A stretch of 64,000 nucleotides of DNA from positions 62,001 to 126,000 of the forward strand of contig NZ_JAHBOI010000005.1 of the NCBI RefSeq assembly GCF_018531425.1, in the 5' to 3' direction. This document shows positions 1-64,000 of the stretch, in pieces. The stretch is from Paenarthrobacter sp. DKR-5 (lineage in GTDB: Bacteria > Actinomycetota > Actinomycetes > Actinomycetales > Micrococcaceae). The translations under genes were made by a program, and so were the position numbers. Each line of letters opens with the position of its first letter. Positions within the stretch are counted from its first letter, which is position 1. The notes beneath the pieces are model-generated. The model had not been told where the DNA came from and did no database searches. It was given only the letters and a program-made list of their open reading frames with translations.

Positions 1-42
1 CAGCGGGCGGCCCTGGGCCGCGAGGTCACGAATCGGTGACAT
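1..42 (-). CDS. 5' end of an unidentified gene leaving the window (partial)
   Basis: Reading leftward from an ATG at 42 gives an open frame of 14 codons that runs off the window (MSPIRDLAAQGRPL). A weak purine stretch (GGATAAAAG) lies just before the ATG. It would be divergent from the dhaKLM operon, which suits a regulator or enzyme of the same pathway, but 14 residues are too few to name a family. The frame could also be chance. Confidence 0.3.
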   Translation of the reverse strand, partial: MSPIRDLAAQGRPL

Positions 43-367
43 CTTTTATCCAGCGATTGGATTTTAGGTGTCCGGACCGTAATCTGGGAGCGATCCCGCA
101 TGAGCCGCGGCATCCAGCGGATGCGGGACTGACAAGCGACTGGGTTCAATTGGGGGACCCAGCCGTGTAAAAAGTTGCCGCCGGGGTGTGACGCGGCATC
201 ACCGGGGCCTGGGCCGCCGGGACGGGGAACCGCCGCCGGCCCAGCCCCCGGAAGAGCAACGGGCTACGCTATCCATGGCGCAGCGCGGGCGGTAGGGTTT
301 CATTCCAGTGGCCATCGACGGTCTCATCCGATAGCGCATGGCCGCCTTCAGCTAAAGGAGAGTCGCC
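43..367. promoter_or_regulatory. Upstream region of dhaKLM with a hairpin
   Basis: No convincing gene is seen in these 325 bases. The clearest structure is an inverted repeat, TCCCGCAT at 94-101 with ATGCGGGA at 121-128, which could be an operator or an RNA hairpin. The segment ends with the ribosome-binding sequence AAAGGAG at 354-360 in front of the dhaK GTG. The promoter cannot be placed with confidence. Confidence 0.4.
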
Positions 368-1369
368 GTGAAGAAGCTCATCAATGACCCCCGCGCAGTT
401 GTCGACGAATCGGTCGAAGGTTTCGGCCTTGCCTACGGGGACCTGGTCACCGTCCACACCGACCCGCTGTTCATCACGCGCGCGGACGCCCCCGTGAAGG
501 GCAAGGTCGGCCTCGTATCCGGCGGTGGAAGCGGCCACGAACCGCTGCACGCCGGCTATGTCGGAAAGGGAATGCTCGACGCCGCTGTTCCCGGAGCGGT
601 CTTCACCTCGCCGACGCCGGACCAGATCATCCCCGCCACCCTCGCAGTGGACGGCGGCGCGGGCGTCGTGCACATCGTGAAGAACTACACAGGTGACGTG
701 CTGAACTTCGAGACCGCCGCGGAGATGGCACAGGCCGAAGGTGTGGAGGTCCGCACTGTCCTGGTCAACGACGACGTCGCCGTGGAGGACTCGCTTTACA
801 CCGCCGGCCGGCGCGGCGTGGGAGGCACCGTGCTGGTGGAGAAGATCGCCGGAGCCGCGGCGGACCGCGGGGACAACCTCGACGCGGTCGCCGCGATAGG
901 GAGCAGGGTCAACGCGAACGTGCGCAGCATGGGCATGGCGCTGGCCGCCTGCACCGTTCCGCACGCCGGCGTGCCCAGCTTCGAGCTGGCCGAGGACGAG
1001 ATCGAAATCGGCATCGGCATCCACGGGGAGCCGGGGCGGCACCGGATCCCGATGGAGAATGCCGACGGCATCACCGACAGGCTCCTCGAGGCCATCCTCA
1101 CCGACCTCTCGCTCAATCAGGGCGAGAAGGTGCTGCTGTTCGTCAACGGCATGGGGGGCACCCCGCTAAGCGAGCTCTACATCGTGTACCGCCGCGCGGC
1201 CAAGGTGCTCGCGGAGAAGGGCTTCACCGTGGAGCGCTCGCTGGTGGGCAACTACATCACGGCCATCGAGATGCAGGGCTGTTCCATCACGGTGCTGCGG
1301 CTCGATGACGAAATGATCCAGCTGTGGGATGCTCCCGTGCACACGCCGGCCCTGCGATGGGGGATCTGA
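368..1369 (+). CDS. dhaK: Dihydroxyacetone kinase subunit DhaK
   Basis: DhaK holds dihydroxyacetone covalently while DhaL transfers phosphate to it, giving dihydroxyacetone phosphate in the cytoplasm. The 333 residues have the family's glycine-rich GGGSGHEP motif at 52-59 and the GIHGEPG segment, in which His219 corresponds to the histidine that forms the hemiaminal with substrate. The GTG start is set by AAAGGAG seven bases upstream. dhaL begins two bases after the stop and dhaM follows with an overlap, so the three genes form one operon. The presence of a DhaM protein makes this the PTS-dependent type rather than an ATP-dependent kinase. Confidence 0.95.
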
Positions 1370-1371
1370 GC

Positions 1372-2007
1372 ATGGGTCTGGACGCTGACTGGGCAATGTC
1401 CTGGCTGCGGGCGGCAGCGGCCGTGCTGGCCGACCAGCGCGCCTACCTCTGCGATCTTGACCGGGCCATCGGCGACGGCGACCACGGGGAGAACATGGAC
1501 CGGGGCTTCCAGGCCCTGCTGGCCAAACTCGACGAGGCGCCCCCGGCCACGCCCGGTGCGGCGCTGAAGCTGACCGCCATGACGCTGATGTCCAAGGTCG
1601 GCGGAGCGGCCGGTCCGCTCTACGGCACGGCCTTTCTGCGGGCTGCGACGGCGCTGGGGGAAGCGTCCGAGCTGGACGGCAGCCAGGTGGCCGAAGCGCT
1701 TGCCGCCGCAAGGGACGGAATCGTGGCCCGCGGCAAAGCCGAGCTGCAGGACAAGACGATGGTGGACGCCTGGACGCCTGCGGTGGACGCTGCGCGCGCC
1801 GCAGCCGAGGCCGGAAGCGCGCCGCTGCAGGTCCTCGAGGCGGCAGCGAAGGCGGCCCAGGACGGCGCCGTCGCGACTGATCCGCTGGTCGCCCGGAAGG
1901 GGCGGGCGAGCTACCTCGGGGAACGCAGCGCCGGCCACCGGGACCCGGGCGCCGTGTCGACGGCGCTGATCCTGCAGGCCGCCGCGGACACGGTGGCGCA
2001 GGCATGA
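1372..2007 (+). CDS. dhaL: Dihydroxyacetone kinase ADP-binding subunit DhaL
   Basis: DhaL carries tightly bound ADP, which DhaM rephosphorylates to ATP; the phosphate then goes to the sugar held on DhaK. The predicted 211 residues contain the magnesium/nucleotide-binding segment IGDGDHGENM near residue 31 and the GTAFLRAA stretch later in the helical barrel, both typical of the family, and the length is normal. An in-frame upstream start at 1324 lies inside dhaK; the ATG at 1372, two bases after the dhaK stop and preceded by a G-rich stretch, is preferred. The stop overlaps the dhaM start as ATGA. Confidence 0.94.
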   Translation: MGLDADWAMSWLRAAAAVLADQRAYLCDLDRAIGDGDHGENMDRGFQALLAKLDEAPPATPGAALKLTAMTLMSKVGGAAGPLYGTAFLRAATALGEASELDGSQVAEALAAARDGIVARGKAELQDKTMVDAWTPAVDAARAAAEAGSAPLQVLEAAAKAAQDGAVATDPLVARKGRASYLGERSAGHRDPGAVSTALILQAAADTVAQA

Positions 2008-2723
2008 CGGTCGGCCTCGTGATCGTCTCGCACAGCGCCAAGCTGGCGGAAGGCGTCGTCGAACTGGCTGCCCAAATGGCGCCGGACGTTGTTCTCGCTC
2101 CCGCCGGCGGCACCGGTCCGGGGCCCGACGGCACGGCAGGGATCGGCACCAGCCTGGAGAAGATCCAGGACGCGCTGGCCTCGGCGGACAGCGGCGACGG
2201 CGTCGTGGTGCTGGCGGACCTCGGTTCGGCGGTGATGACGGCGGAGACCGCTCTGGAGTTCGCCCCCGAGCCCGAGCGCCTCCTGCTGGCGGACGCCCCG
2301 CTCGTGGAGGGGGCCGTGGCGGCGGCAGTCGCCGCCCAGACCGGTGCCACGCTCCAGGCCGTCCGGGATGCCGCGGAAGCAGCGCTGGCAAGGACAGCGG
2401 CGGCGGCTGGGGAGCCCGCGGCGGCCCAGCCCTACGCGGCGCCCCAGCCATATGGTGCGGGCGCTCCGGCGGCCACCGGCAGCTTCACCCTGATCAACGA
2501 CCTGGGCCTGCACGCCCGCCCCGCCGCCGTGCTGGCCAAGAACCTGACCCCGCTCGATGCCGAGGTGACGATCAACGGCGTCGACGGGAAGTCCGTCATG
2601 CTGCTGATGACCCTGATCGCCGGCAAGGGCAGCACCTTGGAGGTGAGCGCGACAGGTCCGCAGCGCCGGCTGGCCGTGGACCTGATCCGGCGAGAGGTGG
2701 AGGCCGGCTTCGGCGAGCTGTAG
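2004..2723 (+). CDS. dhaM: PTS-dependent dihydroxyacetone kinase phosphoryl donor DhaM
   Basis: DhaM passes phosphate from the general PTS proteins to ADP bound on DhaL. The 239 residues show a mannose-type EIIA domain at the N-terminus, with active His10 in VIVSHSAKLA, then an Ala/Pro linker near residues 135-155, then an HPr-like domain with active His170 in NDLGLHARPAA. There is no EI-like third domain, unlike the E. coli protein, so EI must come from elsewhere; ptsI and ptsH are both present in this window (30832-32844). The start overlaps the dhaL stop by four bases, indicating translational coupling. Confidence 0.94.
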   Translation: MTVGLVIVSHSAKLAEGVVELAAQMAPDVVLAPAGGTGPGPDGTAGIGTSLEKIQDALASADSGDGVVVLADLGSAVMTAETALEFAPEPERLLLADAPLVEGAVAAAVAAQTGATLQAVRDAAEAALARTAAAAGEPAAAQPYAAPQPYGAGAPAATGSFTLINDLGLHARPAAVLAKNLTPLDAEVTINGVDGKSVMLLMTLIAGKGSTLEVSATGPQRRLAVDLIRREVEAGFGEL

Positions 2724-2755
2724 GCGGGCTGTAGCCGCCGGGGTGCGCGGGCAGG

Positions 2756-3736
2756 TCAGCGGGGCAGCCGCAGCCCCTCCGGAACGGCCTCGGCCAGGCC
2801 GTCCTCGAGCAGTCCCGCCAGCGCACGCTCAAGCTGGGAGTGCTCGGCGTTCAGCGCGTGCAGGGCCGCGAGGTGGGCCGACACCGAGCCGGGCTCGAAG
2901 CCAAGGTCAACCGGCGCTTCGAAGAACAGCTCCCGCCGCACCGGGTGCTCGGCGTCCCGCAGCACCGCCATCACGGCGCCGCGCACTTGGCGGTCGGTGC
3001 CATGCCAGGCCTGGCCCTTCGGGTTGTAGTCCGGAGCGGGCTCGCCTGCCGCGAGCCACGCGCACTCGGCGGCGACCGGGCACTGGCCGCACTTGGGCGA
3101 GCGTGCCGTGCAGATGAGCGCGCCGAGTTCCATGACACCGGCGTTCCAGCGCACGGAGTCGGCTGCGGCTTCGGGCAGCATCCCGGCGGCGAGGCGCAGT
3201 TCGGCTGCGCTGAGCGCCGGCGCGGGGAGGGCCCTGCCGGAGACCAGCCGGGCGTGTACGCGGCGGATGTTGGTGTCCACTACCGCTTCGCGCCGGCCGT
3301 ACGCGAAGGCGGCGACGGCGGCCGCGGTGTAGGTGCCGATCCCCGGCAGGGCGAGCAACTCGTCAACGGAGGAGGGCACACGCCCGCCGTGGCCGGTGGT
3401 GATCGCCGAGGCGGCAGCGTGCAGCCGCAGGGCCCTGCGCGGATAGCCAAGCCGGCCCCACGCCCGGACCGCCTCGCCGCTGGGTTCTGCCGCCAAAGCC
3501 GCAGGCGTCGGCCAGCGCTGCATCCACTCTTCCCATACGGGCTGCACACGGACGACGGGGGTCTGCTGGAGCATGACCTCGCTGACCAGGATTCCCCAGG
3601 CGGAGCAGTCGTCGCGGCGCCAGGGGAGGTCACGGGCCGTGGCGGCGAACCAGTCCAGAACGAGCTCGTGCAGCCGGGCGGTGCTGGCATCCCGAGGCGC
3701 CGGCGCGTCGGCGGAAAGAAGATTTTCGATGCACAC
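2756..3736 (-). CDS. mutY: A/G-specific adenine glycosylase MutY
   Basis: MutY removes adenine mispaired with 8-oxoguanine. With a GTG start at 3736 the protein has 326 residues. Catalytic Glu53 lies in SEVMLQQT, a helix-hairpin-helix with LPGIGTYTA starts near 130, catalytic Asp154 is in VVDTNIRRV, and a 4Fe-4S cluster site follows as Cys209, Cys216, Cys219 and Cys225 with the family spacing. The C-terminal recognition domain is short. The frame stays open upstream to 4126, but that part overlaps the divergent gene and is not MutY-like. No clear ribosome site precedes the chosen GTG, so the start is uncertain (3739 is equally possible). It converges on dhaM with a 32-base gap. Confidence 0.9.
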   Translation of the reverse strand: MCIENLLSADAPAPRDASTARLHELVLDWFAATARDLPWRRDDCSAWGILVSEVMLQQTPVVRVQPVWEEWMQRWPTPAALAAEPSGEAVRAWGRLGYPRRALRLHAAASAITTGHGGRVPSSVDELLALPGIGTYTAAAVAAFAYGRREAVVDTNIRRVHARLVSGRALPAPALSAAELRLAAGMLPEAAADSVRWNAGVMELGALICTARSPKCGQCPVAAECAWLAAGEPAPDYNPKGQAWHGTDRQVRGAVMAVLRDAEHPVRRELFFEAPVDLGFEPGSVSAHLAALHALNAEHSQLERALAGLLEDGLAEAVPEGLRLPR

Positions 3737-3813
3737 CACTGTAGGGGAAGCCGGGCCGGTGCACGCCAACGGGCAGGCCCGGCGGCGTGGCACCGGGCCG
3801 TCAGCCCCGCCGT

Positions 3814-3840
3814 TGCCTAGCCTAGAAGCATGGCTAGGCA
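3814..3840. promoter_or_regulatory. Inverted repeat spanning a start codon, with a possible leaderless -10
   Basis: TGCCTAGCC at 3814-3822 and GGCTAGGCA at 3832-3840 form a perfect 9-base inverted repeat separated by nine bases, and the ATG of the gene at 3830 lies inside it. TAGCCT at 3818-3823 is six bases before that ATG, a position that would fit the -10 of a leaderless transcript. Whether this is an operator or an mRNA hairpin cannot be told from sequence. Confidence 0.4.
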
Positions 3841-4504
3841 GGGTAACGCTCAGGGTTCGTCTTCGCAGAAAGGTGCGGCAGCTCCGGCAAGGCAGCCGCA
3901 GCGGAGGCACAGCCCGGAGGTGTACCGGCGCCGCCGTATCGTCTTCGGCGCCCTGGTGCTGCTGATCCTCGGCGGTCTCGTCGGCGGGGTTTCTGCCATC
4001 GCAGCGGCCCTCGGCGGCTCTTCCGGGCCCGCCCCGGCGGCGGCCGCTGACGCCTCCGCTCCGTCTCCGGCCGCCACGCAGGCGACCGCGGCGCCCACCC
4101 CGTCGAGCACCCCCGGCTGCGATCAAAGCAAGGTGGTCGTCACCGCTTCCACCGACGCGGCGGTCTACAAGGGCAGGCAGGACCCGGTGTTCAGCCTGAC
4201 CGTCGCCAACCGCGGAACCAAGCCGTGCCAGGTCAACCTCGGCACCAGCCAGATGGAGTTCCTCGTCACCAGCGGCGGGGACCGGGTGTTCTCCTCCAAG
4301 GACTGCCAGGACTCCAGCCAGGACCTGATCAAGGTGCTTGCGCCGGGGGAAAGCGAAACAGCGAACTTCCCCTGGACCCGGACCCGGTCCCTTCCGGGCT
4401 GTGAGCGGACGACCTCCTCGCCCGGGGCCGGCGGGGCGACCTACGTGCTGGTGACCAAGCTCGGGTCGCGGACCAGCGCGAAGACCGTTTTCCAGCTCGG
4501 CTGA
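3830..4504 (+). CDS. Membrane-anchored protein with an extracytoplasmic domain, function unknown
   Basis: The 224-residue product has a basic cytoplasmic tail of about 36 residues, a single hydrophobic segment at about 38-62, an Ala/Pro/Thr/Ser-rich linker to about residue 95, and then a domain of about 130 residues of alternating beta pattern with four cysteines (in TPGCDQ, TKPCQV, KDCQDS and PGCERT). The topology suggests an outer-face Ig-like domain on a flexible stalk. No catalytic motif is seen. It is divergent from mutY and converges on disA. A leaderless start is plausible. Confidence 0.75.
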   Translation: MARQGNAQGSSSQKGAAAPARQPQRRHSPEVYRRRRIVFGALVLLILGGLVGGVSAIAAALGGSSGPAPAAAADASAPSPAATQATAAPTPSSTPGCDQSKVVVTASTDAAVYKGRQDPVFSLTVANRGTKPCQVNLGTSQMEFLVTSGGDRVFSSKDCQDSSQDLIKVLAPGESETANFPWTRTRSLPGCERTTSSPGAGGATYVLVTKLGSRTSAKTVFQLG

Positions 4505-4511
4505 TTCCCCG

Positions 4512-4569
4512 GGTTGGACGGACCCCCAGGTTGGACGGGCCCTCGGTTGGACGGGCCCTCCGTTGGAGG
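4512..4569. repeat. Short tandem repeat, core GGTTGGACGG
   Basis: GGTTGGACGG occurs at 4512-4521, 4529-4538 and 4545-4554, with a degenerate copy (CGTTGGAGG) at 4561-4569, so the period is 16-17 bases. It fills the gap between the convergent ends of the membrane protein gene and disA. There is no obvious hairpin with a T tract. Confidence 0.75.
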
Positions 4570-4579
4570 AAGCCCTCCG

Positions 4580-5656
4580 TTACAGGAAACGGTCCAGCAG
4601 GCTCGCCTCGGCGATCCGGCTGAGACCTTCGCGCACGGTGCGGGCGCGTTGTTCGCCGATGCCGTCCACCGTCATTAGGTCATCGATGGTCGCGGCCATC
4701 AGGTTCTGCAGGCCGCCGAAGTGCTCCACCAGACGGTCCGCGACGGCGCGCGGCACCGCCTTCAGGCCGGAGAGCAAACGGTAGCCCCTCGGCTGGACCA
4801 CGGCCTCCAGCGAATCCTGGCCCGACGTCAGGCCGACGATGTTGGCGATCCTGGACAGGTCGATCAGCTCCGCCGGGCCGAGCTGCATCAAGGAGTGCAC
4901 TGCCTTGTCGATGCCGTCGGAGTCCGTCGACGCGTTCGCGTAGTCGCGGATGATCATGTCGCTGCCGGGCCCGCGGCCCACGCTGAGCTCTTCGAGCTGG
5001 AGCGAGAGCAGCCGGCCGTCGACGCCGAGTTCGAGCACGTACTGGGAGATTTCCTCGGAGATGCGGCGCACCATTTCCTGGCGCTGCAGCGTGACGGCCA
5101 CGTCACGGACCGTCACCATGGCCTCGATCTCCAGGGCCGAGAGCGAACTGCTGACCTGGTCAAGGCGCGAACGGTAGCGTTCAAGAGTGGCCAAGGCCTG
5201 GTTGGCGCGGGCGAGCACGGGTTCGGAGCCTTCGAGGACGTGCCGCAGGCCGTCCACATACAGCTGGATGATCTGCATCGACTGGCTCACCGAAATCACC
5301 GGGACTCCGGTTTGTTTAGCGACCCGTTCCGCGGTGCGGTGGCGGGTGCCCGATTCGGAGGTCTCGATGCTCGGGTCCGGCACCAGCTGGACGCCGGCGC
5401 GCAGGATGTTGGAGGCGTCCTTGTCGCAGACGATGGCGCCGTCCATCTTGGCCAGCTCCCGCAGCCGGGTGGGCGAGAACTCAATGCCGATCTCAAACCC
5501 GCCCGAACACAGCGAATCGACCGTCCTGTCGGAGCCGAGCACGATCAGCGCGCCCGTGCGGCCGCGCAGAATACGTTCCAGACCGTCCCGCAAAGCAGTC
5601 CCCGGTGCCACCTTGGCCAATGTGGCCTTCAGTGCCTCCTCAGGGGTTCGAACCAT
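4580..5656 (-). CDS. disA: DNA integrity scanning protein DisA, diadenylate cyclase
   Basis: DisA makes cyclic di-AMP from two ATP and slows when it meets branched DNA. With the ATG at 5656 the protein has 358 residues: an N-terminal DAC domain with the DGA motif at 72-74 and RHRTAE at 105-110, a helical linker, and a C-terminal helix-hairpin-helix (VDGIGEQRART). A TTG six bases upstream is also in frame, but the ribosome sequence GAAAGGG lies only two bases from it and seven from the ATG, so the ATG is chosen. radA lies 91 bases upstream on the same strand, a common pairing in Gram-positive bacteria. Confidence 0.96.
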   Translation of the reverse strand: MVRTPEEALKATLAKVAPGTALRDGLERILRGRTGALIVLGSDRTVDSLCSGGFEIGIEFSPTRLRELAKMDGAIVCDKDASNILRAGVQLVPDPSIETSESGTRHRTAERVAKQTGVPVISVSQSMQIIQLYVDGLRHVLEGSEPVLARANQALATLERYRSRLDQVSSSLSALEIEAMVTVRDVAVTLQRQEMVRRISEEISQYVLELGVDGRLLSLQLEELSVGRGPGSDMIIRDYANASTDSDGIDKAVHSLMQLGPAELIDLSRIANIVGLTSGQDSLEAVVQPRGYRLLSGLKAVPRAVADRLVEHFGGLQNLMAATIDDLMTVDGIGEQRARTVREGLSRIAEASLLDRFL

Positions 5657-5747
5657 CGTCAATCCCTTTCAGCGTGCGGGCGGACACGCCAGCACTGATC
5701 ACTACGCCCATACTAGTGGGATTGGTGTGCCGTCTTGACAAACAGGG

Positions 5748-7160
5748 CTAGCTGTTCGGTATCGATCGCAGCGCCCGTTCGGGCTTGGCATCCGTGAGCA
5801 GCAGGTCCAGTGCCTCCGCCAGATGACCCACCTCGCGCACTGAGAAACCCGCGGGAACGGGCCCGGCGCCGTTGGGGCTGGCCGGGACGACGGCGTGCGT
5901 GAAGCCGAGCCGGTGCGCTTCCTGGATCCGGCGGTTGATCCCTGGCACCGGCCTTACTTCGCCGGCCAGTCCGACCTCACCGAAGGCGATCAGCCGCTGC
6001 GGCAGCGCCACCTTGGCCTTCGCTGATGCCACGGCGAGGGCGACGGCGAGGTCCGTGGCCGGCTCGCTGAGCCTGACCCCGCCCACGGTGGCCACATAGC
6101 TGTCGTCCTTGTGCAGCAGGCAGCCGGCACGCTGCTGGAGCACCGCCAGCAGCATCGCCACGCGCGAACTGTCCAGGCCGCTGGTGGCGCGGCGCGGCTG
6201 CGAGTTCGGGCTTTCCGCCAGCAGCGACTGGACCTCGGCCAGCAGCGGGCGGCGGCCCTCGAGAGTGACAGTGATGCAGGTGCCCGAGACAGGGGTCTTC
6301 GTGCGGGAGACGAACAGGCCGCTCGGGTCGGCCAGGCCGATGATGCCGTCCTCGTTCAGGTCGAAGCAGCCCACCTCGTCGGTCGGCCCGTACCTGTTCT
6401 TCACTGCGCGCACCAGGCGGAGGCGGGAGTGGCGCTCGCCGTCGAACTGGCAGACCACGTCCACCAGGTGTTCGAGCACCCGCGGGCCGGCAATGGACCC
6501 GTCTTTGGTCACGTGCCCCACCAGCAGCGTGGTCATGTTGCGGCGCTTCGCGGCGGCGATCAGCGACGCAGCCACCTCCCGGACCTGGGTGACGCCGCCG
6601 GCGCTGCCCTCCACCGCGGTGCTGCTCAGGGTCTGCACCGAGTCCACGACCAGCAGGCCCGGTTCGATCTTCTCGACCTGCCCCAGCGCGGTTCCCAGGT
6701 CGGTTTCGGCGGTCAGGTAGAGCGAGTCGGCCACCGCGCCGATGCGCTCAGCGCGGAGCTTGACCTGGGCGGCCGACTCCTCGCCGGTCACATACAGCAC
6801 GTCCCGGCCGGTGCCCGCGAACTTCGCGGCGACGTCCAGCAGCAGGGTGGACTTGCCGACGCCCGGCTCGCCGGCCAGCAGGATGACAGCGCCCGGGACC
6901 AGGCCCCCGCCAAGGACGCGGTCGAGCTCGTCGACGCCGGTCGGCAGGAAAGCGGCGGTGGTTGCGTCGACGTCGGCAATGCGCTGCGCCGGTACTGCCA
7001 CGGTCGCGGCGGCCGTCGTCCGCGCCGTCACCGCCCCGGTCTCCTCGACCGTGCCCCAGGCCTGGCATTCGCCGCAGCGGCCCACCCATTTCACGGTGGT
7101 CCAGCCGCATTCGGCGCATTTGTAGGCCGGCGTCTTGCTGCGGGCGGTTTTGGCACTCAT
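5748..7160 (-). CDS. radA: DNA repair protein RadA (Sms)
   Basis: RadA is a RecA-like ATPase that drives branch migration during recombinational repair. The 470 residues show all expected parts: a four-cysteine zinc finger (Cys15, Cys18, Cys29, Cys32), Walker A GEPGVGKST at 97-105, the RadA-specific KNRYG motif at 254-258, and a C-terminal Lon-protease-like domain from about 320. Length is normal. disA follows on the same strand, so the two are probably co-transcribed and may act on the same recombination intermediates. Confidence 0.96.
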   Translation of the reverse strand: MSAKTARSKTPAYKCAECGWTTVKWVGRCGECQAWGTVEETGAVTARTTAAATVAVPAQRIADVDATTAAFLPTGVDELDRVLGGGLVPGAVILLAGEPGVGKSTLLLDVAAKFAGTGRDVLYVTGEESAAQVKLRAERIGAVADSLYLTAETDLGTALGQVEKIEPGLLVVDSVQTLSSTAVEGSAGGVTQVREVAASLIAAAKRRNMTTLLVGHVTKDGSIAGPRVLEHLVDVVCQFDGERHSRLRLVRAVKNRYGPTDEVGCFDLNEDGIIGLADPSGLFVSRTKTPVSGTCITVTLEGRRPLLAEVQSLLAESPNSQPRRATSGLDSSRVAMLLAVLQQRAGCLLHKDDSYVATVGGVRLSEPATDLAVALAVASAKAKVALPQRLIAFGEVGLAGEVRPVPGINRRIQEAHRLGFTHAVVPASPNGAGPVPAGFSVREVGHLAEALDLLLTDAKPERALRSIPNS

Positions 7161-7217
7161 GAACGCAAGCCTAACGACGACGGCCGACAGAACCGGCCCG
7201 CTGGTCTGTGGCGCGCC

Positions 7218-8348
7218 TCAGAGCTCCGGCAGGTAGTCGGCGGCCTCATCATGGCCCACCCCGGTGGCCTCGAGCATGTCCACCACGAGCGGTCTGAACA
7301 GCATGACCACCGTTTCGCCCTCAAGCCGGTGCACGCCGAGCATCCTCGGGTGCAGCCGGTTGGCAATGGCTGCGAAGTCCTGGCGGGCGTGCCTCAGGTG
7401 AACGGCCCGGGAGGAGTCCGCCGGATCCGCCAGTCCCAGGGAGAGCTCGTCCACGGCGTCGGCGGTCTCTTCCAGCACGGTCGCGATGCCCAGCACCGCT
7501 TCGTCCGAGATGGCGGCGTTGTTGATCGCGCTGGTGAGGCGGCGGGAGAAGACCCTGCTGTTGCGCAGCGCGAGGTCGATGAAGTCCAGCGAGTGCTCCA
7601 AACGGAGCAGCTCATCCCGGTGGCGCCGGTGGGCGGGGGAGATCCTTGCCACCTCCCCGGAGCTTCGCAGCGAGGTGCGCATGGAGTCGACAAGCGGCTG
7701 GCAGTTGCGGGCCCGGACGAGGGCGTGCCAGGCGGCGGTCGAATCGTGCGAGCTCAGCGCCGCCGCGCATTCGCGGAGCACCTCGGCGAGCTCGTGCAGC
7801 AGTTTGCGTACGTCCTGGCGCGGCTCGCGCCGCGGGTCACGGGGCATCAGGATCGTGACCAGCATGGCCATGGAGCCACCGATGACGGCGTCCAGGCTCC
7901 GCGTGAAAGGGCCGCCTGCCGGCGCGGGCAGGAGCACCACCAGCAGGGACTGGAGGGCCAGCTGGGTGGTAAAAATAACGCCGCTGTCCAGGAAGCGGGC
8001 GAGCATAATGGAAAGGAACAGCACCAGTGCCGCCTGCCAGATGCCTGTGCCGAACAGGTGCAGCAGGGAGTCCCCGACAGCGATGCCGAGGGTGCAGCCC
8101 ACCCCGACCTCGATCACCCTCCGCAGCCGGGGGTCCCGGGAAAAACCAAGAGCAATCAGCGACGACGTCGCAGCGAAAAGAGGTCCGGCGTGGCCCAGGA
8201 TGTACTCCGCGAAGGCGTAGGCGCCCACCGCGCAGATGGTCATCTGCAGCGCGGGAACCAGCGATTTGCGGCTCCGCCTCAGCCCCGTCCGTGTGCGCCG
8301 GCGCAGGAAACGTGCGGCGCGCCGGTAGGCCGGGGACGAGGACACCAT
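7218..8348 (-). CDS. FUSC-family (aromatic acid exporter-like) membrane protein
   Basis: The 376-residue protein begins with a very basic stretch, then about six hydrophobic segments between residues 30 and 170 (for example in SLVPALQMTICAVGAYAFAE and the GIAVGDSLLHLFG region), followed by a soluble helical half to the C-terminus. This is the layout of FUSC/ArAE proteins, which are often annotated as exporters of aromatic acids or other toxic organics. The substrate cannot be inferred. It lies upstream of radA on the same strand with a 57-base gap and is divergent from pstS. Confidence 0.8.
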   Translation of the reverse strand: MVSSSPAYRRAARFLRRRTRTGLRRSRKSLVPALQMTICAVGAYAFAEYILGHAGPLFAATSSLIALGFSRDPRLRRVIEVGVGCTLGIAVGDSLLHLFGTGIWQAALVLFLSIMLARFLDSGVIFTTQLALQSLLVVLLPAPAGGPFTRSLDAVIGGSMAMLVTILMPRDPRREPRQDVRKLLHELAEVLRECAAALSSHDSTAAWHALVRARNCQPLVDSMRTSLRSSGEVARISPAHRRHRDELLRLEHSLDFIDLALRNSRVFSRRLTSAINNAAISDEAVLGIATVLEETADAVDELSLGLADPADSSRAVHLRHARQDFAAIANRLHPRMLGVHRLEGETVVMLFRPLVVDMLEATGVGHDEAADYLPEL

Positions 8349-8480
8349 GGGGTCAGTCTAGGGCCTGCCGGAAGCCGTCCCCGGAGTCCGTGGCAGAAGA
8401 CACACCTGCCCACGTTTTACGTCCGCGCGGGCCCGAAAGGCAATACGCCGGGCCCGGGTGTTTCCGAATGTCCGGCTTCC

Positions 8481-8524
8481 GTTAACCCTCCGTTCACTTT
8501 GCGCCTCCAGTCTCTTTACTTGGG
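8481..8524 (+). promoter_or_regulatory. Candidate PHO box upstream of pstS
   Basis: GTTAACCCTCC at 8481-8491 is followed directly by GTTCACTTTGC at 8492-8502, two 11-base direct-repeat units of the kind PhoP binds in actinobacteria (GTTCA core). A third, more diverged unit in the same register is CTTTACTTGGG at 8514-8524. The block is about 100 bases upstream of the pstS start. The register and position make phosphate control of pstSCAB very likely, but binding is inferred. Confidence 0.6.
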
Positions 8525-8618
8525 ACGCTTAGCGTCAGCAATGTACAAGTTCGCGTACAGGATGAACGGCGCCGTCGGTGCCGACTCCCAAGTCCTTCCC
8601 TGAAAGGGGCAAATTTTC

Positions 8619-9740
8619 GTGAAGGCTCTTAGCTTTGGCCGGTCCGCGGCCGTTGCCGTCATTGCCGCCGGTGCCCTGGCACTGTCCGCGTGCGGTTCTG
8701 ACAACGCCACCGGGACCTCGCCTTCGGCCGGCGGATCTGCTGCATCCAGCAACCTCACCGGCACCCTGACCGGCACGGGCTCCAGCGCCCAGGGTGCCGC
8801 GATCGACGCTTGGAAGTCGGGCTTCACCGCCGCCAACCCCAAGGTCAACGTGCAGTACTCCCCGGACGGCTCCGGCGCAGGCCGCAAGGCGTTCCTCTCC
8901 GGCGCCACCCAGTTCGCCGGATCCGACGCCGCCATGAAGCCCGAAGAGATCAGCCAGTCGAAGACCCTCTGCGGGCCCGACGGCGCGATCGACCTGCCGG
9001 TCTACATCTCCCCGATCGCCGTGACCTTCAAGCTCTCCGGCGTGAAGGAACTCAACCTCGCCCCGGACACCATCGCCAAGATGTTCCGCGGCCAGATCAC
9101 CACGTGGAACGACCCGGCGATCGCCGCGGACAACCCCGGAGTGACGCTGCCGGCCACGAAGATCACCCCGGTGCACCGCAGCGACGACTCGGGCACCACG
9201 CAGAACTTCACCGACTACCTCGCCAAGGCCGCCCCCTCGGTCTGGAAGGACAAGGGCGCCCAGACCTGGCCCTCCTCCCTGCCGGGCGAGAACGCCAAAG
9301 GAACTTCCGGCGTCGTAAAGACCGTCACCGCCACTGAAGGCGCACTGGCCTACGCGGATGACTCCGCCGTCGGCGGCGACCTGGGCGTGGCCAAGGTCAA
9401 GGTCGGCAGCAGCTGGGTCAAGCTGTCCGCCGACGCGGCTGCCAAGGCCGTGGAACTGTCCAAGCCGGCTGCCGGCCGCGCCGCGAACGACCTCGCGCTG
9501 GACCTGAACCGCACCCCGACTGACCCGTCGGCCTACCCGATCGTCCTCGTGTCCTACCACGTGGTCTGCACCACCTATAAGGACCAGGCGACCGCGGACC
9601 TGGTCAAGGGCTGGGAGAAGTACGTGCTCAGCGACGAGGGCCAGAAGGCTGCTGCCGGCTCCGCCAAGAGCGCGCCGCTTTCCTCGAGCCTGGCCCAGAA
9701 GGCCCTGGCTGCCGTTGAGGCCATCAAGGTCAAGAGCTAA
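8619..9740 (+). CDS. pstS: Phosphate ABC transporter substrate-binding lipoprotein PstS
   Basis: PstS captures phosphate outside the membrane and delivers it to PstCA. The 373-residue precursor starts with a signal peptide ending in the lipobox LSAC (lipidated Cys25). The mature part has typical phosphate-binding segments, such as GSGAGRKAF, FAGSDAAM and HRSDDSGTT. The GTG start is supported by GAAAGGGGC eight bases upstream. It heads pstS-pstC-pstA-pstB and lies behind a candidate PHO box, so it should be induced by phosphate starvation. Confidence 0.96.
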   Translation: MKALSFGRSAAVAVIAAGALALSACGSDNATGTSPSAGGSAASSNLTGTLTGTGSSAQGAAIDAWKSGFTAANPKVNVQYSPDGSGAGRKAFLSGATQFAGSDAAMKPEEISQSKTLCGPDGAIDLPVYISPIAVTFKLSGVKELNLAPDTIAKMFRGQITTWNDPAIAADNPGVTLPATKITPVHRSDDSGTTQNFTDYLAKAAPSVWKDKGAQTWPSSLPGENAKGTSGVVKTVTATEGALAYADDSAVGGDLGVAKVKVGSSWVKLSADAAAKAVELSKPAAGRAANDLALDLNRTPTDPSAYPIVLVSYHVVCTTYKDQATADLVKGWEKYVLSDEGQKAAAGSAKSAPLSSSLAQKALAAVEAIKVKS

Positions 9741-9889
9741 CCAGCACCTCACTCCGGACGGCGTGTTCCGGCCTCACGGCCGGGGCACGCCGTTGGGCGT
9801 GCGGCCCTGAATTGTCCAGGACGCACCCATCAGCCAGACTGGTGCTGGAATCAGGCCAGGTTTTTACCCCCTTTCGAAGGGTTTTGAAA

Positions 9890-10822
9890 GTGTCATCCAA
9901 TTCCTTGACTTCGGCCGGCGCGTCGGGCCGGACCGGCGACAAAGTCTTCTCGGGCTTTGCTCTCGGAGCAGGAGCCCTCATCCTGCTGGTCCTGTTCAGC
10001 GTGGCGACCTTCCTGGTCGTGCAGGCGGCCCCGACCTTCGTCGCGAACCCCTCAGAGGTTGCAGGCGGGGAGGGCTTCTGGAAGTACATCCTCCCGCTGG
10101 TCCTCGGCACGGTCATCGCGGCGGCGATCGCCCTGCTCATTGCGACGCCGGTTTCGGTGGGGGTGGCCCTCTTCATCTCGCACTTCGCCCCGCGCAGGCT
10201 CGCGCAGGGCTTCGGCTACATCATCGACCTGCTCGCCGCCATCCCCTCGGTGGTGTACGGCGCCTGGGGCGTCGCGTTCCTGGCCCCGGCGATGGCCCCC
10301 GGCTACCAGTGGCTGGCGGACAACGCGGGCTGGTTCCCGCTGTTCGCCGGGCCCGCGTCGGCCACCGGCAAGACCATCCTGACCGCCGGCATCGTGCTGG
10401 CCGTGATGGTCATCCCGATCGTCACGTCGCTCTCGCGTGAGATCTTCCTGCAGACGCCCAAGCTGCACGAAGAGGCCGCGCTGGCGCTCGGCGCCACCCG
10501 CTGGGAAATGATCCGGATGGCTGTCTTCCCGTTCGGCCGGCCGGGTGTGGTCAGCGCGATCATGCTGGGCCTTGGCCGCGCGCTCGGCGAGACCATGGCC
10601 GTCGCCCTCGTGCTCTCCTCCGGCCCGCTCATCGCCAGCCTGATCCGCTCCGGCAACCAGACCATTGCCGCGGAGATCGCCCTGAACTTCCCTGAGGCGA
10701 CCGGACTGAGCCTGAGCACGCTGATTGCCGCCGGCCTGGTGCTGTTCGTCATCACCCTCGCGGTGAACATGCTTGCCCGCTGGATCGTCGGCCGGCACAA
10801 AGAATTCTCGGGAGCGAACTAA
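9890..10822 (+). CDS. pstC: Phosphate ABC transporter permease PstC
   Basis: PstC is one of the two membrane channel subunits. From the GTG at 9890 (ribosome sequence CGAAGGG eight bases before) it has 310 residues with six hydrophobic segments, beginning with GFALGAGALILLVLFSVATF. It contains the permease EAA-type loop (EEAALALGATRWEMIRM) that contacts the ATPase. The frame is open back to 9812, but that part lacks a ribosome site and membrane character. The stop TAA overlaps the pstA start (TAAATG). Confidence 0.95.
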   Translation: MSSNSLTSAGASGRTGDKVFSGFALGAGALILLVLFSVATFLVVQAAPTFVANPSEVAGGEGFWKYILPLVLGTVIAAAIALLIATPVSVGVALFISHFAPRRLAQGFGYIIDLLAAIPSVVYGAWGVAFLAPAMAPGYQWLADNAGWFPLFAGPASATGKTILTAGIVLAVMVIPIVTSLSREIFLQTPKLHEEAALALGATRWEMIRMAVFPFGRPGVVSAIMLGLGRALGETMAVALVLSSGPLIASLIRSGNQTIAAEIALNFPEATGLSLSTLIAAGLVLFVITLAVNMLARWIVGRHKEFSGAN

Positions 10823-11935
10823 ATGGCTACCGCCACAACCACGATTGCCCGCAAACGGTCGGCCCTGACCAGGGGCCAGCTGCCCTCGTACGCGCCTTGG
10901 GCGGTCGTCGCCGCCGCCGTCATCCTCGCCGCCGCCATCATGGCCCTGGTCGGCTTCAATGCGCTGGGCTGGGGCGTGCTCAGTGCCGTTCTCTTCACCA
11001 TCGGCCTGGTGACCTGGAGCGCCGCCGCCGAGGGCAGCCGGAAGGCCAAGGACAAGCTCGCCACCTGCCTGGTAGTCGGGTCCTTCCTCATCGCCGTCCT
11101 GCCGCTCGTATCCGTGGTGTGGATCGTGCTGGTCAACGGCCTGCCCGGGCTTGTCACGCCCGGCTTCCTGGGCACGTCGATGAACGGGATCAGCGGCCTG
11201 CAGGACAACACGAGCGTCAACACCGGCAGCCGCGTGCTGGGCGGCATCTACCACTCCCTGATGGGCACCTTGCTGATCACCTTGTGGGCGACAGTGATTT
11301 CCGTGCCGATCGGGCTGCTCACCTCGGTCTACCTGGTCGAGTACGGCAACGACCGTGCCCTCGCCCGGGCCATCCGCTTCTTCGTCGACGTGATGACCGG
11401 CATCCCCTCCATCGTTGCCGGCCTGTTCGCGGCAGCGCTCTTCGCGGCGATCTCCGGCCCGGGCACCAAGACCGGCTTCGTGGCCGCCGTCGCGCTGTCC
11501 GTGCTGATGATCCCGGTGGTGGTGCGCTCCAGCGAGGAGATGCTCAAGATCGTGCCGAACGAGCTTCGCGAGGCCGCCTACGCCTTGGGTGTGCGCAAGT
11601 GGCGCACCATCCTGAAGGTCGTCATCCCGACGGCGATCTCGGGCATTGCCTCCGGCGTAACCCTCGCGATCGCCCGGGTGATCGGCGAGACCGCCCCGAT
11701 CCTGGTCACCGCCGGGTTCGCCACCAAGATCAACATGGACGTGTTCTCCGGCTGGATGTCCTCGCTGCCCACGTTCATCTACACGCAGATCCTGAACCCG
11801 ACGTCGCCGGCCAATCCCGGCCCCAGCGTCCAGCGTGCCTGGGCCGCGGCCCTGGTGCTGATCATCATGGTGATGCTGCTGAACCTCGGTGCCCGTCTGG
11901 TGGCGCGGTTCTTCGCCCCCAAGACCGGCCGCTAG
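10823..11935 (+). CDS. pstA: Phosphate ABC transporter permease PstA
   Basis: PstA is the second channel subunit. The 370-residue product is longer than the roughly 290 residues of the enterobacterial protein because of an N-terminal part with two additional hydrophobic segments (about residues 25-75), a form known in actinobacteria. The conserved permease loop is [17 protein letters not shown], and [15 protein letters not shown] marks a core helix. Translation is coupled to pstC through the TAAATG junction. Confidence 0.95.
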
Positions 11936-11984
11936 GCCTCCGTACCTGTTTCCCGGCGCACGCCGGGCGAAGCAAAGGAAGAAA

Positions 11985-12764
11985 ATGTCCAAGCGAATCG
12001 ACGTCAAGGACTTGAACGTCTACTACGGCAAGTTCCTCGCCGTGGAGGGTGTCAACATCAACATCGACGCCCGCTCCGTCACTGCCTTCATCGGCCCCTC
12101 CGGCTGCGGCAAGTCCACGTTCCTGCGCACCCTGAACCGGATGCACGAAGTGCTGCCCGGCGCCCGGGTGGAGGGGGAGGTGCTGCTCGACGGCGACAAC
12201 CTGTACGCCCAAGGCGTGGACCCGGTGACGGTGCGCAGCCAGATCGGCATGGTCTTCCAGCGGCCGAACCCTTTCCCGACGATGTCGATCCGCGACAACG
12301 TGCTCGCAGGGGTCAAGCTGAACAACCGCCGCATCTCCAAGTCGGACGCCGATGCCCTGGTGGAGAAGTCGCTGCAGGGCGCGAACCTGTGGAATGAGGT
12401 CAAGGACCGGCTGAACAAGCCCGGCTCCGGGCTCTCCGGCGGCCAGCAGCAGCGCCTGTGCATAGCCCGGGCCATCGCCGTGCAGCCGGACGTGATCCTG
12501 ATGGACGAGCCCTGCTCGGCGCTGGACCCGATCTCCACGCTCGCGGTCGAGGACCTGATCAACGAGCTCAAAGAGAACTACACCGTGGTGATCGTCACGC
12601 ACAACATGCAGCAGGCGGCGCGTGTGTCGGACAAGACGGCGTTCTTCAACATCGCCGGTGCGGGCAAGCCCGGCAAGCTGATCGAGTACGCGGACACGCA
12701 GACCATCTTCAGCAACCCGTCCGTCAAGGCCACCGAGGACTACGTCTCCGGCCGCTTCGGATAA
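11985..12764 (+). CDS. pstB: Phosphate ABC transporter ATP-binding protein PstB
   Basis: PstB powers phosphate import. The 259 residues have Walker [10 protein letters not shown] at 37-45, the Q-loop, signature LSGGQQQR at 150-157, Walker B ILMDEP at 171-176, and the PstB-typical CSALDPIST following it. AAAGGAAG at 11974-11981 supports the ATG at 11985. No phoU follows directly; instead the operon ends at a palindrome (12781-12835). The PhoU-like partner found nearby (14653-15270) belongs to the Pit system. Confidence 0.97.
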
Positions 12765-12780
12765 GCCCTTTCGCCCGGCT

Positions 12781-12835
12781 GAGCGGCCAGTTGTGGCGGC
12801 CTCGCGGCGCGCGAGCCCGCCGCAACTGGCCGCTC
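12781..12835. repeat. Convergent-junction palindrome, copy A
   Basis: GAGCGGCCAGTTGTGGCGG at 12781-12799 is the inverse of 12817-12835 with one mismatch, which would pair as G-U in RNA. It lies exactly between the stop of pstB and the stop of the convergent DUF72 gene and could end transcription from both sides. Four relatives occur in this window (39951, 49864, 53016 and 58613). Confidence 0.8.
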
Positions 12836-12838
12836 GCG

Positions 12839-13570
12839 CTACGTTTGGGCCAGCATCGACCGGAGGGTCCACGCGTTGCGGACCGCGTTCCCGCCGCCGT
12901 CGTTGTTGAAATACGCGAAGACCTCCCGGCCGCCGCTGCGCCACTCGTTGATCCGGTCCGCCCACCAGTGCAGGTCCGCGTCGGAATAGGAGCCCGCGTA
13001 CAGGGACTGCTCGTCCGGGCCGTGGAAGCGCACGTACACGAACGGTGCGGTTGCCTCCAGCACGCAGGGCAGCCCGGCCCCGCTCATCACTGTGTAGGCC
13101 GCGCCGTGGCGCCGCAGCAGGTCGAAGACGGCCGGATCATGCCAGCTCGGGTGCCGGAACTCGACCGCCACCCTGATCCACTCCGGAAGGCGGCCCAGGA
13201 AGTAGTCCAGCCGCGCGTCGTCGCGCTCGTGCGCCGGGTGCAGCTGCACCAGCAGGATCCCGCGCTTGCCGTCCAGCTCGTGCCAGGCACCCGAGATCCG
13301 CTCGATCCAGACCTCCGGTTCGAGGAGTTTCTTCGCGTGGGTGAGTCCCCGGGGCGCCTTGACGGACATCAGGAAGCCCTCCGGCAGCCGGTCCCGCCAG
13401 CCCGCGAACGTGGTGTCCCGCGGCCACCGGTAGAAGCTGGCATTGAGCTCCACCGTGGAGAAGTTGCCGGTGTAGTACTCCAGCCGCTTCGCCGAGGGCG
13501 TGCCGGCGGGGTAGAGCACGTTGTTCCAGTGGTCGTAGCTCCACCCTGAGGTGCCGATGTGAACCTCCAT
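12839..13570 (-). CDS. DUF72 domain protein
   Basis: The 243-residue protein is a recognisable DUF72 (YecE-like) TIM-barrel protein. It shows the opening IGTSGWSYDHW, the SFYRWP segment, and the later DPAVFDLLRRHGAAY and YVRFHGP motifs. The biochemical role of the family is not established. It converges on pstB and is separated from the Pit transporter gene, on the same strand, by 67 bases. Nothing in the context gives a function. Confidence 0.85.
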   Translation of the reverse strand: MEVHIGTSGWSYDHWNNVLYPAGTPSAKRLEYYTGNFSTVELNASFYRWPRDTTFAGWRDRLPEGFLMSVKAPRGLTHAKKLLEPEVWIERISGAWHELDGKRGILLVQLHPAHERDDARLDYFLGRLPEWIRVAVEFRHPSWHDPAVFDLLRRHGAAYTVMSGAGLPCVLEATAPFVYVRFHGPDEQSLYAGSYSDADLHWWADRINEWRSGGREVFAYFNNDGGGNAVRNAWTLRSMLAQT

Positions 13571-13637
13571 GGGGTCAGGCTACCGGCCCGGCGGCGGGCG
13601 CGGCGATGTTGCCCGGCCCGTGGCGGCCGGGCAGTAC

Positions 13638-14651
13638 CTAGCCCGTGACCGGGGAGAGGGCGAGGAAGAAGACCGCCCCGGCGGCCGCGGTCGCCAGCGG
13701 TGTGACTACCCAGGCGGCGAGGACCCGCAGCCAGGTGCGCCGGTCCATCGCCGCGAACCGCTGGCCGAAGCCGGTTCCCACGATCGCGGACGTGACCGTG
13801 TGGGTGGTGGAGAGCGGCAGGTGCAGCCCGATGGCGCCGATGAACAGCATCGCCGAACTCAGCAGCTGGGCGACGAAGCCGCGCAGCGGATCCACCCGCA
13901 CCAGGCGGAAGCCGAGCGTGTGCGAGATCCGCCAGCCGCCCACCAGAGTGCCCCCGGTGAGGAGCACGGCGATGAAGATGCCCACCCAGCCAGGTTGGCC
14001 GCCGTCGGCCGCTGCTCCCGACGCGGCCAGGGCCAGCAGGATGACGGTCGTGGAACGCTGCGCGTCCTGCAGGCCGTGGCCGAAAGCGACGGCGGCCGTG
14101 CTGACGGACAGCGCCCTCCGTGCCCGCAGGTGCACCAGGCTCGGCTGGGAATAGCGGGCCGCCCAGACGGCGGGGTAGGTCAACAGCAGTGCGGCGGTGA
14201 AGGCGATCACCGGCGAGACGAGCAGCGGCAGGAACACCTGCAGCCACAGGGATGCTCCGAGGCCGGAAATCACTGGGTGCCCAAGCAGCGTGGAGGCGGC
14301 TGCGGCCCCGACAAGGCCGCCGACCAGGGCGTGCGTGGACGACGACGGCAGCCCCCGCCGCCACTGGTACGCGCCCCAGAGGCAGGCACTGAGCACTCCT
14401 GCCAGCAGCAGGGGCAGCTCATTGCGGGTCGCGGGGATGCCGAGCAGGCGGTCGCTGAAGGCCAGCGCGAAAGGGGTGCTGATCAAGGCGCCGATCAGGT
14501 TGAACAGGGCCGCCAGGCCGACGGCGACGGTGGGGGTGAGCGAGCGGGCGCGCACGGTCACGGCCACCGCGTTGGAGACGTCGCGGGCGCCGTTCAGGAA
14601 GGCGAAGGCGCCGGTGAGCAGGACCACCAGCACCAACAGGAGGGTGGTCAC
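13638..14651 (-). CDS. pit: Low-affinity inorganic phosphate transporter, Pit family
   Basis: Pit proteins take up metal-phosphate with protons. The 337 residues are almost wholly hydrophobic and carry both inverted family signatures, NGARDVSNAVA near the N-terminus and the C-terminal equivalent LSTTHTVTSAIVGTGFG, together with GLPSSSTHALVGGLVG. The GTG start lies one base after the stop of the DUF47 gene, so the two are translationally coupled. Together with pstSCAB the window holds both the high- and low-affinity phosphate systems. Confidence 0.93.
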   Translation of the reverse strand: MTTLLLVLVVLLTGAFAFLNGARDVSNAVAVTVRARSLTPTVAVGLAALFNLIGALISTPFALAFSDRLLGIPATRNELPLLLAGVLSACLWGAYQWRRGLPSSSTHALVGGLVGAAAASTLLGHPVISGLGASLWLQVFLPLLVSPVIAFTAALLLTYPAVWAARYSQPSLVHLRARRALSVSTAAVAFGHGLQDAQRSTTVILLALAASGAAADGGQPGWVGIFIAVLLTGGTLVGGWRISHTLGFRLVRVDPLRGFVAQLLSSAMLFIGAIGLHLPLSTTHTVTSAIVGTGFGQRFAAMDRRTWLRVLAAWVVTPLATAAAGAVFFLALSPVTG

Positions 14652-14652
14652 C

Positions 14653-15270
14653 TCAGGATTCCTTGACGATGATGCTGCCCACCTGGGTAGCTACCCGCCG
14701 CATGTCCTTGGTGACCTCCACCAGCTGGTTGGCGATGTCGCGGTGCTTGGCGTAGCTGGCCGGCTTGTGGTCCGCGAGCAGCTCGGAGACGTAGACGCGG
14801 TGGGTGCGCTCGGCGCGCTTGGACAGGCGCAGGATCTCAATCCAGTAATCCTCGAGGTCGTCGAGGTTGTCCAGCCGGGCCATCGCGTCCACGGTCAGCT
14901 CCGCCTGCCGGGCGATGATTTCCAGCTGCTCGGAAGCCCGCTTGGACAGCCGGGCGAGCTTGTACAGGGCGATCAGCTCGGCGGCGGCGTCGAGTTTCTC
15001 CATGGCTTCGTTGAGGAACCGGGAGAGCACATACATGTCCTCGCGCGGCAGCGGATTCACGAAGCTGGTGCGCATGTGGGTCAGCAGCGCGAAGTGCAGG
15101 TGCGAGGTTTCGGCCTCCTGCTGGTGCAGCTGCTCCGCGAGGCGGTCATACGCTTCCGCGGGTGCGCCAAGCAGTTCCGAGAGGGTGGCGACGCCGGCCA
15201 CGAGTTGTTCGGCCATTCGGGAGAGCAGGCGCAGGCCGGCGGTCTCCTGGGGGAATAGTCGAAACTTCAC
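14653..15270 (-). CDS. DUF47 (PhoU-like) Pit accessory protein
   Basis: This 205-residue, all-helical protein belongs to the DUF47 family, related to PhoU and usually encoded next to Pit transporters, where it is thought to regulate transport. Conserved features include the opening FRLFPQETAGL, the HLHFALLTHMRTSFVNPLPREDM stretch, and a Glu/Asp-rich metal-binding pattern along the helices. It starts with GTG at 15270 without a strong ribosome site and is followed immediately by pit. Its 5' region has a recognisable promoter (15469-15497). Confidence 0.88.
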   Translation of the reverse strand: MKFRLFPQETAGLRLLSRMAEQLVAGVATLSELLGAPAEAYDRLAEQLHQQEAETSHLHFALLTHMRTSFVNPLPREDMYVLSRFLNEAMEKLDAAAELIALYKLARLSKRASEQLEIIARQAELTVDAMARLDNLDDLEDYWIEILRLSKRAERTHRVYVSELLADHKPASYAKHRDIANQLVEVTKDMRRVATQVGSIIVKES

Positions 15271-15468
15271 GCGTCACCACGGTTCGGTAGGCAGAGACAG
15301 GAAACGGTGCCGTCTGCGCGCTGTCCGGCGGCATGCAGCGATGCCAACTTTACCGGGTGGATTTAGGGCGAAAAAAATGGTGCCGAACCGGGAGCGCCTC
15401 TCGGCGTATGGCCGCTCGAAGCGGCTATTAGTTGGAGCCCGGGGCTTCCACGGTCCGACACCGATTTC

Positions 15469-15497
15469 AGTCTTCACCCCGCTGCGGCCAGTGTCAA
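15469..15497 (-). promoter_or_regulatory. Candidate promoter of the DUF47-pit operon
   Basis: On the minus strand TTGACA (15497-15492) is separated by 17 bases from AAGACT (15474-15469), matching a sigma-70-type -35 exactly and a -10 loosely. The long leader to the start at 15270 (about 190 bases) holds no obvious riboswitch. Confidence 0.45.
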
Positions 15498-15551
15498 CCT
15501 GAGCCGGGCCTTGACATTTGGGGGCTTCCCGGGGCGGCTTGGGGCGCCCGG

Positions 15552-16199
15552 CTAGTCCAGTTCGCCGCGGCGCCAGGCAGCTGCGGCTGCCTCCAGATCC
15601 TCGGCGGTTTTGACCAGCTGGTGGGAGTTTTTCGTCAGTTTCGAGCTGCGGTTTTCGTTGCTGTGTTCCGAGTCGTCGGCGAACCGCGCCTGGCCCAGGG
15701 CGACCACCCGGCAGAACGCGGCCGAGCGTTCGAGCGCGACGTCGAAGTCGCCGTCGAAGGCCCCGGACAGGATGGCATCAGCCATGTGCCTGACCTCGTC
15801 CGCGCCGGGAGGCTCGGCGACGCCGGCGACGACGTGGGACACCTGCGCGGTGTCCTTGCCGGCCTGGAAGAAAGCGGCCATGCGGTCGGGGTTCTGCTGG
15901 GTTGCGGCACGCAGCGCGTAGAGCCGCCAAAGGGCTCCCGGAAGCGAACGGGGAGGGCTTTCGGCCCACATTTCGGCGATGGCCTCGAGGCCCTCCTTGT
16001 CGGCGAGCTTGATCAGGCGCTTCGTGACCGCCGGATCATCGCTTTTGCGGCCGTGGCTGATGAGGGCGTGGGCGGCAAGATGGGCTGCTTCGGAGACACG
16101 CGCCGGGTCTGCGCCGCCGGCAAACGGTTCGAAATCGACCGGTGCAAACGGCTTCGGCTTGTGGTGCCTGGGAGCACTTGATCCTGCTTGTTCGCTCAT
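15552..16199 (-). CDS. Conserved hypothetical protein
   Basis: A 215-residue soluble protein of mixed helical character with no signal peptide or membrane segment. It has a Pro/Lys-rich start, then helices rich in Ala, Arg and Glu (for example RVSEAAHLAAHALISHGR and RLIKLADKEGLEAIAEMWAE). I do not recognise an enzymatic motif. Base composition and codon use look like the neighbours, and the region of conservation-type pattern spans the whole length, so it is likely a real gene. It is divergent from the tRNA-Lys gene. Confidence 0.7.
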   Translation of the reverse strand: MSEQAGSSAPRHHKPKPFAPVDFEPFAGGADPARVSEAAHLAAHALISHGRKSDDPAVTKRLIKLADKEGLEAIAEMWAESPPRSLPGALWRLYALRAATQQNPDRMAAFFQAGKDTAQVSHVVAGVAEPPGADEVRHMADAILSGAFDGDFDVALERSAAFCRVVALGQARFADDSEHSNENRSSKLTKNSHQLVKTAEDLEAAAAAWRRGELD

Positions 16200-16322
16200 G
16201 CCCCGACACTACTCCTCAGCCCTGCGGCGGTCGAGTACGCCCAGGACCGGCCGCGGGGCCCTGTGGAGTGCGCCCGGGCGGTGCGCTAAAGTGGATACGG
16301 TGCACCTTCGGGTGGACGTCTG

Positions 16323-16395
16323 GGGCCTTTAGCTCAGTTGGTAGAGCATCGGACTTTTAATCCGTGGGTCGTGGGTTCGAGCCCCACAGGGCCCA
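16323..16395 (+). tRNA. tRNA-Lys (anticodon TTT)
   Basis: The 73 bases fold as a standard tRNA. The acceptor stem GGGCCTT pairs with AGGGCCC (one G-U), followed by a D arm GCTC...GAGC, an anticodon loop CTTTTAA with anticodon TTT, and a T arm with GGTTCGA. The discriminator base is A, and CCA is not encoded (ACCC follows). TAAAGT at 16287-16292, 31 bases upstream, is a possible -10 box. Confidence 0.98.
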
Positions 16396-16491
16396 CCCAT
16401 CTTCATTGCGGTTTCCCCTTGCGGCCGCCGGGACCAACGCCTCTTTGCACATCCCCGCCACGGGTGGACACTCCTCTCAAGGAGGTCCGAG

Positions 16492-16767
16492 ATGATGTAC
16501 GGATGGGACGGCGGCTGGGGAATCGGCGGCTGGATAGCGATGGGCCTGCTGATGCTCATCTTCTGGGGCGGCGTGATCACGGTTGTGGTGCTGCTGATCC
16601 GGCGTGCCGGCGCCTCGGGGCCCCACGCGCCCGGCCCGCACGCCCCCGGTCCTTACGGGGCCCCGCACGAGGAAGCCGAGCGGATCCTCAACGAACGGTT
16701 CGCCCGCGGGGAGATCGACGAGACCGAGCTCACGGCACGACGCGCAGCGCTCCGCCGCAAGGACTAG
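16492..16767 (+). CDS. SHOCT domain small membrane protein
   Basis: The 91-residue protein has a glycine/tryptophan-rich start, one hydrophobic segment at about 13-38, a Pro/His/Gly linker, and a C-terminal SHOCT motif (AERILNERFARGEIDETELTARRAALR). SHOCT segments occur at the ends of many small actinobacterial membrane proteins, probably for oligomerisation. A very strong ribosome site, AAGGAGG at 16479-16485, sets the ATG at 16492. A second ATG follows at once. Confidence 0.9.
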   Translation: MMYGWDGGWGIGGWIAMGLLMLIFWGGVITVVVLLIRRAGASGPHAPGPHAPGPYGAPHEEAERILNERFARGEIDETELTARRAALRRKD

Positions 16768-16883
16768 AACCTTCATCCAAACCCGGGACCGCACCGTAGC
16801 CCCGCCAGCGCCCATCGATCAGTAGGCTTATCATTGGTCGTGGTTGCAGCAATCGGCCCGTTCTGCGGGCGGGGAGGGGTACC

Positions 16884-17444
16884 GTGATTGCGGTGTTGGT
16901 GATCGACATGCAAAACGCCTTTTTTGAGGATCCGGTCATGCGGGAGAGCCAGGAGGACCTGGTCCGGGCCTGCAATTTCCTCATCTCGGCCGCCGAGGCT
17001 TCGGGCTCACCGGTTCTCTTCATCAAGACCGAGCATGAGCGTGACAAGTCCACGTGGTCGCTGAACATGCTCGACGACGACCAAGGGTTCATCTTCAGGG
17101 GCAGCGAGCAGGCCGAACTCGTTCCCGGCCTCGACGAAGGCTGCTTTCCGCAGCTGACGAAAACCCGGGACAGCGCCTTCCTCGGCACCGACCTCTTGTT
17201 CCGGCTGCGGAACCTTCAGGTCGACACGCTCGTGCTGGCCGGAATCTCCGCGCACAACTGCGTGGCACAGACAGCTGCGGATGCCTTCGCCAACAATTTC
17301 CGGGTGATCTACGCTTCCGATGCCATCGGAACCGAGGATGCCGGGTCCGCCGAGGCGGTGCTGTCCATCCTGCAGCGGGAGTACCGGCAGCGCAGCCATT
17401 CGGTCGCCGAAATCGCTGATCTGCTTTCGGCCAAGGTGCCCTAA
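16884..17444 (+). CDS. Isochorismatase-family cysteine hydrolase
   Basis: The 186 residues match the isochorismatase-like hydrolase fold. The candidate catalytic triad is Asp8 (VLVIDMQ), Lys93 (LTKTRDSAF) and Cys126 (GISAHNCVAQT), with the family's cis-peptide region just before the cysteine. The family hydrolyses isochorismate, nicotinamide, ureidoacrylate or related amides, and the substrate here cannot be told. The start is a GTG with GGGGAGGGG upstream. It ends six bases from the convergent permease gene. Confidence 0.87.
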   Translation: MIAVLVIDMQNAFFEDPVMRESQEDLVRACNFLISAAEASGSPVLFIKTEHERDKSTWSLNMLDDDQGFIFRGSEQAELVPGLDEGCFPQLTKTRDSAFLGTDLLFRLRNLQVDTLVLAGISAHNCVAQTAADAFANNFRVIYASDAIGTEDAGSAEAVLSILQREYRQRSHSVAEIADLLSAKVP

Positions 17445-17450
17445 AAGGGC

Positions 17451-18404
17451 CTACCCTTTCCGGCCCTCCGTGGCGACGCCTTCAATGAAGTGCCGCTGCC
17501 CGAACGCGAACAGCACGAGCATGGGCAACGTGATGAGCAGGGTGGCAACCATGACGTACTGGTAATCGCCCTGGCCGCCGTTGGTGGGACTGTATTTGGT
17601 CATGGCGTACGCGATTCCGAGCGGGGCGGTGAAGCCGTCGACGGATCCGGCGTTCAGGTAGATGAGTGCGGACTGCAGGTTGTTCCAGCTGGCTTGGAAT
17701 TCGAAGATGAAGATCACCACCAGCGAAGGAATCGACAGGGGCAGGGCGATCCGGCGGAAGAGGCCGAAGTAGCTTGCCCCGTCAATTCGCGCGGCCTCGA
17801 ACAGTTCGCGGGGCAGCCCGAGGAAGAACTGCCGCTGCAGGAAGATGTAGAAAGCGGAGCCGAAGAGGTTCATCCCGAAGAGGGGGATCCAGGTGCCGAG
17901 CACCCCGAGGTTCTTCCAGATCAGGTACTGCGGAACCATGGTCACCGCCCCGGGCAGCATCATGGTGGCCAGGACGAGCCCGAAGAGGAAGTTGCGGCCC
18001 GGGAACCGGAAGTAAGCGAAGCCGAAGGCCACGAGCGCGCTGGAGGCGGTGACAAGCGTGGCAGCCAGTATGGCGATCAGGAAGCTGTTGGTCACCCAGC
18101 TGACGAGCGGCAGCTGTTCCCACACCTGGATGTAGTTTTGCGGGGAGAACGTCCGCGGGATGAGTGCGTTGTCGAAGACCTCGTCGCGGGGCTTGAGGCT
18201 TGCGGCCAGCAGCCACGCCAAGGGGTAGAGGAATGCGGCACTGACCAGCGCCAGCACCGTCCAGAGGAGCACCCGGCCCGCCCGGGAGCGCGGGGTTAGG
18301 GCCTTCCGGCGCCGCGGCGGGGTCGCGGCCGTATCCCGGCGCCCGGCTGGCGGGGCCGGGACGGGCACTGAAGGGCCGGCTGGCGGAATCCTGGTCGTCG
18401 CCAT
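17451..18404 (-). CDS. Sugar ABC transporter permease (MalG type)
   Basis: The 317-residue inner-membrane permease has six hydrophobic segments, starting with VLLWTVLALVSAAFLYPLAWLL, and the coupling loop EAARIDGASYFGLFRRIALPLS typical of MalG-type carbohydrate permeases. The start codon overlaps the stop of the upstream permease gene (TAATG), and the ribosome sequence AGGGGGAG lies inside that gene. It would pair with the MalF-type permease and the divergent binding protein at 19558. No ATPase gene is present in the cluster. Confidence 0.92.
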   Translation of the reverse strand: MATTRIPPAGPSVPVPAPPAGRRDTAATPPRRRKALTPRSRAGRVLLWTVLALVSAAFLYPLAWLLAASLKPRDEVFDNALIPRTFSPQNYIQVWEQLPLVSWVTNSFLIAILAATLVTASSALVAFGFAYFRFPGRNFLFGLVLATMMLPGAVTMVPQYLIWKNLGVLGTWIPLFGMNLFGSAFYIFLQRQFFLGLPRELFEAARIDGASYFGLFRRIALPLSIPSLVVIFIFEFQASWNNLQSALIYLNAGSVDGFTAPLGIAYAMTKYSPTNGGQGDYQYVMVATLLITLPMLVLFAFGQRHFIEGVATEGRKG

Positions 18405-19402
18405 TAGCGCTTCTCCCCCTCGTAGTAGACGAATCTGTTGCCGATTTTCACCTGGATGAGGCTGATGAGCAGGATCAGGACGAACAGGACCCACGCCATT
18501 GCCGCGGCGAAGCCGAAATTGAATTCGCGGAAAGCCTGCTGGAAAAGGTAGATCCCGTAGAACAGGGACGCTTCGGGTGAAGCGTTGGTCTGGTCCCTCC
18601 AGAACAGCAGGTAGGCCTGGTCGAAGACCTGGAGCGCGGCGATGGTCAGGACAATCACATTGAAGAACACCGCACCGGAAATCATGGGCAGGGTGATGTT
18701 GAAGAACTTGCGGACGGGGCCCGCCCCGTCCAGGGAGGCGACCTCATAGAGCTCCCGGGGAACGCTCTTGAGCGCCGCCAGGAAGATCACCATCGTGCCG
18801 CTGACCCCCCACAACGTCATGAGGACGATGGAGGGTTTCACCCAGGCGGGGTCGATGAGCCACTGCGGCCCTGTGATGCCGAAGAAGCCGAGTGCCTGGT
18901 TGATGGCCCCCGTGTTGCCGTTCAGCAGCAGCAGGAACACGGCAGCGGTTGCCACCGAAGGCGTCATCTTCGGAAGGTAGTACACCGTGCGGAAGAAACC
19001 GGCTCCGCGGCCGACCCGGTTCAGCAGCAGGGCGAGCCCAAGGGCAACGCAGATTTCCAGCGGCACGGCCAGGACGGCGTAGAACAGTGTGTTCGCCAGC
19101 GACGTGGCGACCTTGGGATCCTCGAACAGCAGTGCGTAGTTTTTCAGGCCCGCCGGCTTGGCCACGTTGGTGGCCAGGTTGTAGTGGCTGAAAGAGATCA
19201 CGAGGCTGTATGCCATGGCGCCGAGCATGAAGACGAGGAAGCCGACGATCCAGGGCGAAATGAACAAGTAGCCCGCCAGCGCCTCGCGGCGGTTGTATTT
19301 GTTCCTCGCCCGCTTCGGCCTGCTGGTGGCTCCGGCGGATGCGGCACCTGCCGTTACTTCTGCTCCCACCAAGGGCACCCCGTTCTCAAATTCCCACACC
19401 AT
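18404..19402 (-). CDS. Sugar ABC transporter permease (MalF type)
   Basis: A MalF-type permease with a Lys/Arg-rich lead (RPKRARNKYNRR), six to seven membrane segments beginning with LAGYLFISPWIVGFLVFML, and the coupling loop ELYEVASLDGAGPVRKFFNITLP. The start is uncertain: the frame is open to 19483 and no candidate has a good ribosome site; ATG at 19402 gives 332 residues and a GTG further in is possible. It shares the intergenic region 19403-19557 with the divergent binding protein gene. Confidence 0.88.
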   Translation of the reverse strand: MVWEFENGVPLVGAEVTAGAASAGATSRPKRARNKYNRREALAGYLFISPWIVGFLVFMLGAMAYSLVISFSHYNLATNVAKPAGLKNYALLFEDPKVATSLANTLFYAVLAVPLEICVALGLALLLNRVGRGAGFFRTVYYLPKMTPSVATAAVFLLLLNGNTGAINQALGFFGITGPQWLIDPAWVKPSIVLMTLWGVSGTMVIFLAALKSVPRELYEVASLDGAGPVRKFFNITLPMISGAVFFNVIVLTIAALQVFDQAYLLFWRDQTNASPEASLFYGIYLFQQAFREFNFGFAAAMAWVLFVLILLISLIQVKIGNRFVYYEGEKR

Positions 19403-19477
19403 CCGCCACATCGGACACGAAACGTGCACCGGTGGCCCTTCCTTGCGCCCCCCTGCGGCTTCCGCTAGCTTTCGGAT

Positions 19478-19497
19478 TAGCAAGCATACTTACAGTA
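19478..19497. promoter_or_regulatory. Candidate operator TAGCAAGCATACTTACAGTA
   Basis: This 20-base element lies in the promoter region between the divergent permease and binding-protein genes. A near-identical element, TAGCAAGCATGCTGAGCAGTA-like, lies upstream of the DUF6458 gene (37226-37246, minus strand), and a weaker relative (GCTTGCGACTTACAG, 30364-30378) is upstream of the MHS transporter. It may be a regulator site or a promoter-associated element. Confidence 0.4.
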
Positions 19498-19557
19498 GCG
19501 GCTGGGTGACGGTTTTACTGGCAGCACTGGCTTAAATGGAGTGGGGAAAGGAAGAAG

Positions 19558-20919
19558 ATGCGTCTTCGGAACAAAAGGCTGGCGGTTCTCGCATTGGCGG
19601 TGGTGGGACTGAGCGCCTGTGGCGGCGGCAACGGCACCGGGTCGTCGTCGGACACTGCGGAATTCAAGAAAGACGCGTCCGGCACGCTGAATGCGTGGGC
19701 TTTCGACAATGCCGACGACGTCGGTAAGGCGCGGATGAAGTACGCCGCCGACCAGCTTCCGAACGTCAAGATCACAATGGACCAGACCCCCTTCGACGCG
19801 CAGAAGTTCACCACCCGTGCCGCCAGCGGCGAGGTGCCCGACGTCGTCCAGATGGACCGGGCGTTCGTGGCGACGTACGCCGCGAAGGGACTCATCAAGC
19901 CGCTGGACAAGTGTTTCAGCGCGCACGGCATGGACCCTGCGAAGCAGTTCTACCCGGCCGTCACGCAGCAAGTCACCTACCAGGACAAGATCTGGGCGGT
20001 TCCGCAGTTCTACCAGCCGGCCGCGATCATCCTCAACCAAAGCGTCCTCGAGCCGGCAGGCGTTTCGGCAGCGGATATCGACACCTCGGATAAGGCAAAG
20101 CTGCTCAATGCCATCTCCAAGACCTACAAGTCCAACGGCGGCAACCCGGTCACCCTGGGTTTTGACCCGGTCGCGGCTGGCCAGGCTGAGCTGTGGATCC
20201 TGGGCCAGGGCGGACGGCTGATGGACGAAAAGGGCGCGCCGACCCTCGATGACGCGGCCAACGTCAAGGCACTGTCGTTCCTCAAGGACATCTACGACGC
20301 GCAGGGCGGCTACGCCAAGGCCAAGAGCTTCAGCGACGCCTTCGACACCTTCGGAAAAGACAACCAGTTCGTCAAGAAGCAGGTCGGAGCCCAGGTTGAT
20401 GCCCAGTGGTACGTCAATGTGCTGTCGCCGTACTCGCAGACGCTGAAGATCTCCGCTGTGCCGTTCAAGGACAAGGACGGGAAACCGTTCACGGTTGCCG
20501 GCGGAACCTCGTTCGTGATCCCGGCGGGTGCCAAGAACCCGGACGCCGCGTGCGCCTGGATGACGTCGCTGGTCACCGACGAGGCGTGGTCAGCTGCCGG
20601 CGCGGCACGTGCCCAGAAGATCTCCTCCACCCCTGGCGGCATCAACACCGGTCTCTTCACCGGTTCTCCCTCGGCGGACAAGCTGGTCCGCGAGAAGTTC
20701 GTGAAGACCACGGGCAACACCGGCTTCGACCAGGCAATCTCGACCTACTATGACGTTCTGAACTCCGGAAAGTCCCTCGGGGCGTCGCCGGCCGGGCAGA
20801 CCATCAAGACCGAAGTCAACAACGCGATCGCGTCCGCCCTGCTTGGGTCCAAGAGCCCCGAGAAGGCGCTCGCGGACGCGCAGGCCGCCGCCAAGCGCGC
20901 TTACGACCAGGTCGGCTAG
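19558..20919 (+). CDS. Sugar ABC transporter substrate-binding lipoprotein
   Basis: A 453-residue extracellular solute-binding protein of the carbohydrate class (family 1). The signal peptide ends in lipobox LSAC (Cys21), followed by the small-residue linker usual for lipoproteins, and the mature domain includes the typical GEVPDVVQMDRAF and FTVAGGTSFVIPAGAKNPDAACAWM segments. GGAAAGGAAG precedes the ATG. The gene is divergent from its two presumed permeases. The sugar is unknown. Confidence 0.9.
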   Translation: MRLRNKRLAVLALAVVGLSACGGGNGTGSSSDTAEFKKDASGTLNAWAFDNADDVGKARMKYAADQLPNVKITMDQTPFDAQKFTTRAASGEVPDVVQMDRAFVATYAAKGLIKPLDKCFSAHGMDPAKQFYPAVTQQVTYQDKIWAVPQFYQPAAIILNQSVLEPAGVSAADIDTSDKAKLLNAISKTYKSNGGNPVTLGFDPVAAGQAELWILGQGGRLMDEKGAPTLDDAANVKALSFLKDIYDAQGGYAKAKSFSDAFDTFGKDNQFVKKQVGAQVDAQWYVNVLSPYSQTLKISAVPFKDKDGKPFTVAGGTSFVIPAGAKNPDAACAWMTSLVTDEAWSAAGAARAQKISSTPGGINTGLFTGSPSADKLVREKFVKTTGNTGFDQAISTYYDVLNSGKSLGASPAGQTIKTEVNNAIASALLGSKSPEKALADAQAAAKRAYDQVG

Positions 20920-20928
20920 CGTGCTCTC

Positions 20929-21028
20929 CTCCTGCTGGGTCCGGTTCGCCGGGACGCGGAATTATTTGCGCTTCCGGCACGTTGAGATACTCGCTGATTC
21001 AGCAAACAACAACCGAACCCAGCAGGAG
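20929..21028 (+). promoter_or_regulatory. Inverted repeat that covers the ribosome site of the DUF4193 gene
   Basis: CTCCTGCTGGGTCCGGTT at 20929-20946 is the inverse of AACCGAACCCAGCAGGAG at 21011-21028 with one mismatch, over a 64-base loop. The right arm contains the AGGAG ribosome-binding sequence of the downstream DUF4193 gene. In a transcript reading through from the sugar-binding-protein gene, the stem would bury that site; a transcript starting in the loop would lack the left arm. Confidence 0.6.
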
Positions 21029-21041
21029 CAATTTCACTTAC

Positions 21042-21341
21042 ATGGCAACTGATTACGACGCGCCGCGCACCAAGGACGACGAGCAGTCGACCGAGTCCAT
21101 TGAGGCGCTTCAGACGCAGCGGAGCGGTGCACAGACTGCGTTGATCGACGTGGACGAGGCGGACACGGCCGAGGGCATCGAGCTGCCCGGCGCCGACCTC
21201 TCCGGCGAGGAGCTGCTGATCCGAGTGGTTCCGGTCCAGTCTGACGAGTTCACCTGCGCCTCCTGTTTCCTCGTGCACCACCGCTCGCAGCGGGCGGCCG
21301 AGCGCAACGGCAAGGTCTACTGCAAGGACTGCGAAGGATAA
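21042..21341 (+). CDS. DUF4193 zinc-ribbon-like protein
   Basis: A small acidic protein of 99 residues typical of actinobacteria (DUF4193). It begins MATDYDAPRTKDDE and ends with two CxxC pairs (CASC and CKDC) separated by a basic stretch, a likely zinc ribbon. The function is unknown. The ATG at 21042 is preceded by AGCAGGAG at 21021-21028, which is the right arm of an 18-base inverted repeat. Its length and conserved ends match the family. Confidence 0.92.
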   Translation: MATDYDAPRTKDDEQSTESIEALQTQRSGAQTALIDVDEADTAEGIELPGADLSGEELLIRVVPVQSDEFTCASCFLVHHRSQRAAERNGKVYCKDCEG

Positions 21342-21372
21342 GAGGGACAAACCGTCCGACGGCGGTGTCTGC

Positions 21373-21765
21373 CTAGACGGCGGACACCGCTGCCACTAGC
21401 GCGTGCGGATCCTCAACAGTCACCGTGATGTTGGGGTGGCGCAGCTTCAGCGGCCGGCCCCGGAAGGTGACCGACGCCGGGGACCGCAGCACCATGCACA
21501 CGCCGCGGTCCGCCGCTGTGCCGAAGGTGATGCCCTTGTCTGCCAGGGAAAGCCTGATTCCTACCGAGCGAAACCACTTGAACGGACCGCTCTGCTCGGC
21601 CGATTCGATGTTCCCCAGCGATGTCCGCAGACCCCACGGCCCAAAAAGCACCGCCAGTTCGCCCTCGCCGTCGTCGACGACGACGGACGCCCGGGCAACA
21701 TTCACTCCCCAGAGCCGCAGCAGCGGGCTGAAGCGGCGGTCATAACGGAACGCATGCGACGTCAT
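21373..21765 (-). CDS. Conserved hypothetical protein
   Basis: A soluble 130-residue protein with a mostly beta pattern (alternating hydrophobic residues in SVVVDDGEGELAVLFGPWGLRT and ASVTFRGRPLKL), without signal peptide or membrane segment. I do not recognise a catalytic motif; the pattern would suit a PH-like or other small beta-barrel domain. It converges on the DUF4193 gene across a 31-base gap, and its start is divergent from the phosphatase gene by about 60 bases. Confidence 0.72.
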   Translation of the reverse strand: MTSHAFRYDRRFSPLLRLWGVNVARASVVVDDGEGELAVLFGPWGLRTSLGNIESAEQSGPFKWFRSVGIRLSLADKGITFGTAADRGVCMVLRSPASVTFRGRPLKLRHPNITVTVEDPHALVAAVSAV

Positions 21766-21825
21766 GGCCCCAGCCTAGGTGCGCTCCGACGTGAAACCAA
21801 GGCTGCTTAGTATTACAGTCGAGAA

Positions 21826-22566
21826 ATGGGAGCAGTAGAACTAATCCTGGTCCGGCACGGCGAGAGCGAAGGCAATCTCGTCGCGACCGCAGCGCAGGCC
21901 GCCGGGTCCGAGACCATTGACACTGACCGGCGCGACGCCGACGTCCCGCTCAGCGGGGCCGGGCGGCGCCAGGCCGAAGCCGTGGGGAAATGGCTCTCTT
22001 CGCTGGCCCCGTCGCAGTTTCCGCAGTCCGCCTGGTGCTCGCCCTACCGAAGGGCCCGCGAGACGGCGGAGCTTGCCGGACTCGAATTCGAACCGGAGTT
22101 CGGGATGCGGCTCGATGAACGCCTCCGCGACCGCGAACTCGGCGTGCTGGACATGCTCACCCGCGCGGGTGTCGAGGCGCGGTACCCGGAGGAGGCCAGG
22201 CGCCGGGAGTGGCTGGGCAAGTTCTATTACCGTCCGCCCGGCGGCGAGTCCTGGGCGGACGTCGCGCTGAGGCTGCGTTCCCTGCTGGCCGAGCTGGACC
22301 AGCTCGAGGAGGGCCGGCGGGTGGCGGTGGTCTGCCACGACGCCGTGATCCTGCTGCTCCGCTACGTCTGTGAAGGCCTGACCGAGGAGCACCTGCTCTC
22401 GATTGCCTCCACCTCCACCGTGCGCAACGGCTCGGTGACCCGGCTGGTGCGGCCCTCAGGGAAAGGGCTCTGGGAGCTTGAATCCTTCAACGAGGTTGAC
22501 CACCTCGAAGCCGGCGGCGCTCCGGTGACCGACCATGCGGGAGACACCAATGTCCACCCGCGCTGA
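21826..22566 (+). CDS. Histidine phosphatase family protein
   Basis: A phosphoglycerate-mutase-like phosphatase of 246 residues. It has the catalytic LVRHGESEGN motif at the N-terminus, a second arginine region (SPYRRARETAEL), the acid/base RDRELG segment and the closing VVCHDAVI histidine. The substrate is unknown. nnrD begins within its last 17 bases, so the two are translationally linked. Confidence 0.9.
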   Translation: MGAVELILVRHGESEGNLVATAAQAAGSETIDTDRRDADVPLSGAGRRQAEAVGKWLSSLAPSQFPQSAWCSPYRRARETAELAGLEFEPEFGMRLDERLRDRELGVLDMLTRAGVEARYPEEARRREWLGKFYYRPPGGESWADVALRLRSLLAELDQLEEGRRVAVVCHDAVILLLRYVCEGLTEEHLLSIASTSTVRNGSVTRLVRPSGKGLWELESFNEVDHLEAGGAPVTDHAGDTNVHPR

Positions 22567-23425
22567 AGTCGTTACGCCCGCGCTGCTGCGCGGCTGGCAG
22601 GTGCCGCGCGACGCAGAGAGCAAGAACGACAGGGGCTCCATCCTGGTGGTCGGGGGAGCGCGGCGCACGCCGGGGGCAGCGATGCTCGCCGGGCTCGCCG
22701 CGCTGCGCGCGGGCGCGGGACGGCTCACACTTGCCGTCGCCGAGTCGACCGCGGTCGCAACCGCCGTCGCGCTCCCCGAGGCCGGGGTGATCGGCCTGCC
22801 CGAGAACGCAGCCGGGTCGGTGCTCGGGTCGGATCTCTCCGCCGCGGCGGACGAACTGGGCGGGGCCGACGTCGTGCTCGTCGGCCCAGGCCTGGACGAC
22901 GCAGGGCAGACGGCGGCGCTGCTGCGTAGCCTCGCCTCCGCGATCGGCGGCGACACCCTGGTGGTCCTCGACGCCTACGCGCTCGGGGTGCTGCCCGGGC
23001 TGGAGGACCTTTACCCGCAGTGGGCCGGCCGGCTGCTGCTCACTCCGAATCCGGCCGAGGCCCAGCGGTTGCTTGCCGGGAAGGCTGCAGCAGGCAAGGA
23101 TCTATCGGCGGCGGCAGTGGCCATTGCGCGCAGGTACGCGGCTGTGGTTTCCGTCCAAGGGGCGGTGGCCGACGCCGACGGCGGCATCTGGCAGGTTCCT
23201 GCCGGCAGCGCCGGGCTGGGGACCTCGGGCAGCGGCGACGTGCTGGTCGGCGCTGCGGGCGGGCTGCTGGCCCGCGGAGCCGCGCCCGCGCAGGCCGCGT
23301 GCTGGGCAACCTACGCCCATGCCACCGCCGGGGACCGGCTGGGCGCCAGCGTCGGGCCGCTGAATTACCTTGCGCGCGAACTGCTCGACGAGCTGCCCCG
23401 GGTGCTGGCTGAACTGACCGCCTGA
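22550..23425 (+). CDS. nnrD: ADP-dependent NAD(P)H-hydrate dehydratase
   Basis: NnrD repairs damaged NAD(P)H by removing water from the hydrate. The 291-residue protein has the ribokinase-like fold of the family, with GSILVVGGARRTPGAAMLAGLAALR-type binding near the start, a VVLDAYAL segment, LLTPNPAE, and the nucleotide-site motif GTSGSGDVLVGAAGGLLARG. The ATG at 22550 is chosen over 22535 because CGGGAG lies six bases before it. The epimerase half (NnrE) is not fused. It overlaps the phosphatase gene by 17 bases. Confidence 0.92.
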   Translation: MSTRAEVVTPALLRGWQVPRDAESKNDRGSILVVGGARRTPGAAMLAGLAALRAGAGRLTLAVAESTAVATAVALPEAGVIGLPENAAGSVLGSDLSAAADELGGADVVLVGPGLDDAGQTAALLRSLASAIGGDTLVVLDAYALGVLPGLEDLYPQWAGRLLLTPNPAEAQRLLAGKAAAGKDLSAAAVAIARRYAAVVSVQGAVADADGGIWQVPAGSAGLGTSGSGDVLVGAAGGLLARGAAPAQAACWATYAHATAGDRLGASVGPLNYLARELLDELPRVLAELTA

Positions 23426-23561
23426 CGCCGGGCAGGCGCGGCGGGTGGCCGGCCGGTGGGCGCCCGCGTTACGGCCGGCTCCGCCCCTGGCCGGCCCTTG
23501 ACTATCCCCTGTCCCGGGATTCCAATGGCAGTAGGGGGGTTGTCGTCTGGAAGGACCGGCC

Positions 23562-24119
23562 ATGAACAGCGCGGAGCCGTTGGTTTGGTGGGCTGCTGCG
23601 GTTGTGCTCATCGTCGTTTCGACGGCCTGGCTGCTGGTCCGGGCGGCCCGTCGCGGCGCCGACTCAACCTTCTGGACCGCCTTCGGAGGCGGAGCGCTGC
23701 TGCTGCCGGCGGTCCTGGTGCCAGCCGCCACCCAGCCCGCCGCTGGTGCGCTGCTTTCCGGCGTCGCGCTCGCCGCTGCAGCGGCCGCGGCCGCCGTACT
23801 GCTGCTCGGTGACCGTGCGTCGCGGAGCCGCCGTCGCCGCGCCCGGAACGGTGCACGCCGGCTCGCCGTCGAGTCCGTGCACGATGAGCTGCTGGGCCGG
23901 TGGATGGCCTACGAACTGGATCCTGCCCGGCAAATCGACTTCCCGGCGATGTCCGACGTCAGGCGACCGGAGACGGCCGCCATGATCAAAGCGATCCGGC
24001 GGGCAGCCGACCTTCGCGCCGCCGACGATAGCGCGGCGTACGGCGCAGCCCTCACGGGTCTGCGCAGCGCACTGGGCGACGCCGAGCGCGCCGCCGGCGT
24101 GTACGAATCGCGCGGCTGA
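23562..24119 (+). CDS. Membrane protein with a cytoplasmic helical domain, function unknown
   Basis: The 185-residue product has two hydrophobic segments (about residues 9-30 and 40-82, the second long enough for two passes) followed by an Arg-rich patch (RSRRRRARNGARR) and a charged helical C-terminal domain of about 90 residues. No enzymatic motif is visible. Orientation with the Arg patch inside would place the helical domain in the cytoplasm. It probably has its own promoter, since about 135 bases separate it from nnrD. Confidence 0.7.
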   Translation: MNSAEPLVWWAAAVVLIVVSTAWLLVRAARRGADSTFWTAFGGGALLLPAVLVPAATQPAAGALLSGVALAAAAAAAAVLLLGDRASRSRRRRARNGARRLAVESVHDELLGRWMAYELDPARQIDFPAMSDVRRPETAAMIKAIRRAADLRAADDSAAYGAALTGLRSALGDAERAAGVYESRG

Positions 24120-24163
24120 AAACGCCTCCCCTGCGGCTCCTTGGGCGCCAATTATTACAATCA

Positions 24164-24174
24164 GGAAATTTTCC
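24164..24174. promoter_or_regulatory. Short palindrome upstream of the amino-acid ABC genes
   Basis: GGAAATTTTCC is a perfect palindrome in an unusually AT-rich stretch of the gap 24120-24269. It may be an operator for the ABC transporter genes that follow, but the regulator is unknown and a chance origin is possible. Confidence 0.3.
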
Positions 24175-24269
24175 GGCTGAAACCTTCGGATTGTTGAACG
24201 TTTCACCGTAGGTTGGGAGGCAGGACGGCGGCCGGCGCGGTGTCGCCGGGCACGAGAGGACTCCCAAGC

Positions 24270-25241
24270 ATGTCGGGGTATGAAAGGTTTTCCAAGCAAC
24301 TGCTGAGCCGCAGAGGGATGCTTGCGCTCGGTCTTGGCGCCGTGGGCGCTGGCGCGCTCGCGGCCTGCGGCGGTTCGCCGTCGCTGCCCGCGGGAGCCTC
24401 GGGGAGCGCCTCGGCGGGCGGCTCGGTGATCGACCAGGCGGCGTTCGACGCAGTGCTGGCGAAGGGCGCTGTTGCCAGCGACGCGCTGGTGCAGGCCAAC
24501 GCCTGGGCCAAGGCCATCAAAGCCAAGGGCGAACTCGTGCGCGGCGGCACGGACACCTCCACCCTGTTCTCGCTCCGCGACCCGGCCACCGGCAAGGTGT
24601 CCGGGTTCGACGCCGGGATGTCCCAGCTGCTGGCGAAGTACATCATCGGCCAGCCGAAGGAAAAGCTCACCCAGGTCACCGTGGACACGCGTGAGACGCT
24701 GCTGCAGAACAACTCGGTGGACGTCATTTTCGCCACCTACTCCATCACCCCCAAGCGCGCCGAGAAAGTAGACTTCGGCGGCCCGTACTACGAGTCCAAG
24801 TCGGCGATTCTGGTCAAGGCGGACAACACCTCGATCAACTCCGTCGCGGACCTTGCGGGCAAGAACGTGGCCACGCAGAGCGCCTCCACCGGCGTGACGC
24901 TGCTCGAACAGGTCGCCCCGAAGGCCAACGTCCAGACCTTCGACGACAACCCCAAGTGCCTTGCCGCCGTCCAGCAGGGCCGGGTCGACGCCTATGTGAT
25001 TGACCAGTCCATCCTGCTTTCGGACGCTGCCAAGAACAAGGACGTCAAGATCGTCGGTGACACCTTCGGCAGCAGCGACAAGTACGGCATCGGCCTGCAC
25101 AAGGGCAGCGACGCGCTTGCCTTCGTCAACGCGTGGCTGAAGATCGTCGAGCAGGACGGCTCGTGGGACGCGCTGTGGAAGGCGACCGTGGGGCAGGTGC
25201 TCAAGACCCAGCCGCCGAAGCCGCCGGCCATCAACGCCTGA
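24270..25241 (+). CDS. Amino-acid ABC transporter substrate-binding lipoprotein (glutamate type)
   Basis: A family 3 solute-binding protein of 323 residues. The leader contains a double arginine (SRRGML, residues 13-18), a hydrophobic stretch and the lipobox LAAC (Cys33), so it may be exported by Tat and lipidated. The mature domain shows the class motifs (GFDAGMSQLL, VDVIFATYSITPKRAEKVDFGGPYY). GAGAGGA at 24254-24260 supports ATG 24270. Two permease genes follow, but no ATPase gene. Confidence 0.9.
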   Translation: MSGYERFSKQLLSRRGMLALGLGAVGAGALAACGGSPSLPAGASGSASAGGSVIDQAAFDAVLAKGAVASDALVQANAWAKAIKAKGELVRGGTDTSTLFSLRDPATGKVSGFDAGMSQLLAKYIIGQPKEKLTQVTVDTRETLLQNNSVDVIFATYSITPKRAEKVDFGGPYYESKSAILVKADNTSINSVADLAGKNVATQSASTGVTLLEQVAPKANVQTFDDNPKCLAAVQQGRVDAYVIDQSILLSDAAKNKDVKIVGDTFGSSDKYGIGLHKGSDALAFVNAWLKIVEQDGSWDALWKATVGQVLKTQPPKPPAINA

Positions 25242-25248
25242 GTCCCTT

Positions 25249-25896
25249 ATGGACCAGTTGTTCACCACCTACCTCGGCGACCTGCTGGCGGGACTCTGGA
25301 TGACAGTGCGGCTCACCGCGGTGGCGTTTGCCGGCTCCCTTGTCCTCGGCACTGTCGTTGCCGCGTTCAGGGTGAGTCCGGTGGCGCCCCTGCGCGCGCT
25401 GGGAAGGTTTTACGTCGAGCTGTTCGTCAACATCCCGCTGATCAGCCTGCTGGTCGTGGTCACCTTCGGCCTGCCCGACGTCGGCGTCACGTTCGACCTC
25501 TTCACCTGCGCGGCGATTTCGATGGTGCTGCTCGGCGCGGCGTTCACCTGCGAGGCGATCCGCAGCGGCGTCAACGCCGTGCCCGTCGGGCAGGTGGAGG
25601 CCGGCCGCGCCGTCGGGCTGGACTTCTTCGGGGTGCTGCGCCATGTGCTCTTCCCGCAGGCGTTCCGCAGCGTGGTGCAGCCCATCGTGAATGTCTTCAT
25701 CGGAATCCTCCTCAGCTCCTCGCTCGCCGGCGTGATCGGCGTGAAGGATCTGACCCTCCAAGTGTCCGAGATCAATAACAAGGCGGCGCTTGGGTTGACC
25801 ACGTACCTGCTGGCGGCATTCGCCTACATTGTCATCGCTCTCCTGGCCGGCGGCCTGGGCAGCCGGCTCGAGCAGCGGCTGAAGGTGCTCCGATGA
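25249..25896 (+). CDS. Amino-acid ABC transporter permease (GluC type)
   Basis: A 215-residue permease of the His/Glu/Gln class with five membrane segments and the coupling loop EAGRAVGLDFFGVLRHVLFPQAFR. It starts seven bases after the binding-protein gene and its stop overlaps the next permease gene by four bases (ATGA), so all three are one operon. Confidence 0.92.
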   Translation: MDQLFTTYLGDLLAGLWMTVRLTAVAFAGSLVLGTVVAAFRVSPVAPLRALGRFYVELFVNIPLISLLVVVTFGLPDVGVTFDLFTCAAISMVLLGAAFTCEAIRSGVNAVPVGQVEAGRAVGLDFFGVLRHVLFPQAFRSVVQPIVNVFIGILLSSSLAGVIGVKDLTLQVSEINNKAALGLTTYLLAAFAYIVIALLAGGLGSRLEQRLKVLR

Positions 25897-26735
25897 GCAC
25901 CCAGGACAGTCTGTTCGACGTCGCAGGCCCGCGGGCGAGGCGGCGCATCCGGATCGCGACGCTGGTCAGCCTGTTGGTGATCGCAGCGGTGGCCGCCTTG
26001 GTGGTGCTGCGCTTCGCCCAAGCCGGTCAGCTCGCTGCGGACCGCTGGGCTGAATTCACCCAGGGCCCGTACTTGTTGTTCCTGCTGGCAGGTTTGGGGA
26101 ATACCGCCGTGGCGGCGGCCGCTTCCGCGGTGCTGGCGCTGCCGCTGGGGCTGCTCCTTGCGCTGGGCCGGCTCTCCAAAGGTGGCATCCTGCGCCGCGT
26201 GTGCACGGTCTGGATTGAATGCTTCCGGTCCGTGCCCCTGCTGCTCGTGGTGTACATCTTTGTCAGCGGCCTGCCGCAGTACGGCATCAACCCGGACATC
26301 TTCTGGAAGCTGGTCATACCCATCACCTTGTGCAGTTCCGCGGTGATGGCGGAGATCTTCCGCGCCGGGATCACGGCACTGCCGTCAGGCCAGGCCGAGG
26401 CCGGCCTGAGCATCGGGCTGAGCGGCGGACAGGTCACGCGTGCGATCGTGCTGCCCCAGGCGATCCGGATCGTGGTGCCGTCGATGGTGGCGCAACTGGT
26501 GGTGCTCGTGAAGGACACCACCCTCGGGTATGCGGTGAGCTACCCGGAGCTGATGAAGACCTCCAACAACCTCACCGCGTACACCAACCACCTGATTCAG
26601 ACGTACCTGATCATTGCCGCCGTCTACGTGGTCACGAACGTGCTTATCTCCCACTTTGCCCGCTGGCTGGAAAGCCGGTTCTCGGGCAGGTCCGCCCGGT
26701 TGGGGCGGTCGGCAGTGGGCGCCGGCATCGGCTGA
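25893..26735 (+). CDS. Amino-acid ABC transporter permease (GluD type)
   Basis: A 280-residue partner permease. A basic lead and a first hydrophobic segment (ATLVSLLVIAAVAALVVLRFA) are followed by the core with the loop EAGLSIGLSGGQVTRAIVLPQAIR. Together with the GluC-type protein it forms the channel. The operon ends here, with the desaturase gene 75 bases on; an ATPase must be supplied from outside the window or from upstream genes of another locus. Confidence 0.92.
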   Translation: MSTQDSLFDVAGPRARRRIRIATLVSLLVIAAVAALVVLRFAQAGQLAADRWAEFTQGPYLLFLLAGLGNTAVAAAASAVLALPLGLLLALGRLSKGGILRRVCTVWIECFRSVPLLLVVYIFVSGLPQYGINPDIFWKLVIPITLCSSAVMAEIFRAGITALPSGQAEAGLSIGLSGGQVTRAIVLPQAIRIVVPSMVAQLVVLVKDTTLGYAVSYPELMKTSNNLTAYTNHLIQTYLIIAAVYVVTNVLISHFARWLESRFSGRSARLGRSAVGAGIG

Positions 26736-26810
26736 CTCCGTCCGTAGCCCGCTTACCCGGCCGTAAGTTACGCTTGCGTAGGTTCATCCCTACCACGCAA
26801 GGACGCGCCC

Positions 26811-27860
26811 ATGACTTCGCAGCAGGCCCCTGACTCAGCCACCGGAGACGCCCCGGCCACCGGCCGGACCAGGCCGGGGTTCCGGCCGGCAAAACAGGAC
26901 GCCGCGGTGGACCTGGTCACCTATGCGCGGGACCACCCGGAGCTCACGGGCCCCCGGCCTATCCTCGACGGTCCCCGCACCACGAGTGCGCAAATCGCGG
27001 TCTACATCGGGGTGCTGCTGCCGCTGGCCGCGCTGGTTGCAGCGGTGCCCCTTGCCTGGGGCTGGGGGCTGCGCTGGAGCGACGTGATCATCGCGTTTGC
27101 CTTCTACCTGGTCAGCGGACTCGGCGTGACAATCGGGTACCACCGCTACTTCACGCACGGCTCGTTCAAGGCCAACAAGCCGCTGCGCGCCGCCCTCGCC
27201 CTGGCCGGCTCGCTGTCGGTGCAGGGGTCGGTGATCACTTGGGTGGCGGACCACCGCCGGCACCACGCCTTCTCCGACACGGACGGCGACCCGCACTCGC
27301 CGTGGGCGTTCGGGACCTCCCCGTGGGCCTTGGCAAAGGGGTTCTGGCACGCGCACATGGGCTGGCTCTTCGAACGCGACCTGACGAACCGGGTGCGCTT
27401 CGCCCCCGACCTGCTCAAGGACCCGATGATCCTGCGCATCGACAAGCTGTTCGGCCTCTGGGTCGCAGTCACGCTCTTCCTGCCGGCGGTGGTCGGCGGC
27501 CTGGTCACCATGAGCTGGTGGGGTGCGGCGACGGCCTTCTTCTGGGCAGGGCTCGTCCGCGTGGCAGTGCTGCACCACATCACCTGGTCCGTGAATTCCG
27601 TCTGCCACATGGTTGGCGAACGTCCCTACCACTCCCGGGACAAGGCCGGGAACTTCTGGCCGCTCGCCATCGCCTCGTTCGGCGAATCCTGGCACAACTC
27701 CCACCACGCTGACCCCACCTGTGCCCGCCACGGCGTGGATAAAGGCCAGATCGACATCTCCGCCCGGCTGATCTGGTTCTTCGAGAAGTTCGGCTGGGCC
27801 ACCAAAGTGAAGTGGCCGGTGGAGGAGCGTTTCCGGAAGCTCTCCGCCAAGGCAGGATAG
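26811..27860 (+). CDS. Acyl-CoA/acyl-lipid delta-9 desaturase
   Basis: A membrane di-iron desaturase of 349 residues that puts a double bond into saturated fatty acyl chains. The three histidine boxes are HRYFTH at 111-116, HRRHH at 148-152 and HNSHH at 295-299, the pattern of the stearoyl-CoA desaturase family, with membrane segments around 62-110 and 212-255. Electron donors are not encoded here. A short-chain dehydrogenase gene follows after four bases, so the two are probably co-transcribed. Confidence 0.93.
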   Translation: MTSQQAPDSATGDAPATGRTRPGFRPAKQDAAVDLVTYARDHPELTGPRPILDGPRTTSAQIAVYIGVLLPLAALVAAVPLAWGWGLRWSDVIIAFAFYLVSGLGVTIGYHRYFTHGSFKANKPLRAALALAGSLSVQGSVITWVADHRRHHAFSDTDGDPHSPWAFGTSPWALAKGFWHAHMGWLFERDLTNRVRFAPDLLKDPMILRIDKLFGLWVAVTLFLPAVVGGLVTMSWWGAATAFFWAGLVRVAVLHHITWSVNSVCHMVGERPYHSRDKAGNFWPLAIASFGESWHNSHHADPTCARHGVDKGQIDISARLIWFFEKFGWATKVKWPVEERFRKLSAKAG

Positions 27861-27864
27861 CTGC

Positions 27865-28623
27865 ATGACTGATACAGCTTTGATCACCGGGGCGACAGCG
27901 GGCCTTGGGGCCGAGTTTGCCCGCCAGCTCGCCGCCGACGGCCACCGTCTGGTCCTTGTGGCGCGCGACGAGGCCCGGCTCCGGGAGAAGGCCGCCGCGC
28001 TCTCCACCGAGTACGGTGTGGAAACCGAGGTGCTGCCGGCTGACCTGTCCACCGAGGAGGGGATCGCCGCGGTGGCGGCCCGGCTGGGCTCCGAGCAGGA
28101 GCCGGTGACGCTGCTGGTGAACAACGCCGGCTTCGGCCTCGCCAAGTGGTTCACCGACAACCCGGTTGAGGACGAACGCACGCATCTGAAGGTGCTGGTA
28201 CAGGCGCCGATGGAGCTGTGCCACGCCGCGCTGACGGCCATGCAGCGCCGCGGCGCCGGCCGGATCATCAATGTGGCGAGCGTGGCGGGATTCCTGCCCC
28301 GCGGCACCTATTCGGCGGCCAAGGCATGGCTGATCAACTTCAGCCGCTGGGCCAACAACTTTTATGCCCCGCACGGCATTCACGTGACCGCGGTCTGCCC
28401 CGGCTTCGTCCACACCGAGTTCCACCAGCGCATGGGGGCGGACATGGGCGGCGTCCCGTCCTGGATGTGGTTGTGGCCCGAGCGCGTGGTGCGGGAGGGC
28501 CTGCGCGATGCCCGGGCAGGGAAGTCTGTTTCGATTCCTTCCAAGCGCTACAAGGTGCTCGCCAGGATCCCTGCCGTGGTGCCGGAGGCTTTGATGACCA
28601 AACTGGCCAGCCGCGGGCGCTGA
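27865..28623 (+). CDS. Short-chain dehydrogenase/reductase
   Basis: A 252-residue classical-type SDR: cofactor motif TGATAGLG at 8-15, NNAG (in LVNNAGFG), catalytic Ser in NVASVAGF and the YSAAK motif. The acidic/basic residues after beta-2 (LVARDEARL) suggest NADP preference. The substrate is unknown; linkage to the desaturase suggests lipid or aldehyde metabolism. Its last 57 coding bases and stop are repeated, slightly diverged, 162 bases downstream. Confidence 0.88.
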   Translation: MTDTALITGATAGLGAEFARQLAADGHRLVLVARDEARLREKAAALSTEYGVETEVLPADLSTEEGIAAVAARLGSEQEPVTLLVNNAGFGLAKWFTDNPVEDERTHLKVLVQAPMELCHAALTAMQRRGAGRIINVASVAGFLPRGTYSAAKAWLINFSRWANNFYAPHGIHVTAVCPGFVHTEFHQRMGADMGGVPSWMWLWPERVVREGLRDARAGKSVSIPSKRYKVLARIPAVVPEALMTKLASRGR

Positions 28624-28789
28624 CACCGGGCGCCGCAGCCGTCGCCCCCACTGGTGCCGGATACTGCCGGCCGGCCGGGCTTTCTCCGGCCAAGGCGAAG
28701 GCCCCCGGGACCAAGGCCAGGGAAGTCAATCCCTGCCGTGGTCCCGGAGGCCTTGATGACCAAACCGGTCAGCCGCGGGCGCTGACGCC
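28567..28789. repeat. Direct repeat: duplicated 3' end of the SDR gene
   Basis: The 61 bases at 28567-28627, which cover the end of the SDR gene and its TGA stop, recur at 28729-28789 with five substitutions and no gaps. The intervening sequence is not a repeat. The downstream copy keeps the stop codon in register but has no gene body in front of it. It may be the remnant of a deleted tandem SDR paralogue. Confidence 0.85.
28729..28789 (+). pseudogene. Remnant 3' fragment of a second SDR gene
   Basis: This stretch would encode a tail equivalent to PAVVPEALMTK followed by SRGR and a stop, nearly identical to the tail of the SDR at 27865-28623, but no start or fold precedes it. Three of the five substitutions are in third-codon positions, which is what a formerly translated copy would show. 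It lies directly before the convergent MHS transporter gene. Confidence 0.5.
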
Positions 28790-30337
28790 CTATGCCTTGG
28801 CGGGCACGGCCACCTCGGGAAGCGGCAGCTCGCTCACGTCGAGGTGCGGGTTCTCGTCCTGGGTGGCGACCAGCTCACGGGCCTCCGCCATGGTGTCCAC
28901 GCTCGGCATCGAACCGGGCAGCGGGCGCTGGGCCGATTCCTTCATGAAGAAGATCGCGATGGCGCCGATGATGGACGTTCCGACCAGGTAATAGGCCGGC
29001 ATCATGTCGTTGCCGGTGGCCTGGATGAGGCCCTCGATGATGAACGGCGTCGTACCGCCGAAGATGGCGACCGCGAAGTTGTACGCGATGCCCATGCCGC
29101 CGTACCGGCTCGCGGTCGGGAACAGCGCCGGCAACGACGAGGCCAGGTTGGCCACGTAGAACGTGACGGGGAACGCGATCATGGCCAGGCCAAGCAGCGT
29201 CGACCAGATGGTCCCGATGCCGATCACCAGGAATGCCGGAATGGAAAGCACGATGGTGCTCACCGCGCCGATCCACAGAACCGGGCGGCGCCCGATGCGG
29301 TCCGAGAGACGGCCTGTCAGCGGAATGCAGGCGGACATGACGACCAGCACCGGGATGGTCAGCAGGGTGCCGTGAATGGCGTCATAGCCCTTGGAGTCCG
29401 TGAGATAGGTCGGCATGTAGGAGGTCAGCGCGTAGCCCACGGTGTTGGCTGCGGCCACGAGGACCATGGCCAGCAGGATCTGGCGCCAGTACAGTTTCAC
29501 GATGCCGATCGGGCCGTGCGTCACGGCGTCGCCCTCGGCCTCCTTGGTGGAGGCTTCCTGGGCATCCAGAGTCGCCTGGAAGGCGGGGGACTCCTCGATC
29601 TTCAGACGGAAGTAGATGGCGATGGCACCCAGAGGGCCGGCCACGAGGAACGGCAGACGCCAGCCCCAGTCGAGCATGGCCTGGTCACCGAGCGTGAGCT
29701 GCATGACGGACACGACAGCCGCGCCGACGGCGAACCCCATGTAGGAGCCGAAGTCCAGGATGCTGGCCAGGAAGCCGCGGCGCTTGTCCGGGGCGTACTC
29801 GCTGACGAAGGTGGTCGCACCGGCGTATTCGCCGCCGGTGGAGAAACCCTGGACCAGCTTCAGCAGCACCAGCAGCACCGGAGCCAGGAAGCCGATGGTG
29901 GTATAGCCGGGCAGCACGCCGATGAGGAACGTGGAAGCAGCCATCATGATCAACGTCAGGGCCAGGATCTTCTGCCGGCCAAGCTTGTCGCCGAGACGTC
30001 CGAAGACCACACCACCCAGCGGACGGGCGACGAAGGTCACCGCGAACACGCCGAGGCTGAACATGATCTGGACTGAAGAAGCGGCGTCCGAGAGGAACAC
30101 CTTTCCCATGGTGACGGCGAGGTATCCGTAGACGCCGACGTCGAACCATTCCATGGTGTTGCCGACCACCATGCCGGCGACGGCCTTCTTCAACATTGGC
30201 TTGTCCACGACGTTGACGTCGCCGACTTCAAGCTTGCGCTTGCGCAGCCGCAGGGGCTTGCGAGGGGCCTTGCCGGGGTCCCCGGCAGGGGGTTGGGCAC
30301 CGGGATAAGATGCGGTCTGGCTTCGGTCTGTGGGCAT
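28790..30337 (-). CDS. MFS transporter, metabolite:proton symporter (MHS) family
   Basis: A 515-residue major-facilitator protein of the ProP/ShiA-like MHS family: about twelve membrane segments after a 60-residue cytoplasmic lead, the loop motif GRLGDKLGRQKILALTL and its C-half counterpart GRLSDRIGRRPVLWIGA, and VVGNTMEWFDVGVYGYL as first helix. Likely substrates are small carboxylates, betaines or proline. The ATG at 30337 is preceded by GGGAGAA; an earlier ATG at 30361 is less well placed. Confidence 0.88.
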   Translation of the reverse strand: MPTDRSQTASYPGAQPPAGDPGKAPRKPLRLRKRKLEVGDVNVVDKPMLKKAVAGMVVGNTMEWFDVGVYGYLAVTMGKVFLSDAASSVQIMFSLGVFAVTFVARPLGGVVFGRLGDKLGRQKILALTLIMMAASTFLIGVLPGYTTIGFLAPVLLVLLKLVQGFSTGGEYAGATTFVSEYAPDKRRGFLASILDFGSYMGFAVGAAVVSVMQLTLGDQAMLDWGWRLPFLVAGPLGAIAIYFRLKIEESPAFQATLDAQEASTKEAEGDAVTHGPIGIVKLYWRQILLAMVLVAAANTVGYALTSYMPTYLTDSKGYDAIHGTLLTIPVLVVMSACIPLTGRLSDRIGRRPVLWIGAVSTIVLSIPAFLVIGIGTIWSTLLGLAMIAFPVTFYVANLASSLPALFPTASRYGGMGIAYNFAVAIFGGTTPFIIEGLIQATGNDMMPAYYLVGTSIIGAIAIFFMKESAQRPLPGSMPSVDTMAEARELVATQDENPHLDVSELPLPEVAVPAKA

Positions 30338-30511
30338 TTGGGCTTCTCCCGTGGAGGTCATTTGCTTGCGACTTACAGTTGCCCCGCTTCGGGCAGGCCA
30401 TCTACTTTACCGCAACAATCAGCAAGCTTGTATTCGGCGCCCGGATCGGTGTGACATAATCCGGCCCGAAAGGCCCTTACCGGGCGCTTCCGCGGCCACT
30501 AGAGTGCCGCC

Positions 30512-30724
30512 ATGAAGGACCGCATGAGCCCCCACATTCCTGAGCCGGAAGGCATCCATCTCGACCCCGATTCGGAGGAGAAACTGCACGAGGAGGGCAA
30601 GTACAGGAAGGCGCCGGGAACGGCCTACACCAGCTTGCCCACCGGCCACAGCACCGAGCACCACGTGAAGGCGACCCACGAGAGCGGCAAGCAGGGTCCG
30701 CGGCCGCGCAAGAACCGCTGGTAG
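30512..30724 (+). CDS. Small hydrophilic protein, function unknown
   Basis: A 70-residue, highly charged peptide rich in His, Glu, Lys and Pro, with no hydrophobic segment, probably disordered. It lacks a strong ribosome site, but a good bidirectional terminator lies 30 bases after its stop and its codon use is like that of its neighbours. It is divergent from the MHS transporter. I do not recognise the family; the gene call is moderately sure. Confidence 0.55.
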   Translation: MKDRMSPHIPEPEGIHLDPDSEEKLHEEGKYRKAPGTAYTSLPTGHSTEHHVKATHESGKQGPRPRKNRW

Positions 30725-30755
30725 GGGCCGGCACACTCTTTCCGGGACAGCACAA

Positions 30756-30800
30756 AGGCCCGGGCCGACGTCCTCCTCGGAGAACACCCGGCCCGGGCCT
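30756..30800. terminator. Bidirectional intrinsic terminator
   Basis: AGGCCCGGGCC at 30756-30766 pairs perfectly with GGCCCGGGCCT at 30790-30800. It lies between the small plus-strand gene (stop 30724) and the convergent ptsH gene (stop 30832), with CTGTTT on the plus-strand side and TTT on the minus side, so it can serve both. Confidence 0.8.
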
Positions 30801-30831
30801 CTGTTTGCGCGGCGTCGTGCTGCGCGTCGTG

Positions 30832-31110
30832 CTACTCGGCGTCGTGGTCCGTCTCGAGGACCTTGACCAGCGCATCGAGGGCCTGGTCCGCTCCGGCTCC
30901 GTCGGCCCGCAGGACGACGACGTCGCCGTGGCTCGCGCCCAGGCTCATCAGCGACAGGATGCTCGAGGCGTCCATGGCCTCGTCTTCGGGCGCTCCGTCC
31001 ATGGCGATGGTGACCTCGACCGGCTGTTCAGCGGCAGCTTCGGCGAAGATGGCTGCGGGCCGGGCGTGGAGGCCGACACGGCTGGCTACGGTGACTTTAC
31101 GTTCGGGCAT
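30832..31110 (-). CDS. ptsH: PTS phosphocarrier protein HPr
   Basis: HPr relays phosphate from Enzyme I to sugar-specific EIIA proteins. The 92 residues include active His15 in SRVGLHARPAA and the ASSILSLMSLG helix around the position of the regulatory serine in Gram-positive HPr. It lies 15 bases downstream of ptsI and is the last gene of the fru-pts operon. It could also supply phosphate to the HPr-like domain pathway of DhaM. Confidence 0.96.
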   Translation of the reverse strand: MPERKVTVASRVGLHARPAAIFAEAAAEQPVEVTIAMDGAPEDEAMDASSILSLMSLGASHGDVVVLRADGAGADQALDALVKVLETDHDAE

Positions 31111-31125
31111 GGATAACTCCTTTAG

Positions 31126-32844
31126 TTAGAGGCCGAGTTCTTCGAGGACAGGCAGCTTCGCGCGCACGGCGGCGCGGGCTTCACCTGCCGACAGGGCGCC
31201 AAGCGCGAGCTGGGCCAGCTCCTGCGCCTGCGCAAGGGTAACGCTGCGCAGCACCGCGCTGACAGCGGGCAGCGCGCGGGAGGTCATCGACAGGGTCGAG
31301 ACACCGATGCCCGCGAGCACGACGGCGAGGGCCGGGTCCGCTGCCGACTCGCCGCACACGCCCACCGGCTTTGCGACGTCGTCCGACGCCGCACGGGCGC
31401 CGAGCACGGTCGCCGCCACCAGCTGGAGCACGGCCGGCTGCCACGGGTCGTTCAGCGCCGCGAGCGAACCGAGCTGCCGGTCCGCCGCCATCGCGTACTG
31501 CGTGAGGTCGTTCGTGCCGAGGCTGGCGAAGTCGGCAATGGAAAGGATGCTCTTGGCCGTCAGGGCGGCGGAGGGCACCTCGATCATCACGCCGGCGGAC
31601 TTGATGCCCGCCTCGCGGCAGAGCCCGACGAATTCCTTCGTCTCCTCGGCCGTGGCGATCATCGGCGCCATCACCCAGACATCGGCTCCCTTGCCGTTCT
31701 TCTCCGCAGCGGCGGCAGCGACCCCGATCGCCTGGATCTGCCGGTCGATCACGGAGGGGTCCGTGCGGCGGGTGCGGTAGCCGCGCACGCCCAGGGCCGG
31801 GTTGGGCTCGCTCGCGTCGGTCAGGAACGGCAGGGGCTTGTCGGCACCGGCGTCGAGCGTGCGCACGACCATCTTCTTGCCGGCGAAGGCCTCGAACGCT
31901 GGCTGGTACTTGGCGACCTGCTCCTCGACCGTCGGTTCCGTGTCGCGGTCCAGGAAGCAGAACTCGGTCCGCATCAGGCCCACGCCCTCCGCGCCGGCCT
32001 CGGCTGCGACGACGGCGTCCGAGGCCCCGCCGATGTTGGCCAGCAGAGGGATGCGGTGACCGTCGCCGAGCTGGCCGTGGCCGTCGAAGGCGGGCAGGGC
32101 GCCGGCCTTCTCCTTCCAGGTCTGCGCGAGGCGGCGTTCCTCGTCCCCGGGCTCCGTGACGACCACCCCGGCAGCGCCGTCGAGGAAGACCTCGACGCCG
32201 TCCTGCAGGTGTTCAACACCGGGGGCGGCGACCACCGCGGGGAGGCCGAGTGCACGCGCCAGGATGGCGGTGTGCGACTGCGGGCCTCCCTCGCTGGTGG
32301 CCAGGCCGATGACGAGGGCCGGGTCGAGGGTGGCCGTGTCCGCCGGAGCGAGGTCGATCCCGGCGAGGATGAACGGGGTTTCGGAGGCAGGAATTCCGGG
32401 GGCGGGCATGCCGCGCAGCTCGGCCACGATGCGCGACCGGACGTCCAGCACGTCCTGGGAGCGCTCGGCCATGTACCCGCCGAGGCCCTTGAGGGTCTCG
32501 GCGACCGTGCCGCCGGCTTCCCAGACGGCACGCTCGGCGGAGATGCCTTTCTCGATGAGCTTGACGGCCGACTTGATCAGCATCGGATCGGCCGCCATCA
32601 GGGCGGTGGCCTCCAGCACGGCCTTGGCTTCGTCGTTGCCGGCCTTGGCCGCAGCGTCCGAGCGGGCCTTGAGCTGGGCCTGCACCGACTTCGAGGCGCT
32701 GCGGAGCCGGTCAGCCTCCTGCTCGGCGGTGCTGTCGGCCGGCCGCTGGTCCCCGGCCTGCGGCTCGGTGACCGGGGCCGGCATCTGGCGGACCGTCCCG
32801 AGGACGCGGCCGGGGCTGACGCCCACTCCCGAGAATTTCTGCAT
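31126..32844 (-). CDS. ptsI: PTS Enzyme I (phosphoenolpyruvate-protein phosphotransferase)
   Basis: Enzyme I takes phosphate from phosphoenolpyruvate and passes it to HPr. The 572-residue protein has active His191 in the GGPQSHTAILARALGLPAVV segment and the C-terminal PEP-binding barrel with GVGLMRTEFCFLDR, MVRTLDAGADKP and the closing GVCGESAADP cysteine motif. Length is normal. It follows fruA after 25 bases, so general PTS proteins are made together with the fructose permease. Confidence 0.97.
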   Translation of the reverse strand: MQKFSGVGVSPGRVLGTVRQMPAPVTEPQAGDQRPADSTAEQEADRLRSASKSVQAQLKARSDAAAKAGNDEAKAVLEATALMAADPMLIKSAVKLIEKGISAERAVWEAGGTVAETLKGLGGYMAERSQDVLDVRSRIVAELRGMPAPGIPASETPFILAGIDLAPADTATLDPALVIGLATSEGGPQSHTAILARALGLPAVVAAPGVEHLQDGVEVFLDGAAGVVVTEPGDEERRLAQTWKEKAGALPAFDGHGQLGDGHRIPLLANIGGASDAVVAAEAGAEGVGLMRTEFCFLDRDTEPTVEEQVAKYQPAFEAFAGKKMVVRTLDAGADKPLPFLTDASEPNPALGVRGYRTRRTDPSVIDRQIQAIGVAAAAAEKNGKGADVWVMAPMIATAEETKEFVGLCREAGIKSAGVMIEVPSAALTAKSILSIADFASLGTNDLTQYAMAADRQLGSLAALNDPWQPAVLQLVAATVLGARAASDDVAKPVGVCGESAADPALAVVLAGIGVSTLSMTSRALPAVSAVLRSVTLAQAQELAQLALGALSAGEARAAVRAKLPVLEELGL

Positions 32845-32869
32845 CGTTCTTTCCCTCTCCTCGTGACGC

Positions 32870-34912
32870 CTAGACGACGGCCGGGACCGTCTCGGCGGGC
32901 GCTTCCTCCGGCTTGGCGGCCATCCGCTTCAAGGCGATGACCGACAGAGCCGTCACCACCATGCCGACGGCGATCGACACGACAAACATAGCGAAGTTGT
33001 CGATGGCAAAGAAGACGAACAGACCGCCGTGCGGGGCTTTTGAGCCTACCCCGGTCCCCATCGAAATGGCACCTGTGACGGCGCCGCCGAGCATGCTCGC
33101 CGGAATGACGCGCAGCGGGTCGGCCGCCGCGAACGGGATTGCACCCTCGGAGATGAACGACGCGCCCAGCAGCCAGGCGGCCTTGCCGTTCTCGCGTTCG
33201 GCGAGGCTGAAGTTCTTCTTATCCAGCACGGTGGCCAGGGCCATGGCCAGCGGGGGAACCATTCCGGAGGCCATCACGGCGGCCATGATCTGCCACGGCG
33301 CCTGGTTGGTGATGGACGCAGCGCCGAGGCCGGCGACAGCGAAGGAGTACGCCACCTTGTTGACCGGACCGCCGAGGTCGAAGCACATCATCAGGCCCAG
33401 GATCACGCCGAGCAGGATCGCGCCGGCACCGGTCAGGCCGGAGAGCCAGTCGTTGAGCGCCTTGGTGACCCAGACGATGGGCGCACCCAGGATCAGGAAC
33501 ATCAGGCCCGAGGCGAGGAGGGACGCCAGCAGCGGGATGATGACCACCGGCATCAGGCCGCGCAGCCAGCGGGCGACGTTCAGGCGGCTGAAGGAGTGCG
33601 CAATGTAACCGGCCAGCAGGCCGCCCACGATGCCGCCGAGGAAGCCGGCCCCCATGAACCCGGCCACCGCGCCGGCAACGAAACCCGGGGCGATGCCCGG
33701 CCGGTCGGCGATGGCGTAGGCGATGTAGCCCGCCAGTGCCGGGACGAGGAAGCCCAGGGACAGGGCACCGATTTTGAAGAGCACCGCGCCGAGGTAGGCG
33801 CCCAGCGGGCCCCAGGCGTTGTCCGGGAACTGGGTGGGCAGGTTCCAGAGACTGTTCTGCACCACGATGTTGTCCGCGTACTTGGTGATCAGGTAGCCGC
33901 CCATCAGGAAGCCCAGCGCGATCAGCAGGCCGCCGCCGGCGACGAACGGGATCATGTAGCTGACACCGGTGAGCAGTGCCTTCTTCAGCTTCTGGCCGAT
34001 GTGCTCGCCCGCGGCCTCGGCGGCTGCCTCCTGCTGCTCTTCTGCGCCGAAGTGCGGGACCCGGCGCGCATGCGGGTTGTCCGCGGCGGCCAGGGCCTCC
34101 TGGACCATGACATCGGGCTCGTCGATGCCGCGCTTGACGGGGGCATTGATCACGGGCTTGCCGGCGAAGCGCTCCTTGCCGCGGACGTCGACGTCGACGG
34201 CGAAGATGACCGCGTCCGCCGCGGCGATGACGGCCGGGTCGAGCGGGGTGGAGCCGCCCGAACCCTGGGTCTCAACCTGCAGGTCGACGCCGGCCTCCCT
34301 GGCGGCAGCCACGAGCGAGTCCGCGGCCATGTAGGTGTGGGCGATGCCGGTGGGGCAGGCGGTCACGGCGACCAGCCGCTTCGGCCCGCGGGCGGGTGCC
34401 GCGGCGGCGGGAGCGGCCGGGGCGGCTTCCGCGGCAGGCGCGGCGGGCTGCGCCGGCGCCGGGTTCAGTGCGCCGTCGACCAGGTCGACGACCTCCTGCG
34501 GGCTGCGGGCAGCGCGCAGGGCGGCGGTGAAGTCCTTTTTGATCAGGGACCGCGCCAGCTTCGAGAGCAGCTTCAGGTGCTCCTGGTCCGCGCCTTCCGG
34601 TGCGGCGATGAAGAACACCAGGTCCGCGGGGCCGTCCTTGGCGCCGAAGTCGACGCCGGGCGCGGCCAGTCGGGCCATGGCGAGGGTCGGTTCCAGGACC
34701 GAGGTCGAGCGGCAGTGCGGGATGGCGATGCCGCCGGGGACGCCGGTGGCGGTCTTCTGTTCGCGGGCGACGGCGTCGGCGTACAGACCTTCGACCTCCG
34801 ATGCCCGGCCCTGGCCGGCAACCCGCATCGCCAGTTGGCGGATGACAGCAGCCGAATCGGCGCCCAGGTTCGTATCCAGGCTCACCAACTCGGGGGTGAT
34901 CAACTGTGACAT
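32870..34912 (-). CDS. fruA: Fructose-specific PTS permease EIIABC
   Basis: This 680-residue protein brings fructose in as fructose 1-phosphate. Domain order: EIIA with active His66 (IAIPHCRS), an Ala/Pro linker at about 150-175, EIIB with active Cys186 (VTACPTGIAHTYMAA), and from about residue 310 the membrane EIIC with about ten segments and the GGPVNKVAY motif. All phosphorylation sites are intact. It is 20 bases downstream of fruK. Confidence 0.96.
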   Translation of the reverse strand: MSQLITPELVSLDTNLGADSAAVIRQLAMRVAGQGRASEVEGLYADAVAREQKTATGVPGGIAIPHCRSTSVLEPTLAMARLAAPGVDFGAKDGPADLVFFIAAPEGADQEHLKLLSKLARSLIKKDFTAALRAARSPQEVVDLVDGALNPAPAQPAAPAAEAAPAAPAAAAPARGPKRLVAVTACPTGIAHTYMAADSLVAAAREAGVDLQVETQGSGGSTPLDPAVIAAADAVIFAVDVDVRGKERFAGKPVINAPVKRGIDEPDVMVQEALAAADNPHARRVPHFGAEEQQEAAAEAAGEHIGQKLKKALLTGVSYMIPFVAGGGLLIALGFLMGGYLITKYADNIVVQNSLWNLPTQFPDNAWGPLGAYLGAVLFKIGALSLGFLVPALAGYIAYAIADRPGIAPGFVAGAVAGFMGAGFLGGIVGGLLAGYIAHSFSRLNVARWLRGLMPVVIIPLLASLLASGLMFLILGAPIVWVTKALNDWLSGLTGAGAILLGVILGLMMCFDLGGPVNKVAYSFAVAGLGAASITNQAPWQIMAAVMASGMVPPLAMALATVLDKKNFSLAERENGKAAWLLGASFISEGAIPFAAADPLRVIPASMLGGAVTGAISMGTGVGSKAPHGGLFVFFAIDNFAMFVVSIAVGMVVTALSVIALKRMAAKPEEAPAETVPAVV

Positions 34913-34932
34913 GGCTATCCTCCTGCGGATAA

Positions 34933-35883
34933 CTAGAGTGCCGCGACGGTGACGGCGTTGGGGGATGTTTGGTCCACGGTGGGAACCGTGGAACCGGGGA
35001 GGGATGCAGCGGCCGCTCCATGGGCGACAGCTTGGCGCAGGCAGTCCGAGGGGGCGGAGCCTGCGGTGTGCGCCAGCAGGTAGCCGGCGAGGGCGGAATC
35101 GCCCGCTCCGACCGTGCTGCGGGCAGTGATGGGCGCGTGCGTGGCGTGCCAGCTTCCGGCGGCGGTGGCCAGAATGGCGCCCTTGGAGCCAAGGGTCGCC
35201 AGGACGGCCCCTACTCCACGGGAAACAAGTGTGTGGGCGGCTTTGGCGGCGAGGACCGGGTCCGCTTCGAGACCGTCGCCGTCGCCGATGCCGGTCAGCT
35301 CGGCGAGCTCCTCCGCGTTCGGCTTGAGCAGGTCGGGCCCGGCTTCGCCCGCCACAGCCGCGCGCAGCGGCGCTCCTGAGGAGTCGACGGCGATCCGCGG
35401 CGCCTGCGCACCGAGGCGCTCCCGGATCTCTCCGGTGACGCGGGCGTAGAAGTCGTCCGGGACGCCGGGCGGCAGCGACCCGGCGAGCACCAGCCAGGCC
35501 GCGCCCCGCGCGTGCTCGAGCAGGGCGGCGAGAAGCTGGTCCTGCTGTTGGGGGCTCAGCGTCGGTCCCGGCTCGTTGACCTTGGTGGTGGTGCCGTCCG
35601 GCTCGGTCAGCGCAATGTTGCTGCGCAGGGCCTGCCCGACCGGAAGGTTCAGGTAGTTGATGCCCTCGCCGCGCAGGCCTGTGACGACCGGGTCGTCGTC
35701 GTCCCCGGGGAGAACCGCGATGGCTGCCAGGCCGGAGGCGGCCAGGGCGCGGGAGACGTTGACTCCCTTGCCGCCGGGCTCGCGCCGGACGGCCGTGGCG
35801 CGCTGGACCTCGCCGCGGCGCAGGGCCGAGGGCAGTTCGACCGTGCGGTCCAGGCTCGGGTTGGCGGTGAATGTGACGATCAT
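34933..35883 (-). CDS. fruK: 1-phosphofructokinase
   Basis: FruK converts fructose 1-phosphate to fructose 1,6-bisphosphate with ATP. The 316-residue PfkB-type kinase shows the first family signature GGKGVNVSRAL and the second, GAGDSALAGYLLA, which carries the catalytic aspartate. The opening TFTANPSLDRTVEL is typical of FruK/LacC. Its start overlaps the fruR stop by four bases (ATGA). Confidence 0.95.
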   Translation of the reverse strand: MIVTFTANPSLDRTVELPSALRRGEVQRATAVRREPGGKGVNVSRALAASGLAAIAVLPGDDDDPVVTGLRGEGINYLNLPVGQALRSNIALTEPDGTTTKVNEPGPTLSPQQQDQLLAALLEHARGAAWLVLAGSLPPGVPDDFYARVTGEIRERLGAQAPRIAVDSSGAPLRAAVAGEAGPDLLKPNAEELAELTGIGDGDGLEADPVLAAKAAHTLVSRGVGAVLATLGSKGAILATAAGSWHATHAPITARSTVGAGDSALAGYLLAHTAGSAPSDCLRQAVAHGAAAASLPGSTVPTVDQTSPNAVTVAAL

Positions 35884-36668
35884 GCGATCACAACCTCTAC
35901 TTCGGCGTCGCGCAGGGCGGCGGCCAGGTCGGATGGGGGTTCGGAGCTCGTGATGAGCGTGTCGATGTCGCGCAGGCCGGCGAAGCGCACCAGGGCTTCC
36001 TCCCCGAGCTTGGAGGCATCGACCAGCGCCACGACCCGCCGGGCGGAGCGGACGATGGCCGACTTGACTGCGGCTTCCTCGGAGTCGGGGGTGCTCAGGC
36101 CGAAGCGGGCGTGCACGCCGTTGGCGCCAACGAAGGCGATGTCCGGCCGCAGCGCGCCGAGCTGCTCCACGGTGGAGGGCCCGACGGCGGCAGCGGTGAG
36201 GCCGCGGACCTTGCCCCCCAGCAGCTGGAGCTGGACGGCGCTGCCGTTGGAGAGCTTGCTGGCGATCGGGACGGCATGGGTGATGGCGAGCAGTTCGGCG
36301 TCCGGAGTGGCCGGCTGCCAGTGCACGAGCAGGTCCGCGAGCTGCTCGGTGGTGGTGCCGGCGTCCAGCAGCACCGAGCCGGTGCGGCTGGCCGGAATCA
36401 GCTTCAGAGCCGCCTGGGCGATGCGCAGCTTCTCCTGCTGGTGCTCCGTCTGGCGCTCCTCAAGGCTGCGCTCAACGGTCGTGGTGGAGTCAACGGGGAC
36501 TGCGCCGCCGTGCACCCGGCGCAGGGAGCCGTCCGCTTCCAGGGCGGCGAGGTCGCGGCGGATGGTTTCCGAGGTGACCTTGAACCGCTCGGCCAGATCG
36601 CTGACGGCCACGCGGCCCTGGGAGGCGGCGAGATCGGCGATCAGCCGCTGGCGTTCCTCAGCAAACAT
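35880..36668 (-). CDS. fruR: DeoR-family regulator of the fructose operon
   Basis: A 262-residue DeoR-type repressor. The N-terminal winged helix reads ERQRLIADLAASQGRVAVSDLAERF with the recognition helix in SETIRRDL, and the C-terminal sugar-phosphate sensor domain includes DAGTTTEQLADLL. The ATG at 36668 follows GGGAGGA; the longer frame to 36719 lacks a ribosome site. As first gene of fruR-fruK-fruA-ptsI-ptsH it probably represses its own operon through repeats overlapping the promoter, released by fructose 1-phosphate or a related ligand (inference). Confidence 0.92.
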   Translation of the reverse strand: MFAEERQRLIADLAASQGRVAVSDLAERFKVTSETIRRDLAALEADGSLRRVHGGAVPVDSTTTVERSLEERQTEHQQEKLRIAQAALKLIPASRTGSVLLDAGTTTEQLADLLVHWQPATPDAELLAITHAVPIASKLSNGSAVQLQLLGGKVRGLTAAAVGPSTVEQLGALRPDIAFVGANGVHARFGLSTPDSEEAAVKSAIVRSARRVVALVDASKLGEEALVRFAGLRDIDTLITSSEPPSDLAAALRDAEVEVVIA

Positions 36669-36740
36669 GCCGTCCTCCCGTCGTTGCCAGATGCAGCGCC
36701 AGCTCGTGACGCCCATCACACCGAATCTGTGAATGCATTG

Positions 36741-36770
36741 ACTTTACTTGTGACCGGCTTCACTTGTCAA
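36741..36770 (-). promoter_or_regulatory. Candidate promoter of the fru-pts operon
   Basis: On the minus strand TTGACA (36770-36765) stands 18 bases before TAAAGT (36746-36741), a good -35 and a fair -10. It lies about 70 bases upstream of the fruR start, leaving a leader of normal length. Confidence 0.6.
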
Positions 36771-36786
36771 CATAAATCAACATAAA
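36767..36786. promoter_or_regulatory. Candidate FruR operator: tandem TCAACATAAA
   Basis: Two exact copies of the 10-base unit TCAACATAAA stand head to tail at 36767-36776 and 36777-36786, overlapping the -35 box of the fru promoter. Tandem one-turn repeats overlapping a promoter suit a DeoR-family repressor. They are far more AT-rich than the surroundings. Confidence 0.6.
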
Positions 36787-36851
36787 CACAGATATACGGG
36801 GGTGTGCTGGCGCCCGCGCACGACGCGGGTGCAACTTTGCCCGTTAACGCG

Positions 36852-36904
36852 CCGCGGACCCCTCCCCGGAGCCGGTTGAGCCGGCTCCGGGGAGGGGTCC
36901 GCGG
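36852..36904. terminator. Perfect 24-base hairpin, probable terminator
   Basis: Bases 36852-36875 pair perfectly with 36881-36904 across the loop TTGAG, a very strong hairpin. It lies 19 bases past the stop of the minus-strand DUF6458 gene and before the fru promoter, where it would end the first and shield the second. There is no T tract, as is common in high-GC actinobacteria. Confidence 0.75.
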
Positions 36905-36922
36905 GCAGAGTTGGCGGCGGGC

Positions 36923-37180
36923 CTACAGGCCGTCGTCGCGGCTCACGTTGCGCGTGACGCGCTCGCCGGTGTTCGGATCGATGATCGAGCGGCTCTCGGT
37001 GACGCGGCGCTGGCGGCGCGGACCGGCCATGAACAGGGAGACGACCAGGCCGATGATGCCGACGATCAGCAGGATGTAGCCGATCAGGTGCAGGTCGACA
37101 TAGGGGATGGGGTTGGCTGCAACGGCGAACGCCAGGATGGCGCCCAGGGCGATCAGGAAGATCGAAGATCCGATTCTCAT
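36923..37180 (-). CDS. DUF6458 small membrane protein
   Basis: An 85-residue protein with two hydrophobic segments (IFLIALGAILAFAVA and HLIGYILLIVGIIGLVVSLF) and a basic, polar tail (RQRRVTESRS). This is the layout of the actinobacterial DUF6458 family, often seen near stress-response genes; function unknown. The ATG at 37180 is preceded by AGGAGG within AACCTCCT on the plus strand, a strong ribosome site. The upstream region contains the TAGCAAGCATGC element. Confidence 0.85.
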   Translation of the reverse strand: MRIGSSIFLIALGAILAFAVAANPIPYVDLHLIGYILLIVGIIGLVVSLFMAGPRRQRRVTESRSIIDPNTGERVTRNVSRDDGL

Positions 37181-37225
37181 GTGCGAATAACCTCCTGTGG
37201 GGCCGCCGGAGGGCGGCGAAAGGGG

Positions 37226-37246
37226 TACTGCTCAGCATGCTTGCTA
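37226..37246 (-). promoter_or_regulatory. Second copy of the TAGCAAGCATRCT element
   Basis: Read on the minus strand this 21-base element begins TAGCAAGCATGCTGAGC and ends AGTA. It matches the element between the divergent sugar ABC genes (19478-19497) at nearly all positions. It lies about 50 bases upstream of the DUF6458 start. Confidence 0.4.
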
Positions 37247-37318
37247 TCGCTCACCGTACAGTCGGCGTTCCCGGCGGGCAACAACCCGGGCCGGTTCGGC
37301 GGGCCAGCGGCGGTCAAA

Positions 37319-37361
37319 GCGGAGGCCCCGGCGCCGGCAGTCAGTGCGCCGGGACCTCCGC
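37319..37361. terminator. Hairpin after the cupin gene
   Basis: GCGGAGGCCCCGGCGC at 37319-37334 pairs with 37346-37361 with a single C-A mismatch and an 11-base loop. It lies 45 bases beyond the stop of the minus-strand cupin gene and is a likely terminator for it. Confidence 0.6.
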
Positions 37362-37406
37362 AGGGTCAGGCCCCCGTGTTCGGGGCCCCGTGGTCACGCG
37401 AGGACT

Positions 37407-37781
37407 TTAGACGGGCTTGGCATAGTCCGCGGCGCTGACGAACTCAATGCTGACGAACCGTTCGTCCCCCACCACGTAGGCGTCATGGCCCGGTGGGATC
37501 GTGTACGAGTCCCCGGCCTTGATGGTGGCGGAGCCGCCGTCAGCGAGTTCGACCTGCAGGGTGCCGGCAATGCAGAACCCCACATGGTTGTTCTGGCACG
37601 TGTCGGTGTGGACCACGGGCTTGATGCACTCGGACCAGCGCCAGCCCTTCTCAAAGGAGAGGCGGCCGATGGTGTAGTCACCGACGGTGACCACATCGAT
37701 CTCCGACTTGTCCGGGCGCCGCTTCTCGTCGGGATCATCATGCGACTTGACCTCAAGCCGAGTCACTACATTCGTTGACAT
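37407..37781 (-). CDS. Cupin domain protein
   Basis: A 124-residue single-domain cupin. The first cupin motif region covers HTDTCQNNHVGFCIAGTLQVEL and the second DSYTIPPGHDAYVVGDERF; the metal-binding histidines are partly replaced (GHDAY retains one), so metal binding is uncertain. Related small cupins bind sugars or act as epimerase-like proteins. It starts at ATG 37781; the longer open frame has no ribosome site. Confidence 0.82.
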   Translation of the reverse strand: MSTNVVTRLEVKSHDDPDEKRRPDKSEIDVVTVGDYTIGRLSFEKGWRWSECIKPVVHTDTCQNNHVGFCIAGTLQVELADGGSATIKAGDSYTIPPGHDAYVVGDERFVSIEFVSAADYAKPV

Positions 37782-38119
37782 GGCACTCTTCTTCCGGAGC
37801 GCGGGGCCGCAAGGAAAACGCGTCCGGGGAGGGGCCCCTCCCGCCGTCGGACTCCGATGCCGTTCCGGCCGTCCCCCCAGCGGCGGGCAGGACACGGCGG
37901 ACTCAAGCAACACCTTCAGCGTAGATCCTCCGCCCGGGGTGTCAAGGGCGGCCCGGGGCCCCTCGCGAGGGCCGAGGCGGCAGCTGTCCCGGGGCGCGTT
38001 TCGGGACTATTGACTCAGGACACCGGCTGCGGACGGGGCTTTACTGGGCCTACTGAACAAGGGTGCCCGGCACCCGGCCGGTCCCGCACGCCGGACCGCG
38101 AACGGAAAGGCAGAACGCC
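37782..38119. other. Intergenic region between divergent cupin and reductase genes
   Basis: These 338 bases carry no convincing gene. A hairpin centred on CCTCGCGAGG (37961-37970, extended to GGCCCCTCGCGAGGGCC at 37957-37973) is the only clear structure. TTGACT at 38010-38015 could be a -35 box for the plus-strand gene, but no good -10 follows at the right distance. The segment ends with GGAAAGG before the ATG at 38120. Confidence 0.4.
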
Positions 38120-38761
38120 ATGACTCTGGTCAACATCATCGGCAGCGGCAAGATGGCCCGCGGGATTGCAGTCCGGATGCTGCACGGCCGCCAGCCCGTC
38201 CACTTCCTGGGCCGCAACGGGGAGCAGACACGGGCCCTCGTCGAGTCGCTGGGTGCGGGGGCGACAGGCGGATCGGTGGGCGACGCCATCGACGGCAGCG
38301 TCGTGTTCCTGGCCGTCCCGCACAGCGAGACGCGCTCGGTGGTGCTGGAATACGGGGACGGGCTCAAGGGCAAAATCATCGTGGACATCAGCAATCCGGT
38401 GGACTACGCGACCTTCGACAAGCTGACCACGGCGCCGGGAACGTCAGCGGCGGAGGAGACGGCGGCCCTGCTCCAGGGGCAGGCCGACGTCGTGAAGGCC
38501 TTCAACACCACGTTCTCCGCCACGCTCGAGGAGGGGGCCGTCGCGGGCCAGCCGCTGGACGTATTCATCGCGGGCGATTCCGAGACCGCCAAGCGGCAGA
38601 TCAGTTCGCTCGTGGCCGCCGGCGGCCTGCGCCCCATCGACGTCGGGCCGCTTCGCCGTTCCCGGGAACTTGAGGCCTTCATGCTCCTGGTGATGGGGCT
38701 GCAGGTCAATCCCGAGCACGACCGGTACAACTGGAACACGGCGGTGAAGATCCTGCCCTGA
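38120..38761 (+). CDS. NADPH-dependent F420 reductase-like oxidoreductase
   Basis: A 213-residue NAD(P)-binding protein of the F420-dependent NADP oxidoreductase family: Rossmann start MTLVNIIGSGKMARGIAVRML, then FLAVPHSETRSVV and DISNPVD, VVKAFNTTFSATL, and a C-terminal FMLLVMGLQ helix. Whether the natural partner is coenzyme F420 or another substrate cannot be told. GGAAAGG precedes the ATG at 38120. It stands alone. Confidence 0.85.
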   Translation: MTLVNIIGSGKMARGIAVRMLHGRQPVHFLGRNGEQTRALVESLGAGATGGSVGDAIDGSVVFLAVPHSETRSVVLEYGDGLKGKIIVDISNPVDYATFDKLTTAPGTSAAEETAALLQGQADVVKAFNTTFSATLEEGAVAGQPLDVFIAGDSETAKRQISSLVAAGGLRPIDVGPLRRSRELEAFMLLVMGLQVNPEHDRYNWNTAVKILP

Positions 38762-38981
38762 CACCGGTGGCCAAGGCACCGGAAGGGGTTACCCAGCCGG
38801 GGGGACGCCGTTGTCCCTCCGGCCAGTCTCTGTACGTGCGCCGGCGGCCCGCGAAACCCGCAGCGGCTTGATCGAACGATCAGTTCAGAAACTCCTCAAA
38901 GTGTGGTCCAGCGCACAGCCGAGGTCAAGCACCGGCGGCGGTGCGGTTGCCCGGAGCCAGCGGCCACGGCAGGCTGGGGCC

Positions 38982-39605
38982 ATGGCGGAAGTCATTTGGT
39001 CCAGACCGGAAGCGGAGCGCCGCGGGACGCCCCTGCTCGTGATGCTGCACGGGTACGGCACGGACGAAACCCGGATGGCCCGCCACGCCAGCGTGCTGCC
39101 GGCCGAGTTCACCTGCGCGTCGCTGCGCGCGCCGCGGCGGATGGACGGCGGCTACGGGTGGTTCCTGCTCGATTACTTCCACACCAACGATTTCGCCGAA
39201 GTGGTGGCCGCCGCCAGCGGAGTGCTGGCCTGGATCGACACCGTGAAGGCCCAGCACACCAGCGTCAGCCTGCTCGGGTTTTCGCAGGGCATGGCGATGG
39301 CGAGCACGCTGCTCCGGCTGAGGCCTGAAGCCTTTGCCGCCGTCGTCGGCCTGTCCGGCTTCGTGCTGGAGAACGACCTGCTCGCGGCGCTCGAACCGCT
39401 GGAGCGGCGCGTGCCCTTTTTCTGGGGACGGGACACGGCGGACTTCGTCATCAACGCGGACGCGGTGGCGTTTACGCGGACCTGGCTGCGGGAGAACACC
39501 GAGCTAACCGCGGACACCTACCCGGAGATGGGGCACACCATCGAATTCGACGAGCTGGCGGACGTGTCGAAGTTCCTGCGCCGGACAGTACTGGGGAAAC
39601 CGTGA
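38982..39605 (+). CDS. Alpha/beta hydrolase, phospholipase/carboxylesterase type
   Basis: A 207-residue serine hydrolase. The nucleophile lies in the GFSQG motif (LLGFSQGMAMAS), preceded by MLHGYGTDE for the oxyanion region; the acid is in GRDTADFV and the histidine in PEMGHTIE. This is the short esterase type that acts on lipid or small acyl esters. No signal peptide, so cytoplasmic. The ATG at 38982 follows a GGCTGGGG stretch; the frame is open to 38811 but that part is not hydrolase-like. Confidence 0.87.
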   Translation: MAEVIWSRPEAERRGTPLLVMLHGYGTDETRMARHASVLPAEFTCASLRAPRRMDGGYGWFLLDYFHTNDFAEVVAAASGVLAWIDTVKAQHTSVSLLGFSQGMAMASTLLRLRPEAFAAVVGLSGFVLENDLLAALEPLERRVPFFWGRDTADFVINADAVAFTRTWLRENTELTADTYPEMGHTIEFDELADVSKFLRRTVLGKP

Positions 39606-39645
39606 CGCCGGGCCGGCCGGCCGGACGGCCAGTATGCTCAGGGGC

Positions 39646-39948
39646 ATGAAGACCACCGTCAGCCGCGACGAGCGCGCGCACCGATACGACATCACCGTCG
39701 ACGGCGTCCAGGCCGGCTTCGCCGAGTACCACGACGGCACCGGCGTCCGCGCGTTAGTCCACACCGAGATCAAGGACGAGTTCAGCGGCAAGGGACTCGC
39801 CGGCATCCTGGCCCGGGCCGCTCTGGACGACACGGTCGCCGCCGGACTGCGGATCCGTCCCTACTGCCCCTACATTGCTTCCTGGCTGAAGAAGCATGAG
39901 GGGTACGAGGAGCACGTCGAGTGGCCGGAGCACCACCCCGCCCCATAG
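39646..39948 (+). CDS. GNAT-like N-acetyltransferase, short type
   Basis: A 100-residue protein of the short acetyltransferase group (YjdJ/NATD1-like), with a beta-rich start (RYDITVDGVQAGFAEYHD), the core KDEFSGKGLAGILARAALDD that replaces the usual acetyl-CoA loop, and RPYCPYIASWLKKHEGYEE at the end. The target is unknown. ATG 39646 follows CAGGGGC; an ATG at 39634 is possible. The gene ends three bases before palindrome copy B. Confidence 0.85.
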   Translation: MKTTVSRDERAHRYDITVDGVQAGFAEYHDGTGVRALVHTEIKDEFSGKGLAGILARAALDDTVAAGLRIRPYCPYIASWLKKHEGYEEHVEWPEHHPAP

Positions 39949-39950
39949 CG

Positions 39951-40007
39951 CGAACGGCCAGTTGTGGCGGGCTCCAGCGCCCGGAACCCGCCACAACCGG
40001 CCGTTCG
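39951..40007. repeat. Convergent-junction palindrome, copy B
   Basis: The left arm CGAACGGCCAGTTGTGGCGG (39951-39970, plus one more base) pairs with 39987-40007 with one mismatch that is G-U in RNA, over a loop of about 15 bases. It lies exactly between the stop of the acetyltransferase gene (39948) and the stop of the convergent alditol oxidase gene (40016). Closest relative of copy A. Confidence 0.82.
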
Positions 40008-40015
40008 GGGAAGAC

Positions 40016-41266
40016 TCAGCCGCCGAAGAGCACCCGCTCCAGGTACGCGTTGCGGAACTTGCCGGCCGGATCGTGCTTGCCGGCGAGGGCGCGGAAGTCC
40101 TCGAACCGCGGGTACAGCGGTGCCAGGTCCGCGGCGCCGGCGGCGAACAGCTTGCCCCAGTGCGGCCGGGCGCCGAAGGGTGCGAGGTTCTCCTCAATCT
40201 CCGGCAGCAGCGCCTCGACTTCGGGCTGGCGCGGCTTCCAGGTCAGGTGCAGCGCCACGCTGTCCTGCCGGTAGCTGGGTGAAAGCCAGAAGTCGTCCGC
40301 CGCAATGGTGCGGATCTCGGAGACGAACAGCAGCGGCGTCAGCTTCGGCGACAAGGCCCGCATGCGTTCCAGGGCCGCGGCGGCGTGCTCCCGGGGGAGC
40401 AGGTACTCCGTCTGCAGCTCATCGCCGTTGCTCGGGGTGAACTCGTGCCGGAAGTGCGGCAGCCGGTCCAGCCACGGCCCGGGAACGTCCAGCTGCTCCG
40501 TGCAGTTCTCCGCGGACATCTCCGGCAGGGGGTGCCGCGGGCGGGTGGCCGCCTGCGCACCGAAGAACTCCGAGGGCGCGGGTCCCTCCCCGGCGTCCAC
40601 GCGCACCTTGCGCCAGACCTGGCCGATCGTGTCCCCGTAGTAGTCGGTGAACAGGCTCACGCTGTAGCCAGCGGAGACGACGTCGTCGAACTCGGCCAGC
40701 GCCCGCTCCCAGTCCAGGCTCTCGAAAACCTGCTGGCGCACCTGGTACGTAGGTTCGACCGCCAGCTCGAGCGAAGTGACGATCCCGAGAGCACCCAGGC
40801 CCACCACGCTGCCGAGGAACTCCTCGCCGTCGGCCTCCGCCAGGCGCTGGACCTCGCCCGACGCCCGCACCAGCTCCACCGCCTTCACAGCCGCGGCGAG
40901 GCCCCGGTTGCCGACGCCGGAGCCGTGCGTGCCGGTTTGAACCGCCCCGGCCACGGAGATGTGGGGCAGGGAAGCCATGTTGTGCAGGCCGAACCCGTTG
41001 GACTCGAGGAAGCGCGCCAGTTCGCCGTAGCTGATGCCTCCGGGGACCCTCACGATGCCGCGGGCGCTGTCCAGTTCCGGGGCGCCGCCCAGTCCGTCGA
41101 GCACGATCTGGGTTCCGGAGGTGTCGGCGATGTCGTTGAAGCAGTGCCGGGTGCCAAGCGGTTTCACCCGCTCCGCAGCCGCGACCAGCTCTGAGATCTC
41201 CTCGACGGAGGCCGGCCGTTCGACGCCGGCTGCGGAATAGTCGAGGTTGCCTGCCCAGTTCTTCAT
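40016..41266 (-). CDS. FAD-dependent alditol (xylitol/sorbitol) oxidase
   Basis: A 416-residue VAO-type flavoprotein close in length and sequence pattern to actinobacterial alditol oxidase, which oxidises xylitol, sorbitol and related polyols to aldoses with release of hydrogen peroxide. The opening KNWAGNLDYSA, His41 in LGTRHCFND as likely covalent FAD site, THGSGVGNRG, and the C-terminal PHWGKLF and DPAGKFRNAYLERVLFG are all present. GGAAAGAG precedes ATG 41266. It is divergent from a LacI-type regulator with a LacI-like operator between them. Confidence 0.88.
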   Translation of the reverse strand: MKNWAGNLDYSAAGVERPASVEEISELVAAAERVKPLGTRHCFNDIADTSGTQIVLDGLGGAPELDSARGIVRVPGGISYGELARFLESNGFGLHNMASLPHISVAGAVQTGTHGSGVGNRGLAAAVKAVELVRASGEVQRLAEADGEEFLGSVVGLGALGIVTSLELAVEPTYQVRQQVFESLDWERALAEFDDVVSAGYSVSLFTDYYGDTIGQVWRKVRVDAGEGPAPSEFFGAQAATRPRHPLPEMSAENCTEQLDVPGPWLDRLPHFRHEFTPSNGDELQTEYLLPREHAAAALERMRALSPKLTPLLFVSEIRTIAADDFWLSPSYRQDSVALHLTWKPRQPEVEALLPEIEENLAPFGARPHWGKLFAAGAADLAPLYPRFEDFRALAGKHDPAGKFRNAYLERVLFGG

Positions 41267-41337
41267 ATGCTCTTTCCGGAATGTTTCTTCCGGCGCCCTC
41301 CGGCGCCGCCAACGTGGGTCGATCTCGGGCCATGCTA

Positions 41338-41351
41338 TGTGAGCGTTCACA
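41338..41351. promoter_or_regulatory. LacI-type operator between alditol oxidase and regulator genes
   Basis: TGTGAGCGTTCACA is a near-perfect palindrome with the central CG typical of LacI-family sites. It shares the core TGT(T/G)AGCG(C/T)TCACA with the site upstream of araB (42549-42564), which suggests that one regulator binds both and controls its own gene and the oxidase. Confidence 0.6.
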
Positions 41352-41450
41352 GCAGTGTCGAGGGCTGTCCGCGCAAATCCGGCCGCCCGCCGTATGCTGG
41401 TGGCGCGGAACGGAGCAGCCGTTGCGGGACCGACCGGCAAGGGGTTGAGG

Positions 41451-42470
41451 ATGTCCACAGGGCCAGAGCTGTCGCGGCCGCCCGTCATGGAGGACGTGGC
41501 GAGGGTTGCGGGGGTGTCTCACCAGACGGTTTCCCGTGTGCTCAACGACCACCCCAATGTCAGCGCACGGACCAAGGAGCGGGTCGAAAAAGCCATTGCC
41601 GAACTGGGCTACCGCCGCAATACGGCCGCCCGGAGCCTGGTCACCCGCCGGTCACAGACCATCGGCGTCCTGGGTACCGAAATGGCCCAGTACGGACCCT
41701 CCAATACCTTGCTTGGCATCCAGCAGGCTGCCCGCGACGCCGGGTACTTCGTCAGCATCGCCGGCCTGCGGGAGGTGACGCCGGACACGATCAAGGACGC
41801 GCTCGGGCATCTGATGGACCAGGCGGTCGACGGGATCGTCGTCGTCGTTCCGCACCCCGGGATCATGGAGGTGCTGCAGAACATCACGGTGAGCGTACCG
41901 CTGGTCGTCGCGGGCGCTGCGGGCGACGGCGGCCTCAGCGGCGTCGCGGTCGACCAGCGGCTCGGTGCGCGGCTCGCCGTCGAGCATCTGGTGCGGCTCG
42001 GGCACCGCCGGATCGCGCATATTTCCGGCCCGGTCGACTGGATCGACGCCGCGGCCCGCATTGACGGCTGGCGGGAGGCCCTTGCCGCCGCAGGCCTCGA
42101 GGCTTCGGTGCTGCTGGAGGGCGACTGGAGTGCCGGCTGCGGGTACCGCGCCGGCCTCGCCCTGGCGGCGGAGCGGGCGGTCACTGCCGTCTTCGCGGCC
42201 AACGACCAGATGGCGCTCGGGGTGCTGCGGGCGCTGCACGAGTCCGGGGTGCGGGTGCCCGAGGACATCAGCGTGGTCGGCTACGACGACCAGCCCGAGG
42301 CGGCCTACTTCACCCCGCCGCTGACGACCGTCAACCAGGACTTCGTCGAGTTGGGCCGCCTCTGCATCGAGCTGATGCTGGAGCGGCTGGAGACGGGCGG
42401 GGCGGGCAAGGCCGCCGTGGTGACGCCGGGGCTCGTGGTGCGCGCGACGACGTCGGCCCCGCTCGGCTGA
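41451..42470 (+). CDS. LacI-family transcriptional regulator, likely of arabinose/alditol genes
   Basis: A 339-residue LacI-type regulator: helix-turn-helix and hinge at about 13-65 (MEDVARVAGVSHQTVSRVLND and the hinge-helix region NTAARSL), then the periplasmic-binding-like sensor domain with DGIVVVVPHPGI, DWIDAAARIDGW and VVGYDDQPEAAYFTPPLTTV. It stands between the divergent alditol oxidase gene and the araBDA operon. Similar operators on both sides make it the probable repressor of both. The ATG at 41451 follows AAGGGG. A palindrome CGGGGCCGGCCCCG at 42473-42486 follows the stop. Confidence 0.9.
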   Translation: MSTGPELSRPPVMEDVARVAGVSHQTVSRVLNDHPNVSARTKERVEKAIAELGYRRNTAARSLVTRRSQTIGVLGTEMAQYGPSNTLLGIQQAARDAGYFVSIAGLREVTPDTIKDALGHLMDQAVDGIVVVVPHPGIMEVLQNITVSVPLVVAGAAGDGGLSGVAVDQRLGARLAVEHLVRLGHRRIAHISGPVDWIDAAARIDGWREALAAAGLEASVLLEGDWSAGCGYRAGLALAAERAVTAVFAANDQMALGVLRALHESGVRVPEDISVVGYDDQPEAAYFTPPLTTVNQDFVELGRLCIELMLERLETGGAGKAAVVTPGLVVRATTSAPLG

Positions 42471-42535
42471 CCCGGGGCCGGCCCCGCGGCCCCCACACGC
42501 AAGGACCAAGGCCGATAAACCTGGCGCTCCAGTTC

Positions 42536-42570
42536 TTGACAGCCACGTTTGTTAGCGCTCACAATTGTGA
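42536..42570 (+). promoter_or_regulatory. ara operon promoter with LacI-type operator
   Basis: TTGACA at 42536-42541 is a perfect -35; CACAAT at 42560-42565 (18-base spacing) is a fair -10. Over it lies TTGTTAGCGCTCACAA (42549-42564), a LacI-family operator, and the perfect palindrome TCACAATTGTGA (42559-42570) overlaps its right half. A bound repressor would block the promoter. araB starts at 42633. Confidence 0.7.
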
Positions 42571-42632
42571 TCAGTCCAACACGCTCATGATCCCCGGCAA
42601 TGAGGCCACGGCCTTCCGGGATGGAGGCCTTC

Positions 42633-44366
42633 ATGCAAACAGCTGATTCCGCCACGGCCGGCGGCGCTCCCGGCACAGCTCCCGGCGCCGAGCAGTACGT
42701 CGTCGGCGTCGACTACGGCACCCTCTCCGGCCGGGCCGTCGTCGTCCGCGTCTCCGACGGCGCCGAACTGGGCACCGGAGTGTTCGAGTACCCGCACGCC
42801 GTTGTCACCGACAAGCTCCCCGGCGGCACCGACCGGCTGCCGGCCGACTGGGCCCTCCAGGTCCCCGACGACTACCGCGAGGTGCTGCGCCGGGCCGTCC
42901 CCGCCGCCGTCCAGGACGCAGGGATCGACCCGTCCCTGGTGATTGGCATCGGGACGGACTTCACCGCCTGCACCATGGTCCCGACGACGGCGGACGGCAC
43001 CCCGCTGAACGAGCTCGGGCAGTTCAAGGACCGCCCGCACGCCTACGTGAAGCTCTGGCGCCACCACGCCGCGCAGCCCCAGGCGGACCGGATCAACCGG
43101 CTCGCCGCCGAGCGCGGCGAAGCCTGGCTGCCCCGCTACGGCGGTTTGATCTCCTCCGAGTGGGAGTTCGCCAAGGGGCTGCAGCTGCTGGAGGAGGACC
43201 CGGAGGTCTACGGCGCGATGGAGCACTGGGTGGAGGCGGCGGACTGGATCGTCTGGCAGCTCACCGGCGACTATGTCCGCAACGCCTGCACGGCCGGCTA
43301 CAAAGGCATCTACCAGGACGGCCGTTACCCGTCCGAGGACTTCCTCGCGGCGCTGAACCCCGAATTCAAGGACTTCGTCTCCGCGAAGGTTGAGCACCGC
43401 ATCGGCCATCTCGGGGCGCCCGCGGGCCGGCTAAGCGAGGAGGCCGCGGCATGGACCGGCCTGCCCGCAGGCATCGCCGTCGCGGTCGGCAATGTCGACG
43501 CCCACGTCACCGCGCCGGCGGCCCGGGCAGTGGAACCGGGCCAGATGGTCGCGATCATGGGCACCTCAACCTGCCACGTGATGAACGGGGCGGAACTCAG
43601 CGATGTGCCGGGCATGTGCGGAGTCGTCGATGGCGGCATCCTCGACGGCCGCTGGGGCTACGAAGCCGGCCAGAGCGGCGTCGGCGACATCTTCGGCTGG
43701 TTCGTCAACAACGGCGTCCCCGCGGCCTACTCGGAGGCAGCCGCGGCGCGCGGCATCGGCGTCCACGAGTACCTCACCGAGCTGGCCGGGCGGCAGCAGA
43801 TCGGCGAGCACGGCCTGATCGCCCTCGACTGGCACAGCGGCAACCGCTCGGTGCTGGTGGACCACGAGCTTTCCGGGGTCGTCGTCGGCCAGACCCTCGC
43901 CACCAAGCCCGAGGACACCTACCGCGCCCTGCTGGAGGCCACCGCCTTCGGCACCCGTACCATCGTGGAGGCGTTCAACTCCTCCGGCGTTCCGGTGCAG
44001 GAGCTGGTGATCGCCGGCGGCCTGGTGAAGAACAAGCTGCTCATGCAGATCTACGCGGACGTTACCGGCCTGCCGCTGTCCACCGTCGGCTCGAGCCAGG
44101 CTCCGGCCCTCGGGTCGGCCATCCACGCCGCCGTCGCCGCGGGCGCCTATCCGGACGTCACGGCGGCGTCGCACGCCATGGGCAGCGCGCCCGCCGAGGT
44201 CTACACGCCCGTCCCGGAGAACGTGGAGGCCTACAACGCGCTGTTCGCGGAGTACACCACGCTGCACGACTACTTCGGCCGCGGAGGCAACGACGTGATG
44301 CACCGGCTCAAGGCCATCCAGCGCGACGCGATCCGCAAGGCGGCCGGCGTGGAGGTCTCCGCATGA
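42633..44366 (+). CDS. araB: L-ribulokinase
   Basis: AraB phosphorylates L-ribulose to L-ribulose 5-phosphate. The 577-residue FGGY-family kinase opens with VVGVDYGTLSGRAVVV, has the domain-specific GTDFTACTMVP, AAHPQA-type substrate region (WRHHAAQPQADRIN), the long GYKGIYQDG loop and the C-terminal ATP motif VIAGGLVKNKLLMQIYADVTG. GGAGG at 42624-42628 sets ATG 42633 rather than the earlier ATGs at 42600 and 42621. The stop overlaps araD by four bases. Confidence 0.96.
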   Translation: MQTADSATAGGAPGTAPGAEQYVVGVDYGTLSGRAVVVRVSDGAELGTGVFEYPHAVVTDKLPGGTDRLPADWALQVPDDYREVLRRAVPAAVQDAGIDPSLVIGIGTDFTACTMVPTTADGTPLNELGQFKDRPHAYVKLWRHHAAQPQADRINRLAAERGEAWLPRYGGLISSEWEFAKGLQLLEEDPEVYGAMEHWVEAADWIVWQLTGDYVRNACTAGYKGIYQDGRYPSEDFLAALNPEFKDFVSAKVEHRIGHLGAPAGRLSEEAAAWTGLPAGIAVAVGNVDAHVTAPAARAVEPGQMVAIMGTSTCHVMNGAELSDVPGMCGVVDGGILDGRWGYEAGQSGVGDIFGWFVNNGVPAAYSEAAAARGIGVHEYLTELAGRQQIGEHGLIALDWHSGNRSVLVDHELSGVVVGQTLATKPEDTYRALLEATAFGTRTIVEAFNSSGVPVQELVIAGGLVKNKLLMQIYADVTGLPLSTVGSSQAPALGSAIHAAVAAGAYPDVTAASHAMGSAPAEVYTPVPENVEAYNALFAEYTTLHDYFGRGGNDVMHRLKAIQRDAIRKAAGVEVSA

Positions 44367-45043
44367 GCGCGTTGCTGGAAACGGTCGCCCGGCTGCGTGC
44401 CGAGGTCTGCGCCCTGCACTCCGAGCTGACCCGCTACGGGCTGGTCGTCTGGACGGCCGGAAACGTCTCGGCCCGTGTTCCCGGCGAGGACCTGATGGTC
44501 ATCAAGCCGTCAGGGGTGTCCTACGACGACCTCACCCCGGGGCAGATCGTGGTCACGGACCTGCACGGCGTCCCGGCCGACGGCGGCTGGGGCAACCCGG
44601 CGCTCGCGCCGTCGTCGGACACCGCCGCGCACGCCTATGTGTACCGCCATATGCCCGAGGTCGGCGGCGTGGTGCACACCCATTCGACGTATGCCACCGC
44701 CTGGGCAGCCAGGGCCGAGCCCATCCCGTGTGTGCTGACCATGATGGGGGACGAGTTCGGCGGGGATATCCCGGTCGGACCGTTCGCCCTGATCGGGGAC
44801 GACTCGATCGGCCAGGGCATCGTGGAGACACTGAAGAACTCGAACTCCCCGGCGGTGCTGATGCAGAACCACGGCCCGTTCACCATCGGCAAGGACGCCC
44901 GTGCCGCGGTCAAGGCCGCCGTGATGTGCGAGGAAGTGGCACGCACCGTGCACGTTTCCCGCCAGCTCGGCGAGCCGCGGCCCATCGAGCCGGACAAAAT
45001 CGCCTCGCTTTACGCCCGTTACCAGAACGTCTACGGCCAGTAG
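44363..45043 (+). CDS. araD: L-ribulose-5-phosphate 4-epimerase
   Basis: AraD converts L-ribulose 5-phosphate to D-xylulose 5-phosphate for the pentose phosphate pathway. The 226-residue class II aldolase-type protein has the zinc ligands in [13 protein letters not shown] and a further His in [13 protein letters not shown], plus the SGNVS-equivalent [10 protein letters not shown] and [11 protein letters not shown] for phosphate binding. Length and motifs match AraD rather than a fuculose aldolase. Translation is coupled to araB. Confidence 0.96.
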
Positions 45044-45083
45044 CCGGACCCGTTTCAGCTCGTCCACTTTCCAGGAGACAACT

Positions 45084-46619
45084 TTGAGCAGCGCAGCCTC
45101 GACCAACGCAGCATCCCTTTCCCTTGACGGTTACGAGGTCTGGTTCCTCACCGGCAGCCAGCACCTCTACGGCGAGGAGGTCCTCAAGCAGGTCGCGGAC
45201 CAGTCCCGGCAGATCGCGGACACCCTCAACGCGGCCTCCGACGTACCGGTGCGCCTGGTCTGGAAGCCCGTGCTGACCGACTCGGACGCAATCCGCCGCA
45301 CGGCGCTGGAGGCCAACGCGGCGGACAACGTCATCGGCGTCACCGCCTGGATGCACACGTTCTCGCCGGCGAAGATGTGGATCCACGGCCTGGACGCGCT
45401 GCGCAAGCCGCTGCTGCACCTGCACACGCAGGCCAACGTGGAGCTGCCCTGGTCCGACATCGACTTCGACTTCATGAACCTGAACCAGGCCGCACACGGC
45501 GACCGCGAGTTCGGTTACATCCAGGCCCGGCTCGGCGTGCCCCGCAAGACAGTTGTCGGGCACGCGTCCAACCCCGAGGTCGCGCGCCAGGTCGGCGTCT
45601 GGGAGCGTGCCGCCGCCGGCTGGGCCGCCGTCCGCAGCCTGAAGCTGACCCGCTTCGGCGACAACATGCGCAACGTGGCCGTCACCGAGGGGGACAAGAC
45701 CGAGGCGGAGCTGCGCTTCGGTGTCTCCGTGAACACCTGGTCCGTCAACGAGCTCGCCGACGCCGTGCACGCGGCCTCGGAGGCCGACGTCGACGCCCTC
45801 GTCGCGGAGTACGAGGAGCTGTACGACGTGGTTCCGGAGCTGCGCAAGGGCGCGGACCGGCACGACTCGCTGCGCTACGGCGCCAGGATCGAGCTGGGCC
45901 TGCGCTCCTTCCTGGAGGCGAACGGCTCCGCCGCGTTCACCACGTCCTTCGAGGACCTCGGTGCGCTGCGCCAGCTGCCGGGCCTCGCCGTCCAGCGGCT
46001 GATGGCGGACGGCTACGGCTTCGGAGCCGAGGGCGACTGGAAGACCGCCGTGCTCGTCCGCGCCGCCAAGGTGATGGGCTCGGGCCTGCCCGGCGGCGCA
46101 TCCCTGATGGAGGACTACACCTACCACTTGGTGCCAGGCTCGGAGAAGATCCTCGGCGCTCACATGCTGGAGGTGTGCCCCTCGCTGACCACCTCGCGGC
46201 CCAGCCTGGAAATCCACCCGCTCGGCATCGGCGGCAAGGAGGACCCGGTGCGTCTGGTGTTCGACACGGATCCGGGGGCCGGCGTCGTCGTCGCACTCTC
46301 CGACATGCGTGACCGCTTCCGGCTCGTGGCCAACTCGGTTGACGTCGTCGCCCTGGACGAGCCGCTCCCGAACCTGCCGGTGGCCCGCGCCCTCTGGCAG
46401 CCGAAGCCGGACTTCGCCACGTCGGCCGCCGCCTGGCTGACCGCCGGCGCCGCCCACCACACGGTGCTCTCCACCGCCGTCGGCGCGGAAGCCTTTGAGG
46501 ACTTCGCCGAGATGGCGCAGACTGAACTGTTGCTGATCGACGAGGACACGACGCTGGGCCAGTTCAAGAAGGAAATCCGCTGGAACCAGGCCTACTACAA
46601 GCTGGCTGGAGGACTGTGA
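45084..46619 (+). CDS. araA: L-arabinose isomerase
   Basis: AraA isomerises L-arabinose to L-ribulose with a Mn ion. The 511 residues begin with the family's [13 protein letters not shown] and contain [12 protein letters not shown]-type metal and substrate motifs ([14 protein letters not shown]), [12 protein letters not shown] and the later [27 protein letters not shown]. The start is a TTG with CAGGAG eight bases upstream. The order araB-araD-araA is common in Gram-positive bacteria. galM-like and dehydrogenase genes follow with overlaps. Confidence 0.97.
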
Positions 46620-47527
46620 GCGCCACTGAATACGAGATCCGGGCAGGGGACTACACCGCCGTCGTCACCGAACGCGCGGCGGCCCTGCGCAGGCTCACCT
46701 TCCAGGGCCGGGACCTCGTGGTTCCGTTCCCCCAGGGCGGGCCGATCCCGGACTACCGCGGCGTGATCGCCGCGCCCTGGCCCAACCGGATCCGGGACGG
46801 CAGGTACTCCTTTGACGGCGCCGACTACCAGGTGCCGGTGAACGAGGAGGAGCGCGGCTGCGCGCTGCACGGCTTCGCGTTCAGCCAGGACTGGGGGTTG
46901 GAAGCCAGGGACGACACGTCGGTGGTGCTCTCCTGCACCATCGAGCCGACAGCCGGCTACCCCTTCGCGCTGCGCCTGACGGCGCACTACTGGCTGGGCG
47001 AGGACGGGCTGCACGGTGGTGTGGCGGCGACGAACACCGGGACGGAGGCGGCGCCGTACGGTGTGTGCCCGCACCCCTACCTGCTCGCAGGGCCGGCGCC
47101 GCTGGACGACTGGACGCTGCAGGTTCCGGCGCGGACCTTCCTGGAGGTGACCCCGGACCGGCTGCTGCCGGTCCGGACCCGGCCCGTCGAGGGACACGAG
47201 TTCGATTTCCGGGTGCCGCGCGCCATCGGGGCGACAGAAATTGACCACGCCTTCACCGACATCGCGTTCGACGACGCCGGCCGCGCCTCGCTGACGGTCA
47301 TGGACCCGTCCGGGACCGGGGTGGGCATGGCCTGGGACGGCGCCTGCCGCTGGCTGCAGGTGCACACCGCGGACAAGAAGCCGCCGCTGCCGAACAACCG
47401 GATCGGGCTTGCCGTGGAACCGATGACCTGCCCGCCGGACGCCTTCAACAGCGGCACCGACCTGGTCCGGCTGGAGCCGGGGGCCACGCACGAGGCGGAC
47501 TGGCGGATCTTCGGGGTTCCGTCGTGA
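46616..47527 (+). CDS. Aldose 1-epimerase family protein
   Basis: A GalM-type mutarotase of 303 residues that would interconvert sugar anomers. Catalytic-site segments are [12 protein letters not shown], the histidine in [23 protein letters not shown] and the glutamate in [18 protein letters not shown]. The GTG start overlaps the araA stop (GTGA), so it is translated with the ara genes and probably supplies the anomer used by AraA. Sugar specificity is inferred from context. Confidence 0.88.
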
Positions 47528-48576
47528 GTGCGCCGGGGACGGCTCACTCCGCGGCCGCTCCGCTGCGCTGGGGGGTGCTCGGCGCCGGCACGATCGCGCG
47601 GCGCTTCGCGGCGCAGCTGGCGTACAGCAGCACCGGCCGGCTGCACGCCGTCGCAAGCCGGGAGCTGTCCAAGGCTGCTGCGTTTGCCCAAGAGTTCGGG
47701 GCAGGTGTCGTGCCGTTCGGCAGTTACGAGGAGCTTCTCGCTGCCCCCGACGTCGATGCCGTCTACATCGCGACGCCGCACACCCATCACGTCGAGTGGA
47801 CCGTCAAGGCCGCCGAAGCGGGCAAGCATGTGCTTTGCGAGAAGCCGCTGGGGGTTAGCGAGGCTACCGCGCGCACCGCCGTGGAAGCCGCGCGGCGCCA
47901 CGGGGTGGTGCTGCTCGAGGGCTACATGTACCGGTTCCACCCGCAGGTCGACGTCCTGCTGGACCTTCTCACGTCCGGCGCCGTCGGAGCGGTGCAGCAC
48001 ATTGACGCGAGCTTCTCCTTCCAGGTCCCGCTGCGCACCGGCCGGCTGTTCGACGAGGCGCTCGCCGGCGGAGGGATCCTCGACGTGGGCGGCTACCCCG
48101 TCTCCATGGCGCGGCTGGTGGCCTCGGCGGCGCTCGGGGGGCCGCGCGAGCCGGTGCGGTTCGCCGGCAGCGGTTACGTTGGGGACACCGGTGTCGACGA
48201 GTGGGCGGTGGCTTCGCTGGAGTTCGACGGCGGCATCACCGCGCACGTGCGCTGCGGCGTCGGGCTCTCCGACGAGGAGGGAGTGACGGTTTACGGCTCC
48301 GAAGGCATGATCCGGATGCACACGCCCTGGGTGGTGGAGCCGGAGGAACCCACCCGGATCACTGTCCGCCGGGTCGGCGAACCCCAGCAGGTGCTCGAGG
48401 CTGACGCCGGATCCGAATACGCCCGCGAAGCCGACGCCGTCGCAGCGGCCGCCGCCTCCCTGGCGTCGGGCGGTTCCGCGGACGTGCCGCGGATGACGCC
48501 GGAGGACACGCTCGCAAACCTGCGCCTGTTGGACGCGTGGCGCGCCGCCCTCGGCCTCAAATACTCGTTCGAATAG
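47524..48576 (+). CDS. Gfo/Idh/MocA-family oxidoreductase
   Basis: A 350-residue NAD(P)-dependent sugar dehydrogenase type. The Rossmann motif is VLGAGTIARRFA, and the family catalytic lysine is in GKHVLCEKPLG; the C-terminal half has the GGGILDVGGYPVSMAR substrate motif. It starts with a GTG overlapping the previous stop, so it is the last gene of araB-araD-araA-galM-like-dehydrogenase. Possible roles are oxidation of arabinose or a related aldose; the substrate is unknown. Confidence 0.88.
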   Translation: MSAPGTAHSAAAPLRWGVLGAGTIARRFAAQLAYSSTGRLHAVASRELSKAAAFAQEFGAGVVPFGSYEELLAAPDVDAVYIATPHTHHVEWTVKAAEAGKHVLCEKPLGVSEATARTAVEAARRHGVVLLEGYMYRFHPQVDVLLDLLTSGAVGAVQHIDASFSFQVPLRTGRLFDEALAGGGILDVGGYPVSMARLVASAALGGPREPVRFAGSGYVGDTGVDEWAVASLEFDGGITAHVRCGVGLSDEEGVTVYGSEGMIRMHTPWVVEPEEPTRITVRRVGEPQQVLEADAGSEYAREADAVAAAAASLASGGSADVPRMTPEDTLANLRLLDAWRAALGLKYSFE

Positions 48577-48582
48577 GCCACC

Positions 48583-48616
48583 CGGCACCGGGCCGCCAAA
48601 CTGGTGCCGTTTCGTT
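48583..48616 (+). terminator. Intrinsic terminator of the ara operon
   Basis: CGGCACC at 48583-48589 pairs with GGTGCCG at 48603-48609, followed by TTTCGTT. It begins six bases after the stop of the last ara gene and before the LGFP gene, so it closes the operon. Confidence 0.65.
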
Positions 48617-48759
48617 ACCCAATTCGCCTGTGCCCGTCCGTATTCTGTTGCCGGGGGAAACAAAATAAGGCGAGGCAGCTGTCTCGGCCGGGTCGATCCC
48701 GACACAACACCGGTTCTTGGCAGCAGCGCGCGACGCTGCAGAAAACAGAGGCTCACGCA

Positions 48760-49857
48760 GTGTCGCTCAAGCGCAATCTCTCAGTCGCTATGGCCGCCCT
48801 GGCCCTGGCGGCCTGTTCCCTCGCAGCGGCCGGCCCCGCGGATGCGGCGACCTACCGCACCGGCGGTGCCATCGGCGTTCGCTACCTGACGACCGCCGGC
48901 ACCCTCGGCGCACCCATCTCGAACGAGTACAGCGGCAGGACAGGACGGGTCCAGAACTTCCGCTACGGCTCCGTCTATTGGTCCGCGGCGACCGGGGCGC
49001 ACAGCGTGCATGGCGGCATCCTGGCTGAGTACCGGACCCAAGGGTCCGAGGCCGGCGGACTCGGCCTTCCGCTGACCGAGGAAATCAAGCTGGCGGGCGG
49101 CGTGTACCAGCAGTTCAAGGGCGGTTTCATCTACTGGGCGGGCGGACACGGTGCGCACGCGGTGCTCGGCGGGATCCGCTCACGCTACGCGCAATTGGGT
49201 GCTGAGAAGGGCGTGCTGGGGTACCCGACGTCGGGCGAGATCACCGTGAAGGTGCCCTACGCCGCGAATCCTTCGATTTCGGCTGCCGTCGTCACCCAGA
49301 CGTTCGAGCACGGCATCCTCACCTGGAGCTCCGCACCCGATATCCGCAACGACCACCGGGCCCACGAAGTCACCGGGGAGCTGTACAAGAAGTACCAGTC
49401 GTTTGGCGGCGTGAACGTGCACGGCTTCGCGCTCTTCTCGGCAATCCCGATCCAGAGCGGCACCGGATCCAGCGGACCGGATGACGCGCTCTTCCAGGCG
49501 TTTCAGAACACTTGGATGACGTGGTCGGCTGCCACCGGGGCCCACGTGATCACCTTCCCGTGCCAGTGCCAGGACTGCCGCAACCGCGAAGGCCTCGGGC
49601 TGCCGACGACGGATCCGTACCAGTCGGCGACTGCCGGGCTGGTCCAGGATTACGAGGGCGGACGCGTTGAGGTCGGTTCGGGTGGAGTCAAGGTCATCCT
49701 GGGCACCGACCTGCCGCCGGTGGACGCTCCGGCATCGCCGAGCCCGACGGCCACGGCGACTGACACCGCGACGGCGACCGCGTCCCCGACGCAGTCGGCG
49801 ACGGCGGACCCGACGGCCACCGCCGCCCCGACGGATTCGGCGACGCCGGCACCGTAA
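48760..49857 (+). CDS. Secreted LGFP-repeat protein with a Ser/Thr/Pro tail
   Basis: A 365-residue exported protein. The signal peptide (SLKRNLSVAMAALALAACSL) is followed by cleavage near ADA-AT. Repeats of the LGFP type cover about residues 30-290, each with the pattern LG-x-P-x-(S/T)-E, YQ-x-F-x-G-x-(I/V)-YW and GAHAV-x-G-I. LGFP repeats bind or anchor to cell-wall polymers in actinobacteria. The last 45 residues are an Ala/Thr/Pro tail. A CQCQDC cluster inside one repeat is unusual for an exported protein. The GTG at 48760 has only a weak ribosome site. Confidence 0.82.
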   Translation: MSLKRNLSVAMAALALAACSLAAAGPADAATYRTGGAIGVRYLTTAGTLGAPISNEYSGRTGRVQNFRYGSVYWSAATGAHSVHGGILAEYRTQGSEAGGLGLPLTEEIKLAGGVYQQFKGGFIYWAGGHGAHAVLGGIRSRYAQLGAEKGVLGYPTSGEITVKVPYAANPSISAAVVTQTFEHGILTWSSAPDIRNDHRAHEVTGELYKKYQSFGGVNVHGFALFSAIPIQSGTGSSGPDDALFQAFQNTWMTWSAATGAHVITFPCQCQDCRNREGLGLPTTDPYQSATAGLVQDYEGGRVEVGSGGVKVILGTDLPPVDAPASPSPTATATDTATATASPTQSATADPTATAAPTDSATPAP

Positions 49858-49863
49858 CGCTTC

Positions 49864-49924
49864 CGCGAACGGCCAGTTCCGGCGGCTTTGTCAGTCCCTA
49901 GCCCGCCAGAACTGGCCTTTCGCG
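49864..49924. repeat. Convergent-junction palindrome, copy C
   Basis: CGCGAACGGCCAGTTCCGG begins at 49864 and its inverse ends at 49924 (ACTGGCCTTTCGCG), with a few mismatches and a loop of about 15 bases. It sits between the stop of the LGFP gene (49857) and the stop of the convergent pobA gene (49944). Confidence 0.8.
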
Positions 49925-49943
49925 TGTCCGGTTCAAAGGCTCC

Positions 49944-51131
49944 TTACGCGGAGGGCCAGCCGGTGTACGCCTCGGCCAGATACGCCCGGCCGTGCCGCGA
50001 CGAGACAACCGAGCGCAGCTCGCCCAGCTGGCGGGAGCGCTCAAAGTCGTCCGCGGCCGGGAGCTGGTGGAGCATCGACGTCATCCAGTAGGAGAAGTGC
50101 TGGGCCTTCCACACCCGGTCCAGGGCGCCGCCGCTGTACCCGTCGAGGAGCGCCGTCGATCCGGACCTGAAGAAGCTCTCAAAGGCTTCGAAGAGGACCT
50201 TGACGTCGTGGATTGCAAGGTTCAGGCCCTTCGCGCCCGTCGGCGGGACCGTGTGCGCGGCGTCGCCGGCGAGGAAGAGCTTGCCGTGGCGCATCGGCTC
50301 CTGCACGAAGGACCTGAACGGCAGCACCACCTTGTCGATGACGGGACCCTCTTTGAGTTCGAACCCGTTTCCGTTGACGCGCCGGCGCAGCTCGGCCCAA
50401 ATCCGGTCGTCGTCCCATCCGGCCAGGTTCTCCGCCGGGTCGCACTGGAAGTACATGCGCTGGACCGTCTCGGTGCGCTGGCTGATCAGTGCGAAGCCGT
50501 GCGGGGAGTTGGCGTAGATCAGCTCGGGGGAGCTGTGCGGTGCTTCCGCCAGGATGCCGAACCAGGCGAACGGGTATTCGTGGAAGTATCGGCGGCGGGC
50601 GGCCTCCGGGATCCGGGACCGGCAGTGGCTGCGCGATCCGTCGGCGCCCACCAGGAACTCCGCCTGCAGCTCCCAGTCCGTGCCGTCGACGTCGGTGAAC
50701 AGCACCCGCGGATTTGTCTCCACGTCCTCCGCGCTCACATCGGTCACACCGTAACGCACGTCGCCGCCGTCGGCTTCGCGCCGGGCCGCCAGATCCGCGA
50801 AGACATCGGTCTGCGGGTAGAGCCAGACAGCCTCGCCGACCAGGTCCTTGAAGTCGATCCGGTGGCTCTCGCCGTTGAAGCGAAGCTCAATCCCGTCGTG
50901 CTTGTCGCCCTCCCGCAGCACCCGGTCCGAAACGCCGCTGTCCACGAGCAGGTTGACCGTCCCGTGCTCGAGGATCCCGGCCCTCACGGTCCGGTGGATC
51001 TCCTCGCGGCTGCGGAGCTCGATGACTGTCGAGGTGATGCCCGCCGTGGCCAGCAGGTGGGAAAGCATCAGGCCGGCCGGACCTGCCCCGATGATGGCCA
51101 CCTGGGTCTTGACTGTCGTGCGCTGCGTCAT
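49944..51131 (-). CDS. pobA: 4-hydroxybenzoate 3-monooxygenase
   Basis: PobA hydroxylates 4-hydroxybenzoate to protocatechuate with FAD and NADPH. The 395 residues match the family length: FAD motif QVAIIGAGPAGLMLSHLL at 11-28, the DG motif FLVGADGSRSHCR, the FAD-binding GKLFLAGDAAHTVPPTGAKGLNLAIHD, and Tyr-containing active-site region VQRMYFQCDP. It is divergent from an acyl-CoA ligase gene. No other protocatechuate-pathway gene is in the window. Confidence 0.95.
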   Translation of the reverse strand: MTQRTTVKTQVAIIGAGPAGLMLSHLLATAGITSTVIELRSREEIHRTVRAGILEHGTVNLLVDSGVSDRVLREGDKHDGIELRFNGESHRIDFKDLVGEAVWLYPQTDVFADLAARREADGGDVRYGVTDVSAEDVETNPRVLFTDVDGTDWELQAEFLVGADGSRSHCRSRIPEAARRRYFHEYPFAWFGILAEAPHSSPELIYANSPHGFALISQRTETVQRMYFQCDPAENLAGWDDDRIWAELRRRVNGNGFELKEGPVIDKVVLPFRSFVQEPMRHGKLFLAGDAAHTVPPTGAKGLNLAIHDVKVLFEAFESFFRSGSTALLDGYSGGALDRVWKAQHFSYWMTSMLHQLPAADDFERSRQLGELRSVVSSRHGRAYLAEAYTGWPSA

Positions 51132-51228
51132 CGCATTCCTCGCTTGGTCGGGGAACCGTACTTGGTTCCGAAAGCCTCCGTTCCCAGTGTGCGGCGGACC
51201 GCGTGACCGGCGTTACACCGTTTCCGTT

Positions 51229-51243
51229 GAATGGAGTGCATTC
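51229..51243. promoter_or_regulatory. Candidate IclR-type operator between pobA and the CoA ligase gene
   Basis: GAATGGAGTGCATTC is an inverted repeat with perfect 5-base arms and a 5-base centre, the dimension of IclR-family sites. It lies 98 bases upstream of pobA and 60 bases upstream of the ligase. The IclR gene at 53058-53834 is a candidate partner. Confidence 0.4.
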
Positions 51244-51302
51244 CCGGTCGCGTGCGGCGGCCCCGATTCGCTCCGCCCGTCTGCCCGCGCAATGATGGCA
51301 GC

Positions 51303-52985
51303 ATGGCGAACACACAGCCCTGGGTGCGGAACTACCAGCCGGGCGTCCCGGCCGAGATCGAGCTGCCGACGCAGTCGCTCGTGGCGATGTTCGAAAGGTC
51401 CGTCGCCGAGGCGGGGACCCATCCGGCGATGGAGTTTTTCGGCCGGCGGACGACCTACGCGGAGCTCGGCGAACAGGTTGAGCGCGCCGCGGAGGGCCTG
51501 CGCCGGCTGGGCGTGCGCGCGGGGGACCGGGTGGCGCTGATCCTGCCCAACTGCCCGCAGCATGTCGTCGCGTTCTACGCGGTGCTGCGCCTGGGCGCCG
51601 TCGTCGTCGAGCACAATCCGCTGTACACCTCCCGCGAGCTGCGCCACCAGTTCGAGGACCACCAGGCGCGGGTCGTGGTCGCTTGGGACAAAGCAACTGC
51701 CGCCCTCCGCGAGTTCCCCGCGGACATCGAAATTGACCATGTCGTCTCGGTGAACCTCCTCGACGCCTTTCCCGCGGCAAAGCGGCTTGCCCTTCGCCTG
51801 CCGGTGAAGAAGCTGCGCGCCACCCGCGCCTCCCTCACGGCACCGGCGCCAGGCACCACGACGTGGAAGGAACTGCTCAGCCACGGCAGGATCGACTCCT
51901 CCCACCCGCGCCCGTCGGTCAAGGACCTCGCAGCGATCCAGTACACCTCGGGCACCACGGGCCGCCCCAAAGGCGCCATGCTCACGCATTTCAACCTCTA
52001 TTCCAACGCTCTGCAGGGCGAGGCATGGATGCAGGGCGCGGAGTACCGCAAGGAGGTGTTCTATGCGATCCTGCCGATGTTCCACGCCTTCGGCATGACG
52101 CTCTACCTCACCTACGGCGTCCTCAAGCAAGGGCTGCTGGTCCTTTTCCCCAAGTTCGACGTCGACCTGGTGCTGGACGCGATGAAGAAGTCGCCTGCCA
52201 CCGTCTACTGCGCGGTGCCGCCCATCTACGAGCGCACTGCGATGGCCGCGAAGGAGAAGGGCATCTCGCTGCGCTCCTGCAGGTTCTGCATTTCCGGCGC
52301 GATGAACCTGCCTGACCACGTCGTGGAGCTGTGGGAATCGGTCTCCGGCGGCCTGCTGGTGGAAGGCTACGGAATGACCGAGTCCTCCCCGGTGGCCCTC
52401 GGCAACCCCTTCCACCCGAGCCGGCGGACGGGCACGATCGGGGTGCCGTTTCCCTCGACCCTGATGAAGGTCGTGGATGTCGACGACGTCGGCAGGGAAG
52501 TGCAGCGGGGCGAACCGGGCGAACTGCTGCTCAAGGGTCCGCAGGTCTTCCAGGGCTACTGGAACAACCCGGAGGAAACCGCCAGGACCCTCACCGCCGA
52601 CGGCTGGCTCCGCACCGGCGACGTCGTCACGGTGGACGCGGACGGGTTCACCACGGTGGTGGACCGGGCCAAGGAACTGATCATCACGGGCGGTTTCAAC
52701 GTGTCGCCCACCGAGGTCGAGGCGGCACTCCGCCTGCACCCGGACGTCAAGGACGCGGCCGTCGTCGGCAAGCCGCTCGAGCGCGGCGGGGAAATGGTGG
52801 TTGCGGCGGTCGAGCTCGAGCCGGGGACGGCGCTCGACGAGGAAGCGCTGCGGGCGCACTGCCGCGAGCACCTCGCTGCGTACAAGGTGCCGCGCCGGAT
52901 CGTGGCCATCGACGAGATGCCGAGGTCCATGCTCGGAAAGATCCTGCGCACACAGGTGCGGGACCGGATACTGCCCGGGCTCTGA
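51303..52985 (+). CDS. Acyl-CoA synthetase (AMP-forming)
   Basis: A 560-residue acyl-adenylate ligase: P-loop YTSGTTGRPKGAM near residue 218, the A5 motif GYGMTESSP, and the C-terminal DGWLRTGDVV and AYKVPRRIV...GKILRT segments with catalytic lysine near the end. Overall pattern is of medium/long-chain fatty acid:CoA ligases. Being divergent from pobA it may instead activate an aromatic or phenylpropanoid acid; sequence alone does not decide. ATG at 51303. Confidence 0.88.
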   Translation: MANTQPWVRNYQPGVPAEIELPTQSLVAMFERSVAEAGTHPAMEFFGRRTTYAELGEQVERAAEGLRRLGVRAGDRVALILPNCPQHVVAFYAVLRLGAVVVEHNPLYTSRELRHQFEDHQARVVVAWDKATAALREFPADIEIDHVVSVNLLDAFPAAKRLALRLPVKKLRATRASLTAPAPGTTTWKELLSHGRIDSSHPRPSVKDLAAIQYTSGTTGRPKGAMLTHFNLYSNALQGEAWMQGAEYRKEVFYAILPMFHAFGMTLYLTYGVLKQGLLVLFPKFDVDLVLDAMKKSPATVYCAVPPIYERTAMAAKEKGISLRSCRFCISGAMNLPDHVVELWESVSGGLLVEGYGMTESSPVALGNPFHPSRRTGTIGVPFPSTLMKVVDVDDVGREVQRGEPGELLLKGPQVFQGYWNNPEETARTLTADGWLRTGDVVTVDADGFTTVVDRAKELIITGGFNVSPTEVEAALRLHPDVKDAAVVGKPLERGGEMVVAAVELEPGTALDEEALRAHCREHLAAYKVPRRIVAIDEMPRSMLGKILRTQVRDRILPGL

Positions 52986-53015
52986 ACTCCGGTGCGAGCG
53001 GGCCGGAACCCGGCA

Positions 53016-53072
53016 CGAAAGGGCGCCAACGGCGACGTCGGGCGCGGAAAGGTCGCCTTAGGTGGCCGTTCG
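53016..53072. repeat. Convergent-junction palindrome, copy D (diverged)
   Basis: The left arm 53016-53036 (starts CGAAAGGGCGCC) is the imperfect inverse of the right arm 53052-53072 (ends GGTGGCCGTTCG), 16 of 21 positions matching. It lies after the CoA ligase stop (52985), and its right arm includes the last codons of the convergent IclR gene (stop 53058). It shares the GGCCGTTCG end with the other copies. Confidence 0.65.
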
Positions 53073-53834
53073 AGGGAGGGTGCCGGAGCCGGGCTGCCGC
53101 CCGAGTTGCCGTCCGATGCCCCGGGCGGCCGTCCGCAGCGCGGGCACGAGCGCCTGGATGCGCGCCTCCTTCAGCGGCACGACGACGCCGAGCGCCGCGA
53201 CCGTCCGTCCCTGCTGGTCGGCGACCGGTACGGCGATTCCCCATGTGTCCGGGTCCACGACGCCGGCCAGTTGCGCATAGCCCAGCCGGGAGGCCTCGGC
53301 CAGAAGGCCCCGGACGTCGTCGGCGGTGACCTTCCCGGCGGGATCGTGGAACTGCGCGAGGTACCGTGCCTGCACTTCCCGGGCCTGGTGGGACATCAGA
53401 GCCACTCCCGCTGAGGAGACATGCACGGGCATCCGGCCGGCGATCCGGGCACGGTTGGCCACCGAGCCGCGCCGCGACATCCGCTCCACGAAGAGCGCCT
53501 CCCAGCCCTCGAGCACGGCCAGGTTCACGTTCTGGTTCAGGACCTGCTGGATGTCCTCCATGAACGGTGCCGCGGCCTGGCGCAGCTGCAGCGCGGGAGA
53601 GCTCCGGTTGACGAGTTCCCACAGCCGCAGGCCCATCCGCACCGATCCGCCGGGGCCGGCCTCCAGCAGGCCTTGCTCGGCCAGCTGCCGGACCAGGCGG
53701 TGGGCCGTGGCCTGCGGCAGACCCGCCCGGTTCGCCAGTTCGGTGAGCTGGACGGCGTCGGCGCTCTCCGGAAAGGCAGCGAGGATCCGCACCACGCGCT
53801 CGACGACGGAGTCGCCCGAGGCGGAGTTTGCCAT
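53058..53834 (-). CDS. IclR-family transcriptional regulator
   Basis: A 258-residue IclR-type regulator: winged helix at about 8-70 (VVERVVRILAAFPESADAVQLTELANRAGLPQATAHRLVRQL) and a GAF-like ligand domain with RMPVHVSSAGVALMSH and the GYA-x-x-GVVDPDTWGIAVPV region. IclR proteins often bind aromatic or small organic acids, and pobA lies nearby. The ATG at 53834 directly abuts the stop of the upstream TPR gene, so the two are co-translated. The target is not known. Confidence 0.9.
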   Translation of the reverse strand: MANSASGDSVVERVVRILAAFPESADAVQLTELANRAGLPQATAHRLVRQLAEQGLLEAGPGGSVRMGLRLWELVNRSSPALQLRQAAAPFMEDIQQVLNQNVNLAVLEGWEALFVERMSRRGSVANRARIAGRMPVHVSSAGVALMSHQAREVQARYLAQFHDPAGKVTADDVRGLLAEASRLGYAQLAGVVDPDTWGIAVPVADQQGRTVAALGVVVPLKEARIQALVPALRTAARGIGRQLGRQPGSGTLPRTAT

Positions 53835-54848
53835 CTAAGCCTCCTCCAGCTGGCGGGCCCTCTCCTGCGCCCCGGCCCCACGGAACAGCCGCGCGGCCGA
53901 CTCCAGCCTTTCCTGCGCTTCCCCGTGCTGCCCGAGTTGCTTCAGGGCCCGCGCAAGCAGCGCGGTGGCTTCGGCGGCGGTCTGCGCGGCGATGCTGCCC
54001 CCGCCGGAGTCGCAGATGGGGGCCAGGAGGTCCACCGCCGACTGGGCGTGCCCGGCGAGCAGGTTCCAGTTCGCCCGGGCGATATCGAGGAGCAAATGGT
54101 CCTGCACGGAGCCCCCGGCAATCTCCATCGCCAGTTCCGCGCGCTGCAGGCACTGAAGCGTGCCGGCGTCGGCTATGCCCGCGGCAAGCCGCATGGCGGC
54201 GGAGGCCTTGTTGAACTTGGCCCACAGGTCCAGGTCGCGGCCCGGGGAGAAAGTGTCCGTGGCCCGTTCATGGAAGTCGACGCCGTCATCCGGGCGGTCA
54301 TTGAGGAAGGCAACGTTGCCGATGGTCCAGTAGGCCCTTCCGACGTCCTGCTGGTTCATGTCGTCCGTGATCTCGTCCTTCATGGCCAGGCAGTGGTCCC
54401 AGGCTGACCCAAGCTCCCCGCTCTCCGCGAGGGCGGCGACGAGGGCCTGCCGCGCCTGCAGCAGCAGGGCACCGTCGCCGCGGCCGAACTGCAGGATGCC
54501 GACGCTGCGCGTGGCCGCTTCAACGGCCTCGGCCAGCCGTCCGGTGGACTGCAGGCACTTGGCGGCGAGCACCAGGGCCCGCGCCAGCAGTCCGGGCTCC
54601 GCGGACGCGACAGGGGAATCGATCAGGGCCTGCACCAGCGGAAGGCACAGCTCCCGCTGTCCTGCCTCGACGAGACAGTCGCCCTCGAAGAAGCGCATGT
54701 GCCACGCCGACGTCGAATCCCCGGCCTCTTCTGCGAGACGGGAGGCCTCGCGCGCGGAGGCGGCTGCGGCAGCGAAGTCGTGGGCGGCCCGCAGCTCCCG
54801 CGCCCGCATTTCGGCGAGGACGTATTCCATCGGAGCTGACTTGGGCAT
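53835..54848 (-). CDS. TPR-repeat protein, possible peptide receptor
   Basis: A 337-residue all-helical protein made of tetratricopeptide-like helix pairs across its whole length (for example AAASAREASRLAEEAGDSTSAW near the start, TGRLAEAVEAATRSVGILQ, and the closing LGQHGEAQERLESAARLFRGAGAQERARQLEEA). It has no DNA-binding domain, so it resembles Rap-like TPR receptors rather than XRE-TPR regulators. The ATG at 54848 is chosen (TTG at 54869 and ATG at 54830 are possible). It abuts an IclR gene and is divergent from a gene for a tiny exported peptide. Confidence 0.8.
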   Translation of the reverse strand: MPKSAPMEYVLAEMRARELRAAHDFAAAAASAREASRLAEEAGDSTSAWHMRFFEGDCLVEAGQRELCLPLVQALIDSPVASAEPGLLARALVLAAKCLQSTGRLAEAVEAATRSVGILQFGRGDGALLLQARQALVAALAESGELGSAWDHCLAMKDEITDDMNQQDVGRAYWTIGNVAFLNDRPDDGVDFHERATDTFSPGRDLDLWAKFNKASAAMRLAAGIADAGTLQCLQRAELAMEIAGGSVQDHLLLDIARANWNLLAGHAQSAVDLLAPICDSGGGSIAAQTAAEATALLARALKQLGQHGEAQERLESAARLFRGAGAQERARQLEEA

Positions 54849-54919
54849 AGGGCAATTATGGGGCCGCAAACCCGCTGGGCGGCACCAGAAGCGGCTGGTC
54901 GCGGCGGACTAGCATATTT

Positions 54920-54942
54920 ATTTTCAAAGTTATGGATTTTCA
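54920..54942. promoter_or_regulatory. AT-rich direct repeat between TPR and peptide genes
   Basis: ATTTTCA occurs at 54920-54926 and again at 54936-54942, sixteen bases apart, inside a stretch (54912-54945) far more AT-rich than the rest of the window. It lies in the 165-base divergent promoter region and is a natural candidate for a regulator site controlling one or both genes. Confidence 0.4.
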
Positions 54943-55013
54943 TGCACCGAGGCCCTCATACTGAAGGCGCCTCACAATTTCCACTTCCATCACACCAGTA
55001 TCAGGAGTAGCAC

Positions 55014-55160
55014 ATGAAGAAGCTCGTTTCCGCCGCGCTGGTTGCGGCTGCCCTGGTTGCCGGCGGCGTCTCGGTTGCGTCCGCTGTCTCCGCGGCTCCC
55101 TCCGCCGACAGCGGGCACTCGGTGGCCGTGGGTTGGTGGCCGAAGGCGGCCACCAACTAG
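55014..55160 (+). CDS. Small exported peptide, candidate signalling peptide
   Basis: A 48-codon gene for a short Sec-exported precursor. MKK is followed by a hydrophobic core (LVSAALVAAALVAGGV) and a signal-peptidase site, predicted at AVSA|APSAD, leaving a mature peptide of about 21 residues that starts APSADSGHSV and ends GWWPKAATN. AGGAG at 55003-55007 stands seven bases before the ATG, and a strong terminator follows (55201-55238), so expression signals are complete. It is divergent from the TPR protein gene. The Trp-Trp-Pro core and small size suggest a signalling peptide; an antimicrobial or structural role is possible. Confidence 0.8.
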   Translation: MKKLVSAALVAAALVAGGVSVASAVSAAPSADSGHSVAVGWWPKAATN

Positions 55161-55200
55161 CTCTGCCGGCTGCAGGAACCCTGCAGGACCGGGTGCGAGG

Positions 55201-55238
55201 GCGGAGGCACCCGACGAGGCGCCTCCGCTTTCGCGTTT
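55201..55238 (+). terminator. Intrinsic terminator after the peptide gene
   Basis: GCGGAGGC at 55201-55208 pairs perfectly with GCCTCCGC at 55221-55228, followed by TTTCGCGTTT. A smaller hairpin, CTGCAGG/CCTGCAG (55170-55186), lies between the stop and this terminator. Confidence 0.75.
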
Positions 55239-55260
55239 CCAGGAGCTCCGTTTCCGGCCT

Positions 55261-56796
55261 CTAGGCGCCGGCCGGCCACCCCCGCACCAGCTCCTCGAAG
55301 GCAGCCGCCGGGACGGGCCGCGAGAAGTAATATCCCTGCCCGCTCTCACAGCCGAGTTCACGCAGGGTGCGGGCCTGCTCCGGGCTTTCGATGCCCTCGG
55401 CGAGGGCGCGCATGCCGCAGGCATGAATCAAATCCAGAATCGCCGCCACGAACGGTCCCTGCGTCGAGCAGGGGTTGAGATCCTTGATCAGCGACCGGTC
55501 CATCTTCACGACGTTGACCGGCAGTTTCTGCAGATAGCTGATGGCTGAATAGCCGGTGCCGAAATCGTCGATCTCCAGCCGCACCCCGAGCTTGTGCAGC
55601 CCCAGGAGCGAATACTGGTCCACCTCGCCGCCGGCCACGGCGGAGGACTCGGTGATCTCGATGATGAGTTCCGCCGGGTCGGTGCCGGAGGCCAGCAGGG
55701 CGTCCCGGACGATGTCGATGAGCTGAAGGCTTTGCAGCTCGGTGCTCGAGATGTTCACCCGGAGGCTGAAGCCGGGGGGAGTCAGTCCGCTCTCGCGCCA
55801 TGCCTGCAGCTGGCGCGTCCCTTCACGCAGCACCCAGCGCCCGACGTCCTCGATCAGGCCGGTGGACTCTGCCAGCCCGATGAACTGGTCCGGCATCAGC
55901 AGGCCGCGGGCCGGGTGGTCCCAGCGGACGAGCGCCTCGACGCCTTCGAGTGCGCCCGTGGCCAGTTCGACGACGGGCTGATAGTGCAGCACCAGCTGCC
56001 CCTCTGCGATGGCGGACTGCAGTTCGGTCGTGGCAAGAGTTTCGAGTTCCCGCGCGTACAGCATCACCGGTTCGAAAATCTTGACCGAGCTGCCCTTCTG
56101 CGCCTTCGCTGCGTACATCGCTATGTCCGCGTGCAGGATGACTTCCTCGGCGGACTGGCCCGCTTCGGCGACCCGGATGCCGATGCTCGTGCCGCAGGAG
56201 GCCCGGCGGCCGTCGAGGTCGAAGGGCTCGCGCATGCTCTCGAGGATGCGCGACGCGACGCTGCGGGCCCTGTCTTCGGTCGAATGCGGCAGCAGCACGG
56301 CGAATTCATCGCCGCCGAGCCGCGCGACGGTGTCTCCGCTGCGTACGCACCCGAGCAACCTGCCGGCAGTGAGGCGCAGCAGCTCGTCGCCGGCCGCGTG
56401 CCCCATGGTGTCGTTGACGCCCTTGAAGGAGTCCAGGTCCAGGATCAGCAGTGCCGGCGCCGGCTCGCCAGCCATTGCCGCCTCAAGGGTGTGGCCGAGC
56501 ACGCGCGTGAAGGCCACCCGGTTGCTCAGCGACGTGAGCGAATCGGTCAGCGCCGCCCGTTCGAGCTCGGCCTGCGCCGCGACGAGCTCCGCGGTGCGCG
56601 TGGCCACCCGCTCTTCCAGTTCGCTGTAGCTGGCGGCGAGGTCCTTGGCGAGGATGTTCACCCCGATCATCACGGCGTCGACTTCGTCCCGGGCCGGCGA
56701 GGAGTGCAAGCGCACCGAGTGGTCCCCGGCGGCGAGCCGCACGATGCCGTCCACCAGCTCGCCCAGGCGCGGGTCGCGCGTTGTTTCAGCCGTCAT
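55261..56796 (-). CDS. GGDEF-EAL protein (cyclic di-GMP synthesis and/or breakdown)
   Basis: A 511-residue soluble protein. An N-terminal HAMP-like helical segment (about 5-60) and a coiled coil (about 55-82) lead into a GGDEF domain with intact GGDEF at 161-165 and an inhibitory-site RxxD at 152-155. The EAL domain follows with EAL at 287-289 and the catalytic residues of the NISS, IIEITES, IDDFGTGYS, VKMDRS and AEGIES motifs all present, so both activities are possible. It has no membrane segment. The gene overlaps the STAS-like gene by 11 bases. Confidence 0.92.
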   Translation of the reverse strand: MTAETTRDPRLGELVDGIVRLAAGDHSVRLHSSPARDEVDAVMIGVNILAKDLAASYSELEERVATRTAELVAAQAELERAALTDSLTSLSNRVAFTRVLGHTLEAAMAGEPAPALLILDLDSFKGVNDTMGHAAGDELLRLTAGRLLGCVRSGDTVARLGGDEFAVLLPHSTEDRARSVASRILESMREPFDLDGRRASCGTSIGIRVAEAGQSAEEVILHADIAMYAAKAQKGSSVKIFEPVMLYARELETLATTELQSAIAEGQLVLHYQPVVELATGALEGVEALVRWDHPARGLLMPDQFIGLAESTGLIEDVGRWVLREGTRQLQAWRESGLTPPGFSLRVNISSTELQSLQLIDIVRDALLASGTDPAELIIEITESSAVAGGEVDQYSLLGLHKLGVRLEIDDFGTGYSAISYLQKLPVNVVKMDRSLIKDLNPCSTQGPFVAAILDLIHACGMRALAEGIESPEQARTLRELGCESGQGYYFSRPVPAAAFEELVRGWPAGA

Positions 56797-57208
56797 GGGT
56801 GAAGGTCTCCAGCCACGTCAGCGCCTCGGATTCGGACGAGAAGTAGCGCGCGGGAATCCCGGGCAGCTGCGCGCGGAGCAGGTAATGCGCCAGCACGCGA
56901 TCCACCGGGCTGCTGCCGATCAGGCCGAAGGCGGTGACCACCGTGGAGCGCAGGTAGACGTCCCGCGCGTCGTCGTTGATCGAGTTGAGCCCGGAGACGT
57001 CGATCAGGACAGGCCGCTTGCGGGCACCGGCCGCGTGCCGGACAGCCGCCCCGGCGGCCTCGGCGCATTCCGCCCCGAGGGAGGTGCCGCCCGGGAGCCG
57101 GAGCACGATCACCCCGCTGTCCGTCATCGTCACCGTGACCGTGTGCGCGGGGGAGGCGGGCAGCCCGTCCCCGGGTTCGCGGCTGGCCGCCACGATCTCG
57201 GCGGTCAC
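56786..57208 (-). CDS. STAS-like domain protein (DUF7793 type)
   Basis: A 140-residue single-domain protein with the STAS-like pattern: a beta-rich start (TVTVTMTDSGVIVLRLPGG), a helix, the core strand PVLIDVSGLNSINDDARDVYL, and a final helix. It lacks a clear phosphorylatable serine in the anti-sigma-antagonist position. The start is GTG at 57208. Its last 11 bases overlap the GGDEF-EAL gene, so it may be a partner or sensor for cyclic di-GMP turnover. Confidence 0.78.
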   Translation of the reverse strand: MTAEIVAASREPGDGLPASPAHTVTVTMTDSGVIVLRLPGGTSLGAECAEAAGAAVRHAAGARKRPVLIDVSGLNSINDDARDVYLRSTVVTAFGLIGSSPVDRVLAHYLLRAQLPGIPARYFSSESEALTWLETFTHDG

Positions 57209-57317
57209 CGGAGTCCCGCCCGCTTGCGCCGGGTGCCAGCACCAGGCATGACTAGCCAGTCAGACATACATCCCTATCGCATGATCCGTGCCCCCAGCAG
57301 GCACTCGGCCACACGAC

Positions 57318-57359
57318 GCGGGTCAAAACCCGCGCGCCGGTGGGTGTCCTTATGATAAG
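57318..57359. promoter_or_regulatory. Hairpin and palindrome upstream of nagA
   Basis: GCGGGTCAAAACCCGC at 57318-57333 forms a six-base hairpin, and CTTATGATAAG at 57349-57359 is a perfect 11-base palindrome. Both lie in the divergent region between the STAS-like gene and nagA. No DasR-like site was recognised. They are candidate regulatory elements only. Confidence 0.35.
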
Positions 57360-57481
57360 CGAACGATGTCTCCGGCGGCCCCGGATGGAACACCGCGTCG
57401 CGACCATGCGCGGCGGGTGCCGCTGTTGTGCATCCCGATGTCCGCCCGTTGTCCTTTTGTAGTGAGTCCAGGGAGCCAGCG

Positions 57482-58609
57482 ATGATCCTCGAAGCCGCCC
57501 GTGTCCTGACCGCCGCCGGCCCGCTGGAACCCGGCTGGGTGCAGGTCGACGGCACACGGATCGCCGCCGTCGGGGCGGGGCGCGCGGAAGGCCCGGCCGC
57601 CCGCAGCTTCGACGGAACGCTGGCGCCCGGTTTCGTCGACGCCCACGTGCACGGCGGCGGCGGTCAGGGCTTCGACGACGCCGGTCCGGCCGCCGCAGCC
57701 GGGATCGCCGCAGCGCACCTGCGGCACGGCACGACGTCGATGGTGGCCAGCCTGGTCACCGCCCCGCTGGCCGCCCTAACGGCGTCGGTGCGGCGGTTGC
57801 GGGCCCTGGTCGAGGACGGCACGCTGGCGGGAATCCACCTGGAGGGGCCGTGGCTGAGCCCGGAGCACCGCGGCGCACACGACGCCGGACAGCTGCGGAC
57901 ACCTGACCGGGCCGAGGTCGAGGAGCTGCTCGGGGCGGGCGGCGGGACGGTCCGCATGGTCACCATCGCCCCCGAACTCAAGGGCAGCCTGGAGGCCATC
58001 GGAAGCCTCGTGTCCCGCGGCGTCGTGGTGGCGGTGGGCCACACGGGCGCGGACTACGAGAGAACCCGCGCCGCGCTGGCGGCCGGGTCACGCGCGGGAA
58101 CGCATGTTTTCAACGGCATGCGTCCCATCCATCACCGCGATCCTGGGCCGGTTCCCGCGCTGCTGGAGGATCCGGATGTCTTCGCCGAGGTGATCGCCGA
58201 CGGGGTGCACCTGCACCCGGCGATCGTCCGGCTGGTCTTCGCGAGCCCGGCGCGGACAGTGCTGGTCACGGATGCGATGGCGGCGGCTGCAGCCCCGGAC
58301 GGCGCGTACCGCCTGGGCGGGCTCGACGTCGTCGTGCGTGCGGGTGAAGCGCGGCTTGCTGCGGGAGGAAGCATCGCCGGCAGCACCCTCACGCTCGACG
58401 CCGCCGTTCGCTACGCCGTGAACGTCGCCGGCATCCCCCTCGTGGATGCGGTCCGGGCGGCCACCGAAACGCCGGCGCAGATGCTGGGACTGGCCGAGGT
58501 CGGCAGCATCGAAGCATCCCGGCGCGCGGACCTGGTGGCGCTGGACGCGGACCTGAACGTCGAAGCGGTCATGCGCGCCGGGGCGTGGGTCCAGCCCGGG
58601 GCAGAGTAA
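57482..58609 (+). CDS. nagA: N-acetylglucosamine-6-phosphate deacetylase
   Basis: NagA removes the acetyl group from N-acetylglucosamine 6-phosphate. The 375-residue amidohydrolase has the metal motif FVDAHVHGGGG, the glutamate in HLEGPWLSPEHRGAH, the histidines in VVAVGHTGA and GTHVFNGMRPIHHR, and the catalytic aspartate in LVTDAMAA. AGGGAG precedes ATG 57482. No nagB lies next to it. It ends four bases before palindrome copy E. Confidence 0.93.
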   Translation: MILEAARVLTAAGPLEPGWVQVDGTRIAAVGAGRAEGPAARSFDGTLAPGFVDAHVHGGGGQGFDDAGPAAAAGIAAAHLRHGTTSMVASLVTAPLAALTASVRRLRALVEDGTLAGIHLEGPWLSPEHRGAHDAGQLRTPDRAEVEELLGAGGGTVRMVTIAPELKGSLEAIGSLVSRGVVVAVGHTGADYERTRAALAAGSRAGTHVFNGMRPIHHRDPGPVPALLEDPDVFAEVIADGVHLHPAIVRLVFASPARTVLVTDAMAAAAAPDGAYRLGGLDVVVRAGEARLAAGGSIAGSTLTLDAAVRYAVNVAGIPLVDAVRAATETPAQMLGLAEVGSIEASRRADLVALDADLNVEAVMRAGAWVQPGAE

Positions 58610-58612
58610 CCC

Positions 58613-58673
58613 CGCGAGAGGCCACAAACGGCGGCTTCCGGCGTGAAAAGGCCGCCTTAGCTGGCCGTTCGCG
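58613..58673. repeat. Convergent-junction palindrome, copy E (diverged)
   Basis: The left arm 58613-58635 (starts CGCGAGAGGCCAC) is the imperfect inverse of 58651-58673 (ends CTGGCCGTTCGCG), with 17 of 23 positions matching. It lies between the stop of nagA (58609) and the end of the convergent xylB gene (58657), overlapping the last codons of xylB. Confidence 0.65.
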
Positions 58674-60075
58674 CGAAGGGCGTCGACGAAGCGGCGGCTT
58701 CGCGGTACCGTTCCAGCACCTCCGGGGTCGCCTCGGCGGCCACCACGGCGGTCCCGGCGGATTCCCATACCGGCAGTTCGCCGATGAGAACTCCGGCGGC
58801 CTGTCGTGCGGCGCCGTCGGCCACGTATTCCCCGGGATCGGGCACCACCACGGGCAGCCCGAAAACGGCCGCGGCGACGTGCTGCACCGCTTCGGAACGC
58901 GCGGCGCCGCCGACCAGGATCATCCGTTCAGCGCCCACCCCGACGTCGGTGAGAGCCTTCAGTCCGTCCGCCAGCGAGCAGATGACGCCTTCGACGGCGG
59001 CACGCGCGAGGTTCGCGGGGGTGAAGTTGGCCAAGGTCATCCCGTGCAGCGAACCTGTGGCATCCGGCAGGTTGGGGGTGCGCTCGCCCTCGAAGTAGGG
59101 CACGAGCACCAGTCCGCCCGAGCCCGCGGGTGCGGCGAGGGCCAGGCGGGCGAACTCCCCAAGATCCACGGACAGCAGCCGGGCTGTCGCATCGAAGACC
59201 CGGGACGCGTTCAGGGTGCACACCAGCGGCAGGTAGTGGCCGGTCGCGTCGGCGAACCCTGCCACCAGCCCGGACGGGTCACTCGTCGGCCGCTCCGAGA
59301 CCGCAAAGACAGTCCCGGAGGTGCCGATCGAGACGACGACGTCGCCGACGGCGGCGCTCACGCCCAGGCCGGCGCCTGCATTGTCCCCGGCCCCCGCACC
59401 TATCAGGGCGCCGGAGGGCGTCTTCAGCCCGGATTCAAGCGGACCGAGTACCTCGGGGAGTACCGGGACGTGCCCGAGCGTGCGCTCGAGGACCTCCGGG
59501 AGGTACTGGCCGGTCCGCGGTGACCAGTAGCCGGTGCCCGAGGCGTCGGACCGGTCGGTGCGCAGCGCGGCGAGGCCGTCGGCTCCGCTGCCCGGGCCGA
59601 AGCCGGCCAGCCGCCAGCTGAGCCAGTCATGCGGCAGGCAGACAGCTGCCGTGCGCGCTGCGTTCTCCGGCTCGTTCTCCGCCAGCCAGCGCAGCTTGGC
59701 CGCCGTGAGCGAGGCGACCGGCACTGTGCCGGTCGCCTGCGCCCAGAAGTCCGCCCCGGACTCCTCCGTCAGCGCCTGCGCGGCGCCGGCGGAGCGGGTG
59801 TCGTTCCACAGCAGCGCCGGACGCACGACGTTCCCGTCGGCGTCCAGACACACCATGCCGTGCTGCTGGCCGCCGACGGCGACCGCGGCGACGTCGTCGA
59901 TCCCGCCGGCCGCCTCAATGGCGGACTGCAGGGCGCTCCACCAGGCGTCGGGGTGCACCTCCGTCCCCTCCGGGTGGCGCGCGGACCCCTGCCGCACGAG
60001 CGCCCCTGTGGCGGCGTCGCGGATGACGACCTTGCAGGACTGGGTGGAGCTGTCCACCCCGGCGACCAACGGCAT
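58657..60075 (-). CDS. xylB: Xylulokinase
   Basis: XylB phosphorylates D-xylulose to xylulose 5-phosphate. The 472-residue FGGY-family kinase starts [15 protein letters not shown], has the xylulose-site [17 protein letters not shown] and LLWNDTRS, the [13 protein letters not shown] phosphate loop, and the C-terminal [25 protein letters not shown]. The GVD-D and catalytic aspartate region ([12 protein letters not shown]) are intact. It follows xylA with a one-base gap on the same strand. Confidence 0.96.
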
Positions 60076-60076
60076 G

Positions 60077-61264
60077 TTAGCGGGCGCCCATCAGGTGCTC
60101 GAGGGCCAGCTGGTTCAGGCGGATGAAGGCGAACGAGCGCTCGGCAGCCTTGGTGGCGTCGAAGTCCTCGAATGAAGCCGTGTCGGCCAGAAGGTCCGCG
60201 GTGCTTTCGCCGGCGGCCAGCGTGGACTCGCCGAGCTCGAAGACACCGGAGGTCTTCAGGGCTTCCTGCACTTCGGGGTCGGCCCGGAACGCGACCGCCC
60301 GCTCCTTGAGCAGCAGGTACATCCGCATGTTGGCCTTGGCCGACTCCCACACGCCGTCGTAGCCGTCGGTGCGGGAGGGCTTGTAGTCGAAGTGGCGCGG
60401 GCCGTCATACTTGGGACCGCCATTGGGGAAGCCGTTCTCCAGCAGGTCCACCGTGAAGAAGGCGCTGGTCAGGTCGCCGTGGCCGAAGACCAGGTCCTGG
60501 TCGTACTTGATGCCGCGCTGGCCGTTGAGGTCGATGTGGAAGAGCTTGCCGGCCCACAACGCCTGGGCGATGCCGTGGGTGAAGTTCAGGCCCGCCATCT
60601 GCTCGTGGCCGGTTTCCGGGTTCAGGCCGACGATGTCGCCGTGTTCGAGCTGCGCAATGAAGGCCAGGGCGTGGCCCACCGTGGGCAGCAGGATGTCGCC
60701 GCGCGGCTCGTTCGGCTTGGGCTCGATCGCCAGGCGCAGGTCGTACCCCTTCTCCTTGACATAGCCGGCGACGGTGTCGACGCCTTCCTTCATGCGGTCG
60801 AAGGCGGCGGCGAGATCCTTGGAGCCGTCATACTCGGAGCCTTCGCGGCCGCCCCACATCACGAACGTCTTCGCGCCAAGTTCTGCAGCGAGATCGATGT
60901 TGGTGAGGACCTTGCGCAGCGCGAACCGGCGCACGGCACGGTCGTTGGAGGTGAAGCCGCCGTCCTTGAACACGGGGTGGCTGAAGAGGTTCGTGGTGAT
61001 CATCGGAACCTGCAGGCCGGTCTCCGCCAGGGCGGCCTTGAAGTCCGAGAGGATCCGGTCCCGCTCGGCGGCGGTGGCGTCGAACGGAATCAGATCGTTG
61101 TCGTGGAACGTCATGCCGTAGGCGCCGAACTCGCTGAGCTTGTGGACGGCTTCGATCGGGTCGACGTCGGCACGGGTCGGGACGCCGAACGGGTCGTTGC
61201 CCGTCCAACCGACGGTCCAGAGGCCGAAAGTGAAACGGTCTTCGGGGGTGGGCTGCACTGCCAT
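60077..61264 (-). CDS. xylA: D-xylose isomerase
   Basis: XylA isomerises xylose to xylulose and also glucose to fructose. The 395 residues agree in length and sequence pattern with the class I Arthrobacter enzyme. Active His54 and Asp57 are in TFHDNDL; metal ligands follow in the [26 protein letters not shown] and [15 protein letters not shown] motifs. The ATG at 61264 (GAGGTG upstream) is preferred to the frame's earlier codon at 61279. xylR is divergent, with a candidate operator in between. Confidence 0.97.
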
Positions 61265-61305
61265 GATTGAGCACCTCATTGGGCTGGAAGGGGATGGGAA
61301 AAGAA

Positions 61306-61326
61306 TTAGTTTTCAATCTGAACTAT
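61306..61326. promoter_or_regulatory. Candidate XylR operator between xylA and xylR
   Basis: TTAGTT at 61306-61311 and AACTAT at 61321-61326 form an inverted repeat (TAGTT-N9-AACTA exact) within an AT-rich block of the divergent promoter region. The spacing and AT content resemble sites of ROK-type xylose repressors. It would cover the promoters of both genes. Confidence 0.5.
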
Positions 61327-61383
61327 ATGTTGCATGATGAACTTAGGTCAACGGTTTCGACACCACTTTTCAAAGGAGGGGCG

Positions 61384-62595
61384 ATGTCCCCCACGCGTAC
61401 GGCCGATGGCGCCGCACCCGGACGCGTCGGCGATGTGCGCCGCCGGAACCTCGCGCTGCTGCTGGACCGGATCGACCCGCAGGGACAAGCCACCCGTGCG
61501 CAGCTCGCCGCTGAGACCGGCCTGACAAAGGCGTCGGTCTCCAGCCTCGTGGCGGACCTGCTCGAATCCGGCCTGCTCACCGAGGCGGGCGTCACCCGCG
61601 ACGGCGAACGGGGCCGGCCCGGCGTCGGCCTGGTGCTGAACCCGCTGCGGGGTGCGATCGGCGCCGAGATCAACGTCGACTACCTCGCGGTGGGGGTCCT
61701 GGACCTGGGCGGGACACTCCAGTTCCAGGAGACAGTGGAGCGGCACAACCGGGGGAGCAGTCCCGGGGACGTGCTGGCAGCGCTCGGCGTCCTCGTGCAC
61801 CGGGCGGCCGACGCGGCCCGGCAGGCGGGCATCGTGCTGCTCGGGGGAGGCCTGGCCGTGCCCGGCCTCGTGGATCCGGACCGGAACGTCGTGGTGACCG
61901 CGCCGAACCTGGGCTGGTCCGCCGTCGACCTGTCCGCCGAACTCGCGGCGCTGCTGCCCGCGGCCCCGTTCGGCGTCACGCTCTCCAACGAAGCCAACAG
62001 CGCCGCGCTCGCCGAGCTCTGGTACGGCCACGGTGTCTCCTTCCGCGATTACCTCTATGTCTCCGGTGAAGTGGGGGTCGGCGGCGGGCTGGTGATCGGC
62101 TCGGAGCTGTTCACCGGACCGGCCGGTCACGCGGGGGAGATCGGCCATGTCGTGGTCCACCCGGAGGGTCCCCGCTGCACCTGCGGCGGCCACGGGTGTC
62201 TGGAGAAGTTCGCCGGCCAGCAGGCCATCTTCTCCGCCGCCGGCATCGGCGACGATTCCACCGCTTTGCGGATGAGCCACCTGCTCCGCGCCCTCGACGC
62301 CGGGAAACCGCGCGCCCTGGCCGCCGTCGAGCAGGCCGGCCACTATCTCGGGGTCGCGGTGGCCTCCGCAGCCCGGCTGATGAACATCTCAGCGGTGGTG
62401 CTGGGCGGCCACTTCGCGGCTCTCGAGGAGTGGATCGAACCGGCGCTGCGCCGCAGCCTGGCCAACTTCGCCCCGGGGCTGGTGCCCGACGGGTCGATTG
62501 CCTTCTCCGGGCTGCGGCAGACGGCGGCGCTGACAGGCGCCGCCGGCAGCTGCCTGCGTGGCGTGCTCGCCCGCCCTTACGAGCTGATTTCCTGA
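61384..62595 (+). CDS. xylR: ROK-family xylose repressor
   Basis: A 403-residue ROK-type regulator: winged helix at about 13-75 (RRRNLALLLDRIDPQGQATRAQLAAETGLTKASVSSLV), then the kinase-like sensor with GLAVPGLVDPDRNVV, NEANSAALAELWYG, and the ROK zinc motif GEIGHVVVHPEGPRCTCGGHGCLEKF. AAGGAGG six bases before the ATG sets the start. Divergent from xylAB, it probably represses them in the absence of xylose. Its end overlaps the convergent oxidoreductase gene by 19 bases. Confidence 0.93.
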   Translation: MSPTRTADGAAPGRVGDVRRRNLALLLDRIDPQGQATRAQLAAETGLTKASVSSLVADLLESGLLTEAGVTRDGERGRPGVGLVLNPLRGAIGAEINVDYLAVGVLDLGGTLQFQETVERHNRGSSPGDVLAALGVLVHRAADAARQAGIVLLGGGLAVPGLVDPDRNVVVTAPNLGWSAVDLSAELAALLPAAPFGVTLSNEANSAALAELWYGHGVSFRDYLYVSGEVGVGGGLVIGSELFTGPAGHAGEIGHVVVHPEGPRCTCGGHGCLEKFAGQQAIFSAAGIGDDSTALRMSHLLRALDAGKPRALAAVEQAGHYLGVAVASAARLMNISAVVLGGHFAALEEWIEPALRRSLANFAPGLVPDGSIAFSGLRQTAALTGAAGSCLRGVLARPYELIS

Positions 62596-63704
62596 GGCTG
62601 CCTGTCTTCCTGCGGCTGCACCAGGGATGTGAGTTCGACGACGGCGGGCCGCTCCGCGCTGCTTTCGATCGCCACCGAATTTCCGCTGTGCGCCGACTCG
62701 AGCACCGACTCCATGACCTCCAGCACGTGGTAGGCGAGGGCGCCCCCGGCCCGCGGCTCCTCGCCCCGGGGGGTGCGGGCGAGGTCGGCGATGCCGAAGC
62801 CGCGTCCGGAATCCGTGTAGCCGGCCGAGACGGGCAGGGTCTCCCACTCGTCAGCCCCCAGGGCGAACAGCTCCACGTCCCCGTCGAAGTGGTTCGGGTC
62901 CGGCACCGCGAGCGAGCCGAGCTCGCCGTGGATCTCGATGTTGGGGGACTTGCTCTTGACCGCGTCGAAACTCATCACCAGCGTGGACAGCGCGCCGGAG
63001 GCGTGGGTGAGCACCCCGGTGACATGCGTGTCGATGTTCACCGGCACGCTCTGGCCTTCCCGCGGCCCGGAACCGATGGTGCGCTCCGGGCGGGTGTGGC
63101 TGGCTGCGCCGAGCACTGAAACCACCGGGCCGAGCAGGGTGACCAGGGCGCTGACGTAGTACGGGCCCATGTCCAGCAGCGGTCCGCCACCGGGCTGGTA
63201 GTAGAAGTCCGGGTCCGGATGCCAGCGCTCGTGGCCGGGCGTGACCATGGTCGCGGTGGCGGCGATCGGCTTGCCGATCAGGCCGTCGTCGATCGCCTTG
63301 CGGGCCGTCTGGATGCCGGTTCCCAGCACGGTGTCCGGGGCACAGCCGACGACGACGCCGGCCTTGCGCGCCGCGTCCAGCACCTCGCGGGCCTGGCCGG
63401 TGGTGGCAGCGAGCGGCTTCTCGCCGTACACGCTTTTGCCGGCCGCGATCGCCTTCAGGGCGACCTCGGCGTGGGCCGCCGGGATGGTCAGGTTCAGGAC
63501 CAGGTCGACGTCGCCGGCGCTGAGCAGCTCCTCGACCGGCATGGCGCGGACGCCGTCGTAGCCGTCTGCCACGGCCTGGGCCCGCGCCGGGTCGAGGTCC
63601 GCCACCGCGACGAGGTTCACGTCGTCGAACCGGCGGAAATTCTCCAGGTACTGGCTGATGATCTTCCCGCAGCCAATGATTCCTACGTTTAACGGCTTGC
63701 CCAC
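62577..63704 (-). CDS. Gfo/Idh/MocA-family oxidoreductase
   Basis: A 375-residue NAD(P)-dependent oxidoreductase: VGIIGCGKIISQYL Rossmann motif, the catalytic lysine in GKSVYGEKPLA, and the GGGPLLDMGPYYVSALVTLLG substrate motif. Likely acts on a sugar or inositol-type compound. It starts with GTG and overlaps the upstream ThuA-like gene by 16 bases, the usual pairing of these families in sugar catabolic operons. Its 3' end overlaps xylR by 19 bases in the opposite direction. Confidence 0.9.
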   Translation of the reverse strand: MGKPLNVGIIGCGKIISQYLENFRRFDDVNLVAVADLDPARAQAVADGYDGVRAMPVEELLSAGDVDLVLNLTIPAAHAEVALKAIAAGKSVYGEKPLAATTGQAREVLDAARKAGVVVGCAPDTVLGTGIQTARKAIDDGLIGKPIAATATMVTPGHERWHPDPDFYYQPGGGPLLDMGPYYVSALVTLLGPVVSVLGAASHTRPERTIGSGPREGQSVPVNIDTHVTGVLTHASGALSTLVMSFDAVKSKSPNIEIHGELGSLAVPDPNHFDGDVELFALGADEWETLPVSAGYTDSGRGFGIADLARTPRGEEPRAGGALAYHVLEVMESVLESAHSGNSVAIESSAERPAVVELTSLVQPQEDRQPQEISS

Positions 63705-64000
63705 AGCAGGCCCCTTTCAATGATTGTGCGGACGTTGCTGTCCTGGAGGATTTCCACCCGGTGGCCGGGCGTGGAGACGAAGATCCGGCCCTTGCCCCAC
63801 TGGCGTGTCCAGATGGCCGGGGAGGTCACCTCGCGGTTCCAGGGGTCCCATTCGCGCACCTTCTGGGTGGTGGTGGCGAGGACGTCGATGTAGTCGTCGG
63901 AGAGGACCCAGTACTGCTCGGTGACGAGCTTGAAGTCGCTGATGCCCTGGGTGATCGGGTGCTCCGCGGCGGCCGGGAGCATGTTCACCGTATACGGCAC
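63689..64000 (-). CDS. ThuA-like protein, C-terminal part (runs off the window)
   Basis: The last 103 or so codons of a gene whose start lies beyond base 64000. The tail has ThuA-family features: HPITQGISDF, the WDPWNREVTSPAIWTRQWGKGRIFVSTPGH segment (glutamine-amidotransferase-like fold) and VRTIIERGLLWA. ThuA proteins take part in trehalose or other disaccharide catabolism, commonly with a Gfo/Idh/MocA enzyme, as here. A GTG at 64000 could look like a start but is more likely internal. Confidence 0.82.
   Translation of the reverse strand: MPYTVNMLPAAAEHPITQGISDFKLVTEQYWVLSDDYIDVLATTTQKVREWDPWNREVTSPAIWTRQWGKGRIFVSTPGHRVEILQDSNVRTIIERGLLWASR

Follow-up and report, generated by a model that had tools for sequence, protein, structure and literature searches.

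RRNPP(A) systems are defined by a small exported propeptide (10–100 aa, with a Sec leader) that adjoins a TPR protein of 250–500 aa (PMC10075063). As presented in that source and in PMC13220807, RRNPP peptide signalling belongs to the Firmicutes, and propeptides with multiple copies are reported for Phr (PMC11343458). The typical signals of Actinobacteria are described as enzyme-made small molecules (PMC10075063), and an older review names cyclic or modified peptides and butyrolactones (PMC4748050).

We analysed a 64,000-nucleotide stretch of DNA from Paenarthrobacter sp. DKR-5 (the window), in which the gene of a 48-aa putative pheromone precursor (55014..55160, + strand) is divergent from that of a TPR protein, the putative peptide receptor (53835..54848, − strand). 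The arrangement resembles Rap/Phr, NprR/NprX and PlcR/PapR of Bacillota in its adjacent small propeptide and in a TPR protein, here 337 aa, within the range of 250–500 aa. Among RRNPP receptors, NprR and PlcR carry an HTH domain and Rap does not; HTH-bearing and HTH-less receptors, and also multi-copy propeptides, are found on both sides of the comparison. Unlike RRNPP(A) systems, which the sources above describe from Bacillota, their phages and plasmids, the present system occurs in Arthrobacter, Paenarthrobacter and Pseudarthrobacter, its peptides have a W-P core, a GGDEF-EAL/DUF7793 module accompanies its HTH-less receptors, and its receptor profile retrieves from the PDB, at E up to 1, no chain bearing the name of an RRNPP receptor. 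The actinobacterial host is a limit on the claim of RRNPP(A) membership, not on the claim of working alike. Streptococcal ComRS/XIP also uses a short peptide with adjacent Trp residues that is sensed inside the cell, as we infer for the present peptide. This likeness is one of description: here Pro follows Trp, the core is often repeated and the precursors have leader-like starts.

A sequence-only reading of this locus had described a 48-codon gene with an AGGAG ribosome site, a signal peptide and a strong terminator, and all three descriptions held. Read directly from the sequence, the ATG lies 6 nt downstream of AGGAG (55003..55007, + strand), and all 13 aligned upstream regions, the window's among them, have CAGGAG unchanged. 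The precursor has Lys-Lys followed by a long hydrophobic stretch and an Ala-rich cleavage-like region (leaders were called by hydropathy and an N-terminal Lys/Arg rule), and its C-terminal part is ...GHSVAVGWWPKAATN. The conserved core VGWWPK (residues 39–44; codons at 55128..55145, + strand) aligns with GWWPN, NWWPN and similar cores in relatives. On the 3' side of the gene, a strong terminator-like hairpin (55195..55234, + strand) was indicated by the folding of 55158–55245 (−50.1 kcal/mol, z −3.85, equalled by 0 of 200 shuffles), although a simple pattern-based terminator scan did not list it. The same reading had named a short ORF free of purifying selection as grounds for abandoning it. 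The uncorrected pN/pS of the aligned precursors was 0.45 in the window's group and 0.28–0.42 in six other groups, the values of two groups (those with L090, L053, L098, L099, L092 and L093) resting partly on truncated precursors.

Homologues of the TPR protein occurred in 222 of 395 same-family genomes. As the sequence-only reading had suggested, short ORFs divergent from such homologues were sought in related genomes and aligned. A divergent upstream, leader-bearing short ORF with a W-P core was present at 64 of 73 homologues in same-family genomes (one of the 64, L079, is doubtful by eye). The cores include GWWPN, GNWPDPM and VGDWPH, 37 of the 64 precursors hold 2–6 core copies, and a few precursors exceed 100 aa. 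Among 137 control genes, 2 had a divergent leader-bearing W-P ORF, and neither repeated the core; W-P leader ORFs arose in 120 of 1460 dinucleotide shuffles and in the same-strand region of 4 of the 73 TPR genes. The pairing of peptide gene and TPR gene is far above chance. Three of the nine misses had leaderless divergent ORFs of 16–21 aa ending in RVNWPF, CVGDWPD and PVGDWPD, and six of the 73 TPR genes (L063, L067, L073, L074, L080 and L081) had no convincing peptide. A same-strand 24-aa ORF with NWWPP at L063 was left out of the count.

The 73-gene count omits L001–L031, of which 21, L001 and L002 among them, duplicate genes retrieved again afterwards; the ten non-repeated omitted loci (L013, L014, L015 and L025–L031) carried a W-P leader ORF in 10 of 10 cases. 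The peptide scan left out L102–L112 (same-family TPR loci), L245, L246, L256 and L284, and three places without a locus and one fragment were not counted among the fetched loci. Among 80 named Arthrobacter-group loci, taken as the best from 288 relatives, 79 had a divergent W-P precursor, with two or more core copies in 45; the exception was L178. The named and unnamed sets are partly the same genomes, so 64/73 and 79/80 are not independent.

The letters on either side of W-P tracked the receptor tree. Across 67 labelled genes, the letter before W required 13 changes (shuffled mean 32.3, minimum 26 of 200) and the letter after P required 22 (shuffled mean 37.1, minimum 33 of 200), an agreement that would be expected also from shared descent of two adjacent genes. 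WWP was present in all 20 rows of the clade containing the window, in which the window's core has K where its 19 clade mates carry N, D or H. Together with both locus counts and the one to six core copies per precursor, this comparative genomics strongly supports the earlier proposal that the peptide is the signal and the TPR protein its receptor.

The receptor candidate proved to be, as first described, a 337-residue protein (counted from its ATG) without a DNA-binding domain; an alternative upstream TTG at 54869 would give 344 aa. Pfam found no HTH in it, and Pfam TPR models matched it solely below their cut-offs. Its AlphaFold2 model is all-helical (pLDDT 95.5) and aligns with TPR superhelices, including NprR (5dbk; Z 20.8, 313 aligned at rmsd 5.1) and a Rap protein with peptide (4gyo; Z 20.5, 307 aligned at rmsd 5.7). 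TPR domains of eukaryotic LGN gave the best fold matches (Z up to 27.4) and ranked above the RRNPP proteins, and TPR superhelices are mutually similar. A search of PDB chain sequences with the receptor profile listed 50 different sequences at E up to 1, and none carries the name Rap, NprR, PlcR, PrgX, Rgg or AimR. With no RRNPP name among these chains and LGN ranked above Rap and NprR, neither sequence nor fold decides membership.

Beyond the peptide gene, seen from the TPR gene, lies a GGDEF-EAL gene (55261..56796, − strand; GGDEF and EAL over Pfam cut-offs), a conserved neighbour and probable output. This partner was missing from the sequence-only account. Its upstream partner encodes a DUF7793 protein (56786..57208, − strand; PF25056 58.5 bits, cut-off 26), the two ORFs overlapping by 11 bases; a "STAS" label for the latter was a guess and was replaced by the Pfam assignment. 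Among 43 receptors in larger stretches, 15 had an HTH domain and 28 were HTH-less. Of the 28 HTH-less TPR genes, 26 had GGDEF-EAL within 5.5 kb, to one side of the cassette or the other, against 0 of the 15 HTH-type genes; GGDEF-EAL was the common neighbour of HTH-less loci, mostly with DUF7793; the remaining two HTH-less genes had no EAL within the flank examined. DUF7793 adjoined the GGDEF-EAL homologue in 23 of 30 cases, some with a TPR gene nearby and some not. Since 17 of the 30 homologues had no TPR gene inside 1.5 kb, these neighbourhoods do not fix the output. The 3.8 Mb genome holds 8 EAL genes over the cut-off.

We consider it probable that the locus encodes an RRNPP-like pheromone/receptor pair, in which a leader-bearing precursor is exported, trimmed, re-imported and bound by the TPR protein. 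The 48-aa precursor with its Sec-type leader, on its own gene divergent from the receptor, is seen in the sequence. After export it would be trimmed to a short peptide around VGWWPK, which may re-enter through an oligopeptide permease (the genome encodes three PF00496 oligopeptide-binding proteins) and, as co-occurrence, co-variation and fold suggest, bind in the groove on the concave face of the 337-aa receptor. The HTH-less receptor might then work on a protein partner in the manner of Rap, the DUF7793/GGDEF-EAL module being the likeliest one, and so tie peptide level to c-di-GMP; we believe this last step about as readily as we doubt it.

The pheromone and receptor may be rightly identified and the receptor may act on another partner, such as the HTH-TPR paralogue or a protein that regulates the peptide promoter, with GGDEF-EAL merely syntenic. 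The GGDEF-EAL homologues that stand apart from TPR genes and the two HTH-less TPR genes without EAL would fit such an arrangement, as would a GGCGTGTC box that 12 of 13 aligned promoters carry 8–9 nt upstream of the −10 of the peptide gene, and whose conservation suggests that some DNA-binding protein may act there. The window's own peptide promoter is without the box, unlike the 12 relatives aligned with it, and a sigma-70 promoter scan of 51000–57000 gave no match. The presence of GGDEF-EAL beside 26 of 28 HTH-less and none of the HTH-type genes speaks against a merely syntenic module, and we regard another partner as possible, on the unlikely side. Highly improbable is the output proposed by the sequence-only reading, an IclR-type regulator acting on pobA and the ligase. 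The IclR gene (53058..53834, − strand; HTH_IclR and IclR_C over cut-off) does have its ATG directly abutted by the TPR stop codon TAG (53835–53837), as had been described, which suggests coupled translation in this genome. A search for conserved synteny found IclR relatives near 0 of 42 other TPR genes (flanks mostly 4–5 kb) and at none of the 80 named loci; we rejected the idea that the TPR-IclR coupling is conserved, with one of 73 genes, namely that of the window, showing it. The nearest IclR relatives had pobA adjacent in 21 of 29 other loci and a TPR gene in 0 of 29 (1.5 kb flanks). From these neighbourhoods the protein looks like a PobR-type regulator of pobA, a neighbour probably outside the peptide system; of the genomes examined, this is the only one where its gene lies directly against the TPR gene. 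It shares HTH_IclR, IclR_C and the adjacency of its relatives to pobA with PobR/PcaR-type regulators, whereas it scores 97 bits against a cut-off of 285 for the PcaR/PcaU/PobR model. The score of the window's 49944–51131 passes the threshold of one 4-hydroxybenzoate 3-monooxygenase model and falls short of the one set for the stricter TIGR02360.

Two other readings concern the peptide itself. It could be a secreted effector (bacteriocin-like or a surface peptide) with the TPR protein as immunity or chaperone partner, since small leader-bearing multi-copy precursors occur among secreted effectors too. The core, however, consists of a few conserved residues that vary with receptor clade, the HTH domain of 15 of the 43 receptors fits regulators, and the HTH-less loci share their GGDEF-EAL neighbour, mostly with DUF7793, which makes an effector quite improbable. 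Barely credible is an action in cis during translation, as a secretion-monitoring arrest peptide or Trp leader peptide: the leader and the Trp-Pro close to the C-terminal end would suit it, but the core occurs in up to 6 copies, often away from the C-terminus, and the gene, which points away from the TPR gene, has its own terminal hairpin. A mobile-element origin was also rejected; the TPR protein had no match among 72,556 plasmid records, and the HTH-TPR profile reached two viral contigs through a 45-residue HTH match only.

The pheromone/receptor pair of the window may belong to something wider. Its genome carries another cassette, in which an HTH-TPR protein (Pfam HTH_31 and HTH_3 above their cut-offs) is paired with a divergent precursor that holds VGIWPN twice. 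We lean towards the view that actinomycetes own a broad family of intracellular W-P peptide pheromone systems, from Arthrobacter relatives to family f37, whose genome size is streptomycete-like, and that in these systems HTH-TPR members would regulate genes directly via paired TTGACA/TGTCAA sites arranged as TTGACA-N28-TGTCAA and the HTH-less branch, including the window, would signal to the GGDEF-EAL/DUF7793 module and place c-di-GMP under peptide control. If true, conserved, often multi-copy, receptor-matched linear peptides would be a gene-encoded signal, simple to synthesize, for actinobacteria in both groups, and the c-di-GMP link would connect population sensing with c-di-GMP-controlled processes. 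Short cores and receptors that look soluble make the question directly testable.

A class-level search matched 11 of 246 genomes at 1e-20 (families f1, f17, f27, f32, f35, f37 and f53), and a phylum-level search of 246 genomes matched four, all already known, with nothing new beyond the class. Four HTH-TPR loci, each from a different further family (L248, L252, L254 and L255), had a W-P leader ORF in 0 of 4 cases, and among three f17 loci examined the one labelled L116/L247 was without it. In f37, a distant large-genome actinobacterial family, W-P precursors flanked HTH-TPR genes at 11 of 29 loci against 5 of 1450 shuffles, the motif having been picked post hoc and the shuffles scored with the identical motif; the other 18 loci failed the W-P leader rule. 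Under rules looser than those of the f37 count, L251 and L265 also have a W-P ORF.

We examined by direct reading the cassette that the sequence-only reading had proposed, in which a 48-codon peptide is the signal, a TPR protein its receptor and an IclR protein the output, perhaps acting on pobA and the ligase. The positions of all three genes were confirmed. The precursor ORF (48 codons, 55014-55160, + strand) follows an AGGAG ribosome site (55003-55007, + strand) and has a leader-like start, made up of Lys-Lys and an extended hydrophobic segment, with GHSVAVGWWPKAATN as its tail; no Pfam model matched it over cut-off. The TPR ORF runs from its ATG on the minus strand (54848-53835), and its protein matches Pfam TPR models below threshold only. 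Its TAG immediately precedes the ATG of the IclR ORF (53834-53058, minus strand; Pfam IclR domains over cut-off), as had been claimed. Where the strong terminator had been proposed, the RNA 3' of the peptide ORF has a folding energy of -50.1 kcal/mol (z -3.85), and its main hairpin occupies 55195-55234. A GGDEF-EAL gene (55261-56796, minus strand) lies beyond the peptide gene and overlaps at its start with the end of a DUF7793 gene; the two together span 55261-57208.

The reading of the peptide and the TPR protein as signal and receptor is well supported. We scanned 1 kb for all 73 TPR genes in the window and in loci L032-L101 of same-family relatives. A divergent upstream ORF with a leader-like start and a W-P core was found for 64 of them (the one at L079 is doubtful by eye). 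Under this rule, the same strand gave 4/73 and dinucleotide shuffles 120/1460; among other long genes of the window and of the larger stretches (with flanks of mostly 4-5 kb), 2/137 had such an upstream ORF, neither with at least two W-P. One to six core copies occurred in 27, 11, 10, 9, 4 and 3 precursors, respectively, so that 37 of the 73 TPR loci had at least two W-P; multi-copy propeptides are also reported for Phr in an excerpt of PMC11343458. Six-fold cores include GWWPN (L033), GNWPDPM (L093) and VGDWPH (L066). At three of the nine misses, a divergent ORF of 16-21 aa lacks a leader but ends in the same W-P core, namely MRNFVSFISGRVNWPF (L062, ending RVNWPF), MSLFKTPFHPAPKPCVGDWPD (L075, CVGDWPD) and MSLLQRTIRPGLTCPVGDWPD (L078, PVGDWPD), and release free of a Sec leader may therefore have evolved in some lineages; no convincing precursor was seen for the other six. 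In the best 80 of 288 relatives with genus names (Arthrobacter, Paenarthrobacter, Pseudarthrobacter), a sample that overlaps the 73 genes, 79 had a precursor, 45 of them with at least two copies. Locus L178 has relatives of the TPR and GGDEF-EAL genes, and a W-P precursor was not found there; the signal gene has possibly been lost. Two loci (L047, L049) hold two HTH-less TPR/peptide cassettes in tandem, with cores LIDDWPH versus KVGNWPG or KIGNWPD, as if the cassette had been duplicated and its specificity had diverged.

Homologues of the TPR protein were detected in 222 of the 395 genomes of the family that were searched, covering 17 of 32 genera. The window's genome has two: the window's TPR protein and, on another contig, a 39% identical relative of 426 aa with an N-terminal HTH (HTH_31 and HTH_3 over Pfam cut-off), whose precursor carries VGIWPN twice. 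In structural alignments of the window protein's model (pLDDT 95.5), LGN domains ranked on top (Z up to 27.4); the matches below them include NprR (Z 20.8, rmsd 5.1 over 313 aligned positions) and a Rap protein together with its peptide (Z 20.5, rmsd 5.7 over 307). The paralogue's model (pLDDT 88.5) gave a similar picture (LGN 27.5, NprR 21.2). The modelled fold is consistent with a peptide receptor and is not proof of one.

Lack of purifying selection on the precursor had been named as a refuting outcome; uncorrected pN/pS values were 0.28-0.45 in seven alignment groups (0.45 in the window's), two of them based on partly truncated precursors. We mapped the core's variable letters onto a tree of the 73 receptors, built by quick search with SH-aLRT support only and with the window on a long branch. 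For the 67 genes that carry a label, 13 changes account for the letter before W (shuffle mean 32.3, minimum 26) and 22 for the letter after P (mean 37.1, minimum 33; 200 label shuffles each); WWP occupied 20/20 rows of one clade holding the window. This agreement shows stable pairing and not binding, because shared descent of adjacent genes alone would yield the same.

The claim that the IclR protein is the output is not supported. Neither the surroundings of the 42 other TPR genes in the larger stretches nor any of the 80 named loci (best of 288) contain an IclR relative. The 29 other IclR loci fetched (1.5 kb flanks) include pobA in 21 and a TPR gene in none. Given this linkage and a 4-hydroxybenzoate 3-monooxygenase gene in the window (49944-51131), the IclR protein is best read, from gene order, as a PobR-like regulator that abuts the TPR gene by chance. 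In the larger stretches, 26/28 HTH-less TPR genes have a GGDEF-EAL gene within 5.5 kb, on one side of the cassette or the other, against 0/15 HTH-type genes; in the named loci (best 80 of 288) the counts are 58/63 and 0/17. We consider output via this neighbour the likeliest single choice, with a roughly even chance of being right. The window's genome has 8 EAL genes over Pfam cut-off, and a close GGDEF-EAL homologue was found in 30/90 genomes. The association is not reciprocal: in the 30 best GGDEF-EAL loci (L285-L314), a TPR gene lies within 1.5 kb in 13, and DUF7793 is present in 23. Since DUF7793/GGDEF-EAL occurs with or without the TPR/peptide cassette, it seems to be a separate module that often has the cassette attached to it.

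HTH-type cassettes adjoin a stretch that recurs in 15/15 HTH-type loci and in which, at the paralogue's locus, purC and purD were identified; 12/15 have an ABC exporter pair. In all 19 HTH-type loci tested (L051-L053, L059, L061, L082, L084-L094, L098, L099; 16 aligned), TTGACA is followed after 28 nt by TGTCAA (18) or CGTCAA (L091). TTGACA-N28-TGTCAA is a perfect inverted pair at constant spacing that surrounds the peptide promoter, and is a candidate operator of the HTH-TPR protein. Window-type peptide promoters (window 54930-54990, L032-L037, L039, L041, L043, L044, L050, L100) have GGCGTGTC 8-9 nt 5' of TATACT, TATAAT or TACAAT in 12/13 aligned cases; the box is absent from the window's own promoter (54930-54990).

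The precursor, leader-like start, core, pairing and neighbours are established at the level of sequence, and we propose that the precursor would be exported and then trimmed, and that the peptide would be taken up (three PF00496 proteins are present in the genome) and bind the TPR protein, which would act on the GGDEF-EAL/DUF7793 module. Having no HTH, the TPR protein would fit a Rap-like mode. Excerpts of PMC10075063 define RRNPP systems by an exported propeptide encoded adjacent to a TPR receptor; the scan there took in Firmicutes and viruses. They name small molecules made by enzymes as typical signals of Actinobacteria. Cyclic or modified peptides are named as actinobacterial signals in an excerpt of PMC4748050; neither it nor an excerpt of PMC13220807 names a TPR/propeptide system in Arthrobacter or Streptomyces, and PMC9765709 contains none of the terms sought for actinobacteria or other phyla. 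Among the open-licence PMC papers searched, which take in no preprints, none of the listed titles and abstract starts describes a W-P peptide/TPR system, and the core motifs were found in no paper; given this scope, an earlier report elsewhere is possible.

When 248 genomes of the order were searched by profile, near-full-length matches outside the family came only from f17 (f-numbers denote coded families). Three f17 loci were examined: at L114, VGGSWPT occurs three times downstream of the TPR gene and on its strand, L115 has a divergent leader ORF ending SDTWPA, and no W-P leader ORF was found at L116. Across the class, an HTH-TPR match at 1e-20 occurred in 11/246 genomes; a W-P leader ORF was not found in four loci of f27, f32, f35 and f53 (L252, L254, L255, L248, respectively). 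The large-genome actinobacterial family f37 had a match in 27/150 genomes. Under a motif rule picked after viewing the f37 loci, 11/29 carried a leader ORF with [DGNSM][ILMV]xWP, 5 with at least two W-P (shuffles, 5 and 0 of 1450). Examples are DIEWP twice (L260), DISWP three times (L271) and IEWP five times (L280); the f37 W-P loci also include L249, L251 (by looser rules), L253, L262, L266, L273 and L275-L277. These W-P ORFs neighbour HTH-TPR genes, from which they are divergent, on the same strand or downstream; some hold 2-6 copies.

Elsewhere in the window, 48604-49857 encodes four LGFP-repeat stretches (PF08310, 160.8 bits) and a Thr/Ala/Pro-rich tail; its product is probably cell-wall associated.
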